From: Cedecea neteri
GTDB taxonomy: Bacteria; Pseudomonadota; Gammaproteobacteria; Enterobacterales; Enterobacteriaceae
Length of the DNA stretch: 64,000 bases
Direction of reading: 5' to 3'
Assembly (NCBI RefSeq): GCF_000758325.1
Contig: NZ_CP009459.1
Location: 310,001-374,000, forward strand
Positions within the stretch are counted from its first letter, which is position 1. Each line of letters starts with the position of its first letter. The translations under genes were made by a program, and so were the position numbers. Of the stretch, positions 1 to 64,000 are shown one piece after another. The notes below the pieces were generated by a model, which saw only the letters and a list, made by a program, of their open reading frames with translations, was not told where the DNA came from and searched no databases.

Positions 1-694
1 GCTCCCCGGCACGAGCGGCTTCCACCGCGGCGTTCAACGCCAGGATATTGGTCTGGAAGGCAATGCTGTCGATGATGGTGATAATTTCCGTCATCTTATT
101 GGCACAATCGGTTATCGAGGTCATGTTGCTGGTCAGCTTCTGCATCAGGTCGCTGCCGTGGTTGGCTGAACGGTGCGCGCCGCTGGTGATGTCGCTCAGC
201 TCGCGAGTGCTGTCGGCATTGTTTTTTGTCCCGGCGGAAATCTGTTCCATGCTCGATGCCGTCTGAATCAGCATCGCCGACTGCTGCTCGGTTTTCACCG
301 ACAGCGTGGCGCTTTGGTGCGCCAGGCTTTCCGAGAGCGCTTTGGCCGACTGGGACGACCTGCGAATATCCATTACCAGGGTAGTAATTTCGGCGGAAAG
401 TGTATTTATGCCCGGGATCAGTCGTCCGGCGCAATTATTACCAAACACAGGAATATGGACCGATAAATTCCCCGAATTTATTTCATCAATACTGCGCTTA
501 ACGTTATTAATGGGCCGTACAAGATATATCGTCATATACGTCCACAGGGAGAATAGTAAGACAACCCAGGCAATATTAAGCATGGCTAAAACAAGCACGC
601 TGGCTGATAAAGCATATGCCAGGAAATCTATAACTAAAAAGGATATTGCCAAAAAATAGACAATAACGCTCCGAACGCTGGCATTCTTAAGCAT
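1..694 (-). CDS. Methyl-accepting chemotaxis protein, N-terminal part (runs off the left edge)
   Basis: This is a signal-transducing chemoreceptor that would control the CheA kinase at the inner membrane. Reading leftward from the ATG at 694-692, the frame stays open for 231 codons to the window edge. Two hydrophobic segments (about residues 9-29 and 32-57) follow each other almost without a loop. A HAMP-like linker starting near an RPINN motif comes next, then the start of the conserved helical signalling domain (SSMEQISAG, then IDSIAFQTNILALNAAVEAA). Typical enteric receptors have a periplasmic domain of about 150 residues between the two membrane segments; there is no room for one here. 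The protein may therefore sense a membrane or cytoplasmic cue. The C-terminal part, including the CheW/CheA contact tip, is outside the window. Confidence 0.88.
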   Translation of the reverse strand, partial: MLKNASVRSVIVYFLAISFLVIDFLAYALSASVLVLAMLNIAWVVLLFSLWTYMTIYLVRPINNVKRSIDEINSGNLSVHIPVFGNNCAGRLIPGINTLSAEITTLVMDIRRSSQSAKALSESLAHQSATLSVKTEQQSAMLIQTASSMEQISAGTKNNADSTRELSDITSGAHRSANHGSDLMQKLTSNMTSITDCANKMTEIITIIDSIAFQTNILALNAAVEAARAGE

Positions 695-870
695 AGGTAA
701 TCCTGTACGAGACTTGGGCGGGTATATTATTTATTACCTGGATTTATGGAAAAGCCATCTTATAAAATAAATCAGCGTTTAATCCCGACATAAGCCAACT
801 GAAAAGATTTTAAATCCGCACTTTTCGTTTAAGAACGACGCTTTTCTGAATATATCCGTGACGTTACGAC

Positions 871-924
871 AAAGTCACTTTATTCCATGCTTCAGCAAGT
901 CACTTGCATTTTGAAAGTCACTAT
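871..924 (+). promoter_or_regulatory. Three AGTCACT repeats: probable HxlR operator
   Basis: The heptamer AGTCACT occurs at 873-879, 898-904 and 916-922, ending 44 bases before the HxlR start codon. The first two lie in odd perfect palindromes, AAAGTCACTTT (871-881) and CAAGTCACTTG (896-906), whose centres are 25 bases apart. Such a cluster directly in front of a regulator gene suggests autoregulated control of the gene run behind it. The rest of the 695-966 gap is AT-rich and shows no gene. Confidence 0.5.
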
Positions 925-966
925 GCCAATTTGTCGCCAGACGCTAACCCGTAAACGGATCGATCC

Positions 967-1509
967 ATGAAAAACGAACCTCTGTGCAGCGCTCCCTGCC
1001 CCATTGCCCGCAGCCTTGGCCGTATCGGCGACAGCTGGAGCATCATGATCCTGCGGGATGCCCTGGCCGGTTTTACCCGCTTCGATGAGTTCCAGAAGAG
1101 CAGCAACGTGGCGCCCAATATTCTTTCGCGCCGCCTGAAAGAGCTGGTTGATGATGGCTTACTGGAGAAGGTTTGCTACAGCAGCGCGCCGCCGCGCTAC
1201 GAATATCACCTCACCCAGAGCGGGCGCGATTTCCGGATGGTGATTCTGGCGCTGGCGGAATGGGGCAATCGCCACTTCGCGCCCGAAGGGCGGCAGATGC
1301 AGCTGGTTGAGCGCGAAACCCAGCGCCCGGTAGAACCCATTCTTACCGATAAAGAAACCGGTGAGCCGATTGAGCCAGGAAAATACGCCATGGTGCCGGG
1401 CCCGGTGGCCTCACCGATGATGAAATACCGCCACGACTACCTGCAGCGTAAACACGCCGGTGACGCCGGGCTTAAATTCCAGCCAGAACCGTACAGAGAA
1501 CCCCAGTGA
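967..1509 (+). CDS. HxlR-family transcriptional regulator
   Basis: This is a winged-helix DNA-binding regulator of 180 residues. The N-terminus has the family's cysteine-containing start (CSAPCPIARSLGRIGDSWS). It is followed by a helix-turn-helix covering about residues 30-65 (FDEFQKSS, then NILSRRLKELVDDGLLEK) and a wing with YEYHLTQSGRDF. The C-terminal 60 residues extend beyond the minimal HxlR fold and are of unknown role. The stop overlaps the start of the EmrA-like gene by four bases, so the regulator heads a translationally coupled run with the pump genes. HxlR proteins often respond to quinones, aldehydes or other electrophiles; the ligand here is unknown. Cys residues near positions 6 and 10 could act as a redox switch, which is inference. 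Confidence 0.9.
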   Translation: MKNEPLCSAPCPIARSLGRIGDSWSIMILRDALAGFTRFDEFQKSSNVAPNILSRRLKELVDDGLLEKVCYSSAPPRYEYHLTQSGRDFRMVILALAEWGNRHFAPEGRQMQLVERETQRPVEPILTDKETGEPIEPGKYAMVPGPVASPMMKYRHDYLQRKHAGDAGLKFQPEPYREPQ

Positions 1510-2552
1510 TGAACGCCGCCCATAAGAAAAAATTGATTACGCTGACCGTGCTTGGCGCTGCGGTACTGGCAGCCGCAGGCTATGGCACATGGTGGTGGCA
1601 CAGCGGGCGCTTTATTCAGTCTACCGACGACGCCTACATCGGCGGGGATATCAGCGCCATTTCAACCAAAGTCTCCGGCTACATTCAGCAGATTGCGGTG
1701 CAGGACAACATGGCGGTGAAAAAAGGCGATCTGCTGATCCGCATTGACGACCGTGATTACCAGGCCGCGCTGGCCAAAGCCCTCGGCGAAGTTGCCGCCC
1801 AGCAGGCTGCCCTGGCGGACATCGCCGCCACGCGCCAGCTACAACAGGTGACAATCGAAGGTTCTGCCGCTTCCTTAGCGGCAGCGGCGGCGGCAACGGA
1901 CAAAACGGCCAACGACAACCGCCGCTATAACGCCCTGGAAGCCTCGAGCGCCATTTCAGCCCAGATACGCGACAACGCTTCGGCGGATTATCGCCGGGCA
2001 CGAGCGGAACAAAGCAAAGCCCTGGCCGACAAAGCCGTGGCCCAGCGCCAGCTTGCGGTGCTTGATGCCCGTGAAAAACAAACCCAGGCCGCGCTGGAAC
2101 AGGCGCAGGCTAACCTGGCGATGGCGAAGCTGAATCTCAGCTATACCGAAATTCGCGCCCCGTTCGACGGCGTGATCGGCAACCGCCGCGCGTGGACGGG
2201 TTCCTTTGTGACTAGCGGCACGCAGTTGCTCTCGCTGGTGCCTTCTCAGGGGCTTTGGGTCGATGCCAACTTCAAGGAAAACCAGCTGGCGCACATGCGG
2301 GCTGGTTTACCGGTGACCGTGGTGGCCGACGTGCTGCCAAACCACACCTTTAAAGGCCACATTGCCAGCGTCTCCCCGGCAACCGGCTCCCGGTTCAGCA
2401 TTCTTCCGGCGGAAAACGCCACGGGGAACTTCACCAAAATCGTTCAGCGAGTGCCGGTGCGGATCGCGCTGGAAGGTGACGGCGCAAAACTGGATGTGCT
2501 TCGTCCAGGCCTGTCGGTCATCGTCACCGTTGATCAAAAGAGCACACGATGA
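1506..2552 (+). CDS. HlyD/EmrA-family membrane fusion protein of a drug efflux pump
   Basis: This 348-residue periplasmic adaptor would link an inner-membrane MFS exporter to an outer-membrane channel. One membrane anchor lies at about residues 11-30. It is followed by the EmrA-type barrel-sandwich half motif (DDAYIGGDISAIST), a long Ala/Gln-rich coiled-coil hairpin (about 95-205), the second lipoyl half (YTEIRAPFDGVIGN) and a beta-barrel domain. The length is slightly below that of E. coli EmrA (about 390). The gene overlaps the regulator upstream and the EmrB-like gene downstream by four bases each, so all three are probably made together. No outer-membrane channel gene is nearby; chromosomal TolC is the expected partner. 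Confidence 0.93.
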   Translation: MMNAAHKKKLITLTVLGAAVLAAAGYGTWWWHSGRFIQSTDDAYIGGDISAISTKVSGYIQQIAVQDNMAVKKGDLLIRIDDRDYQAALAKALGEVAAQQAALADIAATRQLQQVTIEGSAASLAAAAAATDKTANDNRRYNALEASSAISAQIRDNASADYRRARAEQSKALADKAVAQRQLAVLDAREKQTQAALEQAQANLAMAKLNLSYTEIRAPFDGVIGNRRAWTGSFVTSGTQLLSLVPSQGLWVDANFKENQLAHMRAGLPVTVVADVLPNHTFKGHIASVSPATGSRFSILPAENATGNFTKIVQRVPVRIALEGDGAKLDVLRPGLSVIVTVDQKSTR

Positions 2553-4111
2553 GCACCGCCCAGGCCGCACCGATGCCGCAGGGCATCTCTATGCCAATGG
2601 CAAAAAAGATCTTCGCCTTTGCCAGCATGTGCGTAGGGATGTTTATTGCGCTGATTGATATCCAAATCGTCTCCGCATCGCTGCGTGACATCGGCGGCGG
2701 CCTTTCGGCTGGGGATGACGAAACCGTCTGGGTGCAGACCAGCTACCTGATCGCCGAGATCATTATTATTCCGCTGTCTGGCTGGCTGGCGCGCGTGATG
2801 TCCACGCGCTGGCTGTTTGCCGCCTCGGCGGCAGGCTTCACCCTGATGAGCCTGCTGTGCGGCTGGGCATGGAATATTCAAAGCATGATTGCCTTCCGCG
2901 CCCTGCAGGGGCTGGCGGGCGGCTCGATGATCCCGCTGGTGTTTACCACCGCCTTCGCCTTCTTTCAGGGCAAACAGCGCGTTATTGCCGCCGCGACCAT
3001 CGGCGGCCTGGCCTCGCTGGCCCCGACGCTTGGCCCCACCGTCGGCGGTTGGATCACCGAAAACTTCAACTGGCACTGGCTGTTCTTTATCAACGTCATC
3101 CCGGGAATTTACATCGCCGTCGCCGTGCCGCTGCTGGTGAAGGTGGATAGCCCTGATTTCTCGCTGCTGCGCGGCGCGGACTATTTCAGTATTTTGCTGC
3201 TGGCAGCCTCGCTCGGTTGCCTGGAATACACCCTGGAAGAAGGCCCACGCTGGGGTTGGTTTGACGACAACACCATCGCCACAACCGGCTGGATAGCGCT
3301 GCTGTGCGGCATCGCCTTTATTATTCGAACGCTTCGCCACACCCAGCCGGTGATGGATCTCCGGGCACTCAAGGACAGAACCTTTAGCCTCGGCTGCTAT
3401 TTCTCGTTTATGGCCGGGGTGGGCATTTTCGCCACGATCTATTTAACGCCGCTGTATCTCGGCACCGTGCGCGGCTTTAGCGCCCTGGAAATCGGCCTGG
3501 CGGTGTTTTCCACCGGCCTGTTCCAGGTGATGTCGATACCCTTTTATTCCTGGCTGGCGAACCGCGTGGACCTCCGCTGGCTGCTGATGGCCGGGCTGGT
3601 CGGCTTTGCTATTTCGATGTACAGCTTCGTGCCGATCACCCACGACTGGGGCGCGGACCAACTGCTGCTGCCGCAGGCGTTTCGTGGCCTTGCGCAGCAG
3701 TTTGCCGTTGCGCCAACGGTGACGTTAACGCTGGGCAGCCTGCCGCCCGCGCGGCTTAAGCTTGCCTCCGGCCTGTTCAATTTAATGCGTAATCTCGGCG
3801 GCGCTATCGGTATTGCCCTGTGCGGCACGGTATTGAATGACAGAACCAATCTGCACTACAGCCGCCTGGCCGACCATCTCAATACCGCTAACCTCGCGAT
3901 GACGGACTTTGTCCAGCGCAGCGCCGCCAGCCTGGCCGCACAGGGCTTATCCCCGGATGCCGCCACCGGCGGAGCGCTAAAAAACTTGTCCTCGCTGGCA
4001 CTGCGCGAGGCACGAACTCAGGCATTTTCGGATGCTTTTTACCTGATCATGATAGGTTTTTTGATTGCTGCGATGCTGGTTCCATTGATGAAAAAGCCGC
4101 AGCCACACTGA
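2549..4111 (+). CDS. DHA2-family (EmrB-type) MFS multidrug exporter
   Basis: This 520-residue, 14-helix proton-driven exporter belongs to the drug:H+ antiporter 2 family and sits in the inner membrane. Family marks include the first-helix motif IALIDIQIVSASL, the WVQTSYLIAEIIIIPL segment of helix 2, the RALQGLAGGSMIPLVF segment of helix 4 and the antiporter motif C region LAPTLGPTVGGWI near residue 160. It starts inside the end of the EmrA-like gene and ends 15 bases before the ketosynthase gene, so a single transcript is likely. It is a paralogue of the ancestral emrB, not its positional orthologue, because the emrAB-luxS neighbourhood is absent. The substrate is unknown; the adjacent ketosynthase suggests a fatty-acid-like or FabF-targeting compound (inference). 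Confidence 0.92.
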   Translation: MSTAQAAPMPQGISMPMAKKIFAFASMCVGMFIALIDIQIVSASLRDIGGGLSAGDDETVWVQTSYLIAEIIIIPLSGWLARVMSTRWLFAASAAGFTLMSLLCGWAWNIQSMIAFRALQGLAGGSMIPLVFTTAFAFFQGKQRVIAAATIGGLASLAPTLGPTVGGWITENFNWHWLFFINVIPGIYIAVAVPLLVKVDSPDFSLLRGADYFSILLLAASLGCLEYTLEEGPRWGWFDDNTIATTGWIALLCGIAFIIRTLRHTQPVMDLRALKDRTFSLGCYFSFMAGVGIFATIYLTPLYLGTVRGFSALEIGLAVFSTGLFQVMSIPFYSWLANRVDLRWLLMAGLVGFAISMYSFVPITHDWGADQLLLPQAFRGLAQQFAVAPTVTLTLGSLPPARLKLASGLFNLMRNLGGAIGIALCGTVLNDRTNLHYSRLADHLNTANLAMTDFVQRSAASLAAQGLSPDAATGGALKNLSSLALREARTQAFSDAFYLIMIGFLIAAMLVPLMKKPQPH

Positions 4112-4126
4112 TATTTCAGGAGAATA

Positions 4127-5413
4127 ATGATGGGCGTTTCAGCGAAAAGGATTGTGGTCACGGGCATGGGTATCGTCAGCCCGCTGGGCTGTGGCGTGCA
4201 GCCTGTCTGGCAGTCGCTGCTGGCGGGAAAATCCGGCATCTCGGCGCTGGACGAGAAAATCGTTGAGGATATTCCCTGCAAAGTGGCCGGTCAGGTGCCG
4301 TCGGTTGAACAGGATCCTGAGCACGGTTTTGATCCGCTGGCAGTGATCCCCGCCAAAGAGCGTAAAAAGATGGATCGGTTCATCGAGTTTGCGTTGGTTG
4401 CCGCCCATGAAGCGCTGGCACAGGCTGGCTGGTATCCGGCTTCGCAGGAAGAGAAAGATCGTACCGCGACGGTGATTGCCACCGGGATCGGCGGCTTCGG
4501 CGAAATCGCCAACGCCGTGCGCACCACGGACGAACGTGGGCCACGCCGCCTGTCGCCATTTACTATCCCCTCTTTCCTCGCCAACCTCGCCGCAGGACAT
4601 GTGTCCATCGCACACGGCTTCCGCGGGCCGATTGGTGCCCCGGTCACCGCCTGTGCCGCCGGAGCCCAGGCCATTGGCGATGCTGCCCGTCTGATCCGCA
4701 GCGGCGAGGCCGATATTGCCCTTTGCGGCGGCGCAGAAGCGGCCATTCACCGCGTCAGCCTGGCCGGATTTGCCGCCGCACGCGCGCTGTCTACCGCCTC
4801 CAACGACAACCCTGAAGCCGCCTCACGCCCGTTCGACCGCGACCGGGACGGCTTTGTAATGGGCGAAGGCGCGGGGCTTATCGTGATTGAATCCCTGGAA
4901 CACGCGCTGGCCCGTGGCGCAACGCCGCTGGCTGAGCTGGTCGGCTACGGCACCAGCGCGGATGCCTGGCATTTGACTGCCGGGCCGGAAGATGGCAACG
5001 GCGCGAGGAGAGCAATGGAAGCGGCCCTTCGCCAGGCCGGTATTGCAGCCGCGGATGTTGACCATATCAACGCGCACGCAACCTCGACGCAGGTCGGCGA
5101 CAAAGGCGAGCTGGCGGCAATTAAAGCGCTTTTCGGTACTCATCCGGTGGCGGTGACGTCAACGAAATCCTCCACCGGTCACCTGCTGGGCGCGGCGGGC
5201 GGCATCGAGGCTATCTTTACTATTCAGGCATTGCGTGACCAGGTTGTGCCGCCGACGCTGAATCTGCATCACCCCGATGAAGAGGCTGCCGGGCTGGATC
5301 TGGTGGCGCTTACTGCCCGGCCGCAGGCGCTGCACTATGCGCTGTCGAACGGGTTTGGTTTTGGCGGCGTGAATGCGAGCCTGCTGTTGAAGCGGTGGGA
5401 ATCCGGGGAGTAA
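4127..5413 (+). CDS. Beta-ketoacyl-ACP synthase II (FabF-like), extra copy in an efflux operon
   Basis: This 428-residue condensing enzyme of the thiolase fold would extend acyl-ACP with malonyl-ACP. The catalytic triad is intact: Cys176 in VTACAAGAQAIGD, His317 in INAHATSTQVGD and His352 in STKSSTGHLLGAAG, with the supporting Lys347. The C-terminal gating loop GFGFGGVNASLLL is also present. The text differs from enteric FabF, which as I recall reads TACTSGVHNIG, NAHGTSTPAGD and GFGGTNGSL, and looks more like alphaproteobacterial KAS II. No acyl carrier protein, ketoreductase or dehydratase lies nearby, so this is not a biosynthetic cluster. It is the fourth gene after HxlR-EmrA-EmrB, with ribosome site AGGAG. 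ATG at 4130 is an equally possible start. Confidence 0.92.
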   Translation: MMGVSAKRIVVTGMGIVSPLGCGVQPVWQSLLAGKSGISALDEKIVEDIPCKVAGQVPSVEQDPEHGFDPLAVIPAKERKKMDRFIEFALVAAHEALAQAGWYPASQEEKDRTATVIATGIGGFGEIANAVRTTDERGPRRLSPFTIPSFLANLAAGHVSIAHGFRGPIGAPVTACAAGAQAIGDAARLIRSGEADIALCGGAEAAIHRVSLAGFAAARALSTASNDNPEAASRPFDRDRDGFVMGEGAGLIVIESLEHALARGATPLAELVGYGTSADAWHLTAGPEDGNGARRAMEAALRQAGIAAADVDHINAHATSTQVGDKGELAAIKALFGTHPVAVTSTKSSTGHLLGAAGGIEAIFTIQALRDQVVPPTLNLHHPDEEAAGLDLVALTARPQALHYALSNGFGFGGVNASLLLKRWESGE

Positions 5414-5418
5414 CAGGA

Positions 5419-5512
5419 CCCTCACCCCGCCCCTCTCCCAGGGAGGGAGAGGGGGAGAACCAAACTCGATCCGATCCCCTATCCCCTCAGGGGAGAGGGT
5501 TAGGGTGAGGGG
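5419..5512 (+). repeat. Intergenic palindromic repeat, probable bidirectional terminator
   Basis: The 21-base arm at 5419-5439 (CCCTCACCC...CCTCTCCC) is nearly the reverse complement of 5491-5512 (GGGAGAGGGT...GTGAGGGG). Each arm also pairs locally, so the DNA can form one long or two short hairpins. It lies between two converging genes (the ketosynthase and a LysR gene). A shorter relative of the same CCCTCTCC/GGAGAGGG motif lies at 41439-41461. Repeats of this type are common between genes in Enterobacter-like genomes. Confidence 0.7.
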
Positions 5513-5518
5513 CTATCG

Positions 5519-6412
5519 CTACTCCCCAGCCTCAAACGCCTGCTGCAGCCACGCCCTAACCTGCCGCACATCCTCTCTCCGCGCCTTTTCATGGCTGGTC
5601 ACAAAATAATAATTCGCGCCAGGCAGTGCCCCCGGCAGCGCAATGTGCAACAAGCCCTGCTGTAGCGCGCGGCGAATCAGCAGCTCGCTTGCCAGCAAGA
5701 TCCCCTGCCCGGCTATCGCCGCCTGGATCGCATGGGTTTCGTCGTCAAAATGAATACCGCCCTGCACATCCAAATTCTCCGGCCCAAAGACCGACTTCCA
5801 GTGCTGCCAGCTGGGTTCAGGGCTGGGCACGTGCCGGTTATCAATATGAAAAAGCGTCATCCCCGGCAGATCCTTCACGCTCCTGAGTTTTAGCTGAGGG
5901 CTTGCCACCAGCACAAAGCTGTCGCTATGCAGCAGCGTGCTGTCTAGAGATTCGTCGGCCTGCATGCTGTAACGCACCGCACAATCCGCCATTTTGCCGT
6001 GGAGATCGGCCAGGGCTACACCGCTGTGAAAGCGCAGCTCCAGCGAGGGATGCTGCTGATGTAAAGACGGTAAACGCGGCACCAGCCAGTTAGTCAGGAA
6101 GTTCGAGGTAGTACTGAGCGTAAGCGTGCCTGGGTGGGAAAGCGTTTCTATCGACTCAACGGCTTCGCGCAGCGTGGCGAACATGTTCCCGGAGGCGCGG
6201 AACAGAATCTCCCCCGCAGGAGTCAGCGCCACGCCGCGAGCGGAGCGGATGAATAACCGCTGCTCCAGCGAATCTTCCAGCAGACGTATTTGGTGGCTGA
6301 TGGCGGTGGGCGTCACGCCAATTTCTTCCGCAGCCGCTTTAAAGCTGGCGTGCCGTGCCACGGCATCAAAGGCACGAATGGCCGTGAGTGGCGGGAGTCG
6401 ACGATTTTTCAT
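5519..6412 (-). CDS. LysR-family regulator (GcvA-like subgroup)
   Basis: This is a transcriptional regulator with an N-terminal winged helix (FDAVARHASFKAAAEEIGVT, then ISHQIRLLEDSL) and a C-terminal substrate-binding domain. The opening RLPPLTAIRAFDAVARH is characteristic of the GcvA/AmpR-like subgroup. I chose the ATG at 6412 (298 residues) because the homologous text begins there; an in-frame ATG at 6463 would add 17 residues. It is transcribed away from the DHA2 exporter gene, which starts 130 bases away. Divergent LysR regulators usually control the neighbour and themselves, so regulation of the exporter is the likely role. The inducer is unknown. Confidence 0.88.
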   Translation of the reverse strand: MKNRRLPPLTAIRAFDAVARHASFKAAAEEIGVTPTAISHQIRLLEDSLEQRLFIRSARGVALTPAGEILFRASGNMFATLREAVESIETLSHPGTLTLSTTSNFLTNWLVPRLPSLHQQHPSLELRFHSGVALADLHGKMADCAVRYSMQADESLDSTLLHSDSFVLVASPQLKLRSVKDLPGMTLFHIDNRHVPSPEPSWQHWKSVFGPENLDVQGGIHFDDETHAIQAAIAGQGILLASELLIRRALQQGLLHIALPGALPGANYYFVTSHEKARREDVRQVRAWLQQAFEAGE

Positions 6413-6542
6413 GAATGAATTTAACTCATCCTTTGCTGAATAATATGATTTTGATTGCACCATAAATAAAGGCGTAGCCTGTTATTCACGCCCATCAAAT
6501 GATGAAAATGATTCATCACAAAGAAAATAGCAGGAAACGTCG

Positions 6543-7886
6543 ATGACACAAACTTATGCGATGCCCGCCGTCGGGCAATTTCGCGCTTTATTCGCTCCTG
6601 GCATTGCGCAGGCACTGATCGCGCTCGACTACGCGATTGTCTACGTCGCGCTGCCCACGCTGGCGCAGGATCTGAGTCTTTCCCTCAGCGAGATGCAGTG
6701 GGTGGTTTCCCTGTATGGCCTGACGTTTGCCGCCCTTTTGCTGGCGGGCGGCAGCCTCTGTGACCGGCTGGGTGCCCGCCGGATGTTCAGCCTCGGCATG
6801 GCGCTGTTTTTGCTTTCGTCAGTGGCTGGCGGGCTGGCGCAGAGCGGCACGCTGCTGCTTATCGCCCGCTGCGGGCAAGGGATGGCGGCGGCGTTGTTGC
6901 AGCCTGCGGTGCTGGCGCTAATGGCGCAGCGGTTTCACGGCGAGGCGCACCGGCGGGCACTGGCGATATGGAGCGCCATCGGCGCGCTGGGTCTGGTTGC
7001 GGGCGTGATGCTGGGCGGGATCCTGGCCGCGCTGGACTGGCGAACCATTTTCTTTATAAACATTCCACCGGGGCTGCTTGCGCTGTGGCTGGTTCGCCGG
7101 GATTATCTCCAGCTCAGCACGCAGGGGGAAAAACAACAGACGGGCATCGGGTCACTGGTCGGCTGCTTCACCGCCGGGGCGCTGGTCTGGGCGCTGATGC
7201 GCTATGGCGAAACCGGGCAGCCCGACTATGTTGCCAACCGCTTTGCCGTTGCCATGGGGATCTTGTTCCTTCTGCACGAACGCTACGCCCCTCAGCCTTT
7301 ACTGACCCGCTCGCTTCGCGCTCTGCCAGGCCTTCAAACGGGCTGGCTCAGCAGCGCCTGCTATATGGCAAGCGTGGGCAGCCAGTTTTATGCCATGACC
7401 CTGCTCTGGCAGCAGACGCTGCAGCAGGATGCCGTTACCACCGGGCTGATGTTCACACCGCTCGCGCTGTTAATCGTGGCTGGCAATACGCTGTTTACCC
7501 GCCTGACGGCCCGCTACGCCAGCGCCACGGTTTTGGCCGTCGGGTTTGCCTGTTCGGCGCTGGGGTTGTGGCTGCTTTCCGCTGGGTTAACATCGCCGCT
7601 GTCTGCCGTCTTTATCAGCGGTATCGCCTTAAGCGGGCTTGGCCACGGGCTCATCTTCCCGGCGATGTTCGCCGTGGGATTGTCATCCACCCCGCTTGCC
7701 CAACAGGGGCGCGCCAGCGCGTTAATGGCCACCAGCCAGTATATGGCCGGGGCCATGATGCTGGCGGTGCTGTCTGTTGTGCTCGGGCAGGCTCCAGATA
7801 TAGCACAGTGGGCAACGGCCTTCCGGCTGCTGGGCGCTGCCGCTGTGGCAGGTATGCTGATTGCGGCATGCCAGAAAGCGAGTTAA
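6543..7886 (+). CDS. DHA2-type MFS exporter
   Basis: This 447-residue inner-membrane transporter resembles the SmvA/QacA drug exporter group. The N-terminal half has the first-helix motif ALDYAIVYVALPTLAQDL, the WVVSLYGLTFAALLLAGG segment and the loop motif GGSLCDRLGARR (motif A) around residues 76-87. The sequence GLVAGVMLGGILAALDWR fits the antiporter motif C. The C-terminal half has a Gly-rich segment, SGIALSGLGHGLIFPAMF. It is shorter than 14-helix relatives but complete in hydrophobic pattern. It has its own ribosome site (AGGAAA) and a divergent LysR gene upstream. The substrate is unknown. It is the second DHA2-type exporter within 3 kb but not a close copy of the first. Confidence 0.88.
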   Translation: MTQTYAMPAVGQFRALFAPGIAQALIALDYAIVYVALPTLAQDLSLSLSEMQWVVSLYGLTFAALLLAGGSLCDRLGARRMFSLGMALFLLSSVAGGLAQSGTLLLIARCGQGMAAALLQPAVLALMAQRFHGEAHRRALAIWSAIGALGLVAGVMLGGILAALDWRTIFFINIPPGLLALWLVRRDYLQLSTQGEKQQTGIGSLVGCFTAGALVWALMRYGETGQPDYVANRFAVAMGILFLLHERYAPQPLLTRSLRALPGLQTGWLSSACYMASVGSQFYAMTLLWQQTLQQDAVTTGLMFTPLALLIVAGNTLFTRLTARYASATVLAVGFACSALGLWLLSAGLTSPLSAVFISGIALSGLGHGLIFPAMFAVGLSSTPLAQQGRASALMATSQYMAGAMMLAVLSVVLGQAPDIAQWATAFRLLGAAAVAGMLIAACQKAS

Positions 7887-8006
7887 ACAAGGGGAACCTG
7901 CGCGGGGAAAGGTGAGAAGGGTTCGGGCCGGATGAATGCTACATTTATACTAACTGTTTAATTCTTCTCCCTTATCATCAAATTTTCCCGCGTTAAGGAT
8001 CCCGTT

Positions 8007-9275
8007 ATGACCGAGCAAGCTGAACAGGCTGACGCTAAAAACTATCTTGTGCGCCTGATTGCGGTCGTACTTACCGGCATTCTTGCCGGCATCGCGGGGA
8101 TGCTTCTCGCGCTGATTTTACACGCCATTCAGCACCTGGCATTTGGCTACAGCATTGATCAACTGGTGGGAAGCGAGACGTTCCTCGAGGGCGTGACGGA
8201 CGCCACGCATTTGCGCCGGGTCGCGGCGATTCTCGGCGGCGGGGCCGTCGCCGGATTTGGCTGGTGGCTGCTCGCGCGCTACGGCAAGAAAAGAGTCTCT
8301 ATCGCTGCAGCCGTGGCAAATCCTGCAGTGCCGATGCCGACGGGTACCACGACTATTCATGCTTTACTGCAAATCATTACCGTTGCGCTGGGTTCCCCGC
8401 TCGGGCGCGAAGTCGCCCCTCGGGAAATGGGCGCTCTGGCAGCCGGGCTACTCGCCCGGAAGTTCAGCCTGCAGCCGGATGAAACCCGCACGCTGATTGC
8501 CTGCGGTGCGGGCGCAGGCCTGGCGGCGGTATATAACGTTCCCCTCGCCGGAGCACTGTTCACGCTGGAAGTGTTGCTGATCTCGTTTAGCTGGGAGAAA
8601 GCGCTGGCGGCGGTCATCACCTCGGCAGTGGCGGCCTGGGTCGCCACATTAGGGCTGGGAGATGAGTCCCAATATCACTTCGCTTCTTTTGCGCTGCCCC
8701 ACGCGTTTATCGGCTGGGCCATCGTCGCCAGCCCGCTGCTGGGCTATGCCGCCTGGCTGTTCCGCAAGGCAACAACGAGCGTGAGAACGCAGGTCAAAAC
8801 TAACTGGCAGATGCCGGTATTTTGCCTGCTGGCCTTTGCGCTGCTGGCCGCGCTTAGCCTGTGGTTCCCACAGCTGCCGGGCAACGGCAAAGGCCCGATG
8901 CAGCTTGCCATCAGCAACGGGCTGAACGTTAACTTCGCGGCGATTTTGCTGGCGCTGAAAATGCTGGTGATCCTCGCCGTCCTGCGCGGCGGTGCTGAGG
9001 GTGGGCTGCTGACGCCGGGCTTAACGGTGGGGGCTTTGCTGAGCCTGCTGCTGGCGGTGGTCTGGCAGTTTGTCTTCCCTGGCGGGGACGTGGGAAGCTT
9101 TGCGCTGGTCGGTGGTGCGGCGTTTTTAGCCGCTTCGATGCAGATGCCCATCACCGCCGTGGCGCTGGTGATGGAGTTTACCCATATGGACCACAGCTAT
9201 TTTGCCCCTGCGCTGCTGTGTGCCGCTGGTGCTTATACAACCTGCCGGATCCTGGATAAGAAGTACCGGTACTAA
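8007..9275 (+). CDS. ClC-family chloride channel/antiporter
   Basis: This 422-residue integral membrane protein of the voltage-gated chloride channel superfamily has about ten or more hydrophobic segments. The glutamate gate motif appears as GSPLGREVAPRE (Glu135) and the GxFxP-like motif as EGGLLTPGL. The first anion-selectivity motif GSGIP of ClcA is not visible; the equivalent stretch reads ANPAVPMPTG. Anion preference may therefore differ from chloride. It is neither ClcA nor YfeO by sequence. It appears to be a single-gene unit; its stop lies five bases from the converging stop of the AraC-family gene. The physiological role is unknown; acid or halide stress is possible. Confidence 0.85.
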   Translation: MTEQAEQADAKNYLVRLIAVVLTGILAGIAGMLLALILHAIQHLAFGYSIDQLVGSETFLEGVTDATHLRRVAAILGGGAVAGFGWWLLARYGKKRVSIAAAVANPAVPMPTGTTTIHALLQIITVALGSPLGREVAPREMGALAAGLLARKFSLQPDETRTLIACGAGAGLAAVYNVPLAGALFTLEVLLISFSWEKALAAVITSAVAAWVATLGLGDESQYHFASFALPHAFIGWAIVASPLLGYAAWLFRKATTSVRTQVKTNWQMPVFCLLAFALLAALSLWFPQLPGNGKGPMQLAISNGLNVNFAAILLALKMLVILAVLRGGAEGGLLTPGLTVGALLSLLLAVVWQFVFPGGDVGSFALVGGAAFLAASMQMPITAVALVMEFTHMDHSYFAPALLCAAGAYTTCRILDKKYRY

Positions 9276-9280
9276 CCTCT

Positions 9281-10222
9281 TCAGTGGGAAGAGATAAATG
9301 CCGACTCTGCGAGCGGGGTCGGCATGGAGAAATGCTGCCGCATACGCGCAACCTCATTGAGCGGCGTGAGCCCAAAAAGGCGCTTAAATTCGCGGCTGAA
9401 CTGCGAAACACTTTCGTAGCCCACGCGGGCACTGGCCGCCGAAGCGGTCAGATCGTTTCTCAGCATCAACAATCTCGCCTGATGCAACCTTGTGGATTTG
9501 AGATATTGCATGGGGGAAGTGTTGGTCACCGTTTTGAAGTGGCTGTGGAAAGTGGGCACGCTCATGCCCGCTTCTTTTGCCAGAGCATTCACATCCAGAT
9601 GCCCATCAAATTCGGCATGAAGCTTGCGCAGCGCTTTCGCCACTTTGCCAAACTGCCCCTGCATAGCCAGCGCACTGCGCAACGTGTGCCCCTGCGCGCC
9701 CGTCAGTACCCGGTAATAAATCTCACGCACCATAGAAGGTCCTAACATCTCGGCATCCAGCGGCGTCGACATCACCTGCAGGAAACGCAGTACGGAAGCA
9801 CTCATCGCTTCATCCATTGGGCTGGACATCATGCTTCGCGGCTCGACGGCCAGCTCAGCGCCTCGCCCATCCAGCGCCAGCATGACTTCAGCCGCCAGCG
9901 TGAAGTCTAGCCTCATGTAGATAGCCAGCATGGGTTCTTCGGCGCTGGCCTCCGTTTCCATGGTGAACGGCACGGGTACGGAAACCATCAGATAGTGCTG
10001 CGAATCATATAAATAGACACTCTCGCCTAAAAAACCCCGCTTACGCCCCTGAACCACAATCACAATACCGGGTTCATAAAGAACGGGGGTTCGCATCAGC
10101 GGACGGTTAGAGCGTAAGAAACGCACCTCGTTTAGCACCGTAAGATTGTAGCCTTCATGCGGGGTTAGCCGGTCCAGAAGCTCTACCATTTGTTTGCTGG
10201 CCTGCGGGCTGGCATTTGTCAT
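9281..10222 (-). CDS. AraC-family transcriptional regulator
   Basis: This 313-residue protein combines an N-terminal AraC-type ligand domain (about residues 20-190, with EPGIVIVVQGRKRGFLGE and a SMVREIYYRVL linker) with a C-terminal pair of helix-turn-helix motifs. The first helix-turn-helix is around LAKEAGMSVPTFHSHFKTVT and the second around SARVGYESVSQFSREFKRLFG. It is transcribed away from a short-chain dehydrogenase gene 161 bases distant. This pairing recurs in proteobacteria, where the regulator usually controls the dehydrogenase. Residues 9298-9325 of the DNA, near the 3' end, form a small ATGCCGAC/GTCGGCAT hairpin without a T-run. The ligand is unknown. Confidence 0.9.
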   Translation of the reverse strand: MTNASPQASKQMVELLDRLTPHEGYNLTVLNEVRFLRSNRPLMRTPVLYEPGIVIVVQGRKRGFLGESVYLYDSQHYLMVSVPVPFTMETEASAEEPMLAIYMRLDFTLAAEVMLALDGRGAELAVEPRSMMSSPMDEAMSASVLRFLQVMSTPLDAEMLGPSMVREIYYRVLTGAQGHTLRSALAMQGQFGKVAKALRKLHAEFDGHLDVNALAKEAGMSVPTFHSHFKTVTNTSPMQYLKSTRLHQARLLMLRNDLTASAASARVGYESVSQFSREFKRLFGLTPLNEVARMRQHFSMPTPLAESAFISSH

Positions 10223-10383
10223 CAGGGTTCATCTGGCAAAGGAAGATGTGGCCAGAGTCTGGCAGTGAAATTTCCCCTCGTCCATACACCTCATAGGAAT
10301 AGGCAAACATCAGAGAGGATCCAGGCTACGCATTCGGCCCTCCCGGTTCTACGCTTTACCTCCCACTTACGAAGGAAATGATA

Positions 10384-11220
10384 ATGAGCCAATCGAAGTT
10401 ATTTTTGATTACCGGGGTCAGCAGCGGCTTTGGCCGTTCACTGGCAGAAGAGGCGCTGAAAGCCGGGCACCGCGTGGTTGGCACCGTGCGCAATCAGCAG
10501 GCAAAGGAAGCCTTTGAGGCGCTGGCACCCGGCAAATGTTTTGCCCGAATTCTGGACGTCACCGATTTTGATGCCGCTGCGCCGCTGGCGGCGTCGATAG
10601 AACAGGAGATTGGCCCCATTGATGTACTGGTCAACAACGCAGGCTACGGGCACGAAGGGGTGATGGAAGAATCCCCGATGAGCGAGCTAATTCAGCAGTT
10701 CAACGTCAACGTGTTTGGTGCCGTCGCGATGATAAAAGCCTGTTTGTCTGGGTTCCGCACTCGTCGTGCGGGCCATATTGTTAATATCACTTCGATGGGC
10801 GGCTTTATCACTCTGCCCGGCATCAGCTACTACTGCGGCAGTAAATTCGCACTGCAGGGGATCTCCGAAACGCTGAGTAAAGAGCTCAAACCTTTTAATA
10901 TCGCGGTGACCGCCGTGCAGCCCGGTTCCTTCAGAACAGACTGGGCCGGACGTTCCATGGTGCGAACCCCGCGCAGCATCAGCGATTATGACCAGAGCTT
11001 CGGCCCGATTCGCGATACCCGCCAGAAGCGTAGCGGGCAGCAACCGGGCGATCCGGTCAAAGCCGCCAAAGCAATATTGACGCTTATCGGCAGCCCTAAT
11101 CCACCGGCAGCGCTATTGCTGGGCAGCGACGCGGTCACCTTCGTCAAAGAGAAGCTGGTGCAAATGGGGGCGGATATTAAAACCTGGGAAACGGTAAGCC
11201 GCTCGACTGATGGGCAATAA
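10384..11220 (+). CDS. Short-chain dehydrogenase/reductase
   Basis: This NAD(P)-dependent oxidoreductase has 278 residues and the classical SDR fold. The Rossmann motif TGVSSGFGRS is at the N-terminus. The LVNNAG motif, the catalytic Ser (ITSMGG) and the Tyr-x-x-x-Lys pair (YYCGSK) are all present, so the enzyme should be active. The C-terminal part (PGSFRTDWAG, then KAAKAILTLI) is like that of SDRs annotated as carbonyl or retinol-type reductases, but the substrate cannot be told. I prefer ATG 10384 to ATG 10378 because AGGA at 10373-10376 is then seven bases upstream. It is divergent from the AraC gene, which probably regulates it. Confidence 0.9.
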   Translation: MSQSKLFLITGVSSGFGRSLAEEALKAGHRVVGTVRNQQAKEAFEALAPGKCFARILDVTDFDAAAPLAASIEQEIGPIDVLVNNAGYGHEGVMEESPMSELIQQFNVNVFGAVAMIKACLSGFRTRRAGHIVNITSMGGFITLPGISYYCGSKFALQGISETLSKELKPFNIAVTAVQPGSFRTDWAGRSMVRTPRSISDYDQSFGPIRDTRQKRSGQQPGDPVKAAKAILTLIGSPNPPAALLLGSDAVTFVKEKLVQMGADIKTWETVSRSTDGQ

Positions 11221-11239
11221 CGGCCCACGAAATAAAAAA

Positions 11240-11268
11240 GCCCGGTAACCCCTTAAAGGCTACCGGGC
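11240..11268 (-). terminator. Rho-independent terminator of the peptide transporter gene
   Basis: GCCCGGTA (11240-11247) pairs with TACCGGGC (11261-11268). On the minus strand the stem is followed by a T-run (complement of AAAAAA at 11234-11239), so it mainly ends the leftward POT gene. It may also stop the rightward dehydrogenase transcript. Confidence 0.8.
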
Positions 11269-11285
11269 AAGACGCCTAAAAACCG

Positions 11286-12812
11286 TTATTTGGCTTCGTT
11301 GGCGTCAGCGTTTCTCAGCATGTTTCTGACCGGGATAATCAGCACAGCCAGCACCACGGCGCAGATAACCAGGGCGATAGACACGTGGGAGAATAGCTCC
11401 GGCATTGAGCTAAGCTGATCTTTTTTGATGTGCCCGCCCATAATCCCTGCCGCCAGGTTACCCAGCGCACTGGCGCAGAACCACAGCCCCATCACCTGGC
11501 CGCGCATTTTCTGCGGTGCCAGCAGCGTCATGGTCGCAAGGCCAATTGGGCTAAGACACAGCTCGCCCAGGGTCAGCAGCAGGATGCTCCCTACCAGCCA
11601 GAACGGAGAAACGCCGCTCTGCGTCGCCAGCACCTGGTTTGCCGCCGCCATCATCACCGCAAAACCTGCTGCCGCAAACAGAATGCCGATAACAAATTTC
11701 GTCATGCTGCTCGGGTTCAAATTACGCTTAGCCAGCGACGGCCAGAACCAGCTGAACACCGGGGCTAACAGGATAATAAACAGCGCGTTGATCGACTGGA
11801 ACCAGATCGTCGGGATTTCAAAGCTGCCCATCTGGCGGTCGGTGTAGTCGCGGGCAAAGATGTTGAATGACGTCGGCTTCTGCTCAAAGGCAGACCAGAA
11901 GAATGCTGCCGCAATCAGCAGGATCAGGCAGGCAAGCAGGCGCGAACGCTCGCTGCTGCTTAAGCCCGCAAAGAAGAACATAAACAGGAAGTAGAGGCCC
12001 ACGCAGGTAGAAATGATGTATGCGGAGCTTTTAGCAATCACAGTCGGGTTGAACGGAATCGTACCGTTGGAGATAAGCACCACCAGCCCGGCAAGCAGCA
12101 CCATGGCAAGCGTCACCCATTTACCGACGTTTTTACGCTCGGTCGTCGGGCGGTTCCAGGTGGAATCCAGGCCGACTTCTTTGTCATAGCGACGCATTTG
12201 CGGAATGGCGTAGAAGCGGAAGATGAACAGCGCAACCAGCATCCCTAAGCCACCCAGGCCAAAGCCCATGTGCCAGCCATATTTTTCATGCAGCGGGCCG
12301 ATGATCAGCGGTGCAATAAACGAGCCCATGTTGATGCCCATGTAGAACAGCGAGAAGCCTCCGTCGCGGCGGGTATCTTCTTTTTTATACAGAGTCCCGA
12401 CCATCACGGTAATACAGGTTTTGAACAGCCCGGTTCCCAGGACGATCAGCAGCAGGCCGACAAAGAAGAAGGTATTGCCCACGAATGCCGACAGGGCAAT
12501 CGAGAGGTGGCCGAGCGCAATAATCAGCGAGCCATACCATACGGCACGGCGCTGCCCGAGCCAGTTATCGGCCAGCCAGCCGCCGGGTAAAGAAGTGATA
12601 TACACGCCGCCGGCGAAGATCCCGACAATGGCGGAGGCCTGCTCAATCGGCAGCCCCATCCCGCCCTGAAGCAGGGCGGCGCTCATAAACAGAATGAGCA
12701 GCGGGCGAACCCCGTAGAAAGAAAAACGTTCCCACATTTCGGTGAGGAAGAGCGAACTTAACGGGTACGGATGCCCGAAAAAGGTTTTTGTTTTCGTCGC
12801 AGAGTGACTCAT
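11286..12812 (-). CDS. Proton-dependent oligopeptide transporter (POT/PTR2 family)
   Basis: This 508-residue symporter takes up di- and tripeptides with protons across the inner membrane. The helix-1 proton motif EMWERFSFYG and the PTR2 signatures GGWLADNWLGQRRAV and FSLFYMGINMGSFIAPL are clear. The length fits the family (480-510). It is more divergent than the DtpA/DtpB pair as I remember them, so I give no symbol; a DtpA-D-like permease is the safe statement. The gene stands alone, ending in its own terminator, with a 520-base AT-rich gap upstream shared with the divergent OlsF-like gene. Confidence 0.9.
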   Translation of the reverse strand: MSHSATKTKTFFGHPYPLSSLFLTEMWERFSFYGVRPLLILFMSAALLQGGMGLPIEQASAIVGIFAGGVYITSLPGGWLADNWLGQRRAVWYGSLIIALGHLSIALSAFVGNTFFFVGLLLIVLGTGLFKTCITVMVGTLYKKEDTRRDGGFSLFYMGINMGSFIAPLIIGPLHEKYGWHMGFGLGGLGMLVALFIFRFYAIPQMRRYDKEVGLDSTWNRPTTERKNVGKWVTLAMVLLAGLVVLISNGTIPFNPTVIAKSSAYIISTCVGLYFLFMFFFAGLSSSERSRLLACLILLIAAAFFWSAFEQKPTSFNIFARDYTDRQMGSFEIPTIWFQSINALFIILLAPVFSWFWPSLAKRNLNPSSMTKFVIGILFAAAGFAVMMAAANQVLATQSGVSPFWLVGSILLLTLGELCLSPIGLATMTLLAPQKMRGQVMGLWFCASALGNLAAGIMGGHIKKDQLSSMPELFSHVSIALVICAVVLAVLIIPVRNMLRNADANEAK

Positions 12813-13332
12813 CTGTGAACTCCCATAGGTTATCTCTTTTGATGCGGTGTTGATAAAACGCCAGTCCCGGCGCTCGGTTGCTGATTTTTAATCATAGGCT
12901 GGTCGTTAGCCAGCGGCGGCTACTTTAGCGTAGATCGTTGAAAAATCATCAAGGCGAAGAGTAACTTTAATGCCTAATAGAGGGTTTTTAGATTAAAAAT
13001 CGACTTAACTCTCATTTTTCATGATAAAAATCTCATTAAATGCGCTTTTATCTTGACAACAAAAATTCAAATTCATAAAAATAAAATTCATTTAAAACAA
13101 TAAATTAAATAAAAACCTAATCCTTTCACGAAACACCCATCATTAACCTACAATTCATCCGGGTTTGTCCTGTTACCTAAACCAGAAACCGCGTTATTTG
13201 CCCAACGACGTATCACTGCGGAATAAAAAATCGGCACGGCTTCTGCGCGTATCCCTGAAACGTCACCTCACTGACACGCAGCGTTCATCTTCATCTTCTA
13301 CCGTCAGGCGCAGAACGGTAAGAGGAGCGAAT
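12813..13332. other. AT-rich divergent intergenic region with candidate promoter for the OlsF-like gene
   Basis: No gene was recognised in this 520-base gap. The stretch 12950-13150 is strongly AT-rich, unlike its surroundings. A TTGACA at 13053-13058 with TAAAAA at 13076-13081 (17-base spacer) is the best rightward promoter candidate. That would give a leader of about 240 bases before the OlsF-like start. An in-frame extension of that gene back to 13165 is open but shows no domain and no ribosome site. The AT-richness suggests binding by H-NS, which is inference. Confidence 0.45.
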
Positions 13333-15048
13333 ATGTTTAGTCTCGATAACGTACTTGACGACCTTTGGCCCCAGGCAAACCCTGCGCCCTGGCAAAAAAA
13401 CCTGTTAAGACGCCTGCTGCACGAGGAAGAATTCCAGGCCTTTGCCGAAAATCACCCGCACCTGCGCGGGCTGGATATGATCGAACAAGTCCTGGATCAC
13501 CTACACATCCGCTGCAATATCTCTCCCCGCGAATTAGAAAATATCCCTGAGCACGGCCCCGTGGTGATGATGTCCAACCACCCCACTGGCACCCTCGACG
13601 GGCTGGCGCTGCTGTATGCCGTTTCCCGCGTTCGTCGCGATGTTAAAGTGGTGACCAACCGCCTGCTGAATCACCTCGAGCCGCTGAGTTCGCTGTTTAT
13701 TCCGGTCGACAATATCAATGGCCGCACGCCTAAATCGTCCCTCGTGCAGATGGAACAGCAGCTGCAAAACGGCGGCGTGCTGATCTTCTTCCCGGCAGGT
13801 GAGGTGTCCCGCCTGTCCCGCGAAGGGATTGCCGACGGGCACTGGCACACCGGCTTTATTAAACTTGCCGCGAAGTACCGCGTGCCGCTGTTACCCGCCT
13901 TTATTCACGCACGTAATAGCGCGCTGTTTTATGCCAGCGCGATGGTTTCCCCTGCGCTGCCGATGCTGCTGCTGATGCAGCAAATGTTCCGCCGCCGGAA
14001 CTCCACCCTGCCGGTGACCTTAGGCCAGCGCATTCCCTGGGAAAGCTGGCATAGCCCGCAGCAACTCCCACGCGAGCTGGCCAAAAAGTGCCGCCAGCAC
14101 GTTCAACTGCTGGGCAAAGGCCTTTCCGGCAAATTCACAACGGAGAGCGCCATTGCCCGGGCGGAAGACCGCGCCACACTGCGGCGGGAACTGGCAAAAG
14201 CGGAGTGCCTGGGTCGCACCGCCGACGATAAAGTGATTTATCTTTGGCAGAGAAACGATTCTAAAGAAGAGGCTCCCCTACTGCGCGAGCTGGGGCGACT
14301 GCGTGAGATCGCCTTCCGCGCCGTGGGTGAAGGCTGCGGCAAACGCCGGGATCTCGATCGTTATGACGACGATTATCTGCATTTGATCCTCTGGGACGAG
14401 CAGGATCTGGAGATTGTCGGCGCATACCGCTTTATGCCTACCGCGCAGCAGCTTGAAAAACGCGGCGTGAACGGCCTGTACAGCTACAGCCTGTTCCACT
14501 ACGACGAGAAGATGGACGATGTGCTGCAGCACGGCATCGAGCTGGGGCGCAGCTTTATTCAGCCCCGCTACTGGGGCCGCCGTGGCCTGGACTATTTATG
14601 GTCGGGGATTGGCGCTTATCTCGCCCGTTACCCGCAGTATCGCTACCTGTTCGGCCCGGTATCTATTTCCGGTGGTCTGCCGCCGGATGCTCGCGACCTG
14701 CTCGTCGCCTTTTACCGGCTGTGGTTCCCCGCGAGCCACCCGCTAGCTTCATCCCGTAGCCCTTATCCGGCAACGCTTCCAGACGTGCTGGCACAGTTCA
14801 AGGGAGAGGATTACGGCGAAGATCTGACTCGTTTAAAATCCCTGCTCAGCAATATGGGCTGCGGCATTCCAACGCTGTATAAGCAATATTCGGAGCTCTG
14901 CGAACCGGGCGGCGTGCAGTTTATTGATTTTGGCAGCGACCCGGCCTTTAACAACTGCGTCGATGGGCTGGTGCTGGTCGATTTAACGTTCCTGAAAAAG
15001 AGCCGCTATGAGCGGTACGTTGGGATGCATTTGTCGGGACAAGCATAG
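13333..15048 (+). CDS. olsF: Bifunctional acyltransferase, OlsF-like (probable ornithine lipid synthase)
   Basis: This 571-residue protein has two domains. The N-terminal half is a PlsC-type O-acyltransferase with SNHPTGTLDG (His83, Asp89) and FFPAGEVSR (about 152-160). The C-terminal half (from about 320) is a GNAT-like OlsB/hemolysin-type N-acyltransferase with LREIAFRAVGEG, the DLDRYDDDYLHLILWD block, EIVGAYRF and a late LFGPVSISGGLP motif. This domain order matches OlsF, described from Serratia, in which one protein makes ornithine lipid: N-acylation of ornithine with a 3-hydroxyacyl chain, then O-acylation. Product identity is inferred from architecture. I chose ATG 13333 because AGAGGAG lies at 13321-13327. 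It ends in a terminator before queH. Confidence 0.82.
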   Translation: MFSLDNVLDDLWPQANPAPWQKNLLRRLLHEEEFQAFAENHPHLRGLDMIEQVLDHLHIRCNISPRELENIPEHGPVVMMSNHPTGTLDGLALLYAVSRVRRDVKVVTNRLLNHLEPLSSLFIPVDNINGRTPKSSLVQMEQQLQNGGVLIFFPAGEVSRLSREGIADGHWHTGFIKLAAKYRVPLLPAFIHARNSALFYASAMVSPALPMLLLMQQMFRRRNSTLPVTLGQRIPWESWHSPQQLPRELAKKCRQHVQLLGKGLSGKFTTESAIARAEDRATLRRELAKAECLGRTADDKVIYLWQRNDSKEEAPLLRELGRLREIAFRAVGEGCGKRRDLDRYDDDYLHLILWDEQDLEIVGAYRFMPTAQQLEKRGVNGLYSYSLFHYDEKMDDVLQHGIELGRSFIQPRYWGRRGLDYLWSGIGAYLARYPQYRYLFGPVSISGGLPPDARDLLVAFYRLWFPASHPLASSRSPYPATLPDVLAQFKGEDYGEDLTRLKSLLSNMGCGIPTLYKQYSELCEPGGVQFIDFGSDPAFNNCVDGLVLVDLTFLKKSRYERYVGMHLSGQA

Positions 15049-15057
15049 CCACTAGCT

Positions 15058-15085
15058 AAGGCGGGAGAAACTCCTTCCCGCCTTT
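15058..15085 (+). terminator. Terminator after the OlsF-like gene
   Basis: AAGGCGGGA (15058-15066) pairs with TCCCGCCTT (15076-15084) around a nine-base loop, ten bases after the OlsF-like stop. The following T-run is short, so termination may be partial. Confidence 0.65.
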
Positions 15086-15141
15086 GACCACAATTTTAGT
15101 GGTACAATTCTCGCTGTTTTCCTTCTTTCCGCCGACATACC

Positions 15142-15783
15142 ATGACAACCACCGAATTTAAACGCCCGAAGCTTACGCTGCCGGAGGGCGCAAACAAGCT
15201 GCTGCTGCATACCTACTGCGCGCCCTGCTCTTCTGAAGTCATCGAGGCATTGCTTGCCTCGGACATCGACTTTTCGATTTTTTTCTACAACCCCAATATC
15301 CATCCGCAAAAGGAGTATCTCATCCGTAAGGAGGAGAATAAGCGCTTTGCTGAACAACACGGCGTACCCTTTATCGATGCGGATTATGACGCCGATAACT
15401 GGTTTGCGCGGGTAAAAGGTATGGAGTGGGAGCCCGAACGCGGCGTGCGCTGTACGGTCTGCTTTGATATGCGCCTGGAACGCACCGCGCTCTATGCCGC
15501 CGAGCACGGTTTCGGGGCGATTTGCAGTTCGCTGGGAATTTCACGCTGGAAGAATTTTCAGCAGGTGTGCGAATGCGGCCAGCGAGCGGCGGCGCGCCAT
15601 CCGGGAGTGGTTTACTGGACCCACAACTGGCGCAAACAAGGTGGCTCCACGCGCACGGTGGAAATTTGTAAACGCGAGCAGTTTTATCAGCAGGAGTATT
15701 GCGGCTGTGCTTATTCTTTGCGGGATGCTAACGCTTATCGGGCATCGCAGGGGAACGCGTTAATTAAGCCGGGGAAATCATGA
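15142..15783 (+). CDS. queH: Epoxyqueuosine reductase QueH
   Basis: This enzyme reduces epoxyqueuosine to queuosine in the wobble position of tRNA. It is the non-B12 alternative to QueG, from the former DUF208 family. The 213-residue protein has paired cysteines at HTYCAPCS (Cys26, Cys29) and RCTVCFDMR (Cys104, Cys107) and a later YCGCAYSL, plus the conserved [10 protein letters not shown]. These are the expected iron-sulfur and metal ligands of QueH. The length is normal. It appears to be transcribed on its own, between a terminator and the GNAT gene 60 bases downstream. Confidence 0.92.
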
Positions 15784-15843
15784 TTGTGCGCCGCTTAATT
15801 CAATGCTAGTGATAAATCGAATTCCCCGATAATGAGGTTAAAA

Positions 15844-16263
15844 ATGGACTCGAAGTATGTACTTATTAACGCTGTTCCATCTGCCGAAGATTTCTGTCGC
15901 TTACGTACTATTTCCGGTCTGACACCTCGGCCTTTAGAAGCGGCCAGGAATGGACTCCCGAGAAGTTGTTACGGGGTTCATATTGAACATTCCGGGCGTG
16001 TTGTCGGTATGGGCAGAATTGTCGGCGATGGAGCGTTGAATTTCGAAATCGTCGATGTTGCAGTCGATCCAGATTATCAGGGGCAAGGTCTTGGGCGCGC
16101 AGTCATGGAGAATTTGATGGCATGGCTTGAGCAGCAGTCTCCCGACGGCGCATATATCACCCTTGTCGCGGATGTACCAGAGCTGTATGAAAAATTCGGT
16201 TTTAAAAGCGTGCGTCCGGAAAGCGAGGGGATGGCTCTGGTGTGGGGCAAAAAGGCTCTGTGA
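15844..16263 (+). CDS. GNAT-family N-acetyltransferase
   Basis: This small acetyl-CoA-dependent acetyltransferase has 139 residues. The acetyl-CoA loop is VDPDYQGQGLGRAVMENL, preceded by the beta strand NFEIVDVAVD and followed by LYEKFGFKSV near the end. The whole protein is the single domain. The substrate (amine, antibiotic or protein) cannot be told from sequence. ATG 15844 is preferred over ATG 15832 because GAGG lies seven bases before it. It precedes the tRNA-Gly gene in the opposite orientation. Confidence 0.87.
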   Translation: MDSKYVLINAVPSAEDFCRLRTISGLTPRPLEAARNGLPRSCYGVHIEHSGRVVGMGRIVGDGALNFEIVDVAVDPDYQGQGLGRAVMENLMAWLEQQSPDGAYITLVADVPELYEKFGFKSVRPESEGMALVWGKKAL

Positions 16264-16340
16264 GTTATGGATCGTCAAGCTACTGCCGGGCAGGTTCAGC
16301 CGTTATGCAATCAGGGAGAATAGGTATATCAGGGAAGTAT

Positions 16341-16414
16341 TGGAGCGGGCGAAGGGAATCGAACCCTCGTATAGAGCTTGGGAAGCTCTCGTTCTACCAT
16401 TGAACTACGCCCGC
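16341..16414 (-). tRNA. glyU: tRNA-Gly with anticodon CCC
   Basis: The reverse complement folds into a complete cloverleaf of 74 bases, including an encoded CCA end. The acceptor stem begins GCGGGCG, the anticodon loop is TTCCCAA (anticodon CCC) between AGAGC and GCTCT, and the T arm contains GGTTCGATTCC. It matches E. coli glyU, which is likewise next to actS (ygeR). Many islands use tRNA genes as attachment sites, but no integrase or repeated tRNA end is seen here. Confidence 0.96.
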
Positions 16415-16502
16415 TTTGAGGTACGTCAGGCATTATAGACTTTCAGCACTCGCTGGCAAGTGCCTTTGTGTCCAGGTGATGGTTTTTCAAGCACTTTTTA
16501 AA

Positions 16503-17243
16503 TTAACACGACGGTTTTAGGTAACGCTGCGGGTCGATTGCTGTAGCCCGGTAGCGGATCTGGAAGTGCAAACGCACCGAGTCCGCCCCAGTGCTGCCCA
16601 TCGTGGCAATTTTCTGCCCAGCTGTTACTTTCTCCCCAGTATTAACCAGCATCGTGTCATTATGAGCATAAGCGGTGATGTACTCTTCGCTGTGTTTGAT
16701 CATCACCAGATTGCCGTAACCGCGAAGTTGGTTACCGACATAAACCACCGTTCCCGCGCCGGATGCATAGATGGCTTGCCCGCGAGAGCCTGAGATATCA
16801 ATGCCTTTGTTACCACCGTCGCTATCGGAGAACGGTTCTACAATATTACCCTTCGTCGGCCACAGCCAGCAGCGAGCTCCCACCGGCGGCGGTGCTACCT
16901 TTGATATGGTCGTATTTTGCGAACGAGCAGGTGCACTGGTGTTTTTGGCCATGGCGGTGTTTTTCGGTCTGCTTGCAGAGCCTGAGCCTTTGATTCTAAT
17001 ACGCTGACCTACCTGGATAGTATAAGGCGCAGAGATACCGTTCAGCCGGGCGAGCTCACCCACGCTGCTGCCGGTCATTCTGGAAATTTTTGAGAGCGTA
17101 TCACCGCGCTTCACGGTGTAAACCGCGCCGCTAAACCTGCCTTCGTTAGATGAAGGTGATTTACTGCTGCAACCGGCTAATAGCAGGCAGGCAGTTAACA
17201 GGGCGATACATCCAGGCATCGCAATCCGGCATCCTGGCTTCAA
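16503..17243 (-). CDS. actS: Amidase activator ActS (YgeR): LysM lipoprotein with degenerate M23 domain
   Basis: This outer-membrane lipoprotein switches on periplasmic peptidoglycan amidases during cell separation and envelope repair. The 246-residue protein has a lipoprotein signal with lipobox LLAGC (Cys at about 25), a LysM repeat (VYTVKRGDTLSKISRMTG, about residues 41-85), a Ser/Thr/Lys-rich linker and an M23 (LytM) domain. The first zinc-binding histidine of active M23 enzymes is replaced: the motif reads NKGIDISG. The protein is therefore expected to regulate rather than cut, as known for E. coli YgeR/ActS, which it matches in the C-terminal block YGNLVMIKHSEEYITAYAHN. Position beside glyU also agrees. 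Confidence 0.94.
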   Translation of the reverse strand: MKPGCRIAMPGCIALLTACLLLAGCSSKSPSSNEGRFSGAVYTVKRGDTLSKISRMTGSSVGELARLNGISAPYTIQVGQRIRIKGSGSASRPKNTAMAKNTSAPARSQNTTISKVAPPPVGARCWLWPTKGNIVEPFSDSDGGNKGIDISGSRGQAIYASGAGTVVYVGNQLRGYGNLVMIKHSEEYITAYAHNDTMLVNTGEKVTAGQKIATMGSTGADSVRLHFQIRYRATAIDPQRYLKPSC

Positions 17244-17427
17244 AACAACCTCTCATCAGGCAAAATTCATTCCGGGCAGGATATTACCATCTCTGAGCCT
17301 GCAGCCAAAATTGCATCACCCTTTGCCTTCGGTAGCTGACATCTGCCCACGTATTCAGGCAATTCCCTGATAGTAAAAGCAAAGCTATTTTTACCTGTCT
17401 GCCCGATCACAATTCAGCAACAACTCT

Positions 17428-17471
17428 TTGACATCACCTATCAGTTCTCATAATTTCAACTTGTATACAAG
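17428..17471 (+). promoter_or_regulatory. Promoter and GntR-type operator of the amidase/aldolase operon
   Basis: TTGACA (17428-17433) is followed by TAATTT at 17451-17456 (17-base spacer) or CATAAT at 17449-17454 (15-base spacer). A perfect 12-base palindrome CTTGTATACAAG lies at 17460-17471, just downstream of the -10 element and 45 bases before the permease start. TTGTATACAA-like palindromes are typical operators of FCD-type GntR regulators, and one such gene closes this operon. Repression by that protein, relieved by the substrate, is the likely arrangement. Confidence 0.6.
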
Positions 17472-17515
17472 ATGAATACAACAAATCGTGGCGCGACCAA
17501 CTTCAGGATAATGCT

Positions 17516-18838
17516 ATGAATAATCATCCAACATCTCTTACGGCTAGCCAGCCGGGCATCACTGAAAAAGTCCGGGCACGCGGCAGGTTGCGCTGGGGTC
17601 TGGGCCTGCTTTTCTTTGTGATCGGTCTGATCGCTTATATGGACCGCGCTAATATCTCCATCGTCGCTGAGCATATGATGCGTGACCTGGGTATGACGAA
17701 AGTCGAATTTGGCCTCCTGGGCGCTCTGTTTTCACTAGGCTATGCCCTGGCACAAATCCCCAGCGGTATGCTGGCAGAACGGTTTGGCTCCCGGCTGATT
17801 GTCAGTCTGAGTCTCTTGTTATGGTCTCTCTTTACGCTGCTGACAGCCCTGACGCCCCGCTTTATTTGGTTGTGTGTAGTGCGTTTTCTGTTTGGTGTCG
17901 GTGAAGCCCCAACCTACCCCGGTAACGCGGTATTCAACAGTTGGTGGTTCCGCAAAAATGAAAAAGCACGCGCTGCAAGCCTGCTGCTGGCTGGCTCTTA
18001 CTTTGGCCCCGTGATTGCACCTACGATTACGGTGTTAATTATGCTTGCCTGGGGCTGGCACGCGGTGTTCTACATTTTTGGCGCCGCCGGCGTCGCTGTT
18101 GCGCTGCTTTGGTACTTCCTTGCTCGGGACAGGCCGGATGTACATCCATGGATCTCAAGCGCGGAGCTGAAGCATATTCGTGAGGGTCGTGCAATTTCGC
18201 CGAAGGAGGCGAAAGCGAAAGCACCATGGCGCCAGTTCATGCGTAATCGTGAGTTTTGGGCTGTCGGGATCCAGTATTTCTTCGTGGTGTATATGACCAC
18301 GCTATTCATGATCTGGCTGCCCACCTATCTCCAGGAAGCTCGCGGGTTCTCTCTTACACACATGGGTATTGCAGCCAGCTTCCCGTGGCTTGCCATCTGC
18401 CTGTGCGTACTTTTTGGCGGCAAATTGTCGGATAGCTTACTGCAGCGCGGCCGTTCACTGATGGCGGCTCGTGGCTACCTGGCTATAGCAGGCTTCATTC
18501 TGTTTATTCTCGGCACGCTGGGCGTAGCGATCACGCTCAACCCTTTCCTTAGCGTGTTCTGGCTGACGCTGACGCTGGGTGCCCTCGGGCTACCCGTGGT
18601 GGTTTCCTGGGCCGTTGCCGCCGATAAAGGCCAACAATATTCGGGGTCGGTCAGCGGCTGGATGAATCTTTGGGGGAACCTCGGGGGCGTGGTTTCCCCG
18701 GTGCTGTGCGGCTTTCTTGCCCAGCATTTCGGCTGGAATACCGCCCTGCTGTTTAACATCGTGCCGATTACTCTCGCGATTGTCTGCTGGTTCTTCATCA
18801 AGCCCGATCGTCCACTTACCCCTTCCCAACGCGCTTAA
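17516..18838 (+). CDS. MFS permease, anion:cation symporter (ACS) family
   Basis: This 440-residue, 12-helix uptake transporter probably carries an organic acid with protons. The ACS hallmark IAYMDRANISIVAEHM is near residue 40. The loop motif GMLAERFGSR follows, and RFLFGVGEAPTYPGNAVFNSWWFRKNEKARA is the family's helix 4-5 signature, familiar from glucarate, galactonate and hexuronate permeases. It is the first gene of a four-gene unit: the RraA-like gene starts ten bases after its stop, with AAGGAG in front. The substrate is presumably what the downstream amidase and aldolase act on. Confidence 0.9.
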   Translation: MNNHPTSLTASQPGITEKVRARGRLRWGLGLLFFVIGLIAYMDRANISIVAEHMMRDLGMTKVEFGLLGALFSLGYALAQIPSGMLAERFGSRLIVSLSLLLWSLFTLLTALTPRFIWLCVVRFLFGVGEAPTYPGNAVFNSWWFRKNEKARAASLLLAGSYFGPVIAPTITVLIMLAWGWHAVFYIFGAAGVAVALLWYFLARDRPDVHPWISSAELKHIREGRAISPKEAKAKAPWRQFMRNREFWAVGIQYFFVVYMTTLFMIWLPTYLQEARGFSLTHMGIAASFPWLAICLCVLFGGKLSDSLLQRGRSLMAARGYLAIAGFILFILGTLGVAITLNPFLSVFWLTLTLGALGLPVVVSWAVAADKGQQYSGSVSGWMNLWGNLGGVVSPVLCGFLAQHFGWNTALLFNIVPITLAIVCWFFIKPDRPLTPSQRA

Positions 18839-18847
18839 GGAGCCTTT

Positions 18848-19507
18848 ATGTTTACGTTAAACCCACGCGTCTCTGGTATTAGCCCCGCTCAGGTAAAAGA
18901 GGTGGCTGAAGTTTGCCCTTCAACACTGGGCCACATGACCGATTTTGGTTTTATTAAATCACTCTCATCAATTCTTCCCGGAAAGCGCTTCGCGGGGAAT
19001 GCAGTGACAGTACGCATTCCTCATATGGACTCCTGCGCCGTACATAAAGTGTTTGATACGGTGCAACCTGGCGATGTGGTTTGTATCGATATGTCGGGCG
19101 ATGTCGACCGGGCATGCTGGGGAGAACTGGTTTCTTATATGGCTCGCGCCAGCAACATCGCGGGGGCGGTTATCGACGGCTGCGTAACCGATCTGCGCGC
19201 ACTGCGTGAAATTGGGGTCCCGCTTTACGCCCGCGATGTCAGTCCGCTCACAACCCGTATTTTAGGCATTGAAGGCGCAATTAACGTCCCGGTTTCTATT
19301 TGTGGTGTAACGGTGAATCCGGGAGACCTGATCCTTGCCGATGACGACGGGGTTATGGTTATTCCCCCCGAGCAGGTAAGCGGGTGGGCGGAACGCGCGC
19401 TGAAAGCCCAGCACGCGGAAATCGCTATTAAACAGCGCATTGATAACGGCGAATCCCTGGCAACAATTTCCGGGGCGACACGTTTCTTTGAGCAGGAGTC
19501 CCGCTAA
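18848..19507 (+). CDS. RraA-like aldolase/decarboxylase (HMG-aldolase family)
   Basis: This 219-residue protein belongs to the RraA/dimethylmenaquinone methyltransferase-like family. Characterised catabolic members are class II 4-hydroxy-4-methyl-2-oxoglutarate aldolases that also decarboxylate oxaloacetate. Visible marks are STLGHMTDFGF near residue 20, the glycine-rich core GDVVCIDMSGDVDRACWGE, the metal/substrate loop AVIDGCVTDLRAL and the late VNPGDLILADDDGVMVIP. It is longer than RraA itself (about 160), and its operon context is catabolic, so an aldolase role is more likely than RNase E inhibition. Its stop and the next start share one base (TAATG), which means tight coupling with the amidase. 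Confidence 0.85.
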   Translation: MFTLNPRVSGISPAQVKEVAEVCPSTLGHMTDFGFIKSLSSILPGKRFAGNAVTVRIPHMDSCAVHKVFDTVQPGDVVCIDMSGDVDRACWGELVSYMARASNIAGAVIDGCVTDLRALREIGVPLYARDVSPLTTRILGIEGAINVPVSICGVTVNPGDLILADDDGVMVIPPEQVSGWAERALKAQHAEIAIKQRIDNGESLATISGATRFFEQESR

Positions 19508-20313
19508 TGAAAATTGCGCTGGGGCAGTTCACTACCGATACGGACAAGGCCGTTAACCTGGCAAAAGCGGAGGCTGCAATTCAGGAAGCCAGCCAGAATG
19601 GCGCCAAACTTCTGGTGCTACCGGAAACCTTCATGGCTTTTATTTCTCCGTCTTCTGCTACCTGTTATGCGGATATCGCCGAGCCCCTTGAGGGGCCTTT
19701 TGTCACCGGGCTTTGCGCTGCCGCCCGTGCAGCCGATATTTATCTTATCGTTGGGATGTTTGAACGTAATCCCGAAGATAATATCCGCGCCTGGAACACC
19801 ACGTTACTAATAGATAACCACGGCAAGCTACTGCATGCCTACCGCAAAACACATCTGTACGATGCATTTTCCTACCAGGAGTCCCGCAATATTATTCCGG
19901 GGGATAACCCGCTTAAAGTGGTTGAAACTGAAATGGGCCGCATCGGGTTAATGGTTTGCTATGAGCTTCGTTTCCCAGAGATAGCTCGGGAGCTGGCGCT
20001 TCAAGGGGCCGATTTGCTTATCGTCCCCACGGCCTGGGTTCACGGGCCGCTTAAGGAACAGCATTTCCAGGCGCTGGTCTCTGCCCGCGCGCTGGAAAAT
20101 ACTCTGCCAGTGGTGGCCTGCGATCAAACGGGAAATATCTACAGCGGGCGTAGCCTGGTATGCGATGCGATGGGCGTAGCCCGCAACAGTATGGGGATCG
20201 AACAAGGCTTGATTTACAGCGAAATAGATTATGAGCATACGCGTAAAACCCGGGAGGCACTGCCTTGCCTTGGGCATCGCCGCGCGGAACTCTATAGTCA
20301 CCTGAACAAATAA
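19507..20313 (+). CDS. Nitrilase-superfamily amidase (carbon-nitrogen hydrolase)
   Basis: This 268-residue cytoplasmic hydrolase of the carbon-nitrogen hydrolase superfamily has the complete Glu-Lys-Cys triad: Glu40 in LLVLPETF, Lys114 in YRKTHLYD and Cys151 in GLMVCYELRFPE. The CYELRFPE text is like that of the omega-amidase/deaminated-glutathione-amidase (Nit1/Nit2, YafV, YbeM) branch, which hydrolyses terminal amides of 2-oxo acids. Coupled to an RraA-like aldolase, it may deamidate a 2-oxo-acid amide before cleavage; this is inference. A GC-rich hairpin (GCGCCCG...GCGGGCGC) lies after the stop, before the regulator gene. Confidence 0.87.
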   Translation: MKIALGQFTTDTDKAVNLAKAEAAIQEASQNGAKLLVLPETFMAFISPSSATCYADIAEPLEGPFVTGLCAAARAADIYLIVGMFERNPEDNIRAWNTTLLIDNHGKLLHAYRKTHLYDAFSYQESRNIIPGDNPLKVVETEMGRIGLMVCYELRFPEIARELALQGADLLIVPTAWVHGPLKEQHFQALVSARALENTLPVVACDQTGNIYSGRSLVCDAMGVARNSMGIEQGLIYSEIDYEHTRKTREALPCLGHRRAELYSHLNK

Positions 20314-20412
20314 TCTACCCGCGCCCGTAGCTCCCTGATTGCGGGCGCTTGTCCCTCTTCGGGCAACTTCTTATACTCAGGGACTCCACGCAGGTTAAGG
20401 AAACCATGCAGT

Positions 20413-21042
20413 ATGTCAGAGCACTCCCTGAGCCATCAGGCGTATATCGCCATCAAGAACCGGATCATCAAGCGTGAGTATCGGCGTGATAGCTATACCT
20501 CTGAGAATCAGCTGGTCGAAGAGCTGGGCATGAGCCGGACGCCGATTCGCGAGGCGCTGCACCAGCTGCAAAGCGAAGGTTTGCTCAAAATCATCCCGCG
20601 CAAAGGGATCCTTATTCAGCAACTCTCCCTCAAAGAGATCCGCGACTACTACGACTTGCGGTTGGCCATTGAGCTGCAAACGCTGCGCCAGCTGCAGGGT
20701 TACCTGACGGAAGAGCATTTTAGCCCGCTGGAGACGCTCATTTGCAGACAGCAGGATGCATTAGACCACCAGGCCTACGATCGCTGGCTTGAAGAAGATA
20801 AAAACTTCCATCGGTATCTGATGTCGCTGACCAACAATGACGTTTTTCTTGAGCTGTCCGACAACATCCGGCAGCGAGTTTACTACCAGCCCGATCCCTT
20901 ACGCCGCCACGCCTATTACACCGCCTCCACAGAGGAGCATAAAGCTATCGTCGCAGCCCTGAGAAATCAGGATATTGAGCTGGCCGAGCAGTTGATGACA
21001 ACGCATATTCTGCGTGGCCGGGAGAAAGCAGTATCGGGTTAA
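20413..21042 (+). CDS. GntR-family regulator with FCD domain
   Basis: This 209-residue transcription factor has an N-terminal winged helix (YTSENQLVEELGMSRTPIREALHQLQSEGLL, residues about 26-56) and a C-terminal all-helical FCD ligand domain. The FCD domain keeps the usual metal-binding layout (Asp/His around FHRYLM, then a late EEHKAIVAALRNQD and QLMTTHIL). It is the last gene of the permease-aldolase-amidase unit and probably represses that unit through the palindrome at 17460-17471. Start 20413 keeps the domain intact; an out-of-frame ATG at 20406 opens only a short frame. A strong terminator follows. Confidence 0.9.
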   Translation: MSEHSLSHQAYIAIKNRIIKREYRRDSYTSENQLVEELGMSRTPIREALHQLQSEGLLKIIPRKGILIQQLSLKEIRDYYDLRLAIELQTLRQLQGYLTEEHFSPLETLICRQQDALDHQAYDRWLEEDKNFHRYLMSLTNNDVFLELSDNIRQRVYYQPDPLRRHAYYTASTEEHKAIVAALRNQDIELAEQLMTTHILRGREKAVSG

Positions 21043-21052
21043 CGCTCTGAGG

Positions 21053-21088
21053 CAAAAAAGCCCCGTCAGTAAGCTGACGGGGCTTTTT
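21053..21088 (+). terminator. Strong bidirectional terminator between the GntR gene and lysS
   Basis: AGCCCCGTCAG (21059-21069), a TAAG loop and CTGACGGGGCT (21074-21084) form a perfect 11-pair stem followed by TTTT. The preceding A-run (21054-21059) gives a T-run on the other strand, so it serves the converging lysS transcript too. Confidence 0.92.
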
Positions 21089-21125
21089 AATCGCAATGAA
21101 GGCGGTTGTCCGCCGACAAAGACGC

Positions 21126-22643
21126 TTACTTAGTCGGACGCAGAGCCGGGAACAGGATAACGTCGCGAATAGTGTGGCTGTTGGTGAACAGCATCACCAT
21201 ACGGTCAATACCAATCCCCAGACCCGCCGTTGGCGGCAGGCCGTGCTCCAGCGCGGTAACGTAGTCTTCGTCGAAGAACATGGCTTCGTCGTCGCCAGCC
21301 GCTTTCGCGTCAACCTGATCCTGGAAGCGCTGTGCCTGATCTTCCGCATCGTTCAGCTCGGAGAAGCCGTTGCCGATTTCGCGGCCACCGATGAAGAACT
21401 CGAAGCGGTCAGTGATTTCCGGGTTCTCGTCGTTACGGCGAGCCAGCGGAGAGACTTCTGCCGGGTATTCAGTAATGAAGGTCGGCTGAATCAGGTGGCT
21501 TTCCGCAACCTCTTCGAAGATCTCGGTCACTACGCGCCCCAGACCCCAGCTTTTCTCGATTTTGATACCAATGCTTTCCGCGATGGATTTCGCAGAGTCG
21601 AAGTTATCAAGATCGGCCAGGTTGGTTTCTGGACGGTGCTTTTTGATCGCCTCACGCATGGTGAGCTTTTCAAACGGCTTGCCGAAGTCGAAGGTTTCTT
21701 CGCCATACTGCACTTCGGTGGTGCCCAGCACATCCTGCGCCAGGGTACGGAACAGGGATTCGGTCAGCTCAATCAGATCTTTGTAGTCCGCGTAAGCCAT
21801 ATAGAGTTCCATCATGGTGAACTCAGGGTTATGGCGCGGAGAGATGCCTTCGTTACGGAAGTTACGGTTGATCTCAAAGACGCGATCGAAACCACCCACC
21901 ACCAGGCGCTTCAGGTACAGCTCTGGCGCGATACGCAGGTACATGTCGATGTCCAGCGCGTTGTGGTGCGTGATGAACGGGCGAGCGGATGCGCCGCCAG
22001 GGATCACCTGCATCATTGGAGTTTCAACTTCCATAAAGTCGCGGCCAACCATGAACTGGCGGATGCCGGCCATGATTTTAGAGCGCACTTTAAAGGTGTT
22101 GCGGGACTCTTCGTTAGCGATCAGGTCCAGGTAACGCTGGCGATAGCGGGTTTCCTGATCGGCCAGGCCGTGGAATTTGTCCGGCAGCGGGCGCAGCGCT
22201 TTGGTCAGCAGACGCAGTTCGGTACAGTGAATGGACAGCTCGCCGGTTTTGGTTTTAAACAGCTTGCCGCGCGCGCCCAGGATATCGCCCAGGTCCCACT
22301 TTTTGAACTGCTCGTTGTAGATGCCTTCCGCCAGGTCATCACGGGAGACATACAGCTGAATACGGCCGCCAACGTCTTGTAAGGTCACGAAGGACGCTTT
22401 GCCCATGATACGGCGGGTCATCATACGGCCAGCCACGCTAACCTCAACGCCGAGGTATTCCAGCTCTTCGTTCTCTTTCGCATCGAAGTCAGCGTGCAGT
22501 TGGTCTGAAGTGTGATCGCGGCGGAAATCGTTCGGGAATGGGATACCCTGCTCACGCAGAGCCACCAGCTTCTCACGGCGCGCTTTCAGTTCATTGTTAA
22601 GATCGGCTGCTGCGTCAACGCCCTGTGCTTGTTGTTCAGACAT
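21126..22643 (-). CDS. lysS: Lysyl-tRNA synthetase, class II
   Basis: This enzyme charges tRNA-Lys with lysine in the cytoplasm, for translation. The 505-residue protein has the N-terminal OB-fold anticodon domain (about residues 65-145, with [16 protein letters not shown]) and the class II core. Motif 2 is [14 protein letters not shown] and motif 3 is [13 protein letters not shown] near the C-terminus. Length and text match E. coli LysS. It follows prfB by nine bases and is co-transcribed with it, as in E. coli. No second lysyl synthetase (lysU) is in the window. Confidence 0.97.
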
Positions 22644-22652
22644 GTTGGTTCC

Positions 22653-23751
22653 TCATAACCCTGCTTTCAAACTTGCTTCGATAAATTTGTCCAGATCGCC
22701 GTCCAGCACCGCCTGCGTGTTGCGGGTTTCAACCCCGGTGCGCAGGTCTTTAATGCGGGAGTCGTCGAGGACGTAAGAACGAATCTGGCTGCCCCAGCCG
22801 ATATCCGATTTGTTGTCTTCCAGCGCCTGCTTCTCAGCATTCTTTTTCTGCATTTCCAGCTCGTACAGCTTCGCCTTCATCTGCTTCATCGCCTGGTCTT
22901 TGTTCTTATGCTGAGAACGGTCATTCTGGCACTGAGTTACGGTGCCGGTTGGAATGTGGGTAATACGTACCGCAGATTCCGTACGGTTAACGTGCTGACC
23001 ACCCGCGCCGGATGCGCGATAAACATCAATGCGCAGGTCCGCCGGGTTGATGTCGATATCGATGTTGTCATCCACTTCCGGGTAAACAAACGCGGAGCTG
23101 AATGAGGTATGGCGGCGGCCACCGGAGTCAAACGGACTCTTACGCACCAGGCGGTGAACGCCGGTTTCGGTACGCAGCCAGCCAAAGGCATAATCGCCCT
23201 GAATGCGGATGGTCACGGACTTGATGCCCGCCACGTCGCCTTCGGACTCTTCAATAATTTCGGTTTTGAAACCGCGAGCTTCTGCCCAGCGCAGATACAT
23301 ACGCTCCAGCATGCTTGCCCAGTCCTGCGCTTCCGTACCGCCGGAGCCTGCCTGGATGTCGATATAGCAGTCGGCGCTGTCGTACTCGCCAGAGAACATG
23401 CGGCGGAATTCAAGCTGCGCCAGCTTGGCGTCCAGCACGTCCAGTTCTGCAACGGCCTCGTTAAAGGTCTCTTCGTCGTCGGCCTCTACCGCCAGTTCGA
23501 GCAGGCCGGAAACGTCTTCCAGGCCCTGAGACATCTGGTCTAACGTGTCGACAATGGCTTCCAGTGAGGAACGTTCTTTCCCCAGCGCCTGTGCGCGTTC
23601 AGGTTCGTTCCAGACATCGGGCTGTTCCAGCTCGGCGTTTACTTCTTCGAGGCGCTCTTTCTTGGCATCGTAGTCAAAGATACCCCCTAAGAACGTCGCT
23701 GCGCTCTGTGAGGTCCTGGATGCGGCTTTTTACCGGGTTAATTTCAAACAT
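22653..23751 (-). CDS. prfB: Peptide chain release factor 2, made by programmed +1 frameshift
   Basis: RF2 releases finished proteins at UGA and UAA codons. Translation starts at ATG 23751-23749 and meets an in-frame TGA at 23676-23674 after 25 codons. The ribosome shifts +1 there and continues in the frame ending at 22653, for about 365 residues in all, the normal RF2 length. The stop-codon recognition motif SPF and the catalytic GGQ (in [16 protein letters not shown]) are both present. Low RF2 slows reading of the TGA and favours the shift, so the gene regulates itself. This is intact recoding, not a pseudogene. It is followed directly by lysS. Confidence 0.96.
23674..23688 (-). promoter_or_regulatory. 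prfB +1 frameshift site
   Basis: On the minus strand the site reads AGGGGGTATCTTTGA. It consists of an internal Shine-Dalgarno-like AGGGGG (23688-23683), a three-base spacer and the slippery CTT followed by TGA (23676-23674). This is the classical bacterial RF2 recoding signal, base-for-base as in E. coli. Confidence 0.95.
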
Positions 23752-23782
23752 GCGTAATTTCTTATGTTGATTTCAGAAGACG

Positions 23783-23828
23783 AAATGCGGTCGTAAACCG
23801 GAAAGTTTACCGGATTTACGCCGCATTT
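23783..23828 (-). terminator. Nested hairpin between recJ and prfB
   Basis: AAATGCGG (23783-23790) pairs with CCGCATTT (23821-23828). Between the arms, GTAAAC/GTTTAC and CGTAAA/TTTACG can form two alternative inner stems. The T-run after the stem on the minus strand is weak (ATTTCGTCTT), so this could be a partial terminator for recJ or an attenuator ahead of prfB. Confidence 0.4.
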
Positions 23829-23890
23829 TGTAGCATTCTCCCTGACATATAGCCAAGTAATTAACGCTGCAGCAGCGTTGAGAATGCGAG

Positions 23891-25624
23891 CTATATCGGC
23901 CAGAGATGATCAATCAAAAGCTGCACGCTGCGGTTGCCGCGAAACTCGTTCACGTCCAGCTTGTAGGCCAGCTCAACTTCGCGCACGCCGTTGTCCGGCC
24001 AGCGGGTGGTATCCACATTGAAGGCGATACCGTCCAGCAGCGGGCCTCCGCCGACAGGCTCCACCATCACCTTCAGGTGGCGCTCGCCCACCAGGCGCTG
24101 CTGAAGAATGCGGAACCTGCCGTCAAACAGCGGCTCCGGGAACATTTGCCCCCATGGCCCGGCATCTCTGAGCATCTCCGCCACTTCGAGCGTCATCTCC
24201 TGAGCGGACAGCGGGCCGTCGGACCAAATTTCCCCCTGCAGCAACGCCGGGTCCAGCCACTCACCGACCAGGTCGCCAAAACGCTGGCGAAATTCCTCAA
24301 AGCGAGTCTCTTCCAGCGACAAACCTGCGGCCATGGCATGACCGCCAAACTTCAGCATCATACCCGGATAAAGTGTGTCCAGACGCTCTAAGGCATCACG
24401 CATGTGCAGCCCCTGAACCGAGCGGCCGGAGCCTTTAAGCGTGCCGTCTCCCGCAGGTGCGAACGCGATGACCGGGCGGTGGAAACGCTCTTTGATGCGC
24501 GAGGCCAGAATGCCGACCACACCCTGGTGCCATTCCGGGTGATACATCGCCAGCCCGTAAGGCAGGGCTTCGCTACTGCGCTCCAGCTGTTCACAAAGAG
24601 TCAGTGCTTCGACCTGCATGCCTTGTTCAATTTCTTTTCGCGTTTGGTTAAGCGCGTCCAGCTCGTTAGCCAGCATGCGTGCTTCGCCAATGTTTTCGCT
24701 GAGCAGCAGCGCCACGCCAACCGACATATCATCCAGTCGGCCTGCGGCGTTCAGGCGTGGCCCCAGCGCAAAGCCCAGATCGCTGGCGGCGATCTTTTGC
24801 GGCTCACGATTAGCCACTTCAAGCAGCGCGCGAATACCGGGGCGGCATTTCCCCGCACGAATACGGCTTAGCCCTTGCCAGGTCAAAATGCGGTTGTTGG
24901 CATCCAGCGGCACAACGTCCGCCACGGTGCCCAGCGCGACTAAATCGAGCAGTTCTGCGAGATTCGGAATGGCTAACCCACGCTGTTCGAACCAGCCGTT
25001 ATCACGCAGATGGGTACGCAGCGCCAGCATCAGATAAAACGCGACGCCGACACCGGCCAGGGATTTAGATGGAAATGCACAGTCGGCGAGATTCGGGTTA
25101 ATAATGGCTTCAGCTGCGGGAAGCGTTTCTCCTGGCAGGTGGTGATCGGTCACCAGCACCGGGATCCCCAGCGCATGGGCGCGTTCAACGCCCGCATGGG
25201 ATGAGATACCGTTGTCGACCGTCACTATCACTTGCGCACCGCGGGCATGGGCCTGATCGACCACCTCCGGGCTAAGCCCGTAACCATCCTCAAAGCGATT
25301 CGGCACCAGGTAGCCAATATTCTCAGCCCCCATGCTGCGCAGGGCCAGAACGCTTAGTGCGGTACTGGTGGCCCCATCGGCATCAAAATCACCGACAACG
25401 ATGATGCGCAAGCCTTCGCGAAAGGCGTTATAAAGCATGACGACGGCCCGATCGATGCCGCTGAGCTGCTGCCACGGCAGCATTCCTTTTACGCCGCGCT
25501 CCAGCTCTTGTTCGCCACGCACGCCCCGGCTGGCATACAGCCGCTGTAGTAAAGGAGGTAACGTAGCCGGAAGCGCCACCGAGCTGTCAACGGCCCGACG
25601 GCGGAGTTGCGTTTGATGTTTCAC
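23891..25624 (-). CDS. recJ: Single-stranded-DNA-specific exonuclease RecJ
   Basis: This 5'-to-3' exonuclease acts on single-stranded DNA in recombination and mismatch repair. The 577-residue protein shows the DHH phosphoesterase motifs: VVGDFDADGATSTA (motif I), VTVDNGISSHAG (motif II), VLVTDHHLPGE (motif III) and the later GGHAMAAGLSLEE of the DHHA1 domain, which are the manganese-binding residues. The C-terminal OB-like domain ends in LLIDHLWPI. Length and order match E. coli. It lies between dsbC and prfB, with its start seven bases after the dsbC stop. Confidence 0.97.
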   Translation of the reverse strand: MKHQTQLRRRAVDSSVALPATLPPLLQRLYASRGVRGEQELERGVKGMLPWQQLSGIDRAVVMLYNAFREGLRIIVVGDFDADGATSTALSVLALRSMGAENIGYLVPNRFEDGYGLSPEVVDQAHARGAQVIVTVDNGISSHAGVERAHALGIPVLVTDHHLPGETLPAAEAIINPNLADCAFPSKSLAGVGVAFYLMLALRTHLRDNGWFEQRGLAIPNLAELLDLVALGTVADVVPLDANNRILTWQGLSRIRAGKCRPGIRALLEVANREPQKIAASDLGFALGPRLNAAGRLDDMSVGVALLLSENIGEARMLANELDALNQTRKEIEQGMQVEALTLCEQLERSSEALPYGLAMYHPEWHQGVVGILASRIKERFHRPVIAFAPAGDGTLKGSGRSVQGLHMRDALERLDTLYPGMMLKFGGHAMAAGLSLEETRFEEFRQRFGDLVGEWLDPALLQGEIWSDGPLSAQEMTLEVAEMLRDAGPWGQMFPEPLFDGRFRILQQRLVGERHLKVMVEPVGGGPLLDGIAFNVDTTRWPDNGVREVELAYKLDVNEFRGNRSVQLLIDHLWPI

Positions 25625-25630
25625 CCGAAA

Positions 25631-26347
25631 TCAACCACCCGCTTTCATCAGCTGTTTGTGGGCATCCAACATTTGCTTCATCTCTTTAGGCCCCTGATAA
25701 CCCGGGATCATGCTGCCGTTGCTGAGAACGATCGCTGGCGTCCCCTGTACGCCAAACTGCACGCCCAGGTTATAGTGATTGGCCAGGTTAATGTCACAGC
25801 TTGCCGGTGCCACATCACCGCCTTTCATGGCGGCATCGAACGCTTTGTTACGATCTTTCGCGCACCAGATGGACTTCATGTCGCTCTCAGCCTGGCTTTG
25901 CAGCCCCTGGCGAGGGAATGCCAGATAACGCACGGTGATCCCCAGCGCGTTGTAGTCGCTTATCTCTTCGTGCAGCTTGTGGCAGTAGCCGCAGGTGATG
26001 TCGGTAAACACCGTAATCACATGCTGCTCCTTCGGCGCTTTGTAGATAATCATCTCTTTTTCGAGCGCGTTCAGCTTGCCGATCAGCAGTTGGTTGGTCA
26101 CGTTCACTGGCTGAGCGCCGCTCACGTCATAGAGCGGCCCCTGAATCACATGTTTGCCGTCTTCGGTAACATAAAGTACGCCGCTGTCGGTTAACACGGT
26201 TTTCATCCCGGCAACCGGTGCTGCTTGAATCTCCGCACCCTGTACGCCCAGCTTCGCCAGGGATTGTTTAATGGCGGCGTCATCCGCGTGAGCAAAACCT
26301 GAAACGGAAGCGGCCAACAGCGAAAGCAGCCAAAAACTTTTTTTCAT
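25631..26347 (-). CDS. dsbC: Thiol:disulfide interchange protein DsbC
   Basis: This periplasmic disulfide isomerase rearranges wrong disulfides and is kept reduced by DsbD. The start at 26347 gives a classical signal peptide (MKKSFWLLSLLAASVSGFAHA) and then the mature DDAAIKQSL. An upstream in-frame ATG at 26377 would spoil the signal peptide, so it was not chosen. The mature protein has the N-terminal dimerisation domain and a thioredoxin fold with catalytic CGYC in FTDITCGYCHKLH. A second cysteine pair (WCAKD, APASCD) forms the structural disulfide. It sits between xerD and recJ, as in E. coli. Confidence 0.96.
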   Translation of the reverse strand: MKKSFWLLSLLAASVSGFAHADDAAIKQSLAKLGVQGAEIQAAPVAGMKTVLTDSGVLYVTEDGKHVIQGPLYDVSGAQPVNVTNQLLIGKLNALEKEMIIYKAPKEQHVITVFTDITCGYCHKLHEEISDYNALGITVRYLAFPRQGLQSQAESDMKSIWCAKDRNKAFDAAMKGGDVAPASCDINLANHYNLGVQFGVQGTPAIVLSNGSMIPGYQGPKEMKQMLDAHKQLMKAGG

Positions 26348-26373
26348 GAGGATTCCTTTATCTCTTGTGGCAC

Positions 26374-27270
26374 TCACGCTCGAGGGTGGTGCTGTTGATG
26401 CAGCTGACGTAAACGCGCCGTCGCTACATGTGTATAAATTTGTGTGGTGGACAAATCACTATGGCCCAGCAGCATCTGTACGACACGAAGATCCGCGCCA
26501 TGGTTCAGCAGGTGCGTGGCAAAAGCGTGACGTAGCACGTGCGGAGACAGTTTTTCGCTATCGATGCCAGCCAGCACGGCATAGTGCTTAATGCGGTGCC
26601 AAAAGGTTTGCCGCGTCATTTGCTGTGCGCGATTGCTTGGGAAAAGCACATCCAGAGACTGCCCGCTTAACAACTCCGGGCGGCTATACTTCAGATACTC
26701 TTCAATCCAGTACACCGCCTCTTCGCCCAGCGGGACCAGACGCTCTTTATTACCTTTACCGATAACCCGCACCACGCCCTGCCGGAGGCTGATGTCGCTC
26801 ATTGTTAGTCCGACCAGCTCCGAGACGCGCAGCCCGGTTGCGTACAATACTTCCAGCATGGCTTTATCACGCAGCTCGATCGGCTGATCGATACACGGAG
26901 ATTGCAACAGCCGTTCAACCTGAGCCTCGCTTAAATCCTTTGGCAAACGCTGGGGAAGTTTGGGCGATGAAAGCAGCGCACTGGGATCGTCCTCCCGCAT
27001 TTTTTCGCGATACAGGTACTGAAATAACCGCCGCATAGCGCTAAGCAACCGCGCGGAACTGGTGGCTTTATAACCGCCCTCAACGCGCTCCGCAAGCAGC
27101 GACTGGAGATCCGAAGCCTGAACGGTTAAAAAACTAAGCTGGTGACGCTGCAGCCACTCGGCCACCATAGTAAGATCGCGGCGATAAGAGCTGAGCGTAT
27201 TTTCGGCCAGATTTCTTTCCAGCCACAGCGCATCCAGAAACTGTTCTATACGGATCTTATCCTGCTCCAC
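26374..27270 (-). CDS. xerD: Site-specific tyrosine recombinase XerD
   Basis: Together with XerC this enzyme resolves chromosome dimers at dif under FtsK control. The start is GTG at 27270, which gives the usual 298 residues and has CAGGAG seven bases upstream; an ATG further up would add 21 unrelated residues. The N-terminal SAM-like DNA-binding domain (RIEQFLDALWLERNLAENTL) is followed by the catalytic domain. Its Arg is in ATGLRVSEL, its His-x-x-Arg in SPHVLRHAFATH, its second His in LLGHSDLSTTQ and its nucleophile Tyr in IYTHV. It is transcribed towards dsbC and recJ and divergently from fldB. Confidence 0.96.
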   Translation of the reverse strand: MEQDKIRIEQFLDALWLERNLAENTLSSYRRDLTMVAEWLQRHQLSFLTVQASDLQSLLAERVEGGYKATSSARLLSAMRRLFQYLYREKMREDDPSALLSSPKLPQRLPKDLSEAQVERLLQSPCIDQPIELRDKAMLEVLYATGLRVSELVGLTMSDISLRQGVVRVIGKGNKERLVPLGEEAVYWIEEYLKYSRPELLSGQSLDVLFPSNRAQQMTRQTFWHRIKHYAVLAGIDSEKLSPHVLRHAFATHLLNHGADLRVVQMLLGHSDLSTTQIYTHVATARLRQLHQQHHPRA

Positions 27271-27372
27271 GCTCCACTCCTGATTTGGCGAATTGTGTCC
27301 ATTATGCATGATGGCGAGCGGGATCTGGTACACTTGGCCATCTGCACGCGATTAAAATGAGTTGTTATTGCT

Positions 27373-27894
27373 ATGAACATTGGTCTTTTTTACGGCTCCA
27401 GCACCTGCTATACCGAAATGGCCGCCGAAAAAATTCGCGACATTATTGGCCCGGAACTGGTGACGCTTCATAACCTGAAAGATGACGCCCCGGCCTTGAT
27501 GGAGCAGTATGACGTTCTGATCCTTGGCATCCCGACCTGGGATTTTGGCGAACTGCAGGAAGACTGGGAAACCGTCTGGCCGCAGTTGGATGAACTGAAC
27601 CTGGAAGGCAAACTCGTGGCGCTTTACGGCATGGGTGACCAGCTTGGCTACGGTGAGTGGTTCCTGGATGCGTTAGGCATGCTGCACGACAAACTGGCAC
27701 CGCGCGGGGCGCAATTCATCGGCTACTGGCCGACAGATGGCTACGAATTTACCAGCCCAAAACCCGTGATTGCTGACGGACAGCTGTTTGTTGGCCTTGC
27801 GCTGGATGAAACCAATCAGTACGACCTAAGTGACGAACGCATTGAAACCTGGTGTGAGCAGATTCTTGGCGAAATGGCCGAGCGCTTTGCTTAA
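27373..27894 (+). CDS. fldB: Flavodoxin 2
   Basis: This small FMN-containing electron carrier has 173 residues. The phosphate-binding loop is [13 protein letters not shown] at the N-terminus, and the flavin-stacking loops are around [15 protein letters not shown] and [14 protein letters not shown]. In E. coli FldB is a stress-related flavodoxin distinct from the essential FldA; the location between xerD and cptA identifies this gene as FldB. It converges with cptA, with a four-base overlap of the two ends, so no terminator lies between them. Confidence 0.95.
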
Positions 27895-28313
27895 ATCTGC
27901 CCGCTTCCGCTCGCCTGTTGCTGCATCAGCAGGCGGCGTAGATCTCGCCATTCACCGATATCCATGCTGTCAGCTGCCAGCCAAAGATGCTGGCAACGAT
28001 GTTTTCCGGCACGACGCAGTCTTAGCATCGCCCCGCTGTCAATAAGCCACGGATTTCCGACGATATCCCAGTCACGCCCCTGCCAGCGCAGGCGAAAGTC
28101 CGCCAGCAGTTTAATTTCGCCCTGGCGAGCGTGAATACGGCGCTGGCTGCGTACGCTGTCGAAAACCACAAGGGAAAGCAGCAGCATCCAGACGAGCGTA
28201 TAGCTCATCGGCCACGGCATTAGCAGCACGAACAGCGCCACCAGGCCGTGGAGGAGCAATGACATCCATTGCGCGCGCCAGGAAACCCGGAGATCAGATT
28301 GCCACAGGACCAC
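27891..28313 (-). CDS. cptA: CptA/YgfX membrane protein
   Basis: This 140-residue inner-membrane protein has two closely spaced membrane helices (about residues 16-48) and a cytoplasmic C-terminal domain ([27 protein letters not shown]). E. coli YgfX/CptA was described as a toxin-like inhibitor of MreB and FtsZ paired with CptB/SdhE; other work ties SdhE to flavinylation instead. The start lies inside sdhE (20-base overlap), so both are translated from one message. The role in this organism is not evident from sequence. Confidence 0.9.
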
Positions 28314-28560
28314 GTTCTTTATTCCGTGTCTGAATCAGGGCAACCATACGCTGAAGCTCGGCATCTGCTGGTTTACCGTGGTTCATCAACCAGTTAAACA
28401 GGTCTGGATCGTCTGACTCTAGCAGGCGAACAAACAGCTGCTTATCGCTGTCGCTGAGCGTTTCATATTCATGTTCGAAGAACGGCATAATCGAAATATC
28501 GAGCTCGCGCATTCCACGGCGGCATGCCCAGTGAATTCGGGCTTTATTATTGATATCCAT
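28294..28560 (-). CDS. sdhE: FAD assembly factor SdhE
   Basis: This 88-residue helical protein helps attach FAD covalently to succinate dehydrogenase and fumarate reductase. The signature RGMRELD (in [15 protein letters not shown]) and the C-terminal block [14 protein letters not shown] are the family's conserved faces. The start at 28560 ([11 protein letters not shown]) matches E. coli; two residues upstream would be extra. It overlaps cptA downstream and is divergent from ygfZ, a conserved arrangement in enterics. Confidence 0.95.
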
Positions 28561-28806
28561 GTGCACTTTCCTGCTTAGCCATCAAGTTGGGTACGGAGTT
28601 AGTGTAACGTGTTTTTGTCACCGGGATTACCTGAATGTTCCATTGTGCGCGCTTTCCCCACACAAACCCGTGTAACAGCACCGATTGCACAAGATTCCCC
28701 GAGGCAACACGCAAACGCACGAATGGCGTTATCAAACTGCTTGCATTGCCCTCTGGCTCTTTTACCATTGAGAAATTAAACCGTTGGATAACCCGGGATC
28801 TTTGTT

Positions 28807-29793
28807 ATGGCTTTTAATCCGTTTCCTCCTCGCCAGCCCAGTGCCGCCGCCCGTCTACCGCTGACATTAATGACGCTCGACGACTGGGCTCTCGTGACTG
28901 CCGTGGGTGCAGACACTGAGAAATATCTTCAGGGTCAAGTGACTGCCGACGTCGCGAAACTTGACGCGGGCCAGCATCTGCTCTGCGCCCATTGCGATGC
29001 CAAAGGGAAGATGTGGAGTAACCTGCGCCTGTTTCATCGCGGTGAAGGCTTTGCGTTTATCGAGCGTCGTAATCTGCGTGATGCCCAGCTCACGGAGCTG
29101 AAGAAATATTCCGTTTTTTCCAAAGTCACCTTTAATGCAGATGATGCAAGCGTCTTGTTAGGGCTGGCTGGTTTCCAGGCGCGTTCTGCGCTTGCAGCCG
29201 TTTTCGATACGCTGCCGGATGAAGAGACTCAGGTTGTTCAGCACGGCGCAACGACGTTGCTGTGGTTAAGCCTGCCGGCGGAACGCTTCCTCATTGTCAC
29301 TGACGAAGAAACGGCTCAGGTATTAAGCGAAAAACTCAGTGAAGAAGCCCAACGTAATGATAGCCAGCAGTGGCTGGCACTGGATATCGAAGGCGGATTG
29401 CCGGTCATTGATAGCGTAAACAGCGCACAGTTTATTCCACAGGCAACAAACCTTCAGGCGCTGGGCGGTATCAGCTTTAAAAAAGGCTGCTACACCGGGC
29501 AGGAAATGGTTGCCCGAGCCAAGTTCCGCGGGGCAAATAAACGCGCACTCTGGCTGCTGGCCGGGAGCGCAAGCCGCGTGCCTGAAGCAGGCGAAGATCT
29601 TGAATTGCAGATGGGTGAAAACTGGCGTCGTACCGGCACCGTGCTGGCCGCTTCGCGATTAGAAGATGGTCGTCTTGTTGTGCAGGCGGTGATGAACAAC
29701 GATCTTGAGCCGGACAGCGTCTTGCGCGTACGAGACGATGCAAACAGCAAGCTGGCGCTTGAGCCACTCCCTTATTCTCTGGAAGAGAATTAA
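28807..29793 (+). CDS. ygfZ: tRNA-modifying/iron-sulfur maintenance protein YgfZ
   Basis: This 328-residue folate-binding protein of the GcvT-like fold supports certain iron-sulfur enzymes such as MiaB. The invariant motif KGCYTGQE (in [23 protein letters not shown], about residues 223-245) contains the essential cysteine. The N-terminal GcvT-like part has [28 protein letters not shown] split over strands. Length and neighbours (sdhE divergent, trhA convergent) match E. coli. A GAGCCCC/GGGGCTC terminator follows. Confidence 0.95.
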
Positions 29794-29802
29794 TCGAACG
29801 CT

Positions 29803-29829
29803 GAGCCCCGAAACCGGGGCTCAATAATT
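29803..29829 (+). terminator. Terminator after ygfZ
   Basis: GAGCCCC (29803-29809) pairs with GGGGCTC (29816-29822) around GAAAC-type loop bases, and AATAATTT follows. It separates ygfZ from the converging trhA. Confidence 0.75.
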
Positions 29830-29851
29830 TGATTTTGGCGAGCCAGACGCT

Positions 29852-30544
<693 letters not shown>

Positions 30545-30679
30545 CTAGCCTAACTGAGAATGATTCCAGTGAACACATGTAAGCTAAAATAAATATGTGA
30601 GCGTCTGTGACGGCTCCCTTCCTCAGTCTGGAGGGTTTCTTTTACAATCAAACGACAGCAAAAAACGAAGGAAAACACG

Positions 30680-31273
30680 ATGCAGCAGGCATTTGGTGAA
30701 ATGAGTGAAGTCATCCATTTTCTGATGGAGATTGATAAGCTGAAGCTGGTTCAACGCCGCACCAAAATCATTGGCCATGAACGACATGAAAACTCTGCCG
30801 AGCACAGCTGGCACTTCGCCGTGGCGGCGATGAGTCTGGCTCCCTGGGCCGAAAAAGAGGTGAATATCCAGCGCGTGATCCAAATGGCTCTGTTGCACGA
30901 CATCGTGGAAATCGATGTTGGCGATGTGCTGGTTTATGACATTGCGGCCCGTGAAGCCATTGCCGACAAAGAAGCCGCTGCCGCACGCCGCCTGTTTGGT
31001 TTATTACCCGCGCCGCAGGGGCCACAATTCCTCGCACTGTGGGAAGAATATGAGTCGGGCGCCAGCCCTGATGCTCGTTTTGCCGGAGCACTGGATCGTA
31101 TTTTGCCTATCCTGCTGAACCTGCATAACGAAGGGCAGAGCTGGCGGGAGAATAATATTTCCCTGCAACAGGTATTAACCCGCAACGCACAGGTGGGAGA
31201 AAGCTGGCCGGAATTATGGCAACATGTCGAGCGCCAATTATATCTGGCGCACGAAAAAGGCTGGCTGCGTTAG
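30680..31273 (+). CDS. HD-domain hydrolase (YfbR/HDDC2-like)
   Basis: This 197-residue metal-dependent phosphohydrolase of the HD_3 type has metal ligands in NSAEHSWHFA (His42), LLHDIVEID (His73-Asp74, Glu77) and a later Asp near VLVYD. Characterised relatives such as YfbR hydrolyse deoxynucleoside 5'-monophosphates, but this is not the yfbR locus, so the substrate is only inferred. In E. coli the same interval holds yqfB (an ASCH-domain amidohydrolase), which is absent here. The RpiR regulator starts 42 bases downstream. Confidence 0.86.
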   Translation: MQQAFGEMSEVIHFLMEIDKLKLVQRRTKIIGHERHENSAEHSWHFAVAAMSLAPWAEKEVNIQRVIQMALLHDIVEIDVGDVLVYDIAAREAIADKEAAAARRLFGLLPAPQGPQFLALWEEYESGASPDARFAGALDRILPILLNLHNEGQSWRENNISLQQVLTRNAQVGESWPELWQHVERQLYLAHEKGWLR

Positions 31274-31315
31274 CCCTGGCCGTTAGCAAAAGTCGACTCA
31301 GCAGGAAGAGAGAGT

Positions 31316-32044
31316 ATGTTTACCCACGCGGCAATCGCCAACCTGAACGGTCTGGAAATGATGGTCTACAACTTTGTCATTAAAAACAAAGACAAAGTGA
31401 TGTACATGACCATCCGTGAGCTGGCAGATGCCGCAGGCGTCTCCACCACCACCGTGCTGCGTTTTTGCCGCAAGCTCAACTGTGAAGGGTATTCTGAGTT
31501 TCGCGTTCGCTTTAAATTATTTCTGGAGCAAACGGAAACTCAGCCCGCTAATTTCGGCAGCAGCGAAATTATTAGTTTTTTTAAGAGTACAAATAATGAA
31601 GAGTTCGATAATTTAATCGACCACGCCGTAGATATTATTTGTTCCTCCGAGCGTATTATTTTTGTTGGCGCGGGAACATCCGGTGCTTTAGCTAAATATG
31701 GCGCGCGCTTTTTCTCAAACGTTGGTAAATTTAGCAACCATATTGATGATCCTTATTTCCCGGTCACCAATGATATGGCACGCAACGCGCTGGCTATTGT
31801 GCTTTCCGTTTCCGGTGAGACGGAGGAGATCCTCCGCTTTGCCAGCCAGTTCAGCCTTCACCACTGTAAAGTGATGTCTGTCACCAGCCATGAGAACTCG
31901 TCGCTGGCTAAGTTAGCCGACTTTAATATTTCCTGGCATATTCCACCGGTACGTATTGCCGGTGTGTATGACATCACTACACAAATTCCCGTTATTTATA
32001 TTCTTGAAACCATTGGCCGCCGTCTGGCAAAAAGAATGCTATAA
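31316..32044 (+). CDS. RpiR/MurR-family sugar-phosphate-sensing regulator
   Basis: This 242-residue transcription factor has an N-terminal HTH_6 domain (IRELADAAGVSTTTVLRFCRKLNCEGYSEFRVRFK, residues about 32-66) and a C-terminal SIS sugar-isomerase-like domain (ERIIFVGAGTSGALAKYGARFF, then VLSVSGETEEILRF) that binds a phosphosugar. It is 164 bases upstream of bglA in the same orientation and is not next to bglA in E. coli. Control of bglA by a phospho-beta-glucoside is the simplest reading. There is no PTS gene in the window to go with it. Confidence 0.9.
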   Translation: MFTHAAIANLNGLEMMVYNFVIKNKDKVMYMTIRELADAAGVSTTTVLRFCRKLNCEGYSEFRVRFKLFLEQTETQPANFGSSEIISFFKSTNNEEFDNLIDHAVDIICSSERIIFVGAGTSGALAKYGARFFSNVGKFSNHIDDPYFPVTNDMARNALAIVLSVSGETEEILRFASQFSLHHCKVMSVTSHENSSLAKLADFNISWHIPPVRIAGVYDITTQIPVIYILETIGRRLAKRML

Positions 32045-32064
32045 AAAACACCCTGTTTTTTATT

Positions 32065-32078
32065 TGTGACAAATCACA
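32065..32078 (+). promoter_or_regulatory. Palindrome upstream of bglA: candidate operator
   Basis: TGTGACAAATCACA is a TGTGA/TCACA inverted repeat with a four-base spacer, 131 bases before bglA. CRP needs a six-base spacer, so this is more likely an operator for the neighbouring RpiR regulator or chance. Just before it, AAAAAACA/TGTTTTTT (32043-32061) forms an AT-only hairpin that may end the regulator transcript. Confidence 0.35.
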
Positions 32079-32202
32079 ATTCACGCTATTTGTTATATCG
32101 TGACAATCCTTTTTCATTTGTTAGACTCCAAAACAGAAATAATAAATTCAGCGCCACAGCGTGATTCAACGCACACTATTTTCTGCGCTAACGATGAGAT
32201 GA

Positions 32203-33642
<1,440 letters not shown>

Positions 33643-33645
33643 AGC

Positions 33646-33672
33646 AAAAGGCGCCTTCACGGCGCCTTTCTT
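33646..33672 (+). terminator. Bidirectional terminator between bglA and the sensor kinase gene
   Basis: AAAGGCGCC (33647-33655) pairs with GGCGCCTTT (33661-33669) around TTCAC, followed by CTT. The A-rich left side serves the converging kinase gene. Confidence 0.85.
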
Positions 33673-33674
33673 AT

Positions 33675-35141
33675 TTAAACGGGTAAGCCAAACCGGAAAC
33701 AGGCCCCGCGTTTTGGCTGGTCCACCAGCGAAATATCGCTGCCGTGCAGTTGCAGCATCTGGCGCACAATCATCAACCCAAGCCCGCCAACCCTGAGCCG
33801 GGATTGATTCACAATCGAAGGTCGCACAAACAACCCTTCTTTTAGCTCCTGCGGAATGCCTGGCCCGCTGTCACTAACCTGCACCATGACTTTATCCAGC
33901 TCTTTCCACAGCCGGACGGAAATCATGCCTTTGTCCGGCGTATGGCGAATGGCGTTGTCCAACAGATTGGTCAACACACGCTCGATCATGCTGACATCAG
34001 CTTCAATTAGCGGCAATCCAGGCTGGATGTCAGCCAAAAGTTCAAGTTGGCGAGTTTGCGCCGGCAGCTCAAATTTCTGGAACACATCCTGCAGCAATTC
34101 GCTCAGGGAGAAGCTCTCTTTGTGCGGTTTCACCACCCCATATTCCAGCCGTGCCAGTTCGAACAGCGACTGCGCCAGCGCCCCCACCTTCTGGCTCTGG
34201 GCCAGCGCAATATCCAGATAACGCTTTTTCTCCGCTTCGCTCAGCGTGGCTGACATGACCGACAGGCTTTCGAGGTAACCATGCAGCGACGTTAGCGGCG
34301 TTCGCAGGTCATGGGAGATATTGGCAATAAATTCACGGCGCAGCTGATCTTGCTGGGTCAGGCTATGCCACTGTTCGGAGATTCTCCCGGCCATAGCAAT
34401 AACCCCATGCCGCAGTTGGGCCAGCTCATCCCCGTCTCCTCCAGGATTTTGCGGCAGAGCCGCCATCGCCTGCATTTCGGCCATTCCGCCTGATTCAAGC
34501 GCCTTAACGTGCTGCGAAAGTTCGCGTAACGGGCGTGTGATCCAGCGAAACGCAAGGCCACCCACCACCAGCCCCAGCACGCAGATCAGGCTGAGTAGAA
34601 ACAGACTTAGCTTCAACACAGCATCGAATTGAGCACTGTTGGCAAGCTGGTTGTAGGTCTCCCCCAGCAGCACTACGTACAAATAGCCCTCAAGCTTGCC
34701 GTCCCGCATCATTGGCGCCACGCTAAACACCTTCTGCCCGTCCAGGCTGCGCGGGTCGTCGCCATAAAGAGGGAATTTGCCGCCGTTCAGCGCGGCCCTC
34801 AGCGGAGCGAGATCGACCTGATGGCGCTTGATATGCCCATCCGGGGCTGCATCGCCAATGATATTGCCTTGTTTATCCAGCAGATAAACTTCCACGCTGG
34901 GGTTAACGGCCATCAGATGGTCGAACAGCGTGCGCACCGAGTCTTTGTTCAGCCCGTCCTGCCCGAGCAGCGGGTAGCTCTGGTTGATGTGCTGCGCCAG
35001 GTCACCGGAAAGCTGCTGAATCACGGCCTGGCTGTACTGCGTGCTGGTACGCACTTGCAGCCAGCCCAAAAAGGCGCAGGCGGTCAGCAGCAATACGGCA
35101 AAAACCAGCGTCAGGCGACGGGAAAGCGTAAGAATTCGCAT
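33675..35141 (-). CDS. Two-component sensor histidine kinase
   Basis: This 488-residue inner-membrane kinase has TM1 (about residues 9-28), a periplasmic domain of about 145 residues, TM2 (about 176-200), a HAMP linker and a HisKA domain with phospho-acceptor His277 in FIANISHDLRTPL. The catalytic ATPase domain follows, with its N box (LDNAIRHTPDKG), VSDSGPGIP and GGLGLMIV. The periplasmic part contains VEVYLLDKQGNIIGDAAP, a PAS/Cache-like text. I chose ATG 35141, four bases after the regulator stop; an in-frame ATG at 35228 lies inside the regulator gene. It is paired with the response regulator and faces the cytochrome/Mo-enzyme genes. Confidence 0.91.
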   Translation of the reverse strand: MRILTLSRRLTLVFAVLLLTACAFLGWLQVRTSTQYSQAVIQQLSGDLAQHINQSYPLLGQDGLNKDSVRTLFDHLMAVNPSVEVYLLDKQGNIIGDAAPDGHIKRHQVDLAPLRAALNGGKFPLYGDDPRSLDGQKVFSVAPMMRDGKLEGYLYVVLLGETYNQLANSAQFDAVLKLSLFLLSLICVLGLVVGGLAFRWITRPLRELSQHVKALESGGMAEMQAMAALPQNPGGDGDELAQLRHGVIAMAGRISEQWHSLTQQDQLRREFIANISHDLRTPLTSLHGYLESLSVMSATLSEAEKKRYLDIALAQSQKVGALAQSLFELARLEYGVVKPHKESFSLSELLQDVFQKFELPAQTRQLELLADIQPGLPLIEADVSMIERVLTNLLDNAIRHTPDKGMISVRLWKELDKVMVQVSDSGPGIPQELKEGLFVRPSIVNQSRLRVGGLGLMIVRQMLQLHGSDISLVDQPKRGACFRFGLPV

Positions 35142-35145
35142 AGGG

Positions 35146-35874
35146 TTACTCACGTATCTGGGCGGTAAACTTGTAGCCTTTACCCCACACGGTGCGGATA
35201 AAATTCGGCTCCGCCGGGTTATCTTCAATCTTGATGCGCAGCCGGTTGATATGGGTGTTTACGGTGTGCTCATAGCCTTCGTGCTGGTAGCCCCAAACCT
35301 GGTTGAGCAGGTGCAGACGCGAAAACACTTTGTCCGGGTTGCGGGCAAAGAAGTAGAGCAAATCAAACTCTCGCGGGGTGAGCTCCACGGGCATCTGATT
35401 CAGCCGAACATCTCGGGCCAACGGATCAATTGTCAGCGGGCCAAACGTCAGCGTGCCTGCGTCTATCTTGAGGTTTTGGCTCATGGCCTCCTGACGGCGG
35501 AACAGTGCCTTCACGCGGGCGACCAGTTCGAGCATCGAAAAAGGTTTTGCCAGGTAGTCGTCCGCGCCCAGCTCAAGCCCCAGCACGCGGTGCGTTTCGC
35601 TGGAGCGAGCGCTGATCATAATAATCGGCGTGTAGCGCGTCATGCTTCTGGCAAAGCGGCAAATCTCCAGGCCATCGACACCGGGCAGCATCAGATCGAG
35701 AATCAGCGCATCCCAGCCACCCTGCCTGAGCTTTTCCAGGCCGACATTGCCGTCGGCGGCATGCACAATCTCAAAGCCTTCTTCCCGCAAATGCAGTTGC
35801 AGAAGCTCGGCGATATTTTCGTCGTCTTCTACGATCAGTATTTTTTTTGCCTGATTCACTTTGTCTGTCCCCAC
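35146..35874 (-). CDS. OmpR-family response regulator
   Basis: This 242-residue regulator has a receiver domain with acidic pocket VEDDEN, phospho-acceptor Asp60 in LILDLMLPGVDG, the Ser/Thr in IIMISARS and Lys in DDYLAKPF. It is followed by a winged-helix DNA-binding domain (VELTPREFDLLYFFARNPDKVFSR, then EHTVNTHINRLRIKIE and FIRTVWGKGYKF). It is the first gene of the pair with the sensor kinase. Its start lies 130 bases from the divergent cytochrome gene, so it most likely controls that cytochrome-oxidoreductase-MXKDX run. Confidence 0.94.
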   Translation of the reverse strand: MGTDKVNQAKKILIVEDDENIAELLQLHLREEGFEIVHAADGNVGLEKLRQGGWDALILDLMLPGVDGLEICRFARSMTRYTPIIMISARSSETHRVLGLELGADDYLAKPFSMLELVARVKALFRRQEAMSQNLKIDAGTLTFGPLTIDPLARDVRLNQMPVELTPREFDLLYFFARNPDKVFSRLHLLNQVWGYQHEGYEHTVNTHINRLRIKIEDNPAEPNFIRTVWGKGYKFTAQIRE

Positions 35875-35896
35875 ACGCCTGGCATAGCCAAAGTTT

Positions 35897-35923
35897 ACAC
35901 AACTCGCGTCGGTTAAGTTGTCA
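35897..35923. promoter_or_regulatory. Imperfect inverted repeat in the divergent promoter region
   Basis: ACACAACT (35897-35904) and AGTTGTCA (35916-35923) form an inverted repeat with six of eight pairs, centred between the response regulator and the cytochrome gene. It is a candidate binding site for the regulator; the match is modest. Confidence 0.3.
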
Positions 35924-36004
35924 CATTTAATTTAACTTTGCGTGAGGCAATGGGGAACAAATCTGGCCAATACTCGCTGCATCGAATTACGAGGAAGCCG
36001 GACG

Positions 36005-36616
36005 ATGGAAAGCTCAACGCTGCATACCGCCCCAACGCTCATTCACCCGCTATGGCTGAGGCTCTGCCACTGGCTGAATGCGCTGGCGATCCTGATTATG
36101 GTCACCAGCGGCTGGCGCATTTATAACGCCTCTCCACTGTTTCATTTCCAGTTTGCCAACGAATTGACGCTCGGCGGCTGGCTGGGCGGCGCGCTGCAGT
36201 GGCACTTTGCCGGGATGTGGCTGTTTGCGGTCAACGGCGTGATTTATCTGCTGTGCAATCTCTTCAGCGGCCGCTTTAAGCAGAAATACTGGCCCTTATC
36301 GCCTCGTGAATTCTTCCAGGATGCGTTTGCGGCGCTGCGGGGGAAATTAGCCCACGCTGACCTGAGCCATTACAACATGGTGCAAAAAGCCGCTTATCTG
36401 TTTGTTATCGCTGACTGTCTACTGCTGGTTGTGTCAGGCCTGGTGGTGTGGAAATCCGTGCAGTTTGCCCTGCTGCGAGAATTGCTTGGCGGCTACGACA
36501 CGGCGAGGTTTATCCACTTTTATGCCATGTCCGCACTCGTCGGTTTCGTGGCGATTCATCTGCTGATGGTGGCGCTGGTGCCACGCACGTTGCTCGCCAT
36601 GCTCCGTGGCCGCTGA
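36005..36616 (+). CDS. b-type cytochrome (cytochrome b561/thiosulfate-reductase type)
   Basis: This 203-residue, four-helix membrane protein binds heme b and would pass electrons from quinol to a periplasmic partner. Histidines placed in or beside the helices are His14, His22 (LCHWLNALAIL), His67 (LQWHFAG), His171 (RFIHFYAMS) and His185 (VAIHLLMV), as in the Ni/Fe-hydrogenase/b561 family. I chose ATG 36005 because GAGGAAG is eight bases upstream; an in-frame ATG at 35942 would add an unlikely polar leader. It precedes the molybdopterin enzyme by nine bases, so it is the likely electron donor. Confidence 0.9.
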   Translation: MESSTLHTAPTLIHPLWLRLCHWLNALAILIMVTSGWRIYNASPLFHFQFANELTLGGWLGGALQWHFAGMWLFAVNGVIYLLCNLFSGRFKQKYWPLSPREFFQDAFAALRGKLAHADLSHYNMVQKAAYLFVIADCLLLVVSGLVVWKSVQFALLRELLGGYDTARFIHFYAMSALVGFVAIHLLMVALVPRTLLAMLRGR

Positions 36617-36625
36617 GGAAGAAAC

Positions 36626-37387
36626 ATGAGCGATAAAAATGAAATCATTAAAGAAGCGACGCAGCTGATTAATAAGCAGCTCACGCAGGAAGGCCGCCGT
36701 CGTTTTTTAAAGCAGGGCTTAACGCTCGGCGGCATCGCGATGCTCACCGGCTGCGATATCAGCGATAACGCCACGGTTGAAAGTTCGCTCAGCAAGATTT
36801 CACGTTTTAACGACCGCATCCAGGCCTGGCTGTTTAACGGCAGCCAGCTGGCACCGATTTACCCGGAAAGCATGATCGACGCTAACTTCCCGTTTAACGC
36901 TTTTTACGGTGAGGATGAAGCGCCGGACATCAACGGTGACAGCTACCGCCTGGAGCTTGCCGGGCTGATTACCGACAAGCGCCCGTGGACGCTGGCACAG
37001 CTTCACCAGATGGCGCAGGTCAGCCAGGTGACTCGCCATATCTGCGTCGAAGGCTGGAGCGCCATCGGCAAGTGGGGCGGCGTCCCTTTTGCCCTGTTTC
37101 TGAAAGGGATTGGCGCCGACCTGCGAGCCAAATACGTCAGCTTTAAATGCGCGGATGATTACTACACCAGCATTGATATGGCCACCGCGCTGCACCCGCA
37201 AACGCTGATTGCTTTAACCTGGGATGGCAAGGTGTTGCCGCGCAAATATGGCTACCCGATGAAACTGCGGATCCCTACCAAACTCGGCTACAAGAACCCG
37301 AAGCATATTCAGGTCATTGAAGTCACCAATCGCTACCCCGGCGGCTACTGGGAAGACCAGGGCTATAACTGGTTCGGTGGTAGTTAA
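36626..37387 (+). CDS. Tat-exported molybdopterin oxidoreductase (sulfite oxidase/MsrP fold)
   Basis: This 253-residue periplasmic enzyme of the sulfite-oxidase superfamily probably carries a Mo-molybdopterin cofactor. A twin-arginine signal (GRRRFLKQG, residues 23-31) ends in MLTGC with Cys43, so it may be a Tat-exported lipoprotein. The molybdenum ligand is Cys140 in RHICVEGWSAIGKWGG, the oxidoreductase core motif. No dimerisation domain follows, as in MsrP (YedY). It is coupled to a membrane cytochrome, as MsrP is to MsrQ, but the cytochrome is of a different family. Reduction of a methionine sulfoxide or similar S-oxide is the best guess. Confidence 0.89.
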   Translation: MSDKNEIIKEATQLINKQLTQEGRRRFLKQGLTLGGIAMLTGCDISDNATVESSLSKISRFNDRIQAWLFNGSQLAPIYPESMIDANFPFNAFYGEDEAPDINGDSYRLELAGLITDKRPWTLAQLHQMAQVSQVTRHICVEGWSAIGKWGGVPFALFLKGIGADLRAKYVSFKCADDYYTSIDMATALHPQTLIALTWDGKVLPRKYGYPMKLRIPTKLGYKNPKHIQVIEVTNRYPGGYWEDQGYNWFGGS

Positions 37388-37422
37388 CTCTCTGTCTCAC
37401 AGATAAATCAAGGAAATACATC

Positions 37423-37695
37423 ATGAAAAAGATCTACGCTGCCCTGCTGTGCTCCACCATGCTGTTCGGTATCGCCGGGGCTAACGCTGCGGATTCGATG
37501 AGCAAAGATTCCATGGCCAAAGACGGCATGGGAAAAATGACCCACACCTGTAAAGACGGCATGAACAAAGACGGTATGAAGAAAGATTGCATGTCCAAAG
37601 ACGGCATGAAGAAAGACGGGATGAGTAAAGACCATATGGGCAAAGACAGCATGGCCAAAGACGGTATGGCGAAAGACAGCATGAGCAAGCAATAA
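37423..37695 (+). CDS. Secreted methionine-rich MXKDX repeat protein
   Basis: This 90-residue protein has a Sec signal peptide (cleavage probably after residue 22, ANA|AD). The mature 68 residues consist almost wholly of the pentapeptide MxKDx (such as SMAKD, GMNKD, GMKKD). I count 13 Met, two Cys (43 and 56), two His (41 and 71) and no aromatic residue in the mature part. It is probably unfolded and highly charged. It ends the cytochrome-Mo enzyme run, 35 bases after the enzyme gene, with its own AAGGAAA. The family is known only as a pentapeptide repeat of undefined role; a sacrificial oxidant sink or a metal-binding role are the two obvious options. Confidence 0.88.
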   Translation: MKKIYAALLCSTMLFGIAGANAADSMSKDSMAKDGMGKMTHTCKDGMNKDGMKKDCMSKDGMKKDGMSKDHMGKDSMAKDGMAKDSMSKQ

Positions 37696-37701
37696 GCCTG
37701 A

Positions 37702-37735
37702 CGCTACGCCAGTCTCACCCTCTTCTGGCGTAGCG
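37702..37735. terminator. Hairpin between the MXKDX gene and ygfF
   Basis: CGCTACGCCAG (37702-37712) and CTGGCGTAGCG (37725-37735) form a perfect 11-pair stem with a 12-base loop. There is no long T-run on either side. It lies between converging genes and may end both. Confidence 0.6.
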
Positions 37736-37738
37736 AAC

Positions 37739-38482
37739 TTATTTCCCTCCGGCCGCATCAATAAAGGTGCCGGTCACGTAAGATGCCTTTTCGCTCAGCA
37801 GCCATAAAATGGCCTCCGCGATCTCTTCCGGCTGACCGCCGCGCTGCATCGGCAATGCCGTTTTCACCCGATCAACTCTCCCTGCTTCCCCGCCGGAAGC
37901 ATGCATTTCGGTATAAATGAAACCAGGCCGCACGCCGTTCACGCGGATCCCCTGCGCGGCAACCTCTACCGCCAGCCCGGTGGTCAACGTATCGACCGCG
38001 CCTTTAGACGCCGCATAATCAACATATTCCCCAGCAGCGCCTAAGCGGGACGCGGCAGAAGAGACGTTCACAATCGCCCCGCCTTCCCCACCGTGGCGGT
38101 ACGCCATACGCTTCACCGCTTCCCGGCAGCAGAGAAAATACCCGGTCACGTTTGTCGTCAGTACGCGATTGATACGTTCCGCCGTCAGGTTTTCAATGGT
38201 CGATTGCTGGAACAAGATCCCGGCGTTATTCACCAGCGCGGTCAGCGGTCCAAATGCGTTATCGATTTCGGCGAACATCGCCATCACCTGCAGCTCATCG
38301 GCAATGTCCGCCCGCAGCGCCAGCGCTTCGCCACCCTGGGCAATGATCGTATTTATCACTTCATCCGCAGCCTGTTTATTGCGGAGGTAGTTCACCACCA
38401 CTTTATAACCATGCTGAGCCAGCAACAGCGAGGTGGCTTTGCCAATCCCCCGGCTGCCGCCGGTAACCAGAGCTATCTTCAT
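37739..38482 (-). CDS. ygfF: SDR-family oxidoreductase YgfF
   Basis: This 247-residue classical short-chain dehydrogenase resembles glucose 1-dehydrogenases and 3-oxoacyl reductases. The nucleotide-binding motif is TGGSRGIGKA; the structural motif is VNNAG; the catalytic Ser is in IVNVSSAAS and the Tyr-x-x-x-Lys in YVDYAASKGAV. The C-terminal VTGTFIDAAGGK is typical of the FabG-like group. Its place next to gcvP agrees with E. coli ygfF. The physiological substrate is unknown. In E. coli bglA precedes it directly; here the two-component/Mo-enzyme block intervenes. Confidence 0.91.
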   Translation of the reverse strand: MKIALVTGGSRGIGKATSLLLAQHGYKVVVNYLRNKQAADEVINTIIAQGGEALALRADIADELQVMAMFAEIDNAFGPLTALVNNAGILFQQSTIENLTAERINRVLTTNVTGYFLCCREAVKRMAYRHGGEGGAIVNVSSAASRLGAAGEYVDYAASKGAVDTLTTGLAVEVAAQGIRVNGVRPGFIYTEMHASGGEAGRVDRVKTALPMQRGGQPEEIAEAILWLLSEKASYVTGTFIDAAGGK

Positions 38483-38504
38483 ACGTCTTCTCCAGAAACA
38501 AGAA

Positions 38505-38524
38505 AGGGCACCGAAGTGCCCTTA
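38505..38524 (-). terminator. Terminator of the gcvTHP operon
   Basis: AAGGGCAC (38505-38512), a CGAA loop and GTGCCCTT (38517-38524) form a stem followed on the minus strand by TTCTTGTTTC. It lies 17 bases after the gcvP stop. Confidence 0.8.
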
Positions 38525-38540
38525 ATCAACGTCGCTAAAA

Positions 38541-41414
38541 CTATTCGTACTCGCTCATCGGCACACAGGAGCAGAACAGATTGCGGTCGCCGTAAACGTC
38601 GTCAAGGCGCTTCACGGTTGGCCAGTATTTATTGCCGTGACCGGCCGGGAAGACCGCCAGTTCGCGGGTGTACGGGTGCGCCCACTCGGCAACGATTTCG
38701 TCCTGAGTGTGCGGCGCGTTCACCAGCGGGTTGTCTTCCAGCGGCCATTCGCCTGCAACCACGCGGTCGATTTCACTGCGGATGGACAGCATCGCATTAA
38801 TAAAGCGATCCAGTTCCACTTTGCTTTCGGATTCGGTTGGCTCAACCATCAGCGTACCCGCCACCGGGAACGACATGGTTGGCGCGTGGAAACCGAAGTC
38901 GATCAGGCGTTTGGCGATATCCAGCTCGCTGATGCCGGTTTCTTCTTTCAGCGGGCGAATATCCAGAATACATTCGTGCGCCACGCGGCCGTTCGCGCCG
39001 GTGTACAGCACCGGATACGCGGACTTCAGGCGGGTCGCGATGTAGTTGGCGTTCAGAATCGCTACGGAACTGGCTTTCTTCAGGCCGTCCGCGCCCATCA
39101 TGCGGATGTACATCCAGCTGATTGGCAGAATAGACGCGCTGCCAAACGGGGCGGCGGAAACCGCGCCTTGCTGGGTCAGCATCTCTTCAATCTGCACCAC
39201 GCTGTGACCCGGCACAAACGGAGCCAGATGCGCTTTCACGCCGATTGGGCCCATGCCCGGGCCGCCGCCGCCGTGCGGAATGCAGAAGGTTTTGTGCAGG
39301 TTGAGGTGTGAAACATCCGCGCCGATATAGCCCGGCGTAGTGATCCCCACCTGGGCGTTCATGTTGGCGCCGTCCAGGTAAACCTGGCCCCCAAACTGAT
39401 GCACGATCTGGCACACTTCGCGGATCGTTTCTTCGTACACGCCGTGGGTGGACGGATAAGTCACCATGATGCAGGAGAGCGCTTCGCCCGCCTGTTCGGC
39501 CTTAACACGCAGATCCTGCAGATCGATGTTGCCTTGTTTATCACAGGCCACGACGATCACTTCCATACCCGCCATTTGTGCCGAAGCCGGGTTGGTACCG
39601 TGCGCAGAGCTTGGGATCAGACAGATGTTGCGGCTGCCTTCGTTACGGCTTTCGTGGTAGCGGCGGATAGCCAGCAGGCCAGCGTATTCGCCCTGGGCGC
39701 CGGAGTTCGGCTGCATGCACAGCGCGTCGTAGCCGGTCAGTTTCACCAGCCAGTCGGACAGCTGGGCGATCATCTGGTGGTAGCCTTCAGCCTGGTTTGC
39801 CGGGCAGAACGGGTGCAGTTCGGCAAATTCCGGCCAGGTGATTGGGATCATTTCGGCCGCGGCATTCAGCTTCATGGTGCAGGAGCCGAGCGGGATCATC
39901 GCCTGGTTGAGCGCCAGATCTTTACGTTCCAGAGAGTGCATGTAGCGCATCATCTCGGTTTCGCTGTGGTAGCGGTTAAAGACCGGGTGGGTCAGGATCT
40001 CATCGTCACGTAGCATCGGGGCCGGAATGGATTGGCTGTCGTTGGCAACGTCGCGATCCAGCTTGTCGATATCCAGGCCGTGAGCGTCGCCCAGCAGCAC
40101 GTCGAACAGGGCAACAACATCTTCACGGGTGGTGGCTTCATCAAGGGTGATGCCTACCGCGTTCAGAATGTCGCTGCGCAGGTTAATTTCACGCGCTTCG
40201 GCGCGCGCCAGCACGGCGGCTTTGTCAGCCACTTCAACACAAAGCGTGTCGAACCAGTGCTTATGGCGCAGAACCAGGCCTTTCTGCTCCAGACCAGCTG
40301 CCAGAATATCGGTCAGGCGGTGGATGCGGCCTGCAATGCGCTTCAGGCCAGCCGGGCCGTGGAAGACCGCATACAGGCTGGCAATGTTCGCCAGCAGTAC
40401 CTGGGAAGTACAGATGTTGGAGTTCGCTTTCTCGCGGCGGATGTGCTGCTCGCGGGTTTGCATCGCCATGCGCAGCGCGGTGCGACCAGCGGCATCGCGG
40501 GAAACGCCGATAATACGGCCAGGCATGGAGCGTTTAAATTCATCGCGAGCGCCGAAGAACGCCGCGTGCGGGCCGCCGTAGCCCATTGGCACACCGAAGC
40601 GCTGGGCAGAGCCGAAGACAATGTCTGCGCCCTGTTTGCCCGGCGCGGTCAGCATCACCAGCGTCATGAAATCTGCGGCTACGCTGACCACAACTTTGCG
40701 CTGTTTCAGCTCGGCAATCAGTCCCGTGTAATCATGCACTTCGCCGGTGGTGCCCACCTGCTGAAGCAGCACGCCGAACACATCCTGGTGGTCCAGCACT
40801 TTCGCAGCATCATCGACAATGACGTCAAAGCCGAAGGTTTCCGCGCGGGTACGCACCACGTCCAGCGTTTGTGGGTGAACGTCAGCGGCCACGAAGAAAC
40901 GGTTAGCGTTTTTCAGCTTGCTGACGCGCTTAGCCATTGCCATGGCTTCGGCTGCGGCAGTGGCTTCATCAAGCAGAGAAGCGGAAGCGATATCCATGCC
41001 GGTCAGGTCGAGCGTGACCTGCTGGAAGTTCAGCAGCGCTTCAAGGCGACCCTGGGAAACTTCAGGCTGGTAAGGCGTGTAGGCGGTGTACCAGCCTGGG
41101 TTTTCCAGCATGTTACGCAGAATCACCGGCGGCGTTTGTACCGCGGTGTAACCCATGCCAATGTAAGTTTTGAAGCGTTTATTGCGGCTGGCAATGCCTT
41201 TTAACTCGGCCAGAGCCGCAAACTCGGTCGCTGCGGCGCCAATCTGAGGCGGCTCAGCAAGCTGAATGTCCTGCGGAACAATGCTGGCGATCAGGTCGGG
41301 GAGCGTCTTCGCGCCGACGGTCTCCAGCATCTCTTGCTGCTGCTGCGCGTCCGGGCCAATGTGACGATCGATAAACGCTTCGTGATTCTCTAACTGACGT
41401 AAAGACTGGGTCAT
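38541..41414 (-). CDS. gcvP: Glycine dehydrogenase (decarboxylating), P protein
   Basis: This PLP enzyme decarboxylates glycine and passes the aminomethyl group to the lipoyl arm of GcvH. The 957-residue protein is a fusion of two aminotransferase-like halves. The PLP lysine is in the second half ([20 protein letters not shown] split around Lys of NLHKTF), next to the glycine-rich loop. Length and text match E. coli. It is the last gene of gcvT-gcvH-gcvP, with a CCCCTCTCC/GGAGAGGGG hairpin in the 55-base gap after gcvH that might tune its level. Confidence 0.97.
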
Positions 41415-41438
41415 GAGCGGTGATTCCTGAAATGGTTT

Positions 41439-41461
41439 CCCCTCTCCACCAGGGAGAGGGG
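41439..41461 (-). repeat. Hairpin between gcvH and gcvP
   Basis: CCCCTCTCC (41439-41447) pairs with GGAGAGGGG (41453-41461) around ACCAG. It is a short relative of the palindromic repeat at 5419-5512. It lies inside an operon, so it may stabilise the gcvTH message or attenuate gcvP. Confidence 0.55.
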
Positions 41462-41469
41462 TTTAAAAA

Positions 41470-41859
41470 TTACTCGTCTTCTAACAGCGCTTCATAGGCA
41501 GAAGCATCCAGCAGCGCGGCAACCTGTGCTTCGTCGCTGGCTTTAATTTTGAAGATCCAGCCTTCGCCGTAAGGCTCGCTGTTAACCAGCTCCGGGCTGT
41601 CGCTCAGCGCGTCGTTGACCGCAACGATTTCACCGCTGATTGGGGCGTAGATGTCAGAAGCCGCTTTCACGGATTCAGCAACGGCGCAATCATCACCGGC
41701 AGAAACGGTGGCACCCACTTCAGGCAGGTCAACAAATACCATGTCGCCCAGCAGTTCCTGCGCGTGTTCGGTGATGCCCACGGTGTAGCTGCCGTCAGCC
41801 TCTTTACGCAGCCATTCGTGCTCTTTGCTGTATTTCAGTTCGTTCGGCACATTGCTCAT
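41470..41859 (-). CDS. gcvH: Glycine cleavage system H protein
   Basis: This 129-residue lipoyl carrier shuttles the aminomethyl intermediate between GcvP, GcvT and the L protein. The lipoylated residue is Lys65 in [17 protein letters not shown], in the hybrid-motif fold. Length and text match E. coli. It is the middle gene of the operon, starting 29 bases after gcvT. Confidence 0.97.
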
Positions 41860-41888
41860 TGTTTTCTCCTGATACCTGATTTCAAAAT

Positions 41889-42986
41889 TTAAAGCGCGAC
41901 CGGCTTACCGGCGCGAACAAAAATAGGTTTAGTGACTTTGACCGGCATTTCGCGGTTGCGGATCTGCACGATCGCCGTTTCACCGATGCCCGCCGGGACG
42001 CGAGCCAGCGCAATGCTGTAGCCGAGCGTTGGCGAGAAGGTGCCGCTGGTGATTGCCCCTTCGTGCGTATTGCCCTGCGCGTCGGTAAACCGTACCGGCA
42101 GCTCATTACGTAATACGCCTTTTTCGGTCATGATCAAGCCAACCAGCTCTTCGGTGCCGTTCGCGCGCTGTGCTTCCAGCGCTTCACGGCCGATAAATGC
42201 ACGATCTTCAGGCTGCCACGCGATAGTCCAGCCCATGTTCGCGGCTAGCGGAGAAACGCCTTCGTCCATGTCCTGCCCGTAGAGATTCATACCAGCTTCA
42301 AGACGCAGCGTGTCGCGAGCGCCCAGGCCGCAAGGCTTAACGCCCGCTTCAACCAGCTGCGCCCAGAATCCTGCGGCTTTGTCATTCGGCATCGCAATTT
42401 CATAACCCGCTTCGCCGGTATAGCCGGTGGTGGCGATGAACAAATCGCCGGACTGCACGCCAAAGAACGGTTTCATGCCTTCAACGGCTTTACGCTGCGC
42501 TTCGCTAAACAGCGTGGCGGCTTTGGCCTTCGCATTCGGCCCCTGAACGGCAATCAGCGCCAGGTCGTCACGCACGGTAACGGACACGCCAAACGGTTCT
42601 GCGTGCTGGTTGATCCAGGCAAGGTCTTTTTCACGGGTGGCGGAGTTAACAACGAGGCGGAAATAATCTTCGGTGAGGAAATAGATAATAAGGTCGTCAA
42701 TCACGCCGCCGGATGCATTGAGCATGGCGGTGTAAAGCGCTTTGCCCGGCTGGGTGAGTTTGGCGACGTCGTTGGCGACTAAGTAACGCAGAAACTCGCG
42801 GGTACGGCTGCCGTGCAGGTCGACGATGGTCATGTGTGACACGTCGAACATACCGGCGTCGGTGCGCACAGCGTGGTGCTCATCAATTTGAGAGCCGTAG
42901 TGCAGCGGCATCATCCAGCCGTGGAAATCAACCATGCGGGCACCGCAGAGCGTGTGCTGTTCAAATAAGGGGGTCTGTTGAGTCAT
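41889..42986 (-). CDS. gcvT: Aminomethyltransferase (glycine cleavage T protein)
   Basis: This enzyme takes the methylene group from GcvH to tetrahydrofolate, releasing ammonia. The start at 42986 ([20 protein letters not shown]) gives 365 residues, the normal length; in-frame starts further up, to 43034, lack similarity. The folate-binding fold has [16 protein letters not shown] near the N-terminus and [16 protein letters not shown] in the middle. It is the first gene of the operon. A 657-base gap upstream holds the promoter and repeats described separately. Confidence 0.96.
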
Positions 42987-43452
42987 CTTTTCCTCTTTAA
43001 CCATCTGGTTGCAAAGCGGATTTGGCTTTGCCAACCGTCAGACGAAACCCGGCATCACCACCGTTCCCCGATAGCGACGCAAACGTTACCTTTGACCTGA
43101 ACTTACCACCGAACGGGGGCGTAAACCATAAGCGAAAAACGGTCATTGCATTAGCTTATGACCAAAATGGGAGAGGAAGTGTGCAGAGTAATTCACTGTA
43201 AAAATGCGATTCACTCCACATTAACAGCAGGTATTTGATGTCGAATTTAGCACTGGCTAACATTTACGACCATTTCAGAAACAAATTGACTACATCGTAA
43301 AAATTGTAAGATTAGAAAATGTAATCCGAGATTTGTCCTGAGATTAGAATATTTCAAACGAGGGAGCAGATACCCTTCCCGGTCATCGGGAAGGGAAATG
43401 TGACGAGGTTATCACTATGGATTCCATCGAGCGGGTGAGTACGGCTAGCACC
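42987..43452 (-). promoter_or_regulatory. gcvT upstream region with CTAAT boxes
   Basis: No gene is seen in this gap. On the gcvT strand the pentamer CTAAT, the core recognised by GcvA in E. coli, occurs at 43154-43150, 43315-43311 and 43347-43343; the last two are 32 bases apart, about 325-360 bases before gcvT. In E. coli GcvA uses one promoter-proximal and two distal sites, so the layout is plausible, but a pentamer is weak evidence. A GGGAAGGG-type hairpin (CCCTTCCCGGTCATCGGGAAGGG region, 43374-43396) also lies here. Confidence 0.35.
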
Positions 43453-43490
43453 CCTGTAGCTCGAAGTATGACGAGTATTTATTGCAGCCA
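43453..43490. repeat. Partial copy of the palindromic repeat (38 bases)
   Basis: These 38 bases are identical to 43618-43655, which contains the ubiI stop codon. Only the right-hand part of the element is present in this copy. Bases 43400-43452, to its left, do not match the left half of the full copy well. Confidence 0.85.
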
Positions 43491-43530
43491 TGGAAGCTGA
43501 ATCAGAGAGACACTCTAATACTCTAAATAA

Positions 43531-43655
43531 TTCGAGTTACAGGTAGGCAGCAAGGGAGCTTATCCCCAGGAGCTTACATAAAGTAAGTGACTGGGGTAAG
43601 TGAGTGCCGCTAACACACCTGTAGCTCGAAGTATGACGAGTATTTATTGCAGCCA
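43531..43655. repeat. ERIC-like palindromic repeat reaching into ubiI
   Basis: The ends TTCGAGTTACAGGT (43531-43544) and ACCTGTAGCTCGAA (43617-43630) are reverse complements with one mismatch. Inside, CCCCAG and GTAAGTGACTGGGG-type arms around CTTACATAAAGTAAG form a second stem, so the element folds into one long imperfect hairpin. Its right flank (to 43655) covers the last codons and stop of ubiI. Dispersed palindromes of similar text occur in Enterobacter- and Klebsiella-like genomes. Confidence 0.75.
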
Positions 43656-44843
43656 GGACGGCAGATCTTGCAACCCCATCGCCTGGCGAACCAGCTGAGG
43701 TTTAACGCCTGGCAGCGTATCGGCAAGCTTCAGGCCTATGTCTCTGAAGAGTTTTTTCGCCGGGTTGCTGCCAGCGAACAGATCGCGGAAGCCCTGCATA
43801 CTGGCCAGCATCACCGCCGCGCTGTGCTTGCGACTGCGCTCATAGCGACGCAGGTAGAGATGCTGCCCAAAATCTTTGCCTTCGCGATGCAGGCGGCGAA
43901 TTTCCGCAATCAATTCAGCGGCATCCATAAAGCCAAGGTTGACGCCCTGCCCTGCCAGCGGGTGAATGGTATGGGCAGCATCGCCCACCAGCGCCAGACG
44001 ATGACCAGCGAAGCTTCGGGCGTAACGGCCCGTCAGCGGGAAGGTGCGGCGCTCGCTTGCAACAGAACACAGGCCGAGGCGCATGTTAAACGCGACGGAA
44101 AGCGCCTGGTTAAACGCTTCATCGTCGGCCTGCTGCATACGCGCCGCTTCTTCCGGCGGCAGCGACCAGACAATCGAGCAAAGATGCGGGTCAGAAAGCG
44201 GCAGAAACGCCAGAATGCCTTCCCCGTGGAACACCTGGCGCGCGACGGACTGATGCGGCTCAGCGGTGCGAATCGTCGCCACCAGCGCATGGTGGTTATA
44301 GTCCCAGAACGTCAGCGGGATATCGGCTTTGTCACGCAGCCAGGAGTTGGCGCCGTCTGCGCCTACCACCAGCCTTGCAGTTAGCATTGTGCCGTCCTTA
44401 AGGGTCAGGAACGCTTCGTTTTCCCCCCAGGCGACCTGGTTAATGTCCACGGGGGCCATCAGGCTAATGTCGCTGCATTGCTCAGCCCGTTGCCATAGCG
44501 CCTGGTGGATCACCGAGTTTTCGATGATGTGCCCCAGGTGGCTAAAGCCGAAGCTCTTATCATCAAAGGCGATTTGCCCGAAGCTGTCTCGCTCCCAGAC
44601 TTCCATCCCGTGATAGCTGCTGGCTCGCTCGCTGATTTTTGGCCATGCGCCCAGGTGCGTCAGCAGCTTTTCGCTTGCCGCGTTGATCGCCGAAACGCGC
44701 AGCTCCGGGGCAGCTTCAGGCGCCAACGGCTGAGGAAGATGGCTTTCAATGACCGCAACGCGCAGGCCGCTGCCCTGAAGTCCGCAGGCCACCGCCAGCC
44801 CCACCATGCCGCCGCCGACAATCGCCACATCTACGCTTTGCAA
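43644..44843 (-). CDS. ubiI: 2-octaprenylphenol hydroxylase UbiI
   Basis: This FAD-dependent monooxygenase hydroxylates C5 of the ubiquinone precursor ring. The 399-residue protein has the dinucleotide-binding GGGMVGLAVACGL at the N-terminus, the middle motif VGADGANSWLR and the second FAD motif ALVGDAAHTIHPLAGQGVNLG. The text matches E. coli UbiI (VisC). The stop codon and last three codons (Trp-Leu-Gln-stop) lie in the right flank of a palindromic repeat. The gene follows ubiH by 12 bases in a conserved pepP-ubiH-ubiI unit. Confidence 0.96.
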   Translation of the reverse strand: MQSVDVAIVGGGMVGLAVACGLQGSGLRVAVIESHLPQPLAPEAAPELRVSAINAASEKLLTHLGAWPKISERASSYHGMEVWERDSFGQIAFDDKSFGFSHLGHIIENSVIHQALWQRAEQCSDISLMAPVDINQVAWGENEAFLTLKDGTMLTARLVVGADGANSWLRDKADIPLTFWDYNHHALVATIRTAEPHQSVARQVFHGEGILAFLPLSDPHLCSIVWSLPPEEAARMQQADDEAFNQALSVAFNMRLGLCSVASERRTFPLTGRYARSFAGHRLALVGDAAHTIHPLAGQGVNLGFMDAAELIAEIRRLHREGKDFGQHLYLRRYERSRKHSAAVMLASMQGFRDLFAGSNPAKKLFRDIGLKLADTLPGVKPQLVRQAMGLQDLPSWLQ

Positions 44844-44855
44844 ATTGACTCTCCT

Positions 44856-46034
44856 TTAACGCGCCACCCAACCCAGGGTGCGCTGAGCCAGCACATCTCG
44901 TGCCGGAGTAAAATGTTCCATCGCCATCAGGCCAAGGTTACGGCCCGCCACCAACGGTGCCCAGCGGTTAGCAAACAGCTGAACCAGCCCGTCAGTGACG
45001 CCGATGGTTGCCGCTTTATCTGCGGCACGGCGCTGCTGATAAGCCGCCAGAACCGGGAAACTGCCGACATCTGCGCCTGCCGCGTGGGCCTCTGCCAGCC
45101 CTTCAGCCAGCGACATAACGTCGCGCAGGCCAAGGTTGAACCCCTGCCCGGCGATCGGGTGCAGCGTTTGCGCGGCATTGCCCACCAGCGCCAGGCGATG
45201 GGATACGGTCTGCGAAGCCTGCTGTAACGCCAGCGGATAATGATGGCGAATGCCTGCATGGGTAATTCGCCCCAGCCGCCAGCCAAAGGCACGTTGAAGC
45301 TGCTGGCAAAACTCTGCTTCGCCCCAGCTTTCAACTTCCTCACGAGCTTCCAGCGCATGGCACCAGACCAGCGAGCAGCGCCCGTCGGACATCGGCAGCA
45401 TGGCGATCGGCCCGTGTTCGGTAAAGCGCTCAAATGCCCGGCCATGATGGGGTTCAGAGGTAGTGACGTTGGCAATCACGGCGATTTGCTGGTAGCTCTG
45501 CGGCTGCCAGGTGATACCACACTGCGCCGCCAGCTTAGAACGAGTGCCATCCGCGGCAACCAGAATATTGCCCTGTAGCTCAACGCCATTATCCAGCACA
45601 ACCTGCACGCTATGTTCGTGCCGGGTAAACGACGTAACTCGCTGCGGGCAGTGCAGCGTTACGCCTGGCGCTTTACGCAGCAGGCTAAAAAGACGCAGCC
45701 CGACATCGTGAAGCTCCACAACCTGCCCCAGCGCATCAATCTGGTAATCCTCAGCTTCAAGGGTGACGAAGCCGGCGTGGCCTTTGTCGCTGACGTGCAC
45801 GGTTTTAATTGCCGTGGCGCAGTCGGCCAGCGCAGACCATACGCCAATGCGGGCCAGCTGCTGCCGGGTGCCCTGGGCGAGCGCGATGGCTCTGGCATCA
45901 AACCCCGGATGAGCGGCTGAGTCCGGGGCAATCGCCTCGATAAGGTGCACCGGCAATTTTCCCTGGGTGAGGGTTGAGATGGCTAACGCCAGCGTCGCCC
46001 CCGCCATCCCGCCACCAACAATGATCACACTCAT
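44856..46034 (-). CDS. ubiH: 2-octaprenyl-6-methoxyphenol hydroxylase UbiH
   Basis: This FAD monooxygenase hydroxylates C1 of the ubiquinone ring, in the Ubi complex. The 392-residue protein starts with MSVIIVGGGMAGATLAL. It has VAADGTRSKLA in the middle and LVGNAAQTLHPIAGQGFNLGLRD as the second FAD motif, and ends in RDVLAQRTLGWVAR, as in E. coli. It overlaps the end of pepP by four bases. It is paralogous to UbiI next door. Confidence 0.96.
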   Translation of the reverse strand: MSVIIVGGGMAGATLALAISTLTQGKLPVHLIEAIAPDSAAHPGFDARAIALAQGTRQQLARIGVWSALADCATAIKTVHVSDKGHAGFVTLEAEDYQIDALGQVVELHDVGLRLFSLLRKAPGVTLHCPQRVTSFTRHEHSVQVVLDNGVELQGNILVAADGTRSKLAAQCGITWQPQSYQQIAVIANVTTSEPHHGRAFERFTEHGPIAMLPMSDGRCSLVWCHALEAREEVESWGEAEFCQQLQRAFGWRLGRITHAGIRHHYPLALQQASQTVSHRLALVGNAAQTLHPIAGQGFNLGLRDVMSLAEGLAEAHAAGADVGSFPVLAAYQQRRAADKAATIGVTDGLVQLFANRWAPLVAGRNLGLMAMEHFTPARDVLAQRTLGWVAR

Positions 46035-47347
46035 GGCTGACGCGCCGCCGCCATCAACGCTTCGATATCGTCTGCGGATTTCACCACGCTGGCGGTCAGG
46101 TTCTCGTTGCCGTCTTTGGTGATCACAATGTCGTCTTCAATGCGGATGCCAATGCCGCGGTACTGTGCGGGCACGTCCGCATCCGGCGCAATATAAAGCC
46201 CTGGTTCCACGGTGATGACCATCCCCGGCTCAAGCACGCGTGACTTGTCCACGCCATAAGAACCTACATCGTGAACATCCAGCCCCAGCCAGTGGCTCAG
46301 TCCATGCATGAAGAACGCGCGGTGGGCGTTATTGGCTATCAGATGATCGACATCACCTTTCAGAATACCGAGCTTTACCAGCCCCTTAACCATGATGCGT
46401 ACCACTTCCGTCGTCACTTCCTGCATGGAGGTGCCTGGCCGGTAGAGTTTTAGCGAGGTTTCGAGCGACTCCAGCACGATGTCGTAAATTTCACGCTGCG
46501 CCGGGCTGAATTTGCCGTTAACAGGGAAAGTACGCGTGATGTCTCCGGCGTAGCTTTGGTATTCGCACCCGGCGTCGATCAGCACCAGATCGCCGTCGCG
46601 CAGTTCGCTTTCATTTTCGGTGTAATGCAGAATGCAGCCGTTTTCGCCGCCGCCCACAATAGTGGTGTACGAAGGATACCGCGCGCCGTGGCGGGTAAAC
46701 TCGTGGTGAATTTCACCTTCGAGCTGATATTCAAACATCCCCGCGCGGCAGGCCTGCATGGCACGAGTATGCGCCAGCGCTGAGATTTCCCCGGCGCGAC
46801 GCATCACGGCAATCTCTTCTTCGGATTTGAAGAGGCGCAGTTCGTGTACCGTCGGGCGCCAGTCGGTCAGTGTTGCTGGCGCAGCGAGATTTTGACGCGA
46901 ACCACGACGCAACTTATCCAGAGCGGCAAAAACGATGTTATCCGCATATTCGTACTCGCCCTGAGCGTGGTAAACCACATCCAGGCCGTTTAGCAGGAGA
47001 TGTAATTGCTCACCGATTTCGCTGAAAGCCAGCGCGCGATCCACCCCTAGCTTCTGCGGGGCGGCCTCCTGACCTAGCCGGCGGCCAAACCAAATTTCTG
47101 CGCTTTTGTCCCGCACGCGGTTAAACAACACGCTGTGATTGTGCGACTCATCGCTTTTAATGAGCACCAGCACGGCTTCCGGCTCATTAAAACCGGTGAA
47201 GTACCAAAAATCGCTGCTCTGCCGATAAGGGTATTCGCTATCGGCATTACGGGTCGCTTCCGGAGCCGCGAAAATTAACGCAGCGCTGCCAGGTACCATT
47301 TTCGCCAGTAGCGCCTGGCGGCGGCGAAGAAATTCCTGCTGGGTCAT
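46031..47347 (-). CDS. pepP: Xaa-Pro aminopeptidase PepP
   Basis: This cytoplasmic manganese peptidase removes N-terminal residues before proline. The start at 47347 (MTQQEFLRRRQALL, with AGGAGATG in front) gives 438 residues; a longer in-frame start at 47437 has no similarity. The pita-bread metal ligands are visible: the Asp pair in VLIDAGCEYQSYAGDITRTF, the His in HGLSHWLGLDVHD, and Glu in VITVEPGLY and IRIEDDIV. It is the first gene of pepP-ubiH-ubiI and follows ygfB by 23 bases. Confidence 0.96.
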   Translation of the reverse strand: MTQQEFLRRRQALLAKMVPGSAALIFAAPEATRNADSEYPYRQSSDFWYFTGFNEPEAVLVLIKSDESHNHSVLFNRVRDKSAEIWFGRRLGQEAAPQKLGVDRALAFSEIGEQLHLLLNGLDVVYHAQGEYEYADNIVFAALDKLRRGSRQNLAAPATLTDWRPTVHELRLFKSEEEIAVMRRAGEISALAHTRAMQACRAGMFEYQLEGEIHHEFTRHGARYPSYTTIVGGGENGCILHYTENESELRDGDLVLIDAGCEYQSYAGDITRTFPVNGKFSPAQREIYDIVLESLETSLKLYRPGTSMQEVTTEVVRIMVKGLVKLGILKGDVDHLIANNAHRAFFMHGLSHWLGLDVHDVGSYGVDKSRVLEPGMVITVEPGLYIAPDADVPAQYRGIGIRIEDDIVITKDGNENLTASVVKSADDIEALMAAARQP

Positions 47348-47370
47348 CACATCTCCTGATTTTTTGATCG

Positions 47371-47949
47371 TTAGTGGAGCGTAGGTTTGCGTACCTCTGG
47401 CGCGGTCGGTGCCGCATGAGTAAAGGTGTCGTGGCACAGTAGCGCGGCAACACGCACATACTCAATGATCTCTTCGAGCGACATTTCCAACTCTTCCTGG
47501 TCTTCGTCCTCGTCGTAACCCAACTGGGCAATATTACGCAGATCGTCAATGGCTTCGCCGGTTTCGCCGGTGACTTTGTCGAGCTTGCTCTGCATGACGC
47601 CGAGACCAAGCAGGAAGTGGTTTACCCAGCCGGAAAGCGCATCGGCGCGATCGAAAACGGAGACATCATCCCCATCCGGCAGGTAAAGCTGGAACAGGAA
47701 GCCTTCGTCTTCCAGCGCGTCGCCAATGGCGCCGTGCATCTGGCGCAGCGGATCCGCGAGGTTCTGGCTAAAGGCCAGGCCTTCGTTGGTCAGGTCATGC
47801 AGCAGCGTTTGCCAGCTGGTGTCTTTGTTACCACCGCACAGCATGCCGCTGATCAAGCCGTGCATTTCTGCAGGCGTCAGACCCACACCCTGTTGGTTCA
47901 AAAGTTGGCCGACTAAGTCGTAGTCCGGCATTGCGTTCTGTATTGACAT
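47371..47949 (-). CDS. ygfB: UPF0149-family protein YgfB
   Basis: This 192-residue, mostly helical protein of the UPF0149 family has no catalytic motif. Conserved text includes [18 protein letters not shown], the acidic block [22 protein letters not shown] and [24 protein letters not shown]. Start 47949 ([11 protein letters not shown]) matches E. coli. It is the first gene of the ygfB-pepP-ubiH-ubiI run and divergent from zapA. In Pseudomonas the homologue represses an amidase gene; whether that holds in enterics is unknown to me. Confidence 0.93.
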
Positions 47950-48117
47950 GCGCATTCGTCATCGTTGGCAGGAATAGTGTGTGTTATGCTACCACCAGGA
48001 CCCCCGCAGATACCAGAAAAGGGCTTGTATCTTGATATCGGGATAGCTATAGTGGCGCCCCTTCCGCTACCGGGGTCGGTGGCGTAAAGGCAGGCGAGTA
48101 AACAGCAGGAAGGTGGC

Positions 48118-48447
48118 ATGTCTGCACAACCAGTCGATATTCAAATTTTCGGTCGTTCATTGCGCGTGAATTGTCCGCCTGAACAACAGGATGCGCTGAA
48201 TCAGGCTGCGGAAGAGCTGAATCAGCGGTTGCAAGATTTAAAAGTTCGCACTAGAGTCACAAATACCGAGCAGCTAGTGTTCATCGCAGCACTTAACATT
48301 TGCTACGAACTGGCTCAGGAAAAGTCGAAAACCCGTGACTACGCCGCCAATATGGAAGAGCGTATTCGGATGTTACAGCAGACTATCGAACAAGCGTTGC
48401 TTGAGCAAGGTCGCATAGCAGACCGACAGGGTCCAAAGTTTGAATAA
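48118..48447 (+). CDS. zapA: Cell division protein ZapA
   Basis: This 109-residue protein crosslinks FtsZ filaments at midcell. The N-terminal globular part ([22 protein letters not shown]) is followed by a long coiled coil (about residues 60-105). The text is almost that of E. coli ZapA. It is divergent from ygfB, a conserved arrangement, with AGGAAGGTGGC in front of the ATG. 6S RNA follows 41 bases downstream. Confidence 0.96.
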
Positions 48448-48488
48448 CACTTCGCAGTTGACTGTGGTAGAGTAACTTCGAAGACAAA

Positions 48489-48672
48489 ATTTCTCTGAGA
48501 TGTTTGCAAGCGGGCCAGTCCCCTGAGCCGATATTTCATACCACAAGAGTGTGGCGCTCCGCGGTTGGTGAGCATGCTCGGTCCGTCCGAGAAGCCTTAA
48601 AACCATGACGACACACTCACCTTGAACCAAGGGTTCAAGGGTTACAGCCTGCGGCGGCATCTCGGAGATTCC
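48489..48672 (+). ncRNA. ssrS: 6S RNA
   Basis: This 184-base RNA mimics an open promoter and holds sigma-70 RNA polymerase in stationary phase. The ends ATTTCTCTGAGATG and CATCTCGGAGATTCC pair. The central parts GCGGGCCAGTCCCCTGAGCC and the 3' block GAACCAAGGGTTCAAGGG match E. coli 6S RNA with few changes. It lies between zapA and fau and is probably processed from a transcript shared with fau, as in E. coli. Confidence 0.97.
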
Positions 48673-48692
48673 CTCTTTACTACCCGGCAATC

Positions 48693-49289
48693 ATGACGCA
48701 TATCCCGTTAACCTCAACGCTTCGTCAGGACATTCGCCAAACGATTCGGCAGCGACGCCGGTCGCTTACTCCCCCAGAACAACAAACCTTTGCCCTACAG
48801 GCTGCTGAACGCATGCTGGCGTTTGAGCCCGTTGTACACGCTCAGACTGTGGCGCTGTTTCTCTCGTTCGACGGTGAACTGAATACCACTCCGCTGATTG
48901 AGGCTTTATGGCAGGCGGGCAAAAACGTTTATCTCCCGGTGCTTCATCCTTTTAGCCCCGGCAACCTGCTATTTTTACGCTACACGCCGCAAAGTAATCT
49001 GGTCATCAATCGCCTGAAAATTCTTGAGCCTAAGCTGGATGTCCGCGACGTGCTGCCGCTGAATAATCTGGATGTGTTGATCACGCCGCTGGTTGCCTTC
49101 GATGAAACAGGCCAGCGTCTGGGGATGGGCGGCGGGTTTTACGACAGAACGCTGCAGAACTGGCAGCAGCACGGCTTTTACCCGGTTGGCCTGGCGCATG
49201 ATTGCCAGCAGGTGGAGACGTTGCCGGTAGAACAGTGGGATATTCCTTTGCCTGCCGTGGTGACGCCATCGCGCCTTTGGCAGTGGTGA
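48693..49289 (+). CDS. fau: 5-formyltetrahydrofolate cyclo-ligase
   Basis: This enzyme uses ATP to recycle 5-formyltetrahydrofolate to 5,10-methenyltetrahydrofolate. The 198-residue protein has the conserved LFLSFDGELNT, the basic N-terminal RQTIRQRRRSL and the ATP-binding C-terminal GQRLGMGGGFYDRTLQ. The start at 48693 gives about 16 residues more than the annotated E. coli YgfA, a difference also found in other enterics. It lies 20 bases after 6S RNA and converges with serA 38 bases away. Confidence 0.94.
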   Translation: MTHIPLTSTLRQDIRQTIRQRRRSLTPPEQQTFALQAAERMLAFEPVVHAQTVALFLSFDGELNTTPLIEALWQAGKNVYLPVLHPFSPGNLLFLRYTPQSNLVINRLKILEPKLDVRDVLPLNNLDVLITPLVAFDETGQRLGMGGGFYDRTLQNWQQHGFYPVGLAHDCQQVETLPVEQWDIPLPAVVTPSRLWQW

Positions 49290-49327
49290 TGCCCCTTCCC
49301 CCTTTGAGGAAGAGGCCATTCTTCTAA

Positions 49328-50566
49328 TCAGTAAAGCAGGCGGGCGCGAATGGTGCCCGGGATCGCTTTCATTGATTTCAGCGCTTTCTCAGCCACATCT
49401 TCCGGCGCATCAATGTCAATTACTACGTAACCCATATGCGGCGTGGTCTGCAGGAACTGAGCGGCAATGTTGATGCCCTGCTCAGCAAAGATCTGGTTCA
49501 GCGCGGTCAGGATCCCTGGGCGGTTTTCATGAATGTGCAGCAGGCGGCTGGTTGTCCCCCCGTGCAGCGGCAGCGAAACTTCCGGGAAGTTAACCGCAGA
49601 CAGCGTAGAGCCGTTATCAGAGTATTTCGCCAGCTTGCCCGCGACTTCCAGGCCAATGTTTTCCTGTGCTTCCTGAGTTGAGCCGCCGATGTGCGGGGTC
49701 AGGATCACGTTGTCAAACTCGCACAGCGGGGAGTTGAACGGATCGCTGTTGGTAGCCGGCTCAGTAGGGAATACATCAATCGCCGCACCAGACAGATGCT
49801 TGCTGGAAAGCGCGCCGCACAGAGCAGGAATATCGACCACCGTACCGCGAGAGGCGTTGATCAGCAATGAACCCGGCTTCATCAGCGCCAGTTCGTTCGC
49901 GCCAATCATGTTTTTGGTGGAGGCGTTTTCCGGCACGTGCAGGCTAACCACATCGCTCATATTCAGCAGGTCAGAGAGATGCTGAACCTGAGTCGCATTG
50001 CCCAGCGGCAGCTTGTTTTCGATATCGTAGAAGTAGACGTGCATCCCCAGAGATTCAGCCAGAATCCCTAGCTGTGTACCGATGTGGCCGTAGCCAATGA
50101 TGCCCAGCTTTTTACCGCGGGCCTCAAAAGAGCCTACCGCCAGCTTGTTCCACACGCCACGGTGTGCTTTAGCGTTAGCTTCAGGAATGCCGCGCAGCAG
50201 CAGCAGCAATTCACCAATCACCAGTTCGGCAACGGAGCGGGTGTTTGAGAACGGGGCGTTAAACACAGGAACACCGCGCTTCGCCGCCGCATCCAGGTCA
50301 ACCTGGTTGGTGCCGATGCAGAAGCAGCCCACGGCTACCAGTTTTTCAGCCGCGGCAAAGATCTCTTCGGTCAAATGGGTGCGGGAACGCAGGCCAATAA
50401 AGTGAGCATCACGGATCGACTCTTTGAGCGCTTCGGAATCCAGCGCGCCTTTATGGAATTCAATGTTGGTGTATCCCGCTGCACGGAGGCTGTCTACCGC
50501 CTTCTGGTGCACGCCTTCCACAAGCAGGAATTTAATTCTGTCTTTATCCAGTGATACTTTTGCCAT
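49328..50566 (-). CDS. serA: D-3-phosphoglycerate dehydrogenase
   Basis: This first enzyme of serine synthesis oxidises 3-phosphoglycerate and is feedback-inhibited by serine. The 412-residue protein has the NAD-binding motif GYGHIGTQLG (about residue 158), catalytic Arg, Glu and His in NASRGTVVD, DVFPTEP and LTPHIGGSTQEAQ, and a C-terminal ACT domain that binds serine (ENRPGILTALN, ending ARLLY). It matches E. coli SerA. Its promoter region holds a CRP-like site at 50784-50799. Confidence 0.97.
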   Translation of the reverse strand: MAKVSLDKDRIKFLLVEGVHQKAVDSLRAAGYTNIEFHKGALDSEALKESIRDAHFIGLRSRTHLTEEIFAAAEKLVAVGCFCIGTNQVDLDAAAKRGVPVFNAPFSNTRSVAELVIGELLLLLRGIPEANAKAHRGVWNKLAVGSFEARGKKLGIIGYGHIGTQLGILAESLGMHVYFYDIENKLPLGNATQVQHLSDLLNMSDVVSLHVPENASTKNMIGANELALMKPGSLLINASRGTVVDIPALCGALSSKHLSGAAIDVFPTEPATNSDPFNSPLCEFDNVILTPHIGGSTQEAQENIGLEVAGKLAKYSDNGSTLSAVNFPEVSLPLHGGTTSRLLHIHENRPGILTALNQIFAEQGINIAAQFLQTTPHMGYVVIDIDAPEDVAEKALKSMKAIPGTIRARLLY

Positions 50567-50783
50567 TTCCCGACCCTATTTTCAGTGCTGTTGTGTTCGT
50601 TTTTAGGCGGTGATGCGCCACCGCCTATAAGTTACCCTTCTGTCAAAATATCAAAATCTACGTTTGGGGCAATATGAACGATTGCGTCGCCGTATCGTCA
50701 GGCGGGAATAAGGCGGCGGGAGTCAGAATAAAATGCTGAGCGGGAGAGTGAACCAGGCATGAATCACAGCACTGTTACCAAAA

Positions 50784-50799
50784 TGTGATATATGTCACC
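50784..50799. promoter_or_regulatory. CRP-like site upstream of serA
   Basis: TGTGA (50784-50788), six bases, TCACC (50795-50799) matches nine of ten bases of the CRP consensus. It lies about 220 bases before the serA start, within the 303-base serA-rpiA gap, whose middle is AT-rich. serA is known to respond to CRP and Lrp in E. coli. Confidence 0.55.
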
Positions 50800-50843
50800 A
50801 AATATGCGGTTAAAATAATTTGTCATTTTTTATACGGTTTTTT

Positions 50844-50862
50844 GGGGCGCAGAACGCGCCCC
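50844..50862 (-). terminator. Hairpin after rpiA
   Basis: GGGGCGC (50844-50850) pairs with GCGCCCC (50856-50862) eight bases after the rpiA stop. On the minus strand the stem is followed by an A-run, not a T-run, so it is not a standard terminator for rpiA. Confidence 0.4.
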
Positions 50863-50869
50863 GGTCAGA

Positions 50870-51529
50870 TCATTTCACGATGGTTTTTACGCCGTCAGCG
50901 GTGCCGATCAGCGCCACATCCGCGCCACGGTTCGCAAACAGACCCACGGTAACAACGCCAGGCATACCGTTGATGATGTTTTCCAGCTTCATCGGCTCCA
51001 TGATGCTCAAACCATGCACATCCAGAATGATGTTACCGTTGTCCGTGACCACGCCCTGACGGTACTCCGGGCGCCCACCCAGTTTTACCAGCTCACGCGC
51101 AACGGCGCTGCGCGCCATCGGGATCACTTCTACCGGCAGCGGGAAGTTACCGAGAATATCAACCTGCTTGGAAGCGTCCGCGATGCAAACAAACTTGTCG
51201 GCAACGGAGGCGATGATTTTCTCGCGAGTTAACGCGGCGCCACCGCCTTTGATCATCTGCATCTGATGGTTGATCTCATCGGCACCGTCGACGTAAACGC
51301 CTAATGAATCCACCTCGTTGAGATCGAAAACGGGGATCCCAAGGCTTTTCAGTTTCGCGGTGGAAGCGTCGGAGCTGGAAACAGCACCTTCAATCTGGTG
51401 TTTGATGGTGCCCAAAGCATCAATAAAATGCGCGGCGGTTGAGCCCGTCCCCACGCCAACAATGGTGCCCGGCTGCACGTACTGGAGTGCTGCCCATCCG
51501 ACTGCTTTTTTCAGTTCATCCTGCGTCAT
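50870..51529 (-). CDS. rpiA: Ribose-5-phosphate isomerase A
   Basis: This enzyme interconverts ribose 5-phosphate and ribulose 5-phosphate in the pentose phosphate pathway. The start at 51529 ([16 protein letters not shown]) gives the usual 219 residues; upstream in-frame ATGs have no similarity. Conserved loops are [38 protein letters not shown] and [12 protein letters not shown], which hold the catalytic Asp, Glu and Lys. It is transcribed towards serA and divergently from argP. Confidence 0.97.
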
Positions 51530-51717
51530 AATTTTATGCCTGTGATGTGGAAACTGACGCGCATTATAGAGCATGCGCCGGAAAAATGTCCCCGGCTTTG
51601 CCGCAATGCCGACCCCATCACGTTCAAACACAATGTCAGCCTGCCGATTTGGTCTGAATCAGCGGCAAATTTATGTCATAGTGGCTGCACGACGAAATCA
51701 GGAGCAGATGAACAACA

Positions 51718-52617
51718 ATGAAACGCCCGGACTACAGAACGCTGCAGGCGCTGGATGCGGTAATTCGTGAACGAGGATTTGAGCGCGCGGCGCAGAAGCT
51801 GTGCATTACTCAGTCGGCGGTGTCACAACGTATTAAGCAACTGGAAACGATGTTCGGCCAGCCATTGTTGGTGCGTACCGTGCCGCCCCGCCCTACCGAG
51901 CAGGGTCAAAAACTGCTGGCGCTTTTACGTCAGGTGGAACTGCTGGAAGAAGAGTGGCTGGGCGATGAGCAAACCGGCTCCACGCCGCTGCTGCTTTCGC
52001 TGGCAGTTAACGCCGACAGCCTGGCAACCTGGCTGCTGCCGGCCCTTGCGCCGGTCTTAGCCGACTCCCCCATTCGCCTGAATCTTCAGGTGGAAGATGA
52101 AACCCGCACTCAGGAACGCCTGCGTCGCGGGGAAGTGGTTGGCGCGGTGTCCATTCAGCCTCAGCCGCTGCCGAGCTGCCTTGTAGATCGCCTTGGCGCG
52201 TTGGACTACCTGTTTGTAGGCTCAAAAGATTTTGCCGAGCGTTATTTCCCGAATGGCGTCACGCGGTCGGCGCTGCTTAAAGCCCCCGCCGTTGCGTTCG
52301 ATCATCTCGACGATATGCATCAGGCATTTTTACAGCAGAACTTTGACCTGTCTCCCGGCAGCGTGCCGTGCCATATCGTGAACTCTTCGGAAGCCTTTGT
52401 GCAGCTGGCGCGCCAGGGCACAACATGCTGTATGATCCCGCACCTGCAAATTGAGCGCGAGTTAAATAGCGGGGAATTAATCGACCTGACGCCGGGTCTG
52501 CTGCAGCGCCGCATGCTTTACTGGCACCGCTTTGCGCCGGAAAGCCGCATGATGCGCAACGTGACGGATGCGTTACTGGAGTACGGGCACAAGGTCTTGA
52601 GGCAGGATACGGAATAA
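51718..52617 (+). CDS. argP: LysR-family regulator ArgP (IciA)
   Basis: ArgP activates argO and several lysine/nitrogen genes and senses arginine and lysine. The 299-residue protein has the LysR helix-turn-helix ([33 protein letters not shown], residues about 9-41) and an effector domain starting near residue 85. The text is close to E. coli ArgP. It is divergent from rpiA; its known target argO is 0.9 kb downstream on the other strand, beyond yggE. Confidence 0.95.
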
Positions 52618-52626
52618 CGCTTTGAT

Positions 52627-52652
52627 TAACCCCCGCCGGAATGGCGAGGGTT
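52627..52652. terminator. Bidirectional terminator between argP and yggE
   Basis: TAACCCCCGCC (52627-52637) pairs with GGCGAGGGTTA (52642-52652) with one mismatch. It lies between converging genes. Confidence 0.7.
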
Positions 52653-52669
52653 AAGGTGAAAATCACATC

Positions 52670-53407
52670 TTACTGAGCAGGTGCTGCCGGGGTTTGTGCG
52701 CCCTGCAGTTCAAACACCACATCGACCTGATCGTCAAACTGAATAGTCTGCTGATCGTAGGTATCCTGAGCGGAAACCGGTGCAGCTGCATCCGCTTTCA
52801 TCATGCGAACCATCGGTGCTGGCTGGTAGTTAGAAACGTGGTAACGCACGCTGTAAACCGGGCCCAGCTTGCTGTTAAAGCCTTCGGCCAGCAGCTTCGC
52901 CTGGCGGGTTGCGTCGTTAATCGCCTCTTTACGTGCTTTGTCTTTGTACTCTTCCGGATGCGCAACGCCCAGCGACACGGAACGAATTTCGTTCAGGCCA
53001 GATTTCAGCGCGCCATCCAGCAACTCGTTCATTTTATCCAGCTGACGCAGGGTGACTTCCACCTGGCGTACCGCACGGTAGCCTTTCAGCTGAGTTTTGC
53101 CATCTTTCAGGTAGTCATACTCTGGCTGTGTGCGCAGGTTAGCGGCATTGATGTCCTTCTTCTCTACGCCATTTTTCTGCAGGAAAGTCAGGTATTGTGC
53201 CACGCGATCGTCGGCCTGTTTTTTGGCAGAAGCGGCGTCCTTAGCGGACACGTTGACTTCGATAGCGAGCGTGGCGATATCAGGTACGGCATCGACGCTG
53301 GCTGTCCCGGAGGTGACCACGTGCGGCCCGTTTGGCAACTCGCCTGCCTGTACAGAAACAGAACCTAATCCCATTAACGCGGCTAATGCTAAAATTTTAA
53401 ACTTCAC
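52670..53407 (-). CDS. yggE: SIMPL-domain periplasmic protein YggE
   Basis: This 245-residue secreted protein of the SIMPL (DUF541) family is reported to lower oxidative stress in E. coli. A signal peptide (about residues 1-21, ending VQAG) is followed by the SIMPL domain, with VVTSGTASVDAVPDIATLAIEV early, LRTQPEYDYLKDG in the middle and DVVFELQ near the end. The molecular activity is unknown. It stands between argP and argO, as in E. coli. Confidence 0.93.
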   Translation of the reverse strand: MKFKILALAALMGLGSVSVQAGELPNGPHVVTSGTASVDAVPDIATLAIEVNVSAKDAASAKKQADDRVAQYLTFLQKNGVEKKDINAANLRTQPEYDYLKDGKTQLKGYRAVRQVEVTLRQLDKMNELLDGALKSGLNEIRSVSLGVAHPEEYKDKARKEAINDATRQAKLLAEGFNSKLGPVYSVRYHVSNYQPAPMVRMMKADAAAPVSAQDTYDQQTIQFDDQVDVVFELQGAQTPAAPAQ

Positions 53408-53517
53408 TGTAACTCCTCCGTGCTACGTTCCACTGTGATTACGCCGTTCAACAAACTCCCGGCGTCTGCCAGCAAGCTTAGCCTGTAATGGTAACTTGTC
53501 TATCAGATTATGGCGAA

Positions 53518-54153
53518 TTAGCCCACGAGCGCCGCGATGTGCTGCACGCCATCCCGGGCCAGTTGAGCGGCGATAAACCACATCACAATCCCAACCACCC
53601 CGTTGATAATCCGCTGTGCTTTTGCGGTACGCAGCCGAGGAGCCAGCCAGGCGGCAAGAATCGCCAGGCCGTAAAACCAGAGAATAGAGGCGCTAATGGT
53701 CCCCAAAGCAAACCAGCGTTTTGCATCATCCGCAAGCTGGCCGCCCAGGCTGCCAAGCACCACAAAAGTGTCCAGATAGACGTGCGGATTGAGCCAGGTC
53801 ACCGCCAGCATGGTGACCACGATTTTCCAGCGCCCCTGCTTCAACACTTCGGCCGAAGCAAGCTCCAGGTTGCTGCTCATCGCCGTGCGCAGCGCGCCCC
53901 AGCCGTACCACAACAGAAATGCCACGCCGCCCCAGGTGACCAGCGCCAGCAGCCAGGGAGACTGCATCAGAATGGCGCTGCCGCCAAAAATACCGCCGCA
54001 AATCAGAATGATGTCGCTCAGCGCGCACAGGGAAGCAATCATCAGATGGTACTGCCGACGAATGCCCTGGTTCATCACAAAGGCATTTTGCGGCCCTAGC
54101 GGCAGAATTAGCGCCGCTCCCAATGCAATACCCTGAAAATAATAAGATAACAC
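53518..54153 (-). CDS. argO: Arginine exporter ArgO (LysE family)
   Basis: This 211-residue inner-membrane exporter of arginine has six helices. The LysE signature [26 protein letters not shown] at the N-terminus and [17 protein letters not shown] in the third to fourth helix are clear. In E. coli its transcription needs ArgP with arginine. argP is 0.9 kb away here, in the conserved argP-yggE-argO order. Confidence 0.94.
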
Positions 54154-54260
54154 GCGATACGCCCTTTAAATGTTCATCATTGAGCGTGAGTGTAATGCGC
54201 AAAAATTATTAGAGGAAATTGATAGTTTTAATCGCTAATAAGAATGGCTAATTATTACAG

Positions 54261-54288
54261 ATAAAAATAAGGCCAGCGAAAGCTGGCC
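54261..54288 (-). terminator. Terminator of mscS
   Basis: GGCCAGC (54271-54277), GAAA, GCTGGCC (54282-54288) form a stem followed on the minus strand by TTATTTTTATC. It lies eight bases after the mscS stop. Confidence 0.9.
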
Positions 54289-54295
54289 CTGGAGG

Positions 54296-55156
54296 TTAGG
54301 CGTTATCAGAGTCTTTAATCTGGCGAACGTGAACGTCCATCTGCGGATAAGGAATGCCGATGCCGTTTGCATCAAGGGCTTTCTTGATGCGCTCCAGCAC
54401 GTCCCAGTAAACGTTTTGCAGGTCACCGCTTTTGCTCCACGCCCGCACCACAAAGTTGACGGATGAAGGGCCAAGCTCGTTGAGGCGCACGGTAATGTCG
54501 CGATCCTTCAGCACGCGCTCGTCGCTGGTGATGATGTCAGTCAGGATCTGCTTGACTTGATCAATATCCGCATCGTAGGCCACGCCGATGATGAATTCGT
54601 TGCGGCGGGCGGGTTCACGGGAGAAGTTAATGATATTGCCGGCGATGATTTTCCCGTTCGGCACAACCACGATTTTGCCATCCACGGTACGCAGCGTGGT
54701 GGAGAAGATTTGCACGTTCAGCACGGTGCCCGCAATGCCGCCGAGATCGACATATTCCCCTGTACGGAATGGACGAAAGGTGACCAGCAACACGCCTGCG
54801 GCCAGGTTGGACAGGGAACCCTGCAGCGCCAGACCAACGGCCAGACCGGCGGCACCCAGCACGGCGATCACCGAAGCGGTCTGCACCCCGACACGGCTCA
54901 GGGCTGCAATCAGTGTGAAAGCAATGATCCCATAGCGCACCAGCGCGGAAAGGAAATCAGCGACGGTGCTGTCGATGCTGCGAGCCAGCATCAGGCGATT
55001 AACGGCCCCGGAGACCAGACGGGCAACGATCATCCCGGCGATCAAAATGGCCACGGCGGCGACGATGTTTACCGCATAGCTCAGGAGAAGCTCCTGATTG
55101 CGCACCAGCCAACCTCCCGCATTATGAATACTGTCTACTACGTTGAGATCTTCCAT
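54296..55156 (-). CDS. mscS: Small-conductance mechanosensitive channel MscS
   Basis: This 286-residue channel opens under membrane tension and releases solutes after osmotic downshock. Three helices lie at the N-terminus. The pore-lining third helix is [27 protein letters not shown] (about residues 94-120), with the Gly/Ala packing pattern. The cytoplasmic vestibule begins at [13 protein letters not shown]. It matches E. coli MscS (YggB). In E. coli fbaA follows directly; here the tdc operon lies in between. Confidence 0.96.
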
Positions 55157-55293
55157 TTACTGTTCCTTGTCTGAAAAGTTTCTCCGCCCGGTAAGGCAGT
55201 TCAAACCGTAAAGGGTAAACAAAAACGCATGAATGTGCCAAGTACGTCACAAAATTGATCTCAAATTGCGTATTAATGCGGCAAAAGAAGGGG

Positions 55294-55315
55294 AAAACCC
55301 GGACGAATGTCCGGG
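55294..55315 (-). terminator. Terminator of the tdc operon
   Basis: CCCGGAC (55298-55304), GAAT, GTCCGGG (55309-55315) form a stem followed on the minus strand by TTTTCCCC. It lies 12 bases after the tdcE stop, so no tdcF or tdcG is co-transcribed. Confidence 0.85.
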
Positions 55316-55327
55316 CTAAAAGTGGGC

Positions 55328-57622
55328 TTACAACGTTTGCGTGAAGGTCCGGGAAATTACATCCTGCTGCTGTTCCCGTGTGAGCGCGTTGAAACGCACC
55401 GCATAACCTGAAACACGAATGGTCAGCGTCGGGTAATTTTCAGGATGGGCAATAGCATCCATCAGCATTTCGCGGTTCAATACGTTGACGTTCAGGTGCT
55501 GCCCGCCTTCCGTTTTGACATCGTGATGGAAGTAGCCATCAAGCAAGCCGACCAGGTTCAGGCAGCGAACGGATTCATCTTTCCCCAGCGCCGCAGGCAC
55601 GATGGAAAACGTATAAGAGATGCCGTCTTTTGCATAGCTGAACGGCAGCTTAGCCACAGAGGTTAACGAGGCTACAGCGCCTTTAGTGTCTCGCCCGTGC
55701 ATCGGGTTAGCACCGGGTGCAAACGGCGTTCCTCCCCTGCGGCCATCCGGCGTATTCCCCGTTTTTTGCCCGTAAACCACATTCGACGTAATGGTCAAAA
55801 TAGACTGCGTCGGCACGGCATTACGATAAGTTGGCAACGCCTGAATTTTCTTCATAAAACGCTCAACCAAATCGCAGGCAATGGCATCCACGCGGTCGTC
55901 GTTATTGCCATACTGCGGATAGTCGCCCTCGATCACGAAATCTACCGCCAGCCCGGTGTGGTCGCGAACCGGCTTAACCACGGCGTGTTTGATGGCCGAA
56001 AGTGAATCCACCGCCACTGAAAGCCCGGCGATGCCACAGGCCATCGTCCGGTAAACATCCCGGTCATGCAGCGCCATCAGCGAAGCTTCGTAGCTGTATT
56101 TATCGTGCATGTAGTGGATCAGGTTCAGGGCCGTCACGTACTGCACCGCCAACCAATCCATAAAGCTGTCGAGGCTGGTCATCACCTTGTCGTAGTCCAG
56201 CACGTCGTCGAGCAACATTGGCGTTTTAGGCCCGACCTGGATCTTCAGCTTTTCATCCATGCCCCCGTTGATGCAGTACAGCAGCGTTTTTGCCAGGTTG
56301 GCGCGAGCGCCAAAGAACTGCATCTGCTTGCCAATCACCATCGGGCTAACGCAGCAGGCAATCGCATAGTCGTCGCTGGCGAAATCGCTGCGCATGAGGT
56401 CATCGTTTTCATACTGCAATGATGAGGTTTCAATCGACACCCTGGCGGCATAAACCTTGAACGCTTTCGGCAACGCCTCAGACCAAAGGATGGTTAAATT
56501 CGGCTCCGGCGCAGGCCCCATGGTGTAAAGCGTATTCAAATAGCGGAAGGTACTTTTGGTCACCAAAGTACGACCATCCTGCCCCATTCCACCTAAAACT
56601 TCCGTTGCCCATATCGGGTCCCCGGAGAACAGCGAATCAAACTCCGGCGTGCGCAGGAAGCGCACCATGCGGATTTTCATAATAAAGTGGTCAATCAGCT
56701 CCTGCGCCTGCTGCTCATTGAGCAGGCCAGAGCGAATATCGCGCTCGATGTAAACATCGATAAAGGTTGCGGTGCGCCCCAACGACATCGCCCCACCGTT
56801 TTGCGACTTCACCGCCGCCAGATAGGCGAAGTAAAGCCATTGAATCGCCTCCTGCGCGTTGCTCGCCGGCCTCGAGATATCGAAACCGTACCCGGCGGCC
56901 ATTTTCTGGATTTGCAGCAGCGCGTGGCGATGTTCCGCCAGTTCTTCACGCAGGCGAATCGTTGCTTCAAGATCCTCGCCACGTTCAAGCTTCTGCTGCA
57001 GATCGGCAAACTGCAGCTCGCGCTCGCGGACCAGGTAAGCAATGCCGTACAGCGCCACGCGGCGGTAATCGCCGATGATTCGGCCGCGCCCGTAGCCATC
57101 CGGCAACCCCGTCAATACGCCGGACTTGCGGCAGCGCAGAATATCCGGCGAATAAACGTCGAACACGCCCTGATTGTGCGTTTTCCTCAGCTCGGTAAAC
57201 TGATACTCAAACTCAGGGTCCATTTTGCGGCCATAAGCTTCAAACGAGCTTTTGATCATATTGATGCCACCAAACGGGTGCAGCGCGCGCTTTAGCGGCT
57301 GGTCCGTCTGCAGACCCACTATTTTTTCATGTTGCTGAATAATGTAACCGGGGGCATGGGCGGTAATGGAGGTGGCCACGTTAGTGTCAAAATCGACCGG
57401 GGCATGAGTAGCATTTTCAATGCGAATACCCTCCATCACCTTTTCCCACAGCGCCGTCGTCTCAGATGTTGCGCTCGCCAGAAACGCATCATCCCCCTCA
57501 TACGGCGTGTAGTTTTGCTGGATAAAATCCCGAACATTAATCTCATGCTGCCAGCATTCCCCACGGAACTGCTGCCAGGCCTGAGCATAATTCTCATGGG
57601 AAATATCAATATCCATTTTCAT
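55328..57622 (-). CDS. tdcE: 2-ketobutyrate/pyruvate formate-lyase TdcE
   Basis: This glycyl-radical enzyme splits 2-ketobutyrate to propionyl-CoA and formate, and pyruvate likewise. The 764-residue protein has the adjacent catalytic cysteines in [15 protein letters not shown] and the radical glycine Gly739 in [11 protein letters not shown] near the C-terminus. It needs an activase (PflA), not encoded here. It is the last gene of tdcABCDE, 29 bases after tdcD. PflB is very similar, but the operon identifies it as TdcE. Confidence 0.95.
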
Positions 57623-57651
57623 GCATTCAATCCTCTGTACCGCAAATAAAA

Positions 57652-58860
57652 TTAAGCGAATTCCGCAAACTGCGATGCCTTGCCCAATTCACGGGCATCA
57701 AGAGCAATCATTTTTTCTTCGTTGGTCGGAATAACTGCACACAGTACCGCCGAGTTTTTGGCTGAAATAACACGCTCGCCGTCAGAATTAGGCCGCATGT
57801 TTTTTTCTTCATCCAGTTCGAAACCGAATACCCGTAAATGTTGAATTACCAGACGGCGAATAAGCGCTGAGTTTTCACCGATGCCACCGGTAAAAATTAG
57901 CCCATCAAAATGTGGCAGCGATGTGGCGTGCCCGCCGATGGTTTTAGCAATGCGGTGCACAAACGTGTTGATAGCCAACTCCGAGCGGGTATCCCCCTGC
58001 AGCCTGGCTTTTTCCAGCGTTCTCAGGTCAGAAGATATCCCTGAAAGCCCCAGCAGCCCTGACTCGGTATTTGCCACTTGCTCAAGATCGTCCAGCGACT
58101 GCCCGGTCTGCCTTGCCAGCCACACCATCGCCCCAAAGTCGACGTCACCGCAGCGTGTCCCCATGATCAAACCTTCCAGCGGGGTCATCCCCATCGAGGT
58201 ATCAACGCTTTGCCCGTCCACAACCGCGCACACTGAAGCCCCGTTGCCCAGATGAGCAATCACCAGCCCCGATGAACGCCCTTTCAGTTCAGCTAGCTCG
58301 CTGGCCTGCATGGAAACATAGCGGTGAGAGGTTCCGTGAAATCCATAACGCCTGACGCCGTGCTCTTTGAAATAGCGGTATGGCAGGCCGTAGAGATAGG
58401 TTTCAGGGGGCATCGTCTGGTGAAAGCTGGTATCAAACACGGCAACCTGCGGCACACCTGGGAAGCGCTGCATGGCCGAAGCCACTCCACTGAGATTGGC
58501 ATAGTTGTGCAGCGGCGCGAGAGGCGAGACCGCGCGAATTTGCTCCACGACGTCGTCCGTGAGCAATACCGACTCGCCAAAAATCGCGCCGCCGTGCGCA
58601 ATGCGGTGGCCTATATAGGCCACGCTTTCGGTCAAATGACGTCTTTCAAGCTCAAGGGAGATTGCCGCCAGCGCATCCTCATAATCAGAATGCGCCAGCT
58701 TCACCGGCTTACCGCTATTAACGGTAAGCGTTGCGGATTCGGTATTTATACCTTCGCAAATACCCGTTAAAAGTGGCTCCATGGTTAATTCATCCAGCAC
58801 GGAAAATTTAACCGAAGATGAACCGCAATTTATGGTTAATATTACCGGATATTCATTCAT
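57652..58860 (-). CDS. tdcD: Propionate kinase TdcD
   Basis: This acetokinase-family enzyme makes ATP from propionyl phosphate. The start at 58860 ([20 protein letters not shown]) gives 402 residues, as in E. coli; an ATG four codons earlier is possible. The family signatures are [44 protein letters not shown] and [14 protein letters not shown]. It follows tdcC by 36 bases and is itself followed by tdcE, whose propionyl-CoA product would be converted to propionyl phosphate by a Pta elsewhere. Confidence 0.95.
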
Positions 58861-58896
58861 ATTAACGTTCACTCATCCTGAGCCAATGGCGATTAA

Positions 58897-60228
58897 TTAA
58901 ATAATTTTGTATACGATATTGAGGATCGTCAGTAAGCCGATCACGGTAACAAAGATATTTTCACTTCTGCCTTTGTATTTGCTCAGCGCCGGTACTTTAC
59001 GAATCGCGTACATCGGCAGCAGGCAAAGCAGTGAAGCAATAATCGGGGCGCCCATCGCTTCAATCAGGTCAAGAATATTTGGGTTGGCGTAGGCCACAAC
59101 CCAAGTTGACCCCATGATGAACACCATGCTGATCAGATTAAGTTTGCCCTCGGAAATCTTCGTTTTGTCACTCTTATAGCCGAACTTCAGAACCAGACCA
59201 TTAAGCCCTTCCAGCGTCCCCAGGTAATGGCCGAAGAAGGATTTGAAAATGGCGACCAGGGCAATAATCGACGCGCCATATTCCAGCACCGTGGCAAAAG
59301 TAGATTTCGAACCAGACAGAGAAGAGAAGTGGTTCGCAAGATAGGAGAGCACCGGGATGTTCTGCGCTTTTGCTTCGGCCATATTCTGTGGTGACAGCGT
59401 AAACAGGCAGCTGAAGGCGAAGAACATCACCACGCCAACCATCAACATGCTGGCACGTGAGATGATTTTTGAGCACTTGTCTTCGGTATAGACTTTGCCG
59501 AAATCCGCTTCGTACTCTTCGCGCTTTGACACTACAAACGAAGAGACAATTGGCGAGAAGTTAAAGGAGAACACCATGATGGAGATCCCGAGCCACACGG
59601 TCACCAGGATGCCGTCATGGCCGGTGAGGGCGATTTCACTCAGATTCACCTGATCGACAACCGCTGAATTCCAGTAAGGAATAAGGGACAGAGAAATAAT
59701 GACCAGGCTGGCGATAAACGGAAATACAAGCCAGCTCATCACCTTGACCATCAGATCCTTGCCAAAGAAGATGACAAAGGCCATCAGCATCAGCAGAAAA
59801 AGCGCTACCAGCCCACGATTGAGCGGCATCAGCTGGAGCTGGTTCTCCCAGAAGGTCATAAAGGTATTGGTAATAGTGACGCCGTAAATCCACAGCAGCG
59901 GGCAAATCGCGAAGAAGTACAGGAAGGTGATGACGACACCGCCCGTTTTACCAAAATGCTCCTCGACAACTTCGGTGATATTACCCGAGGGATTGCTGCC
60001 GGAAAGGCACAGCCGCGCCAGCGCACGGTGGCAGAAAAAGGCAATGGGATAGGCTAAAACCAGCATGATCAGAATAGGTATCAGGCCGCCATAGCCCGCA
60101 CGAATCGGGAAAAACAGGACCCCCGCGCCAATGGCGGTACCGAACAGACCTAAAGTCCAGGTGGTGTCGGACTTACGCCACAGGGAGGACTCTTTTTGAC
60201 CAACAAGGGTGGTTTCTACATTACTCAT
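58897..60228 (-). CDS. tdcC: Threonine/serine:proton symporter TdcC
   Basis: This 443-residue inner-membrane amino acid permease of the HAAAP (serine/threonine) family has 11 hydrophobic segments. The opening [30 protein letters not shown] and the later GYLGTLEGL-like and [17 protein letters not shown] texts are familiar from TdcC and SdaC. It brings L-threonine and L-serine in for TdcB and is induced anaerobically in E. coli. It lies between tdcB and tdcD, 15 bases after tdcB. Confidence 0.95.
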
Positions 60229-60243
60229 AATGAAGATCCTTAT

Positions 60244-61242
60244 TTAGACCAGGCAAGCTTCCGCTGCACCAGTAATTTCAGAAACACGAGACAAATCGAT
60301 ATTTCCACCAGAAATGATACTCACGGTTTTACGGCCTTTAATGTACTGGTCCAGCTTGCCGCTTAATAATGCAGCGGAAGCCAGCGCCCCAGCACCTTCA
60401 GTGACAATTTTATTTCGCTGAATAAGCGCAACCATACTGTTTCTGATCTCTTCTTCGCTAACCAAAATAATATCGGTGACTAATTTCTTAACGATTTCGA
60501 AAGTTAGCTTTCCTGGGCGGGCTACATCACAACCGTCAGCTAATGTACTGCTTGCTCGGTACGCGGTAATTTCACCAGTACGGAAAGAAGAAGCCATGCC
60601 GTGAACGTTTTCTGCCTGTACGCCAATAATATTAATCGTCGGATTAATGGATTTAATGGCTACCGCAATGCCTGCGATCAGCCCGCCGCCGCCAATAGGC
60701 ACAATCACGTTATCGACGTCGTAAAGGTCTTCAAGAATTTCAAGGCCAATCGTCCCCTGCCCGGCAATGACTTTTTCATCATCGTAAGGCGGGATAAAAA
60801 TCCGCCCTTCCGTCTCAACAATTTCGCTGACCTTAGCGATGGTTTCGTTAAAATTATCACCGTGGATAATCACTTGAGCTGAATAGTCAGTCGTGGCGGC
60901 AACTTTTGACTTCGGTGCACCTTTCGGCATCACCACTTTGCCGTTAATACCGAGCAGCGCGCACGACAGTGAAACCCCCTGTGCATGGTTGCCCGCAGAA
61001 CAGGCCACCACGCCCCGGGCTCTTTCTTCTTCACTCAGTGAGCTAAGTTTGTTGAACGCACCGCGCATTTTAAATGAGCCGGTTCGCTGCATATTTTCAA
61101 ATTTTAAATAGATGTCGCCCTTACAGCATTCGCTAAGATAATTAGAGCGAGGCATCCCGGTTTTATACACAAATCCAGATATTCTTTTTTTCGCCTCAAG
61201 AACATCATTAATTGTGACTGGCAGTTCATTATCTATATGCAT
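60244..61242 (-). CDS. tdcB: Catabolic threonine dehydratase TdcB
   Basis: This PLP enzyme deaminates threonine to 2-ketobutyrate and serine to pyruvate. The start at 61242 gives 332 residues with PLP Lys58 in [13 protein letters not shown]. The phosphate-binding loop is [10 protein letters not shown] and the C-terminal serine/PLP ring motif IISGGNID. There is no ACT domain, so it is the catabolic, AMP-activated type rather than IlvA. A longer in-frame start at 61302 lacks similarity. It follows tdcA by 101 bases. Confidence 0.95.
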
Positions 61243-61343
61243 GTTAACCTCCGCATCAAAGCAATAAAGGGCATTAGCAGCGGACAATAGAAGGCCCACC
61301 ACTTTGATTGAATGAGTAATAAAAAGTGATTATGCTAAATAAG

Positions 61344-62282
61344 TTAAGCCACCACCGTTAATTTATTAAATTGATATTTATTACGCACTGAATGTACCTT
61401 GGCTAATTCGACCAGAGTCGCCGCCGATTTTTTTATTCTGCAATTTTTTGACCATACAGCGGCATAGCGTGCGACGGGTAATTCATCCGTTAAAGGAATC
61501 TGAATAAATTCCTGAGAACCAAAAGGAGCGATCATTTCACGGGGAATAATTGTCAGGAAACCGGCGGTCAGCACCATGTTATAGATGGTGACGACAGAGT
61601 CGGTTTTAATGATTTTATCGCTGGTGATGTGGTTCTGTTGCAGGATGGCCAGGAGTTCGCTGTAGTAACCCATTTCGGTTTGAGGCAACACCCACTGCTC
61701 ATGGCTTAATGAGCGGAGCGTCATCACGCCTCCGCGCGTTCGTGTTCGTCCGGCTACCAGAATAAACTCTGATTCAAACAGGGGTTCGATGTGCAAATCC
61801 TGAAGCAGCATCTCATCGCTCAGCGTACCGATGGCAAAATCCAGCCTGCCGTCACGTATCGCCGGTAAGAAGGAGCAAAGTTGCGCTTCAAACATGGACA
61901 CTTCGGCATGAGGATACTGCTCTTTGAAGGCTTTCATCATGCCCGGCAGGAAGGTGAAGCCGATCAGTGAAGGGTAGCCGAACGAAACATCCACCGCTTC
62001 ACTACCGACCAGGCTGCTCATTTCGTTACACATGTTGCGCATTTCACGGGTAATCGACTCGGCATAACCGAGCAGTACTTTACCAGCAACGGTAAGCTGA
62101 ACACCGGTATTTTTGCGGATGATCAGCTCCAGTCCGAACAGCGCCTCCATGTCGCTGATGATTTTACTGACCGCAGGCTGGGTCAAACTCAACTGCTTCG
62201 CCGCAGAGCCAAATGAACCACTTCTTACCACTTCCTGAAATACCACCAGGTGCTGTGTTTTAGGTAATGTCGTATTATCCAT
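61344..62282 (-). CDS. tdcA: LysR-family activator of the tdc operon, TdcA
   Basis: TdcA activates the operon it heads. The 312-residue protein has the LysR helix-turn-helix (FQEVVRSGSFGSAAKQLSLTQPAVSKIISDMEALFG, residues about 14-49) and an effector domain with VSFGYPSLIGFTFLPGMMKAF. It matches E. coli TdcA except in the variable C-terminus. A TdcR gene, which helps TdcA in E. coli, is not seen upstream. The promoter region has a well-placed CRP site. Confidence 0.94.
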   Translation of the reverse strand: MDNTTLPKTQHLVVFQEVVRSGSFGSAAKQLSLTQPAVSKIISDMEALFGLELIIRKNTGVQLTVAGKVLLGYAESITREMRNMCNEMSSLVGSEAVDVSFGYPSLIGFTFLPGMMKAFKEQYPHAEVSMFEAQLCSFLPAIRDGRLDFAIGTLSDEMLLQDLHIEPLFESEFILVAGRTRTRGGVMTLRSLSHEQWVLPQTEMGYYSELLAILQQNHITSDKIIKTDSVVTIYNMVLTAGFLTIIPREMIAPFGSQEFIQIPLTDELPVARYAAVWSKNCRIKKSAATLVELAKVHSVRNKYQFNKLTVVA

Positions 62283-62317
62283 AAAGCGCCATGCCTAATA
62301 AGTTGCCAATGGCGGCG

Positions 62318-62360
62318 ATCTTACGTATTCCCCGTTAAAGGTTATGTGCGGCGACTCACA
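62318..62360 (-). promoter_or_regulatory. tdc promoter with CRP site
   Basis: TGTGC-GGCGAC-TCACA (62345-62360) matches nine of ten CRP consensus bases. On the minus strand a -10-like TAAGAT lies at 62323-62318; a start near 62311 puts the CRP centre at about -41, the class II position known for the E. coli tdc promoter. The -35 region is then covered by CRP, as expected. The rest of the gap to 62640 is very AT-rich and shows no gene. Confidence 0.65.
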
Positions 62361-62635
62361 ACTGCTCAACCATGATTTGTTCAATAAGCACGCGAACACA
62401 ATAAAAACCAATAATAACAATTGGTTATGATTTTACGATCTGCCATTTATATGATTAAGGTCAACCTAAATATACTGAATAAAATAAAGTTATGGTGATA
62501 ATAAATTCATATAAATGTCAGTAAGCTGTTATCAGGGATGAAGATTCATCAATATTGGCGTTAATTTATCCATCCCGTTCGAAATATAACGTAATATTAA
62601 AAACACCTGCAAATATTACACTTTTATTTGAATAT

Positions 62636-62660
62636 AAAAAAACCCGCCGAGGCGGGTTTT
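62636..62660 (-). terminator. Terminator of fbaA
   Basis: AACCCGCC (62641-62648), GAG, GCGGGTT (62652-62658) form a stem flanked by an A-run on the left, which reads as a T-run after the stem on the minus strand. It may also stop transcripts in the other direction (TTTT follows). Confidence 0.9.
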
Positions 62661-62684
62661 TATCGAAGCAAGTATTCGCTTAAA

Positions 62685-63764
62685 TTACAGAACGTCTACC
62701 GCGTTCAGCTCTTTGAATGCCTGCTCCAGGCGAACGATCATAGAAGTCTGAGCTGCGCGCAGCCAGACACGTGGATCGTAGTATTTTTTGTTCGGCTGGT
62801 CAGCGCCTTTCGGGTTACCCAGCTGACCCTGCAGGTAAGCTTCGTTTTCTTTGTAGTAGTTCAGGATGCCGTCCCAGGTTGCCCACTGGGTATCGGTATC
62901 GATGTTCATTTTGATTACGCCGTAGCTTACGGAGTCTTTGATTTCCTGAGCAGAAGAACCGGAACCGCCGTGGAAGACGAAGTTCAGGCTGTTGTGCGGC
63001 AGGTTGTGTTTCTTAGAAACGTATTCCTGAGAATCGCGCAGGATGGTCGGGGTCAGAACCACGTTACCTGGTTTGTACACGCCGTGTACGTTACCGAAGG
63101 AAGCTGCGATGGTGAAACGTGGGCTGATTTTGCTCAGTTCGGTGTAAGCGTAATCAACGTCTTCTGGCTGGGTGTACAGAGCAGAAGCGTCCATGTGGCT
63201 GTTGTCCACGCCGTCTTCTTCACCGCCGGTGCAGCCCAGTTCGATTTCCAGGGTCATGCCCAGTTTGGACATGCGAGCCAGGTATTTGGAGCTGATTTCG
63301 ATGTTTTCTTCCAGAGACTCTTCGGACAGGTCAATCATGTGGGAAGAGAACAGTGGTTTACCGGTAGCGGCAAAGTGTTTTTCACCCGCATCCAGCAGGC
63401 CGTCGATCCACGGCAGCAGTTTCTTAGCACAGTGGTCAGTATGCAGGATAACCGGCACGCCGTAGTGTTCAGCCATCTGATGTACGTGGTGTGCACCAGA
63501 GATTGCACCCAGGATAGCAGCACCCTGTGGAACATCAGTTTTCACGCCTTTACCAGCGATGAACGCAGCACCGCCGTTAGAGAACTGAACGATAACCGGA
63601 GATTTTACTTTCGCAGCGGTTTCCAGAACGGCGTTAATAGAGTCGGTACCGACGCAGTTAACGGCTGGCAGAGCAAAGTTGTTCTCTTTTGCTACCTGGA
63701 AGATTTTCTGTACGTCGTCGCCAGTTACAACACCTGGTTTTACGAAATCAAAAATTTTAGACAT
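62685..63764 (-). CDS. fbaA: Fructose-bisphosphate aldolase, class II
   Basis: This zinc-dependent aldolase cleaves fructose 1,6-bisphosphate in glycolysis. The start at 63764 (MSKIFDFVKPGVVTGDDV) gives 359 residues, as in E. coli; an ATG at 63827 lies in the pgk-fbaA gap. Metal and substrate motifs include VILHTDHCAKKLLPW, LEIELGCTGGEEDG and NFVFHGGSGSSAQEI. It lies 97 bases downstream of pgk. The reverse strand is open across the gene because of its codon use; no gene is called there. Confidence 0.97.
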   Translation of the reverse strand: MSKIFDFVKPGVVTGDDVQKIFQVAKENNFALPAVNCVGTDSINAVLETAAKVKSPVIVQFSNGGAAFIAGKGVKTDVPQGAAILGAISGAHHVHQMAEHYGVPVILHTDHCAKKLLPWIDGLLDAGEKHFAATGKPLFSSHMIDLSEESLEENIEISSKYLARMSKLGMTLEIELGCTGGEEDGVDNSHMDASALYTQPEDVDYAYTELSKISPRFTIAASFGNVHGVYKPGNVVLTPTILRDSQEYVSKKHNLPHNSLNFVFHGGSGSSAQEIKDSVSYGVIKMNIDTDTQWATWDGILNYYKENEAYLQGQLGNPKGADQPNKKYYDPRVWLRAAQTSMIVRLEQAFKELNAVDVL

Positions 63765-63861
63765 GTTGATGTGTCCTGTAGGCCTTGGAAAAATCGAATC
63801 ACCGTCCTGAATCTTGCCGGGCGGCAATAAATCAACGGGCAGGTTACCCTGCCCGTAGGAA

Positions 63862-64000
63862 TTACTTCTTAGCGCGCTCTTCGAGCATTGCTACAGCTGG
63901 CAGTACTTTGCCTTCCACGAACTCAAGGAATGCGCCGCCGCCGGTAGAGATGTAGGAAATTTTGTCTGCGATACCGAACAGGTCGATAGCGGCCAGAGTG
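63862..64000 (-). CDS. pgk: Phosphoglycerate kinase, C-terminal end (runs off the right edge)
   Basis: Only the last 45 codons and the stop are in the window. The text [13 protein letters not shown], then [15 protein letters not shown] and the end [13 protein letters not shown] match the C-terminus of E. coli Pgk, including the nucleotide-binding STGGGA loop. Pgk makes ATP from 1,3-bisphosphoglycerate. It precedes fbaA in the conserved pgk-fbaA order. Confidence 0.96.

What the first reader, a model, noticed from the sequence alone, without database searches (positions are those of the whole stretch)
17428..21042. Compact operon for an amide-containing oxo acid between actS and lysS
Permease, RraA/HMG-aldolase-like enzyme, omega-amidase-like nitrilase and FCD-GntR are tightly packed. 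Omega-amidases remove the amide from 2-oxo-acid amides and HMG aldolases cleave 4-hydroxy-4-methyl-2-oxoglutarate to two pyruvates. Together they could degrade the oxo form of 4-hydroxy-4-methylglutamine or related substituted glutamines, which occur in some plants. I know of no described pathway with this gene set. No transaminase is present, so uptake of the oxo acid itself or use of a general transaminase is needed.
Basis: inference. Interest (0 to 1): 0.6.

Follow-up and report, generated by a model that had tools for sequence, protein, structure and literature searches.

The report
Operon for oxidised-glutamine lactam breakdown
This bacterium carries a small operon that probably imports and breaks down the oxo form of glutamine (or a close relative), using an amidase together with a previously undescribed type of RraA protein that we think opens the compound's inert ring; the same enzyme pair recurs in very different bacteria.

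Summary
The four-gene operon is real: MFS permease, RraA-fold protein, nitrilase-family amidase and FCD-GntR, between actS and lysS. A perfect palindrome, CTTGTATACAAG, precedes it in this genus and in three Providencia. The essential aldolase Arg123 is Thr (rarely Ser) in all 89 members of this RraA clade, while all 41 other RraA homologues tested keep Arg. The metal ligands Asp124 and Glu199 are kept. In 67 of 87 loci this Thr-type RraA lies next to a nitrilase, against 0 of 41 Arg-type loci (shorter flanks). Two different nitrilase branches serve as partner, and both score best against 'deaminated glutathione amidase', which cleaves alpha-ketoglutaramate amides. Another 17 loci, and one Vibrio-like genome, place the Thr-type RraA inside citrate-siderophore operons; the Vibrio-like one is achromobactin-type. 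Most likely mechanism (inferred, untested): alpha-ketoglutaramate-type compounds are 99.7% inert lactam (2-hydroxy-5-oxoproline); the RraA protein opens the lactam by a metal-assisted hemiaminal cleavage, and the amidase then releases 2-oxoglutarate plus ammonia or an amine. This would be a new activity on a known fold.

The parts
17428..17456 (+). Probable promoter: TTGACA (17428-17433), 17 nt, TAATTT (17451-17456)
   Evidence: Read from the sequence; a TTTGACA box at a similar distance from the operator is present in G296 and the three Providencia. The consensus scan did not list it.
17460..17471 (.). Perfect palindrome CTTGTATACAAG, probable operator of the GntR protein
   Evidence: Only match in the window with up to 2 mismatches; exact copy upstream of the permease in all five operons examined.
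17516..18838 (+). MFS permease, organic-anion (ACS) type, 440 aa
   Evidence: Pfam MFS_1 9.1e-65; best NCBIfam TIGR00893 3.8e-75, below its cut-off.
18848..19507 (+). Thr-type RraA-fold protein, 219 aa; T114-D115 in place of Arg123-Asp124
   Evidence: Pfam RraA-like; AlphaFold pLDDT 95.8; closest fold HMG/CHA aldolase 3NOJ, Z 28.7, 218 residues; Thr-type clade one side of a branch, SH-aLRT 100.
19507..20313 (+). Nitrilase-superfamily amidase, YbeM-type, 268 aa; Glu40-Lys114-Cys151
   Evidence: NF033621 deaminated glutathione amidase 240.5 bits, best family but below cut-off 355; Nit2/Nit3/NitFhit nearest solved relatives.
20413..21042 (+). FCD-type GntR transcription regulator, 209 aa
   Evidence: Pfam GntR 1.9e-15 and FCD 3.3e-22.
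21060..21088 (.). Probable terminator hairpin GCCCCGTCAG-TAAG-CTGACGGGGC then T5, between gntR and lysS
   Evidence: Read from the sequence; not listed by the scan.

Best explanation
A GntR-controlled uptake and breakdown operon for 2-oxoglutaramate-type compounds: the oxo form of glutamine, which exists almost wholly as the lactam 2-hydroxy-5-oxoproline, or an N-substituted relative. The MFS permease imports the anion. The Thr-type RraA protein, using its retained divalent-metal site (D115, and E191 probably from the neighbouring subunit), opens the hydroxylactam to the open-chain 2-oxo amide. This is the nitrogen counterpart of the retro-aldol done by its HMG-aldolase cousins: the metal activates the tertiary alpha-hydroxy acid and the C-N bond breaks, so the enolate-stabilising Arg123 is no longer needed. 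The amidase then hydrolyses the open-chain amide to 2-oxoglutarate plus ammonia or an amine. Shown: genes, operon, conserved operator-like palindrome, fold, Thr-for-Arg replacement, conserved pairing, amidase family. Inferred: substrate, ring-opening activity, direction of transport, repressor role.
For: (1) The pair is conserved across Enterobacterales, rhizobia, Rhodobacterales, Paraburkholderia, Brevibacillus, Chloroflexi and Nitrospinota, with at least four importer types; 67 of 87 Thr-type loci have the nitrilase, 65 within 1.5 kb, against 0 of 41 Arg-type loci searched over about 1.5 kb each side. (2) Two separate nitrilase branches fill the amidase slot: YbeM-type (NF033621 best) in the window, Providencia, Brevibacillus and Chloroflexi, and Yersinia/Nit-type (NF043013 best) in Shinella and Nitratireductor; both models are deaminated glutathione amidases, and deaminated glutathione is an N-substituted alpha-ketoglutaramate. 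(3) The remaining Thr-type genes are mostly in NIS siderophore loci (17 of 20). In one Vibrio-like genome the gene overlaps an SbnC-type synthetase gene inside an AcsD-containing, achromobactin-ordered operon, and the baumannoferrin cluster lists an RraA family protein, BfnG; achromobactin and baumannoferrin contain alpha-ketoglutarate. (4) The lactam is 99.7% of the compound at neutral pH, inert to omega-amidase and slow to open (PMC10452834), so a ring opener would help. (5) The lactam is abundant in plants (PMC9806585) and excreted in animal urine (PMC12864753), fitting plant- and gut-associated hosts. (6) Metal ligands kept, Arg123 lost.
Against: No biochemical data for any member. Amidase scores lie below the curated cut-offs, so the substrate may differ. 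The free lactam opens spontaneously, so an opener is helpful but not strictly required. S. aureus makes the alpha-ketoglutarate siderophore staphyloferrin B without an RraA gene in its cluster (own knowledge), so the activity is not obligatory there. Side genes (EutBC in four loci, HyuAB in about seven, GlpA/B-like oxidases) are not explained by unsubstituted 2-oxoglutaramate. Transporter relatives do not name the ligand. I did not check whether BfnG itself is Thr-type. Most of the 80 scanned loci were chosen by similarity to Thr-type seeds.
Confidence: 0.5

Rival explanations
1. One reading: amidase makes 4-hydroxy-4-methyl-2-oxoglutarate from its amide and the RraA-like protein cleaves it as an HMG/CHA aldolase to two pyruvates (or decarboxylates oxaloacetate made from 2-oxosuccinamate).
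For: Fold is that of HMG/CHA aldolase; metal ligands conserved; omega-amidases accept 2-oxosuccinamate (reference titles).
Against: Arg123, needed to stabilise the pyruvate enolate in this chemistry, is Thr/Ser in all 89 clade members (PMC5065237); Asn71 and Arg195 equivalents changed; no HMG-related gene recurs nearby; siderophore operons have no use for it.
Confidence: 0.07
2. Carbamoyl/ureido pathway: the nitrilase is a carbamoylase and the RraA protein a lyase for a ureido-alpha-hydroxy acid (ureidoglycolate-like), with an allantoate-type anion permease.
For: Ureidoglycolate cleavage is chemically the same hemiaminal cleavage (own knowledge); N-carbamoylputrescine amidase is the second-best family of the window amidase; HyuAB genes follow the module in about seven loci.
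Against: Both amidase branches score best as deaminated glutathione amidases and carry the CY[DE]xRFPE arginine; Nit1/Nit2/Nit3 structures rank far above carbamoylases for the Shinella protein; siderophore link is to alpha-ketoglutarate, not urea.
Confidence: 0.12
3. The module degrades N-substituted alpha-ketoglutaramates only (opine-like or siderophore-derived amides), not the free lactam; the released amine is processed by locus-specific side genes such as EutBC.
For: EutBC directly follows the transporter genes in L055, L062, L072 and precedes RraA in L083; FAD oxidase or HyuAB genes take that place elsewhere; deaminated glutathione is itself N-substituted.
Against: Window and Providencia operons have no such side gene; most loci have none that recurs.
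Confidence: 0.2
4. The RraA-like protein is not an enzyme but a protein-binding regulator, like E. coli RraA.
For: Shared fold with RNase E inhibitor RraA.
Against: Residues at or near the pocket and metal site (G28-H29, D61, D85, C90-W91-G92, D115, T135-T136, D165, E191) are invariant among 31 rows; close coupling to a catabolic amidase or a siderophore synthetase, not to RNA genes.
Confidence: 0.04

Closest known systems
HMG/CHA aldolase (LigK/ProA/GalC type; PDB 3NOJ)
   Same: Fold (Z 28.7, 218 residues, 1.7 A), metal ligands Asp124 and Glu199, Thr145.
   Different: Essential Arg123 is Thr; Asn71 is Ser; Arg195 is Ala; new invariant G28-H29 and C90-W91; separate clade.
Omega-amidase / deaminated glutathione amidase (Nit2, Nit1, YbeM)
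   Same: Triad, CY[DE]xRFPE motif, best family scores, expected 2-oxo amide chemistry.
   Different: Encoded in an uptake operon with RraA rather than as a stand-alone repair enzyme; this genome has a separate YbeM-like gene (39% identical).
Glutamine transaminase-omega-amidase (glutaminase II) pathway
   Same: Same proposed substrate and product (2-oxoglutaramate to 2-oxoglutarate).
   Different: No transaminase; dedicated importer; proposed ring-opening enzyme, not described for this pathway in the papers found.
Achromobactin / staphyloferrin B / baumannoferrin siderophore clusters
   Same: Thr-type RraA (or an RraA family gene) beside synthetases for alpha-ketoglutarate-containing citrate siderophores.
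   Different: No siderophore genes at the window locus; S. aureus staphyloferrin B cluster has no RraA (own knowledge).

Membership tests
HMG/CHA aldolase | RraA/aldolase fold | tested here: met
HMG/CHA aldolase | Catalytic Arg123 | tested here: not met
   Thr114 at the aligned site; Thr/Ser in 89 of 89 clade members, Arg in 41 of 41 others.
HMG/CHA aldolase | Metal ligands Asp124 and Glu199 | tested here: met
   D115 aligns directly; E191 by extending that alignment without gaps; both invariant.
HMG/CHA aldolase | Curated family score (NF006731, TIGR02798) | tested here: not met
   114.4 and 107.9 bits against 179 and 304.5.
Deaminated glutathione amidase / omega-amidase | Glu-Lys-Cys triad | tested here: met
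   E40, K114, C151.
Deaminated glutathione amidase / omega-amidase | CY[DE]xRFPE arginine next to catalytic Cys | tested here: met
   VCYELRFPE in the window, same motif in all partners.
Deaminated glutathione amidase / omega-amidase | Curated NCBIfam cut-off | tested here: not met
   240.5 of 355 bits for NF033621; the model is an 'exception' model for a narrow group.
Deaminated glutathione amidase / omega-amidase | Hydrolysis of the 2-oxo amide | not testable with these tools
   Needs an assay.
FCD-GntR regulator with palindromic operator | GntR HTH plus FCD domain, and a conserved inverted repeat at the promoter | tested here: met

The most novel reading that the evidence does not exclude
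Thr-type RraA proteins are the first dedicated enzymes for opening and closing the hydroxylactam of alpha-ketoglutaramates: openers in catabolic operons, and ring closers or iron-release factors in alpha-ketoglutarate siderophore operons.
Probability: 0.33. Interest if true: 0.8.

Novelty: new variant of a known kind. Interest (0 to 1): 0.6.

Why it matters
2-Oxoglutaramate, the product of glutamine transamination, sits 99.7% as a lactam that omega-amidase cannot use, and no enzyme that opens it was found in the papers searched. A conserved RraA-amidase pair gives a concrete candidate for that missing step and a candidate bacterial pathway for a metabolite abundant in plants and excreted by animals. 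It would also reassign a set of proteins now annotated as RraA or 4-hydroxy-4-methyl-2-oxoglutarate aldolase, and suggest a role for the unexplained RraA gene in alpha-ketoglutarate siderophore clusters.

Tried and rejected
HMG aldolase and oxaloacetate decarboxylase: rejected on Arg123. Ligand from transporter relatives: the TRAP and PotD-type binding proteins match many solved proteins with no decisive ligand. E. coli genomes hold no copy at DNA level. My first naive ORF clustering was swamped by antisense ORFs in GC-rich genomes and was replaced by homology mapping and a codon-usage caller. Literature searches for a ring-opening enzyme or an RraA-amidase pathway found none. Isatin hydrolase and kynurenine formamidase appear in the fold list only at Z about 7-8, too low to use.
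Full report
OBSERVATION. The four genes are present and co-directional: MFS 17516-18838, RraA-like 18848-19507, nitrilase 19507-20313, GntR-FCD 20413-21042, between actS and lysS. The first three are nearly contiguous; gntR follows after 99 bp. Two of eight genomes of the genus carry the operon, the second at the same actS/lysS site. Three Providencia carry the same four genes. A perfect palindrome CTTGTATACAAG lies downstream of -35/-10-like boxes in all five, which fits autoregulation by the GntR protein (inferred).

THE RraA PROTEIN IS NOT A NORMAL ALDOLASE. Its AlphaFold model (pLDDT 95.8) matches HMG/CHA aldolase 3NOJ over 218 residues at Z 28.7. In that enzyme Arg123 stabilises the pyruvate enolate: R123A has no detectable activity, R123K loses 181-fold in kcat; Asp124 and Glu199 bind the metal (PMC5065237). 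By alignment these are T114, D115 and E191 here. Thr or Ser occupies the Arg123 site in all 87 sequences plus the second species of the genus and the Vibrio-like L007; all 41 other homologues found in the order- and class-level searches have Arg. The scan patterns did not include that position, though the 80 loci kept were the most similar ones. The Thr-type proteins form one side of a branch with SH-aLRT 100. D115 and E191 are invariant in the 31-row set, so the metal site seems intact while the pyruvate-specific part is gone.

THE PARTNER. 67 of 87 Thr-type loci hold a nitrilase, 65 of them within 1.5 kb; none of 41 Arg-type loci, searched over about 1.5 kb on each side, does. Importers differ: ACS-type MFS, PotD-type ABC, TRAP, Opp-type ABC. 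The enzyme pair, not the transporter, is the conserved core. The amidases fall in two branches. Window, Providencia, Brevibacillus and Chloroflexi proteins score best on NF033621 (YbeM type); Shinella and Nitratireductor proteins score best on NF043013. Both models are deaminated glutathione amidases; deaminated glutathione is cleaved to alpha-ketoglutarate, cysteine and glycine (PMC7041631), so it is an N-substituted alpha-ketoglutaramate. For the Shinella protein the nearest solved relatives are Nit-Fhit, Nit2, Nit3 and yeast Nit2, far ahead of carbamoylases. All scores are below curated cut-offs, so this names a class, not a substrate.

THE SIDEROPHORE LINK. Of the 20 loci without a nitrilase, 17 (Halomonas relatives and Paenibacillus) place the Thr-type gene in NIS siderophore loci with IucA/IucC synthetases and FecCD-type uptake genes. 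In the Vibrio-like genome G287 (L136) it is the last gene of an operon ordered NIS, decarboxylase, MFS, NIS, HpcH, NIS, RraA; the first synthetase is AcsD (1e-188), the last is SbnC-type (387 bits, below its cut-off) and overlaps the RraA gene. The baumannoferrin cluster of Acinetobacter lists bfnG as RraA family, and baumannoferrin contains alpha-ketoglutarate (PMC10483418). Achromobactin also incorporates alpha-ketoglutarate (PMC9989332). From own knowledge, SbnC/AcsA-type synthetases add alpha-ketoglutarate through its gamma carboxyl, and the product cyclises to a hydroxylactam. In the tree the siderophore group nests inside the nitrilase-linked group. What links both settings is an amide of alpha-ketoglutarate.

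MECHANISM. Alpha-ketoglutaramate is 99.7% lactam at physiological pH; only the 0.3% open chain is an omega-amidase substrate and ring opening is slow near pH 7.2 (PMC10452834). The lactam carries a tertiary alpha-hydroxy carboxylate, as do HMG and CHA. Breaking its C-N bond is the nitrogen analogue of the retro-aldol of HMG/CHA aldolases, but no pyruvate enolate forms, so Arg123 is dispensable. I therefore propose that Thr-type RraA opens (or, in biosynthesis, closes) hydroxylactams, and the amidase pulls the open form to 2-oxoglutarate. The lactam is a widespread plant metabolite (PMC9806585) and is excreted in urine (PMC12864753), which suits the rhizobial and Providencia hosts.

WHAT IS NOT EXPLAINED. 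EutBC is contiguous with the module in three Agrobacterium-type loci and in Caulobacter without an amidase; HyuAB or GlpA/B-like oxidases take that place in others. These suggest N-substituted substrates in some lineages. Transporter relatives did not reveal the ligand.

VERDICT. Observation confirmed; interpretation partly supported: an amide of a 2-oxo acid is likely, HMG aldolase is not. The set is not described in the papers I could search.

Noticed in passing
L136 9922-12406: Thr-type RraA gene overlaps an SbnC-type siderophore synthetase gene in an achromobactin-ordered operon of a Vibrio-like genome; the role of RraA in siderophore operons is unexplained.
   Followed up: partly
L055, L062, L072, L083: Ethanolamine ammonia-lyase genes eutBC are contiguous with the Thr-type RraA module, hinting at ethanolamine release from the substrate.
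   Followed up: partly
L071, L076, L078, L080, L088, L090, L095: HyuA/HyuB (hydantoinase/oxoprolinase-type) genes follow the RraA-ABC module; L095 has a gamma-glutamyltransferase and no nitrilase.
   Followed up: no
L052, L060, L077: Paenibacillus siderophore loci have a luciferase-like monooxygenase directly after the Thr-type RraA (which has Ser in place of Thr).
   Followed up: no
L137 830-3378: In the second species of the genus an integrase and a SIR2-like gene lie just beyond actS beside the operon, suggesting an island at this site.
   Followed up: no
L028 14934 onward: In Brevibacillus the module uses an oligopeptide-type ABC importer and is followed by a creatininase-family gene.
   Followed up: no
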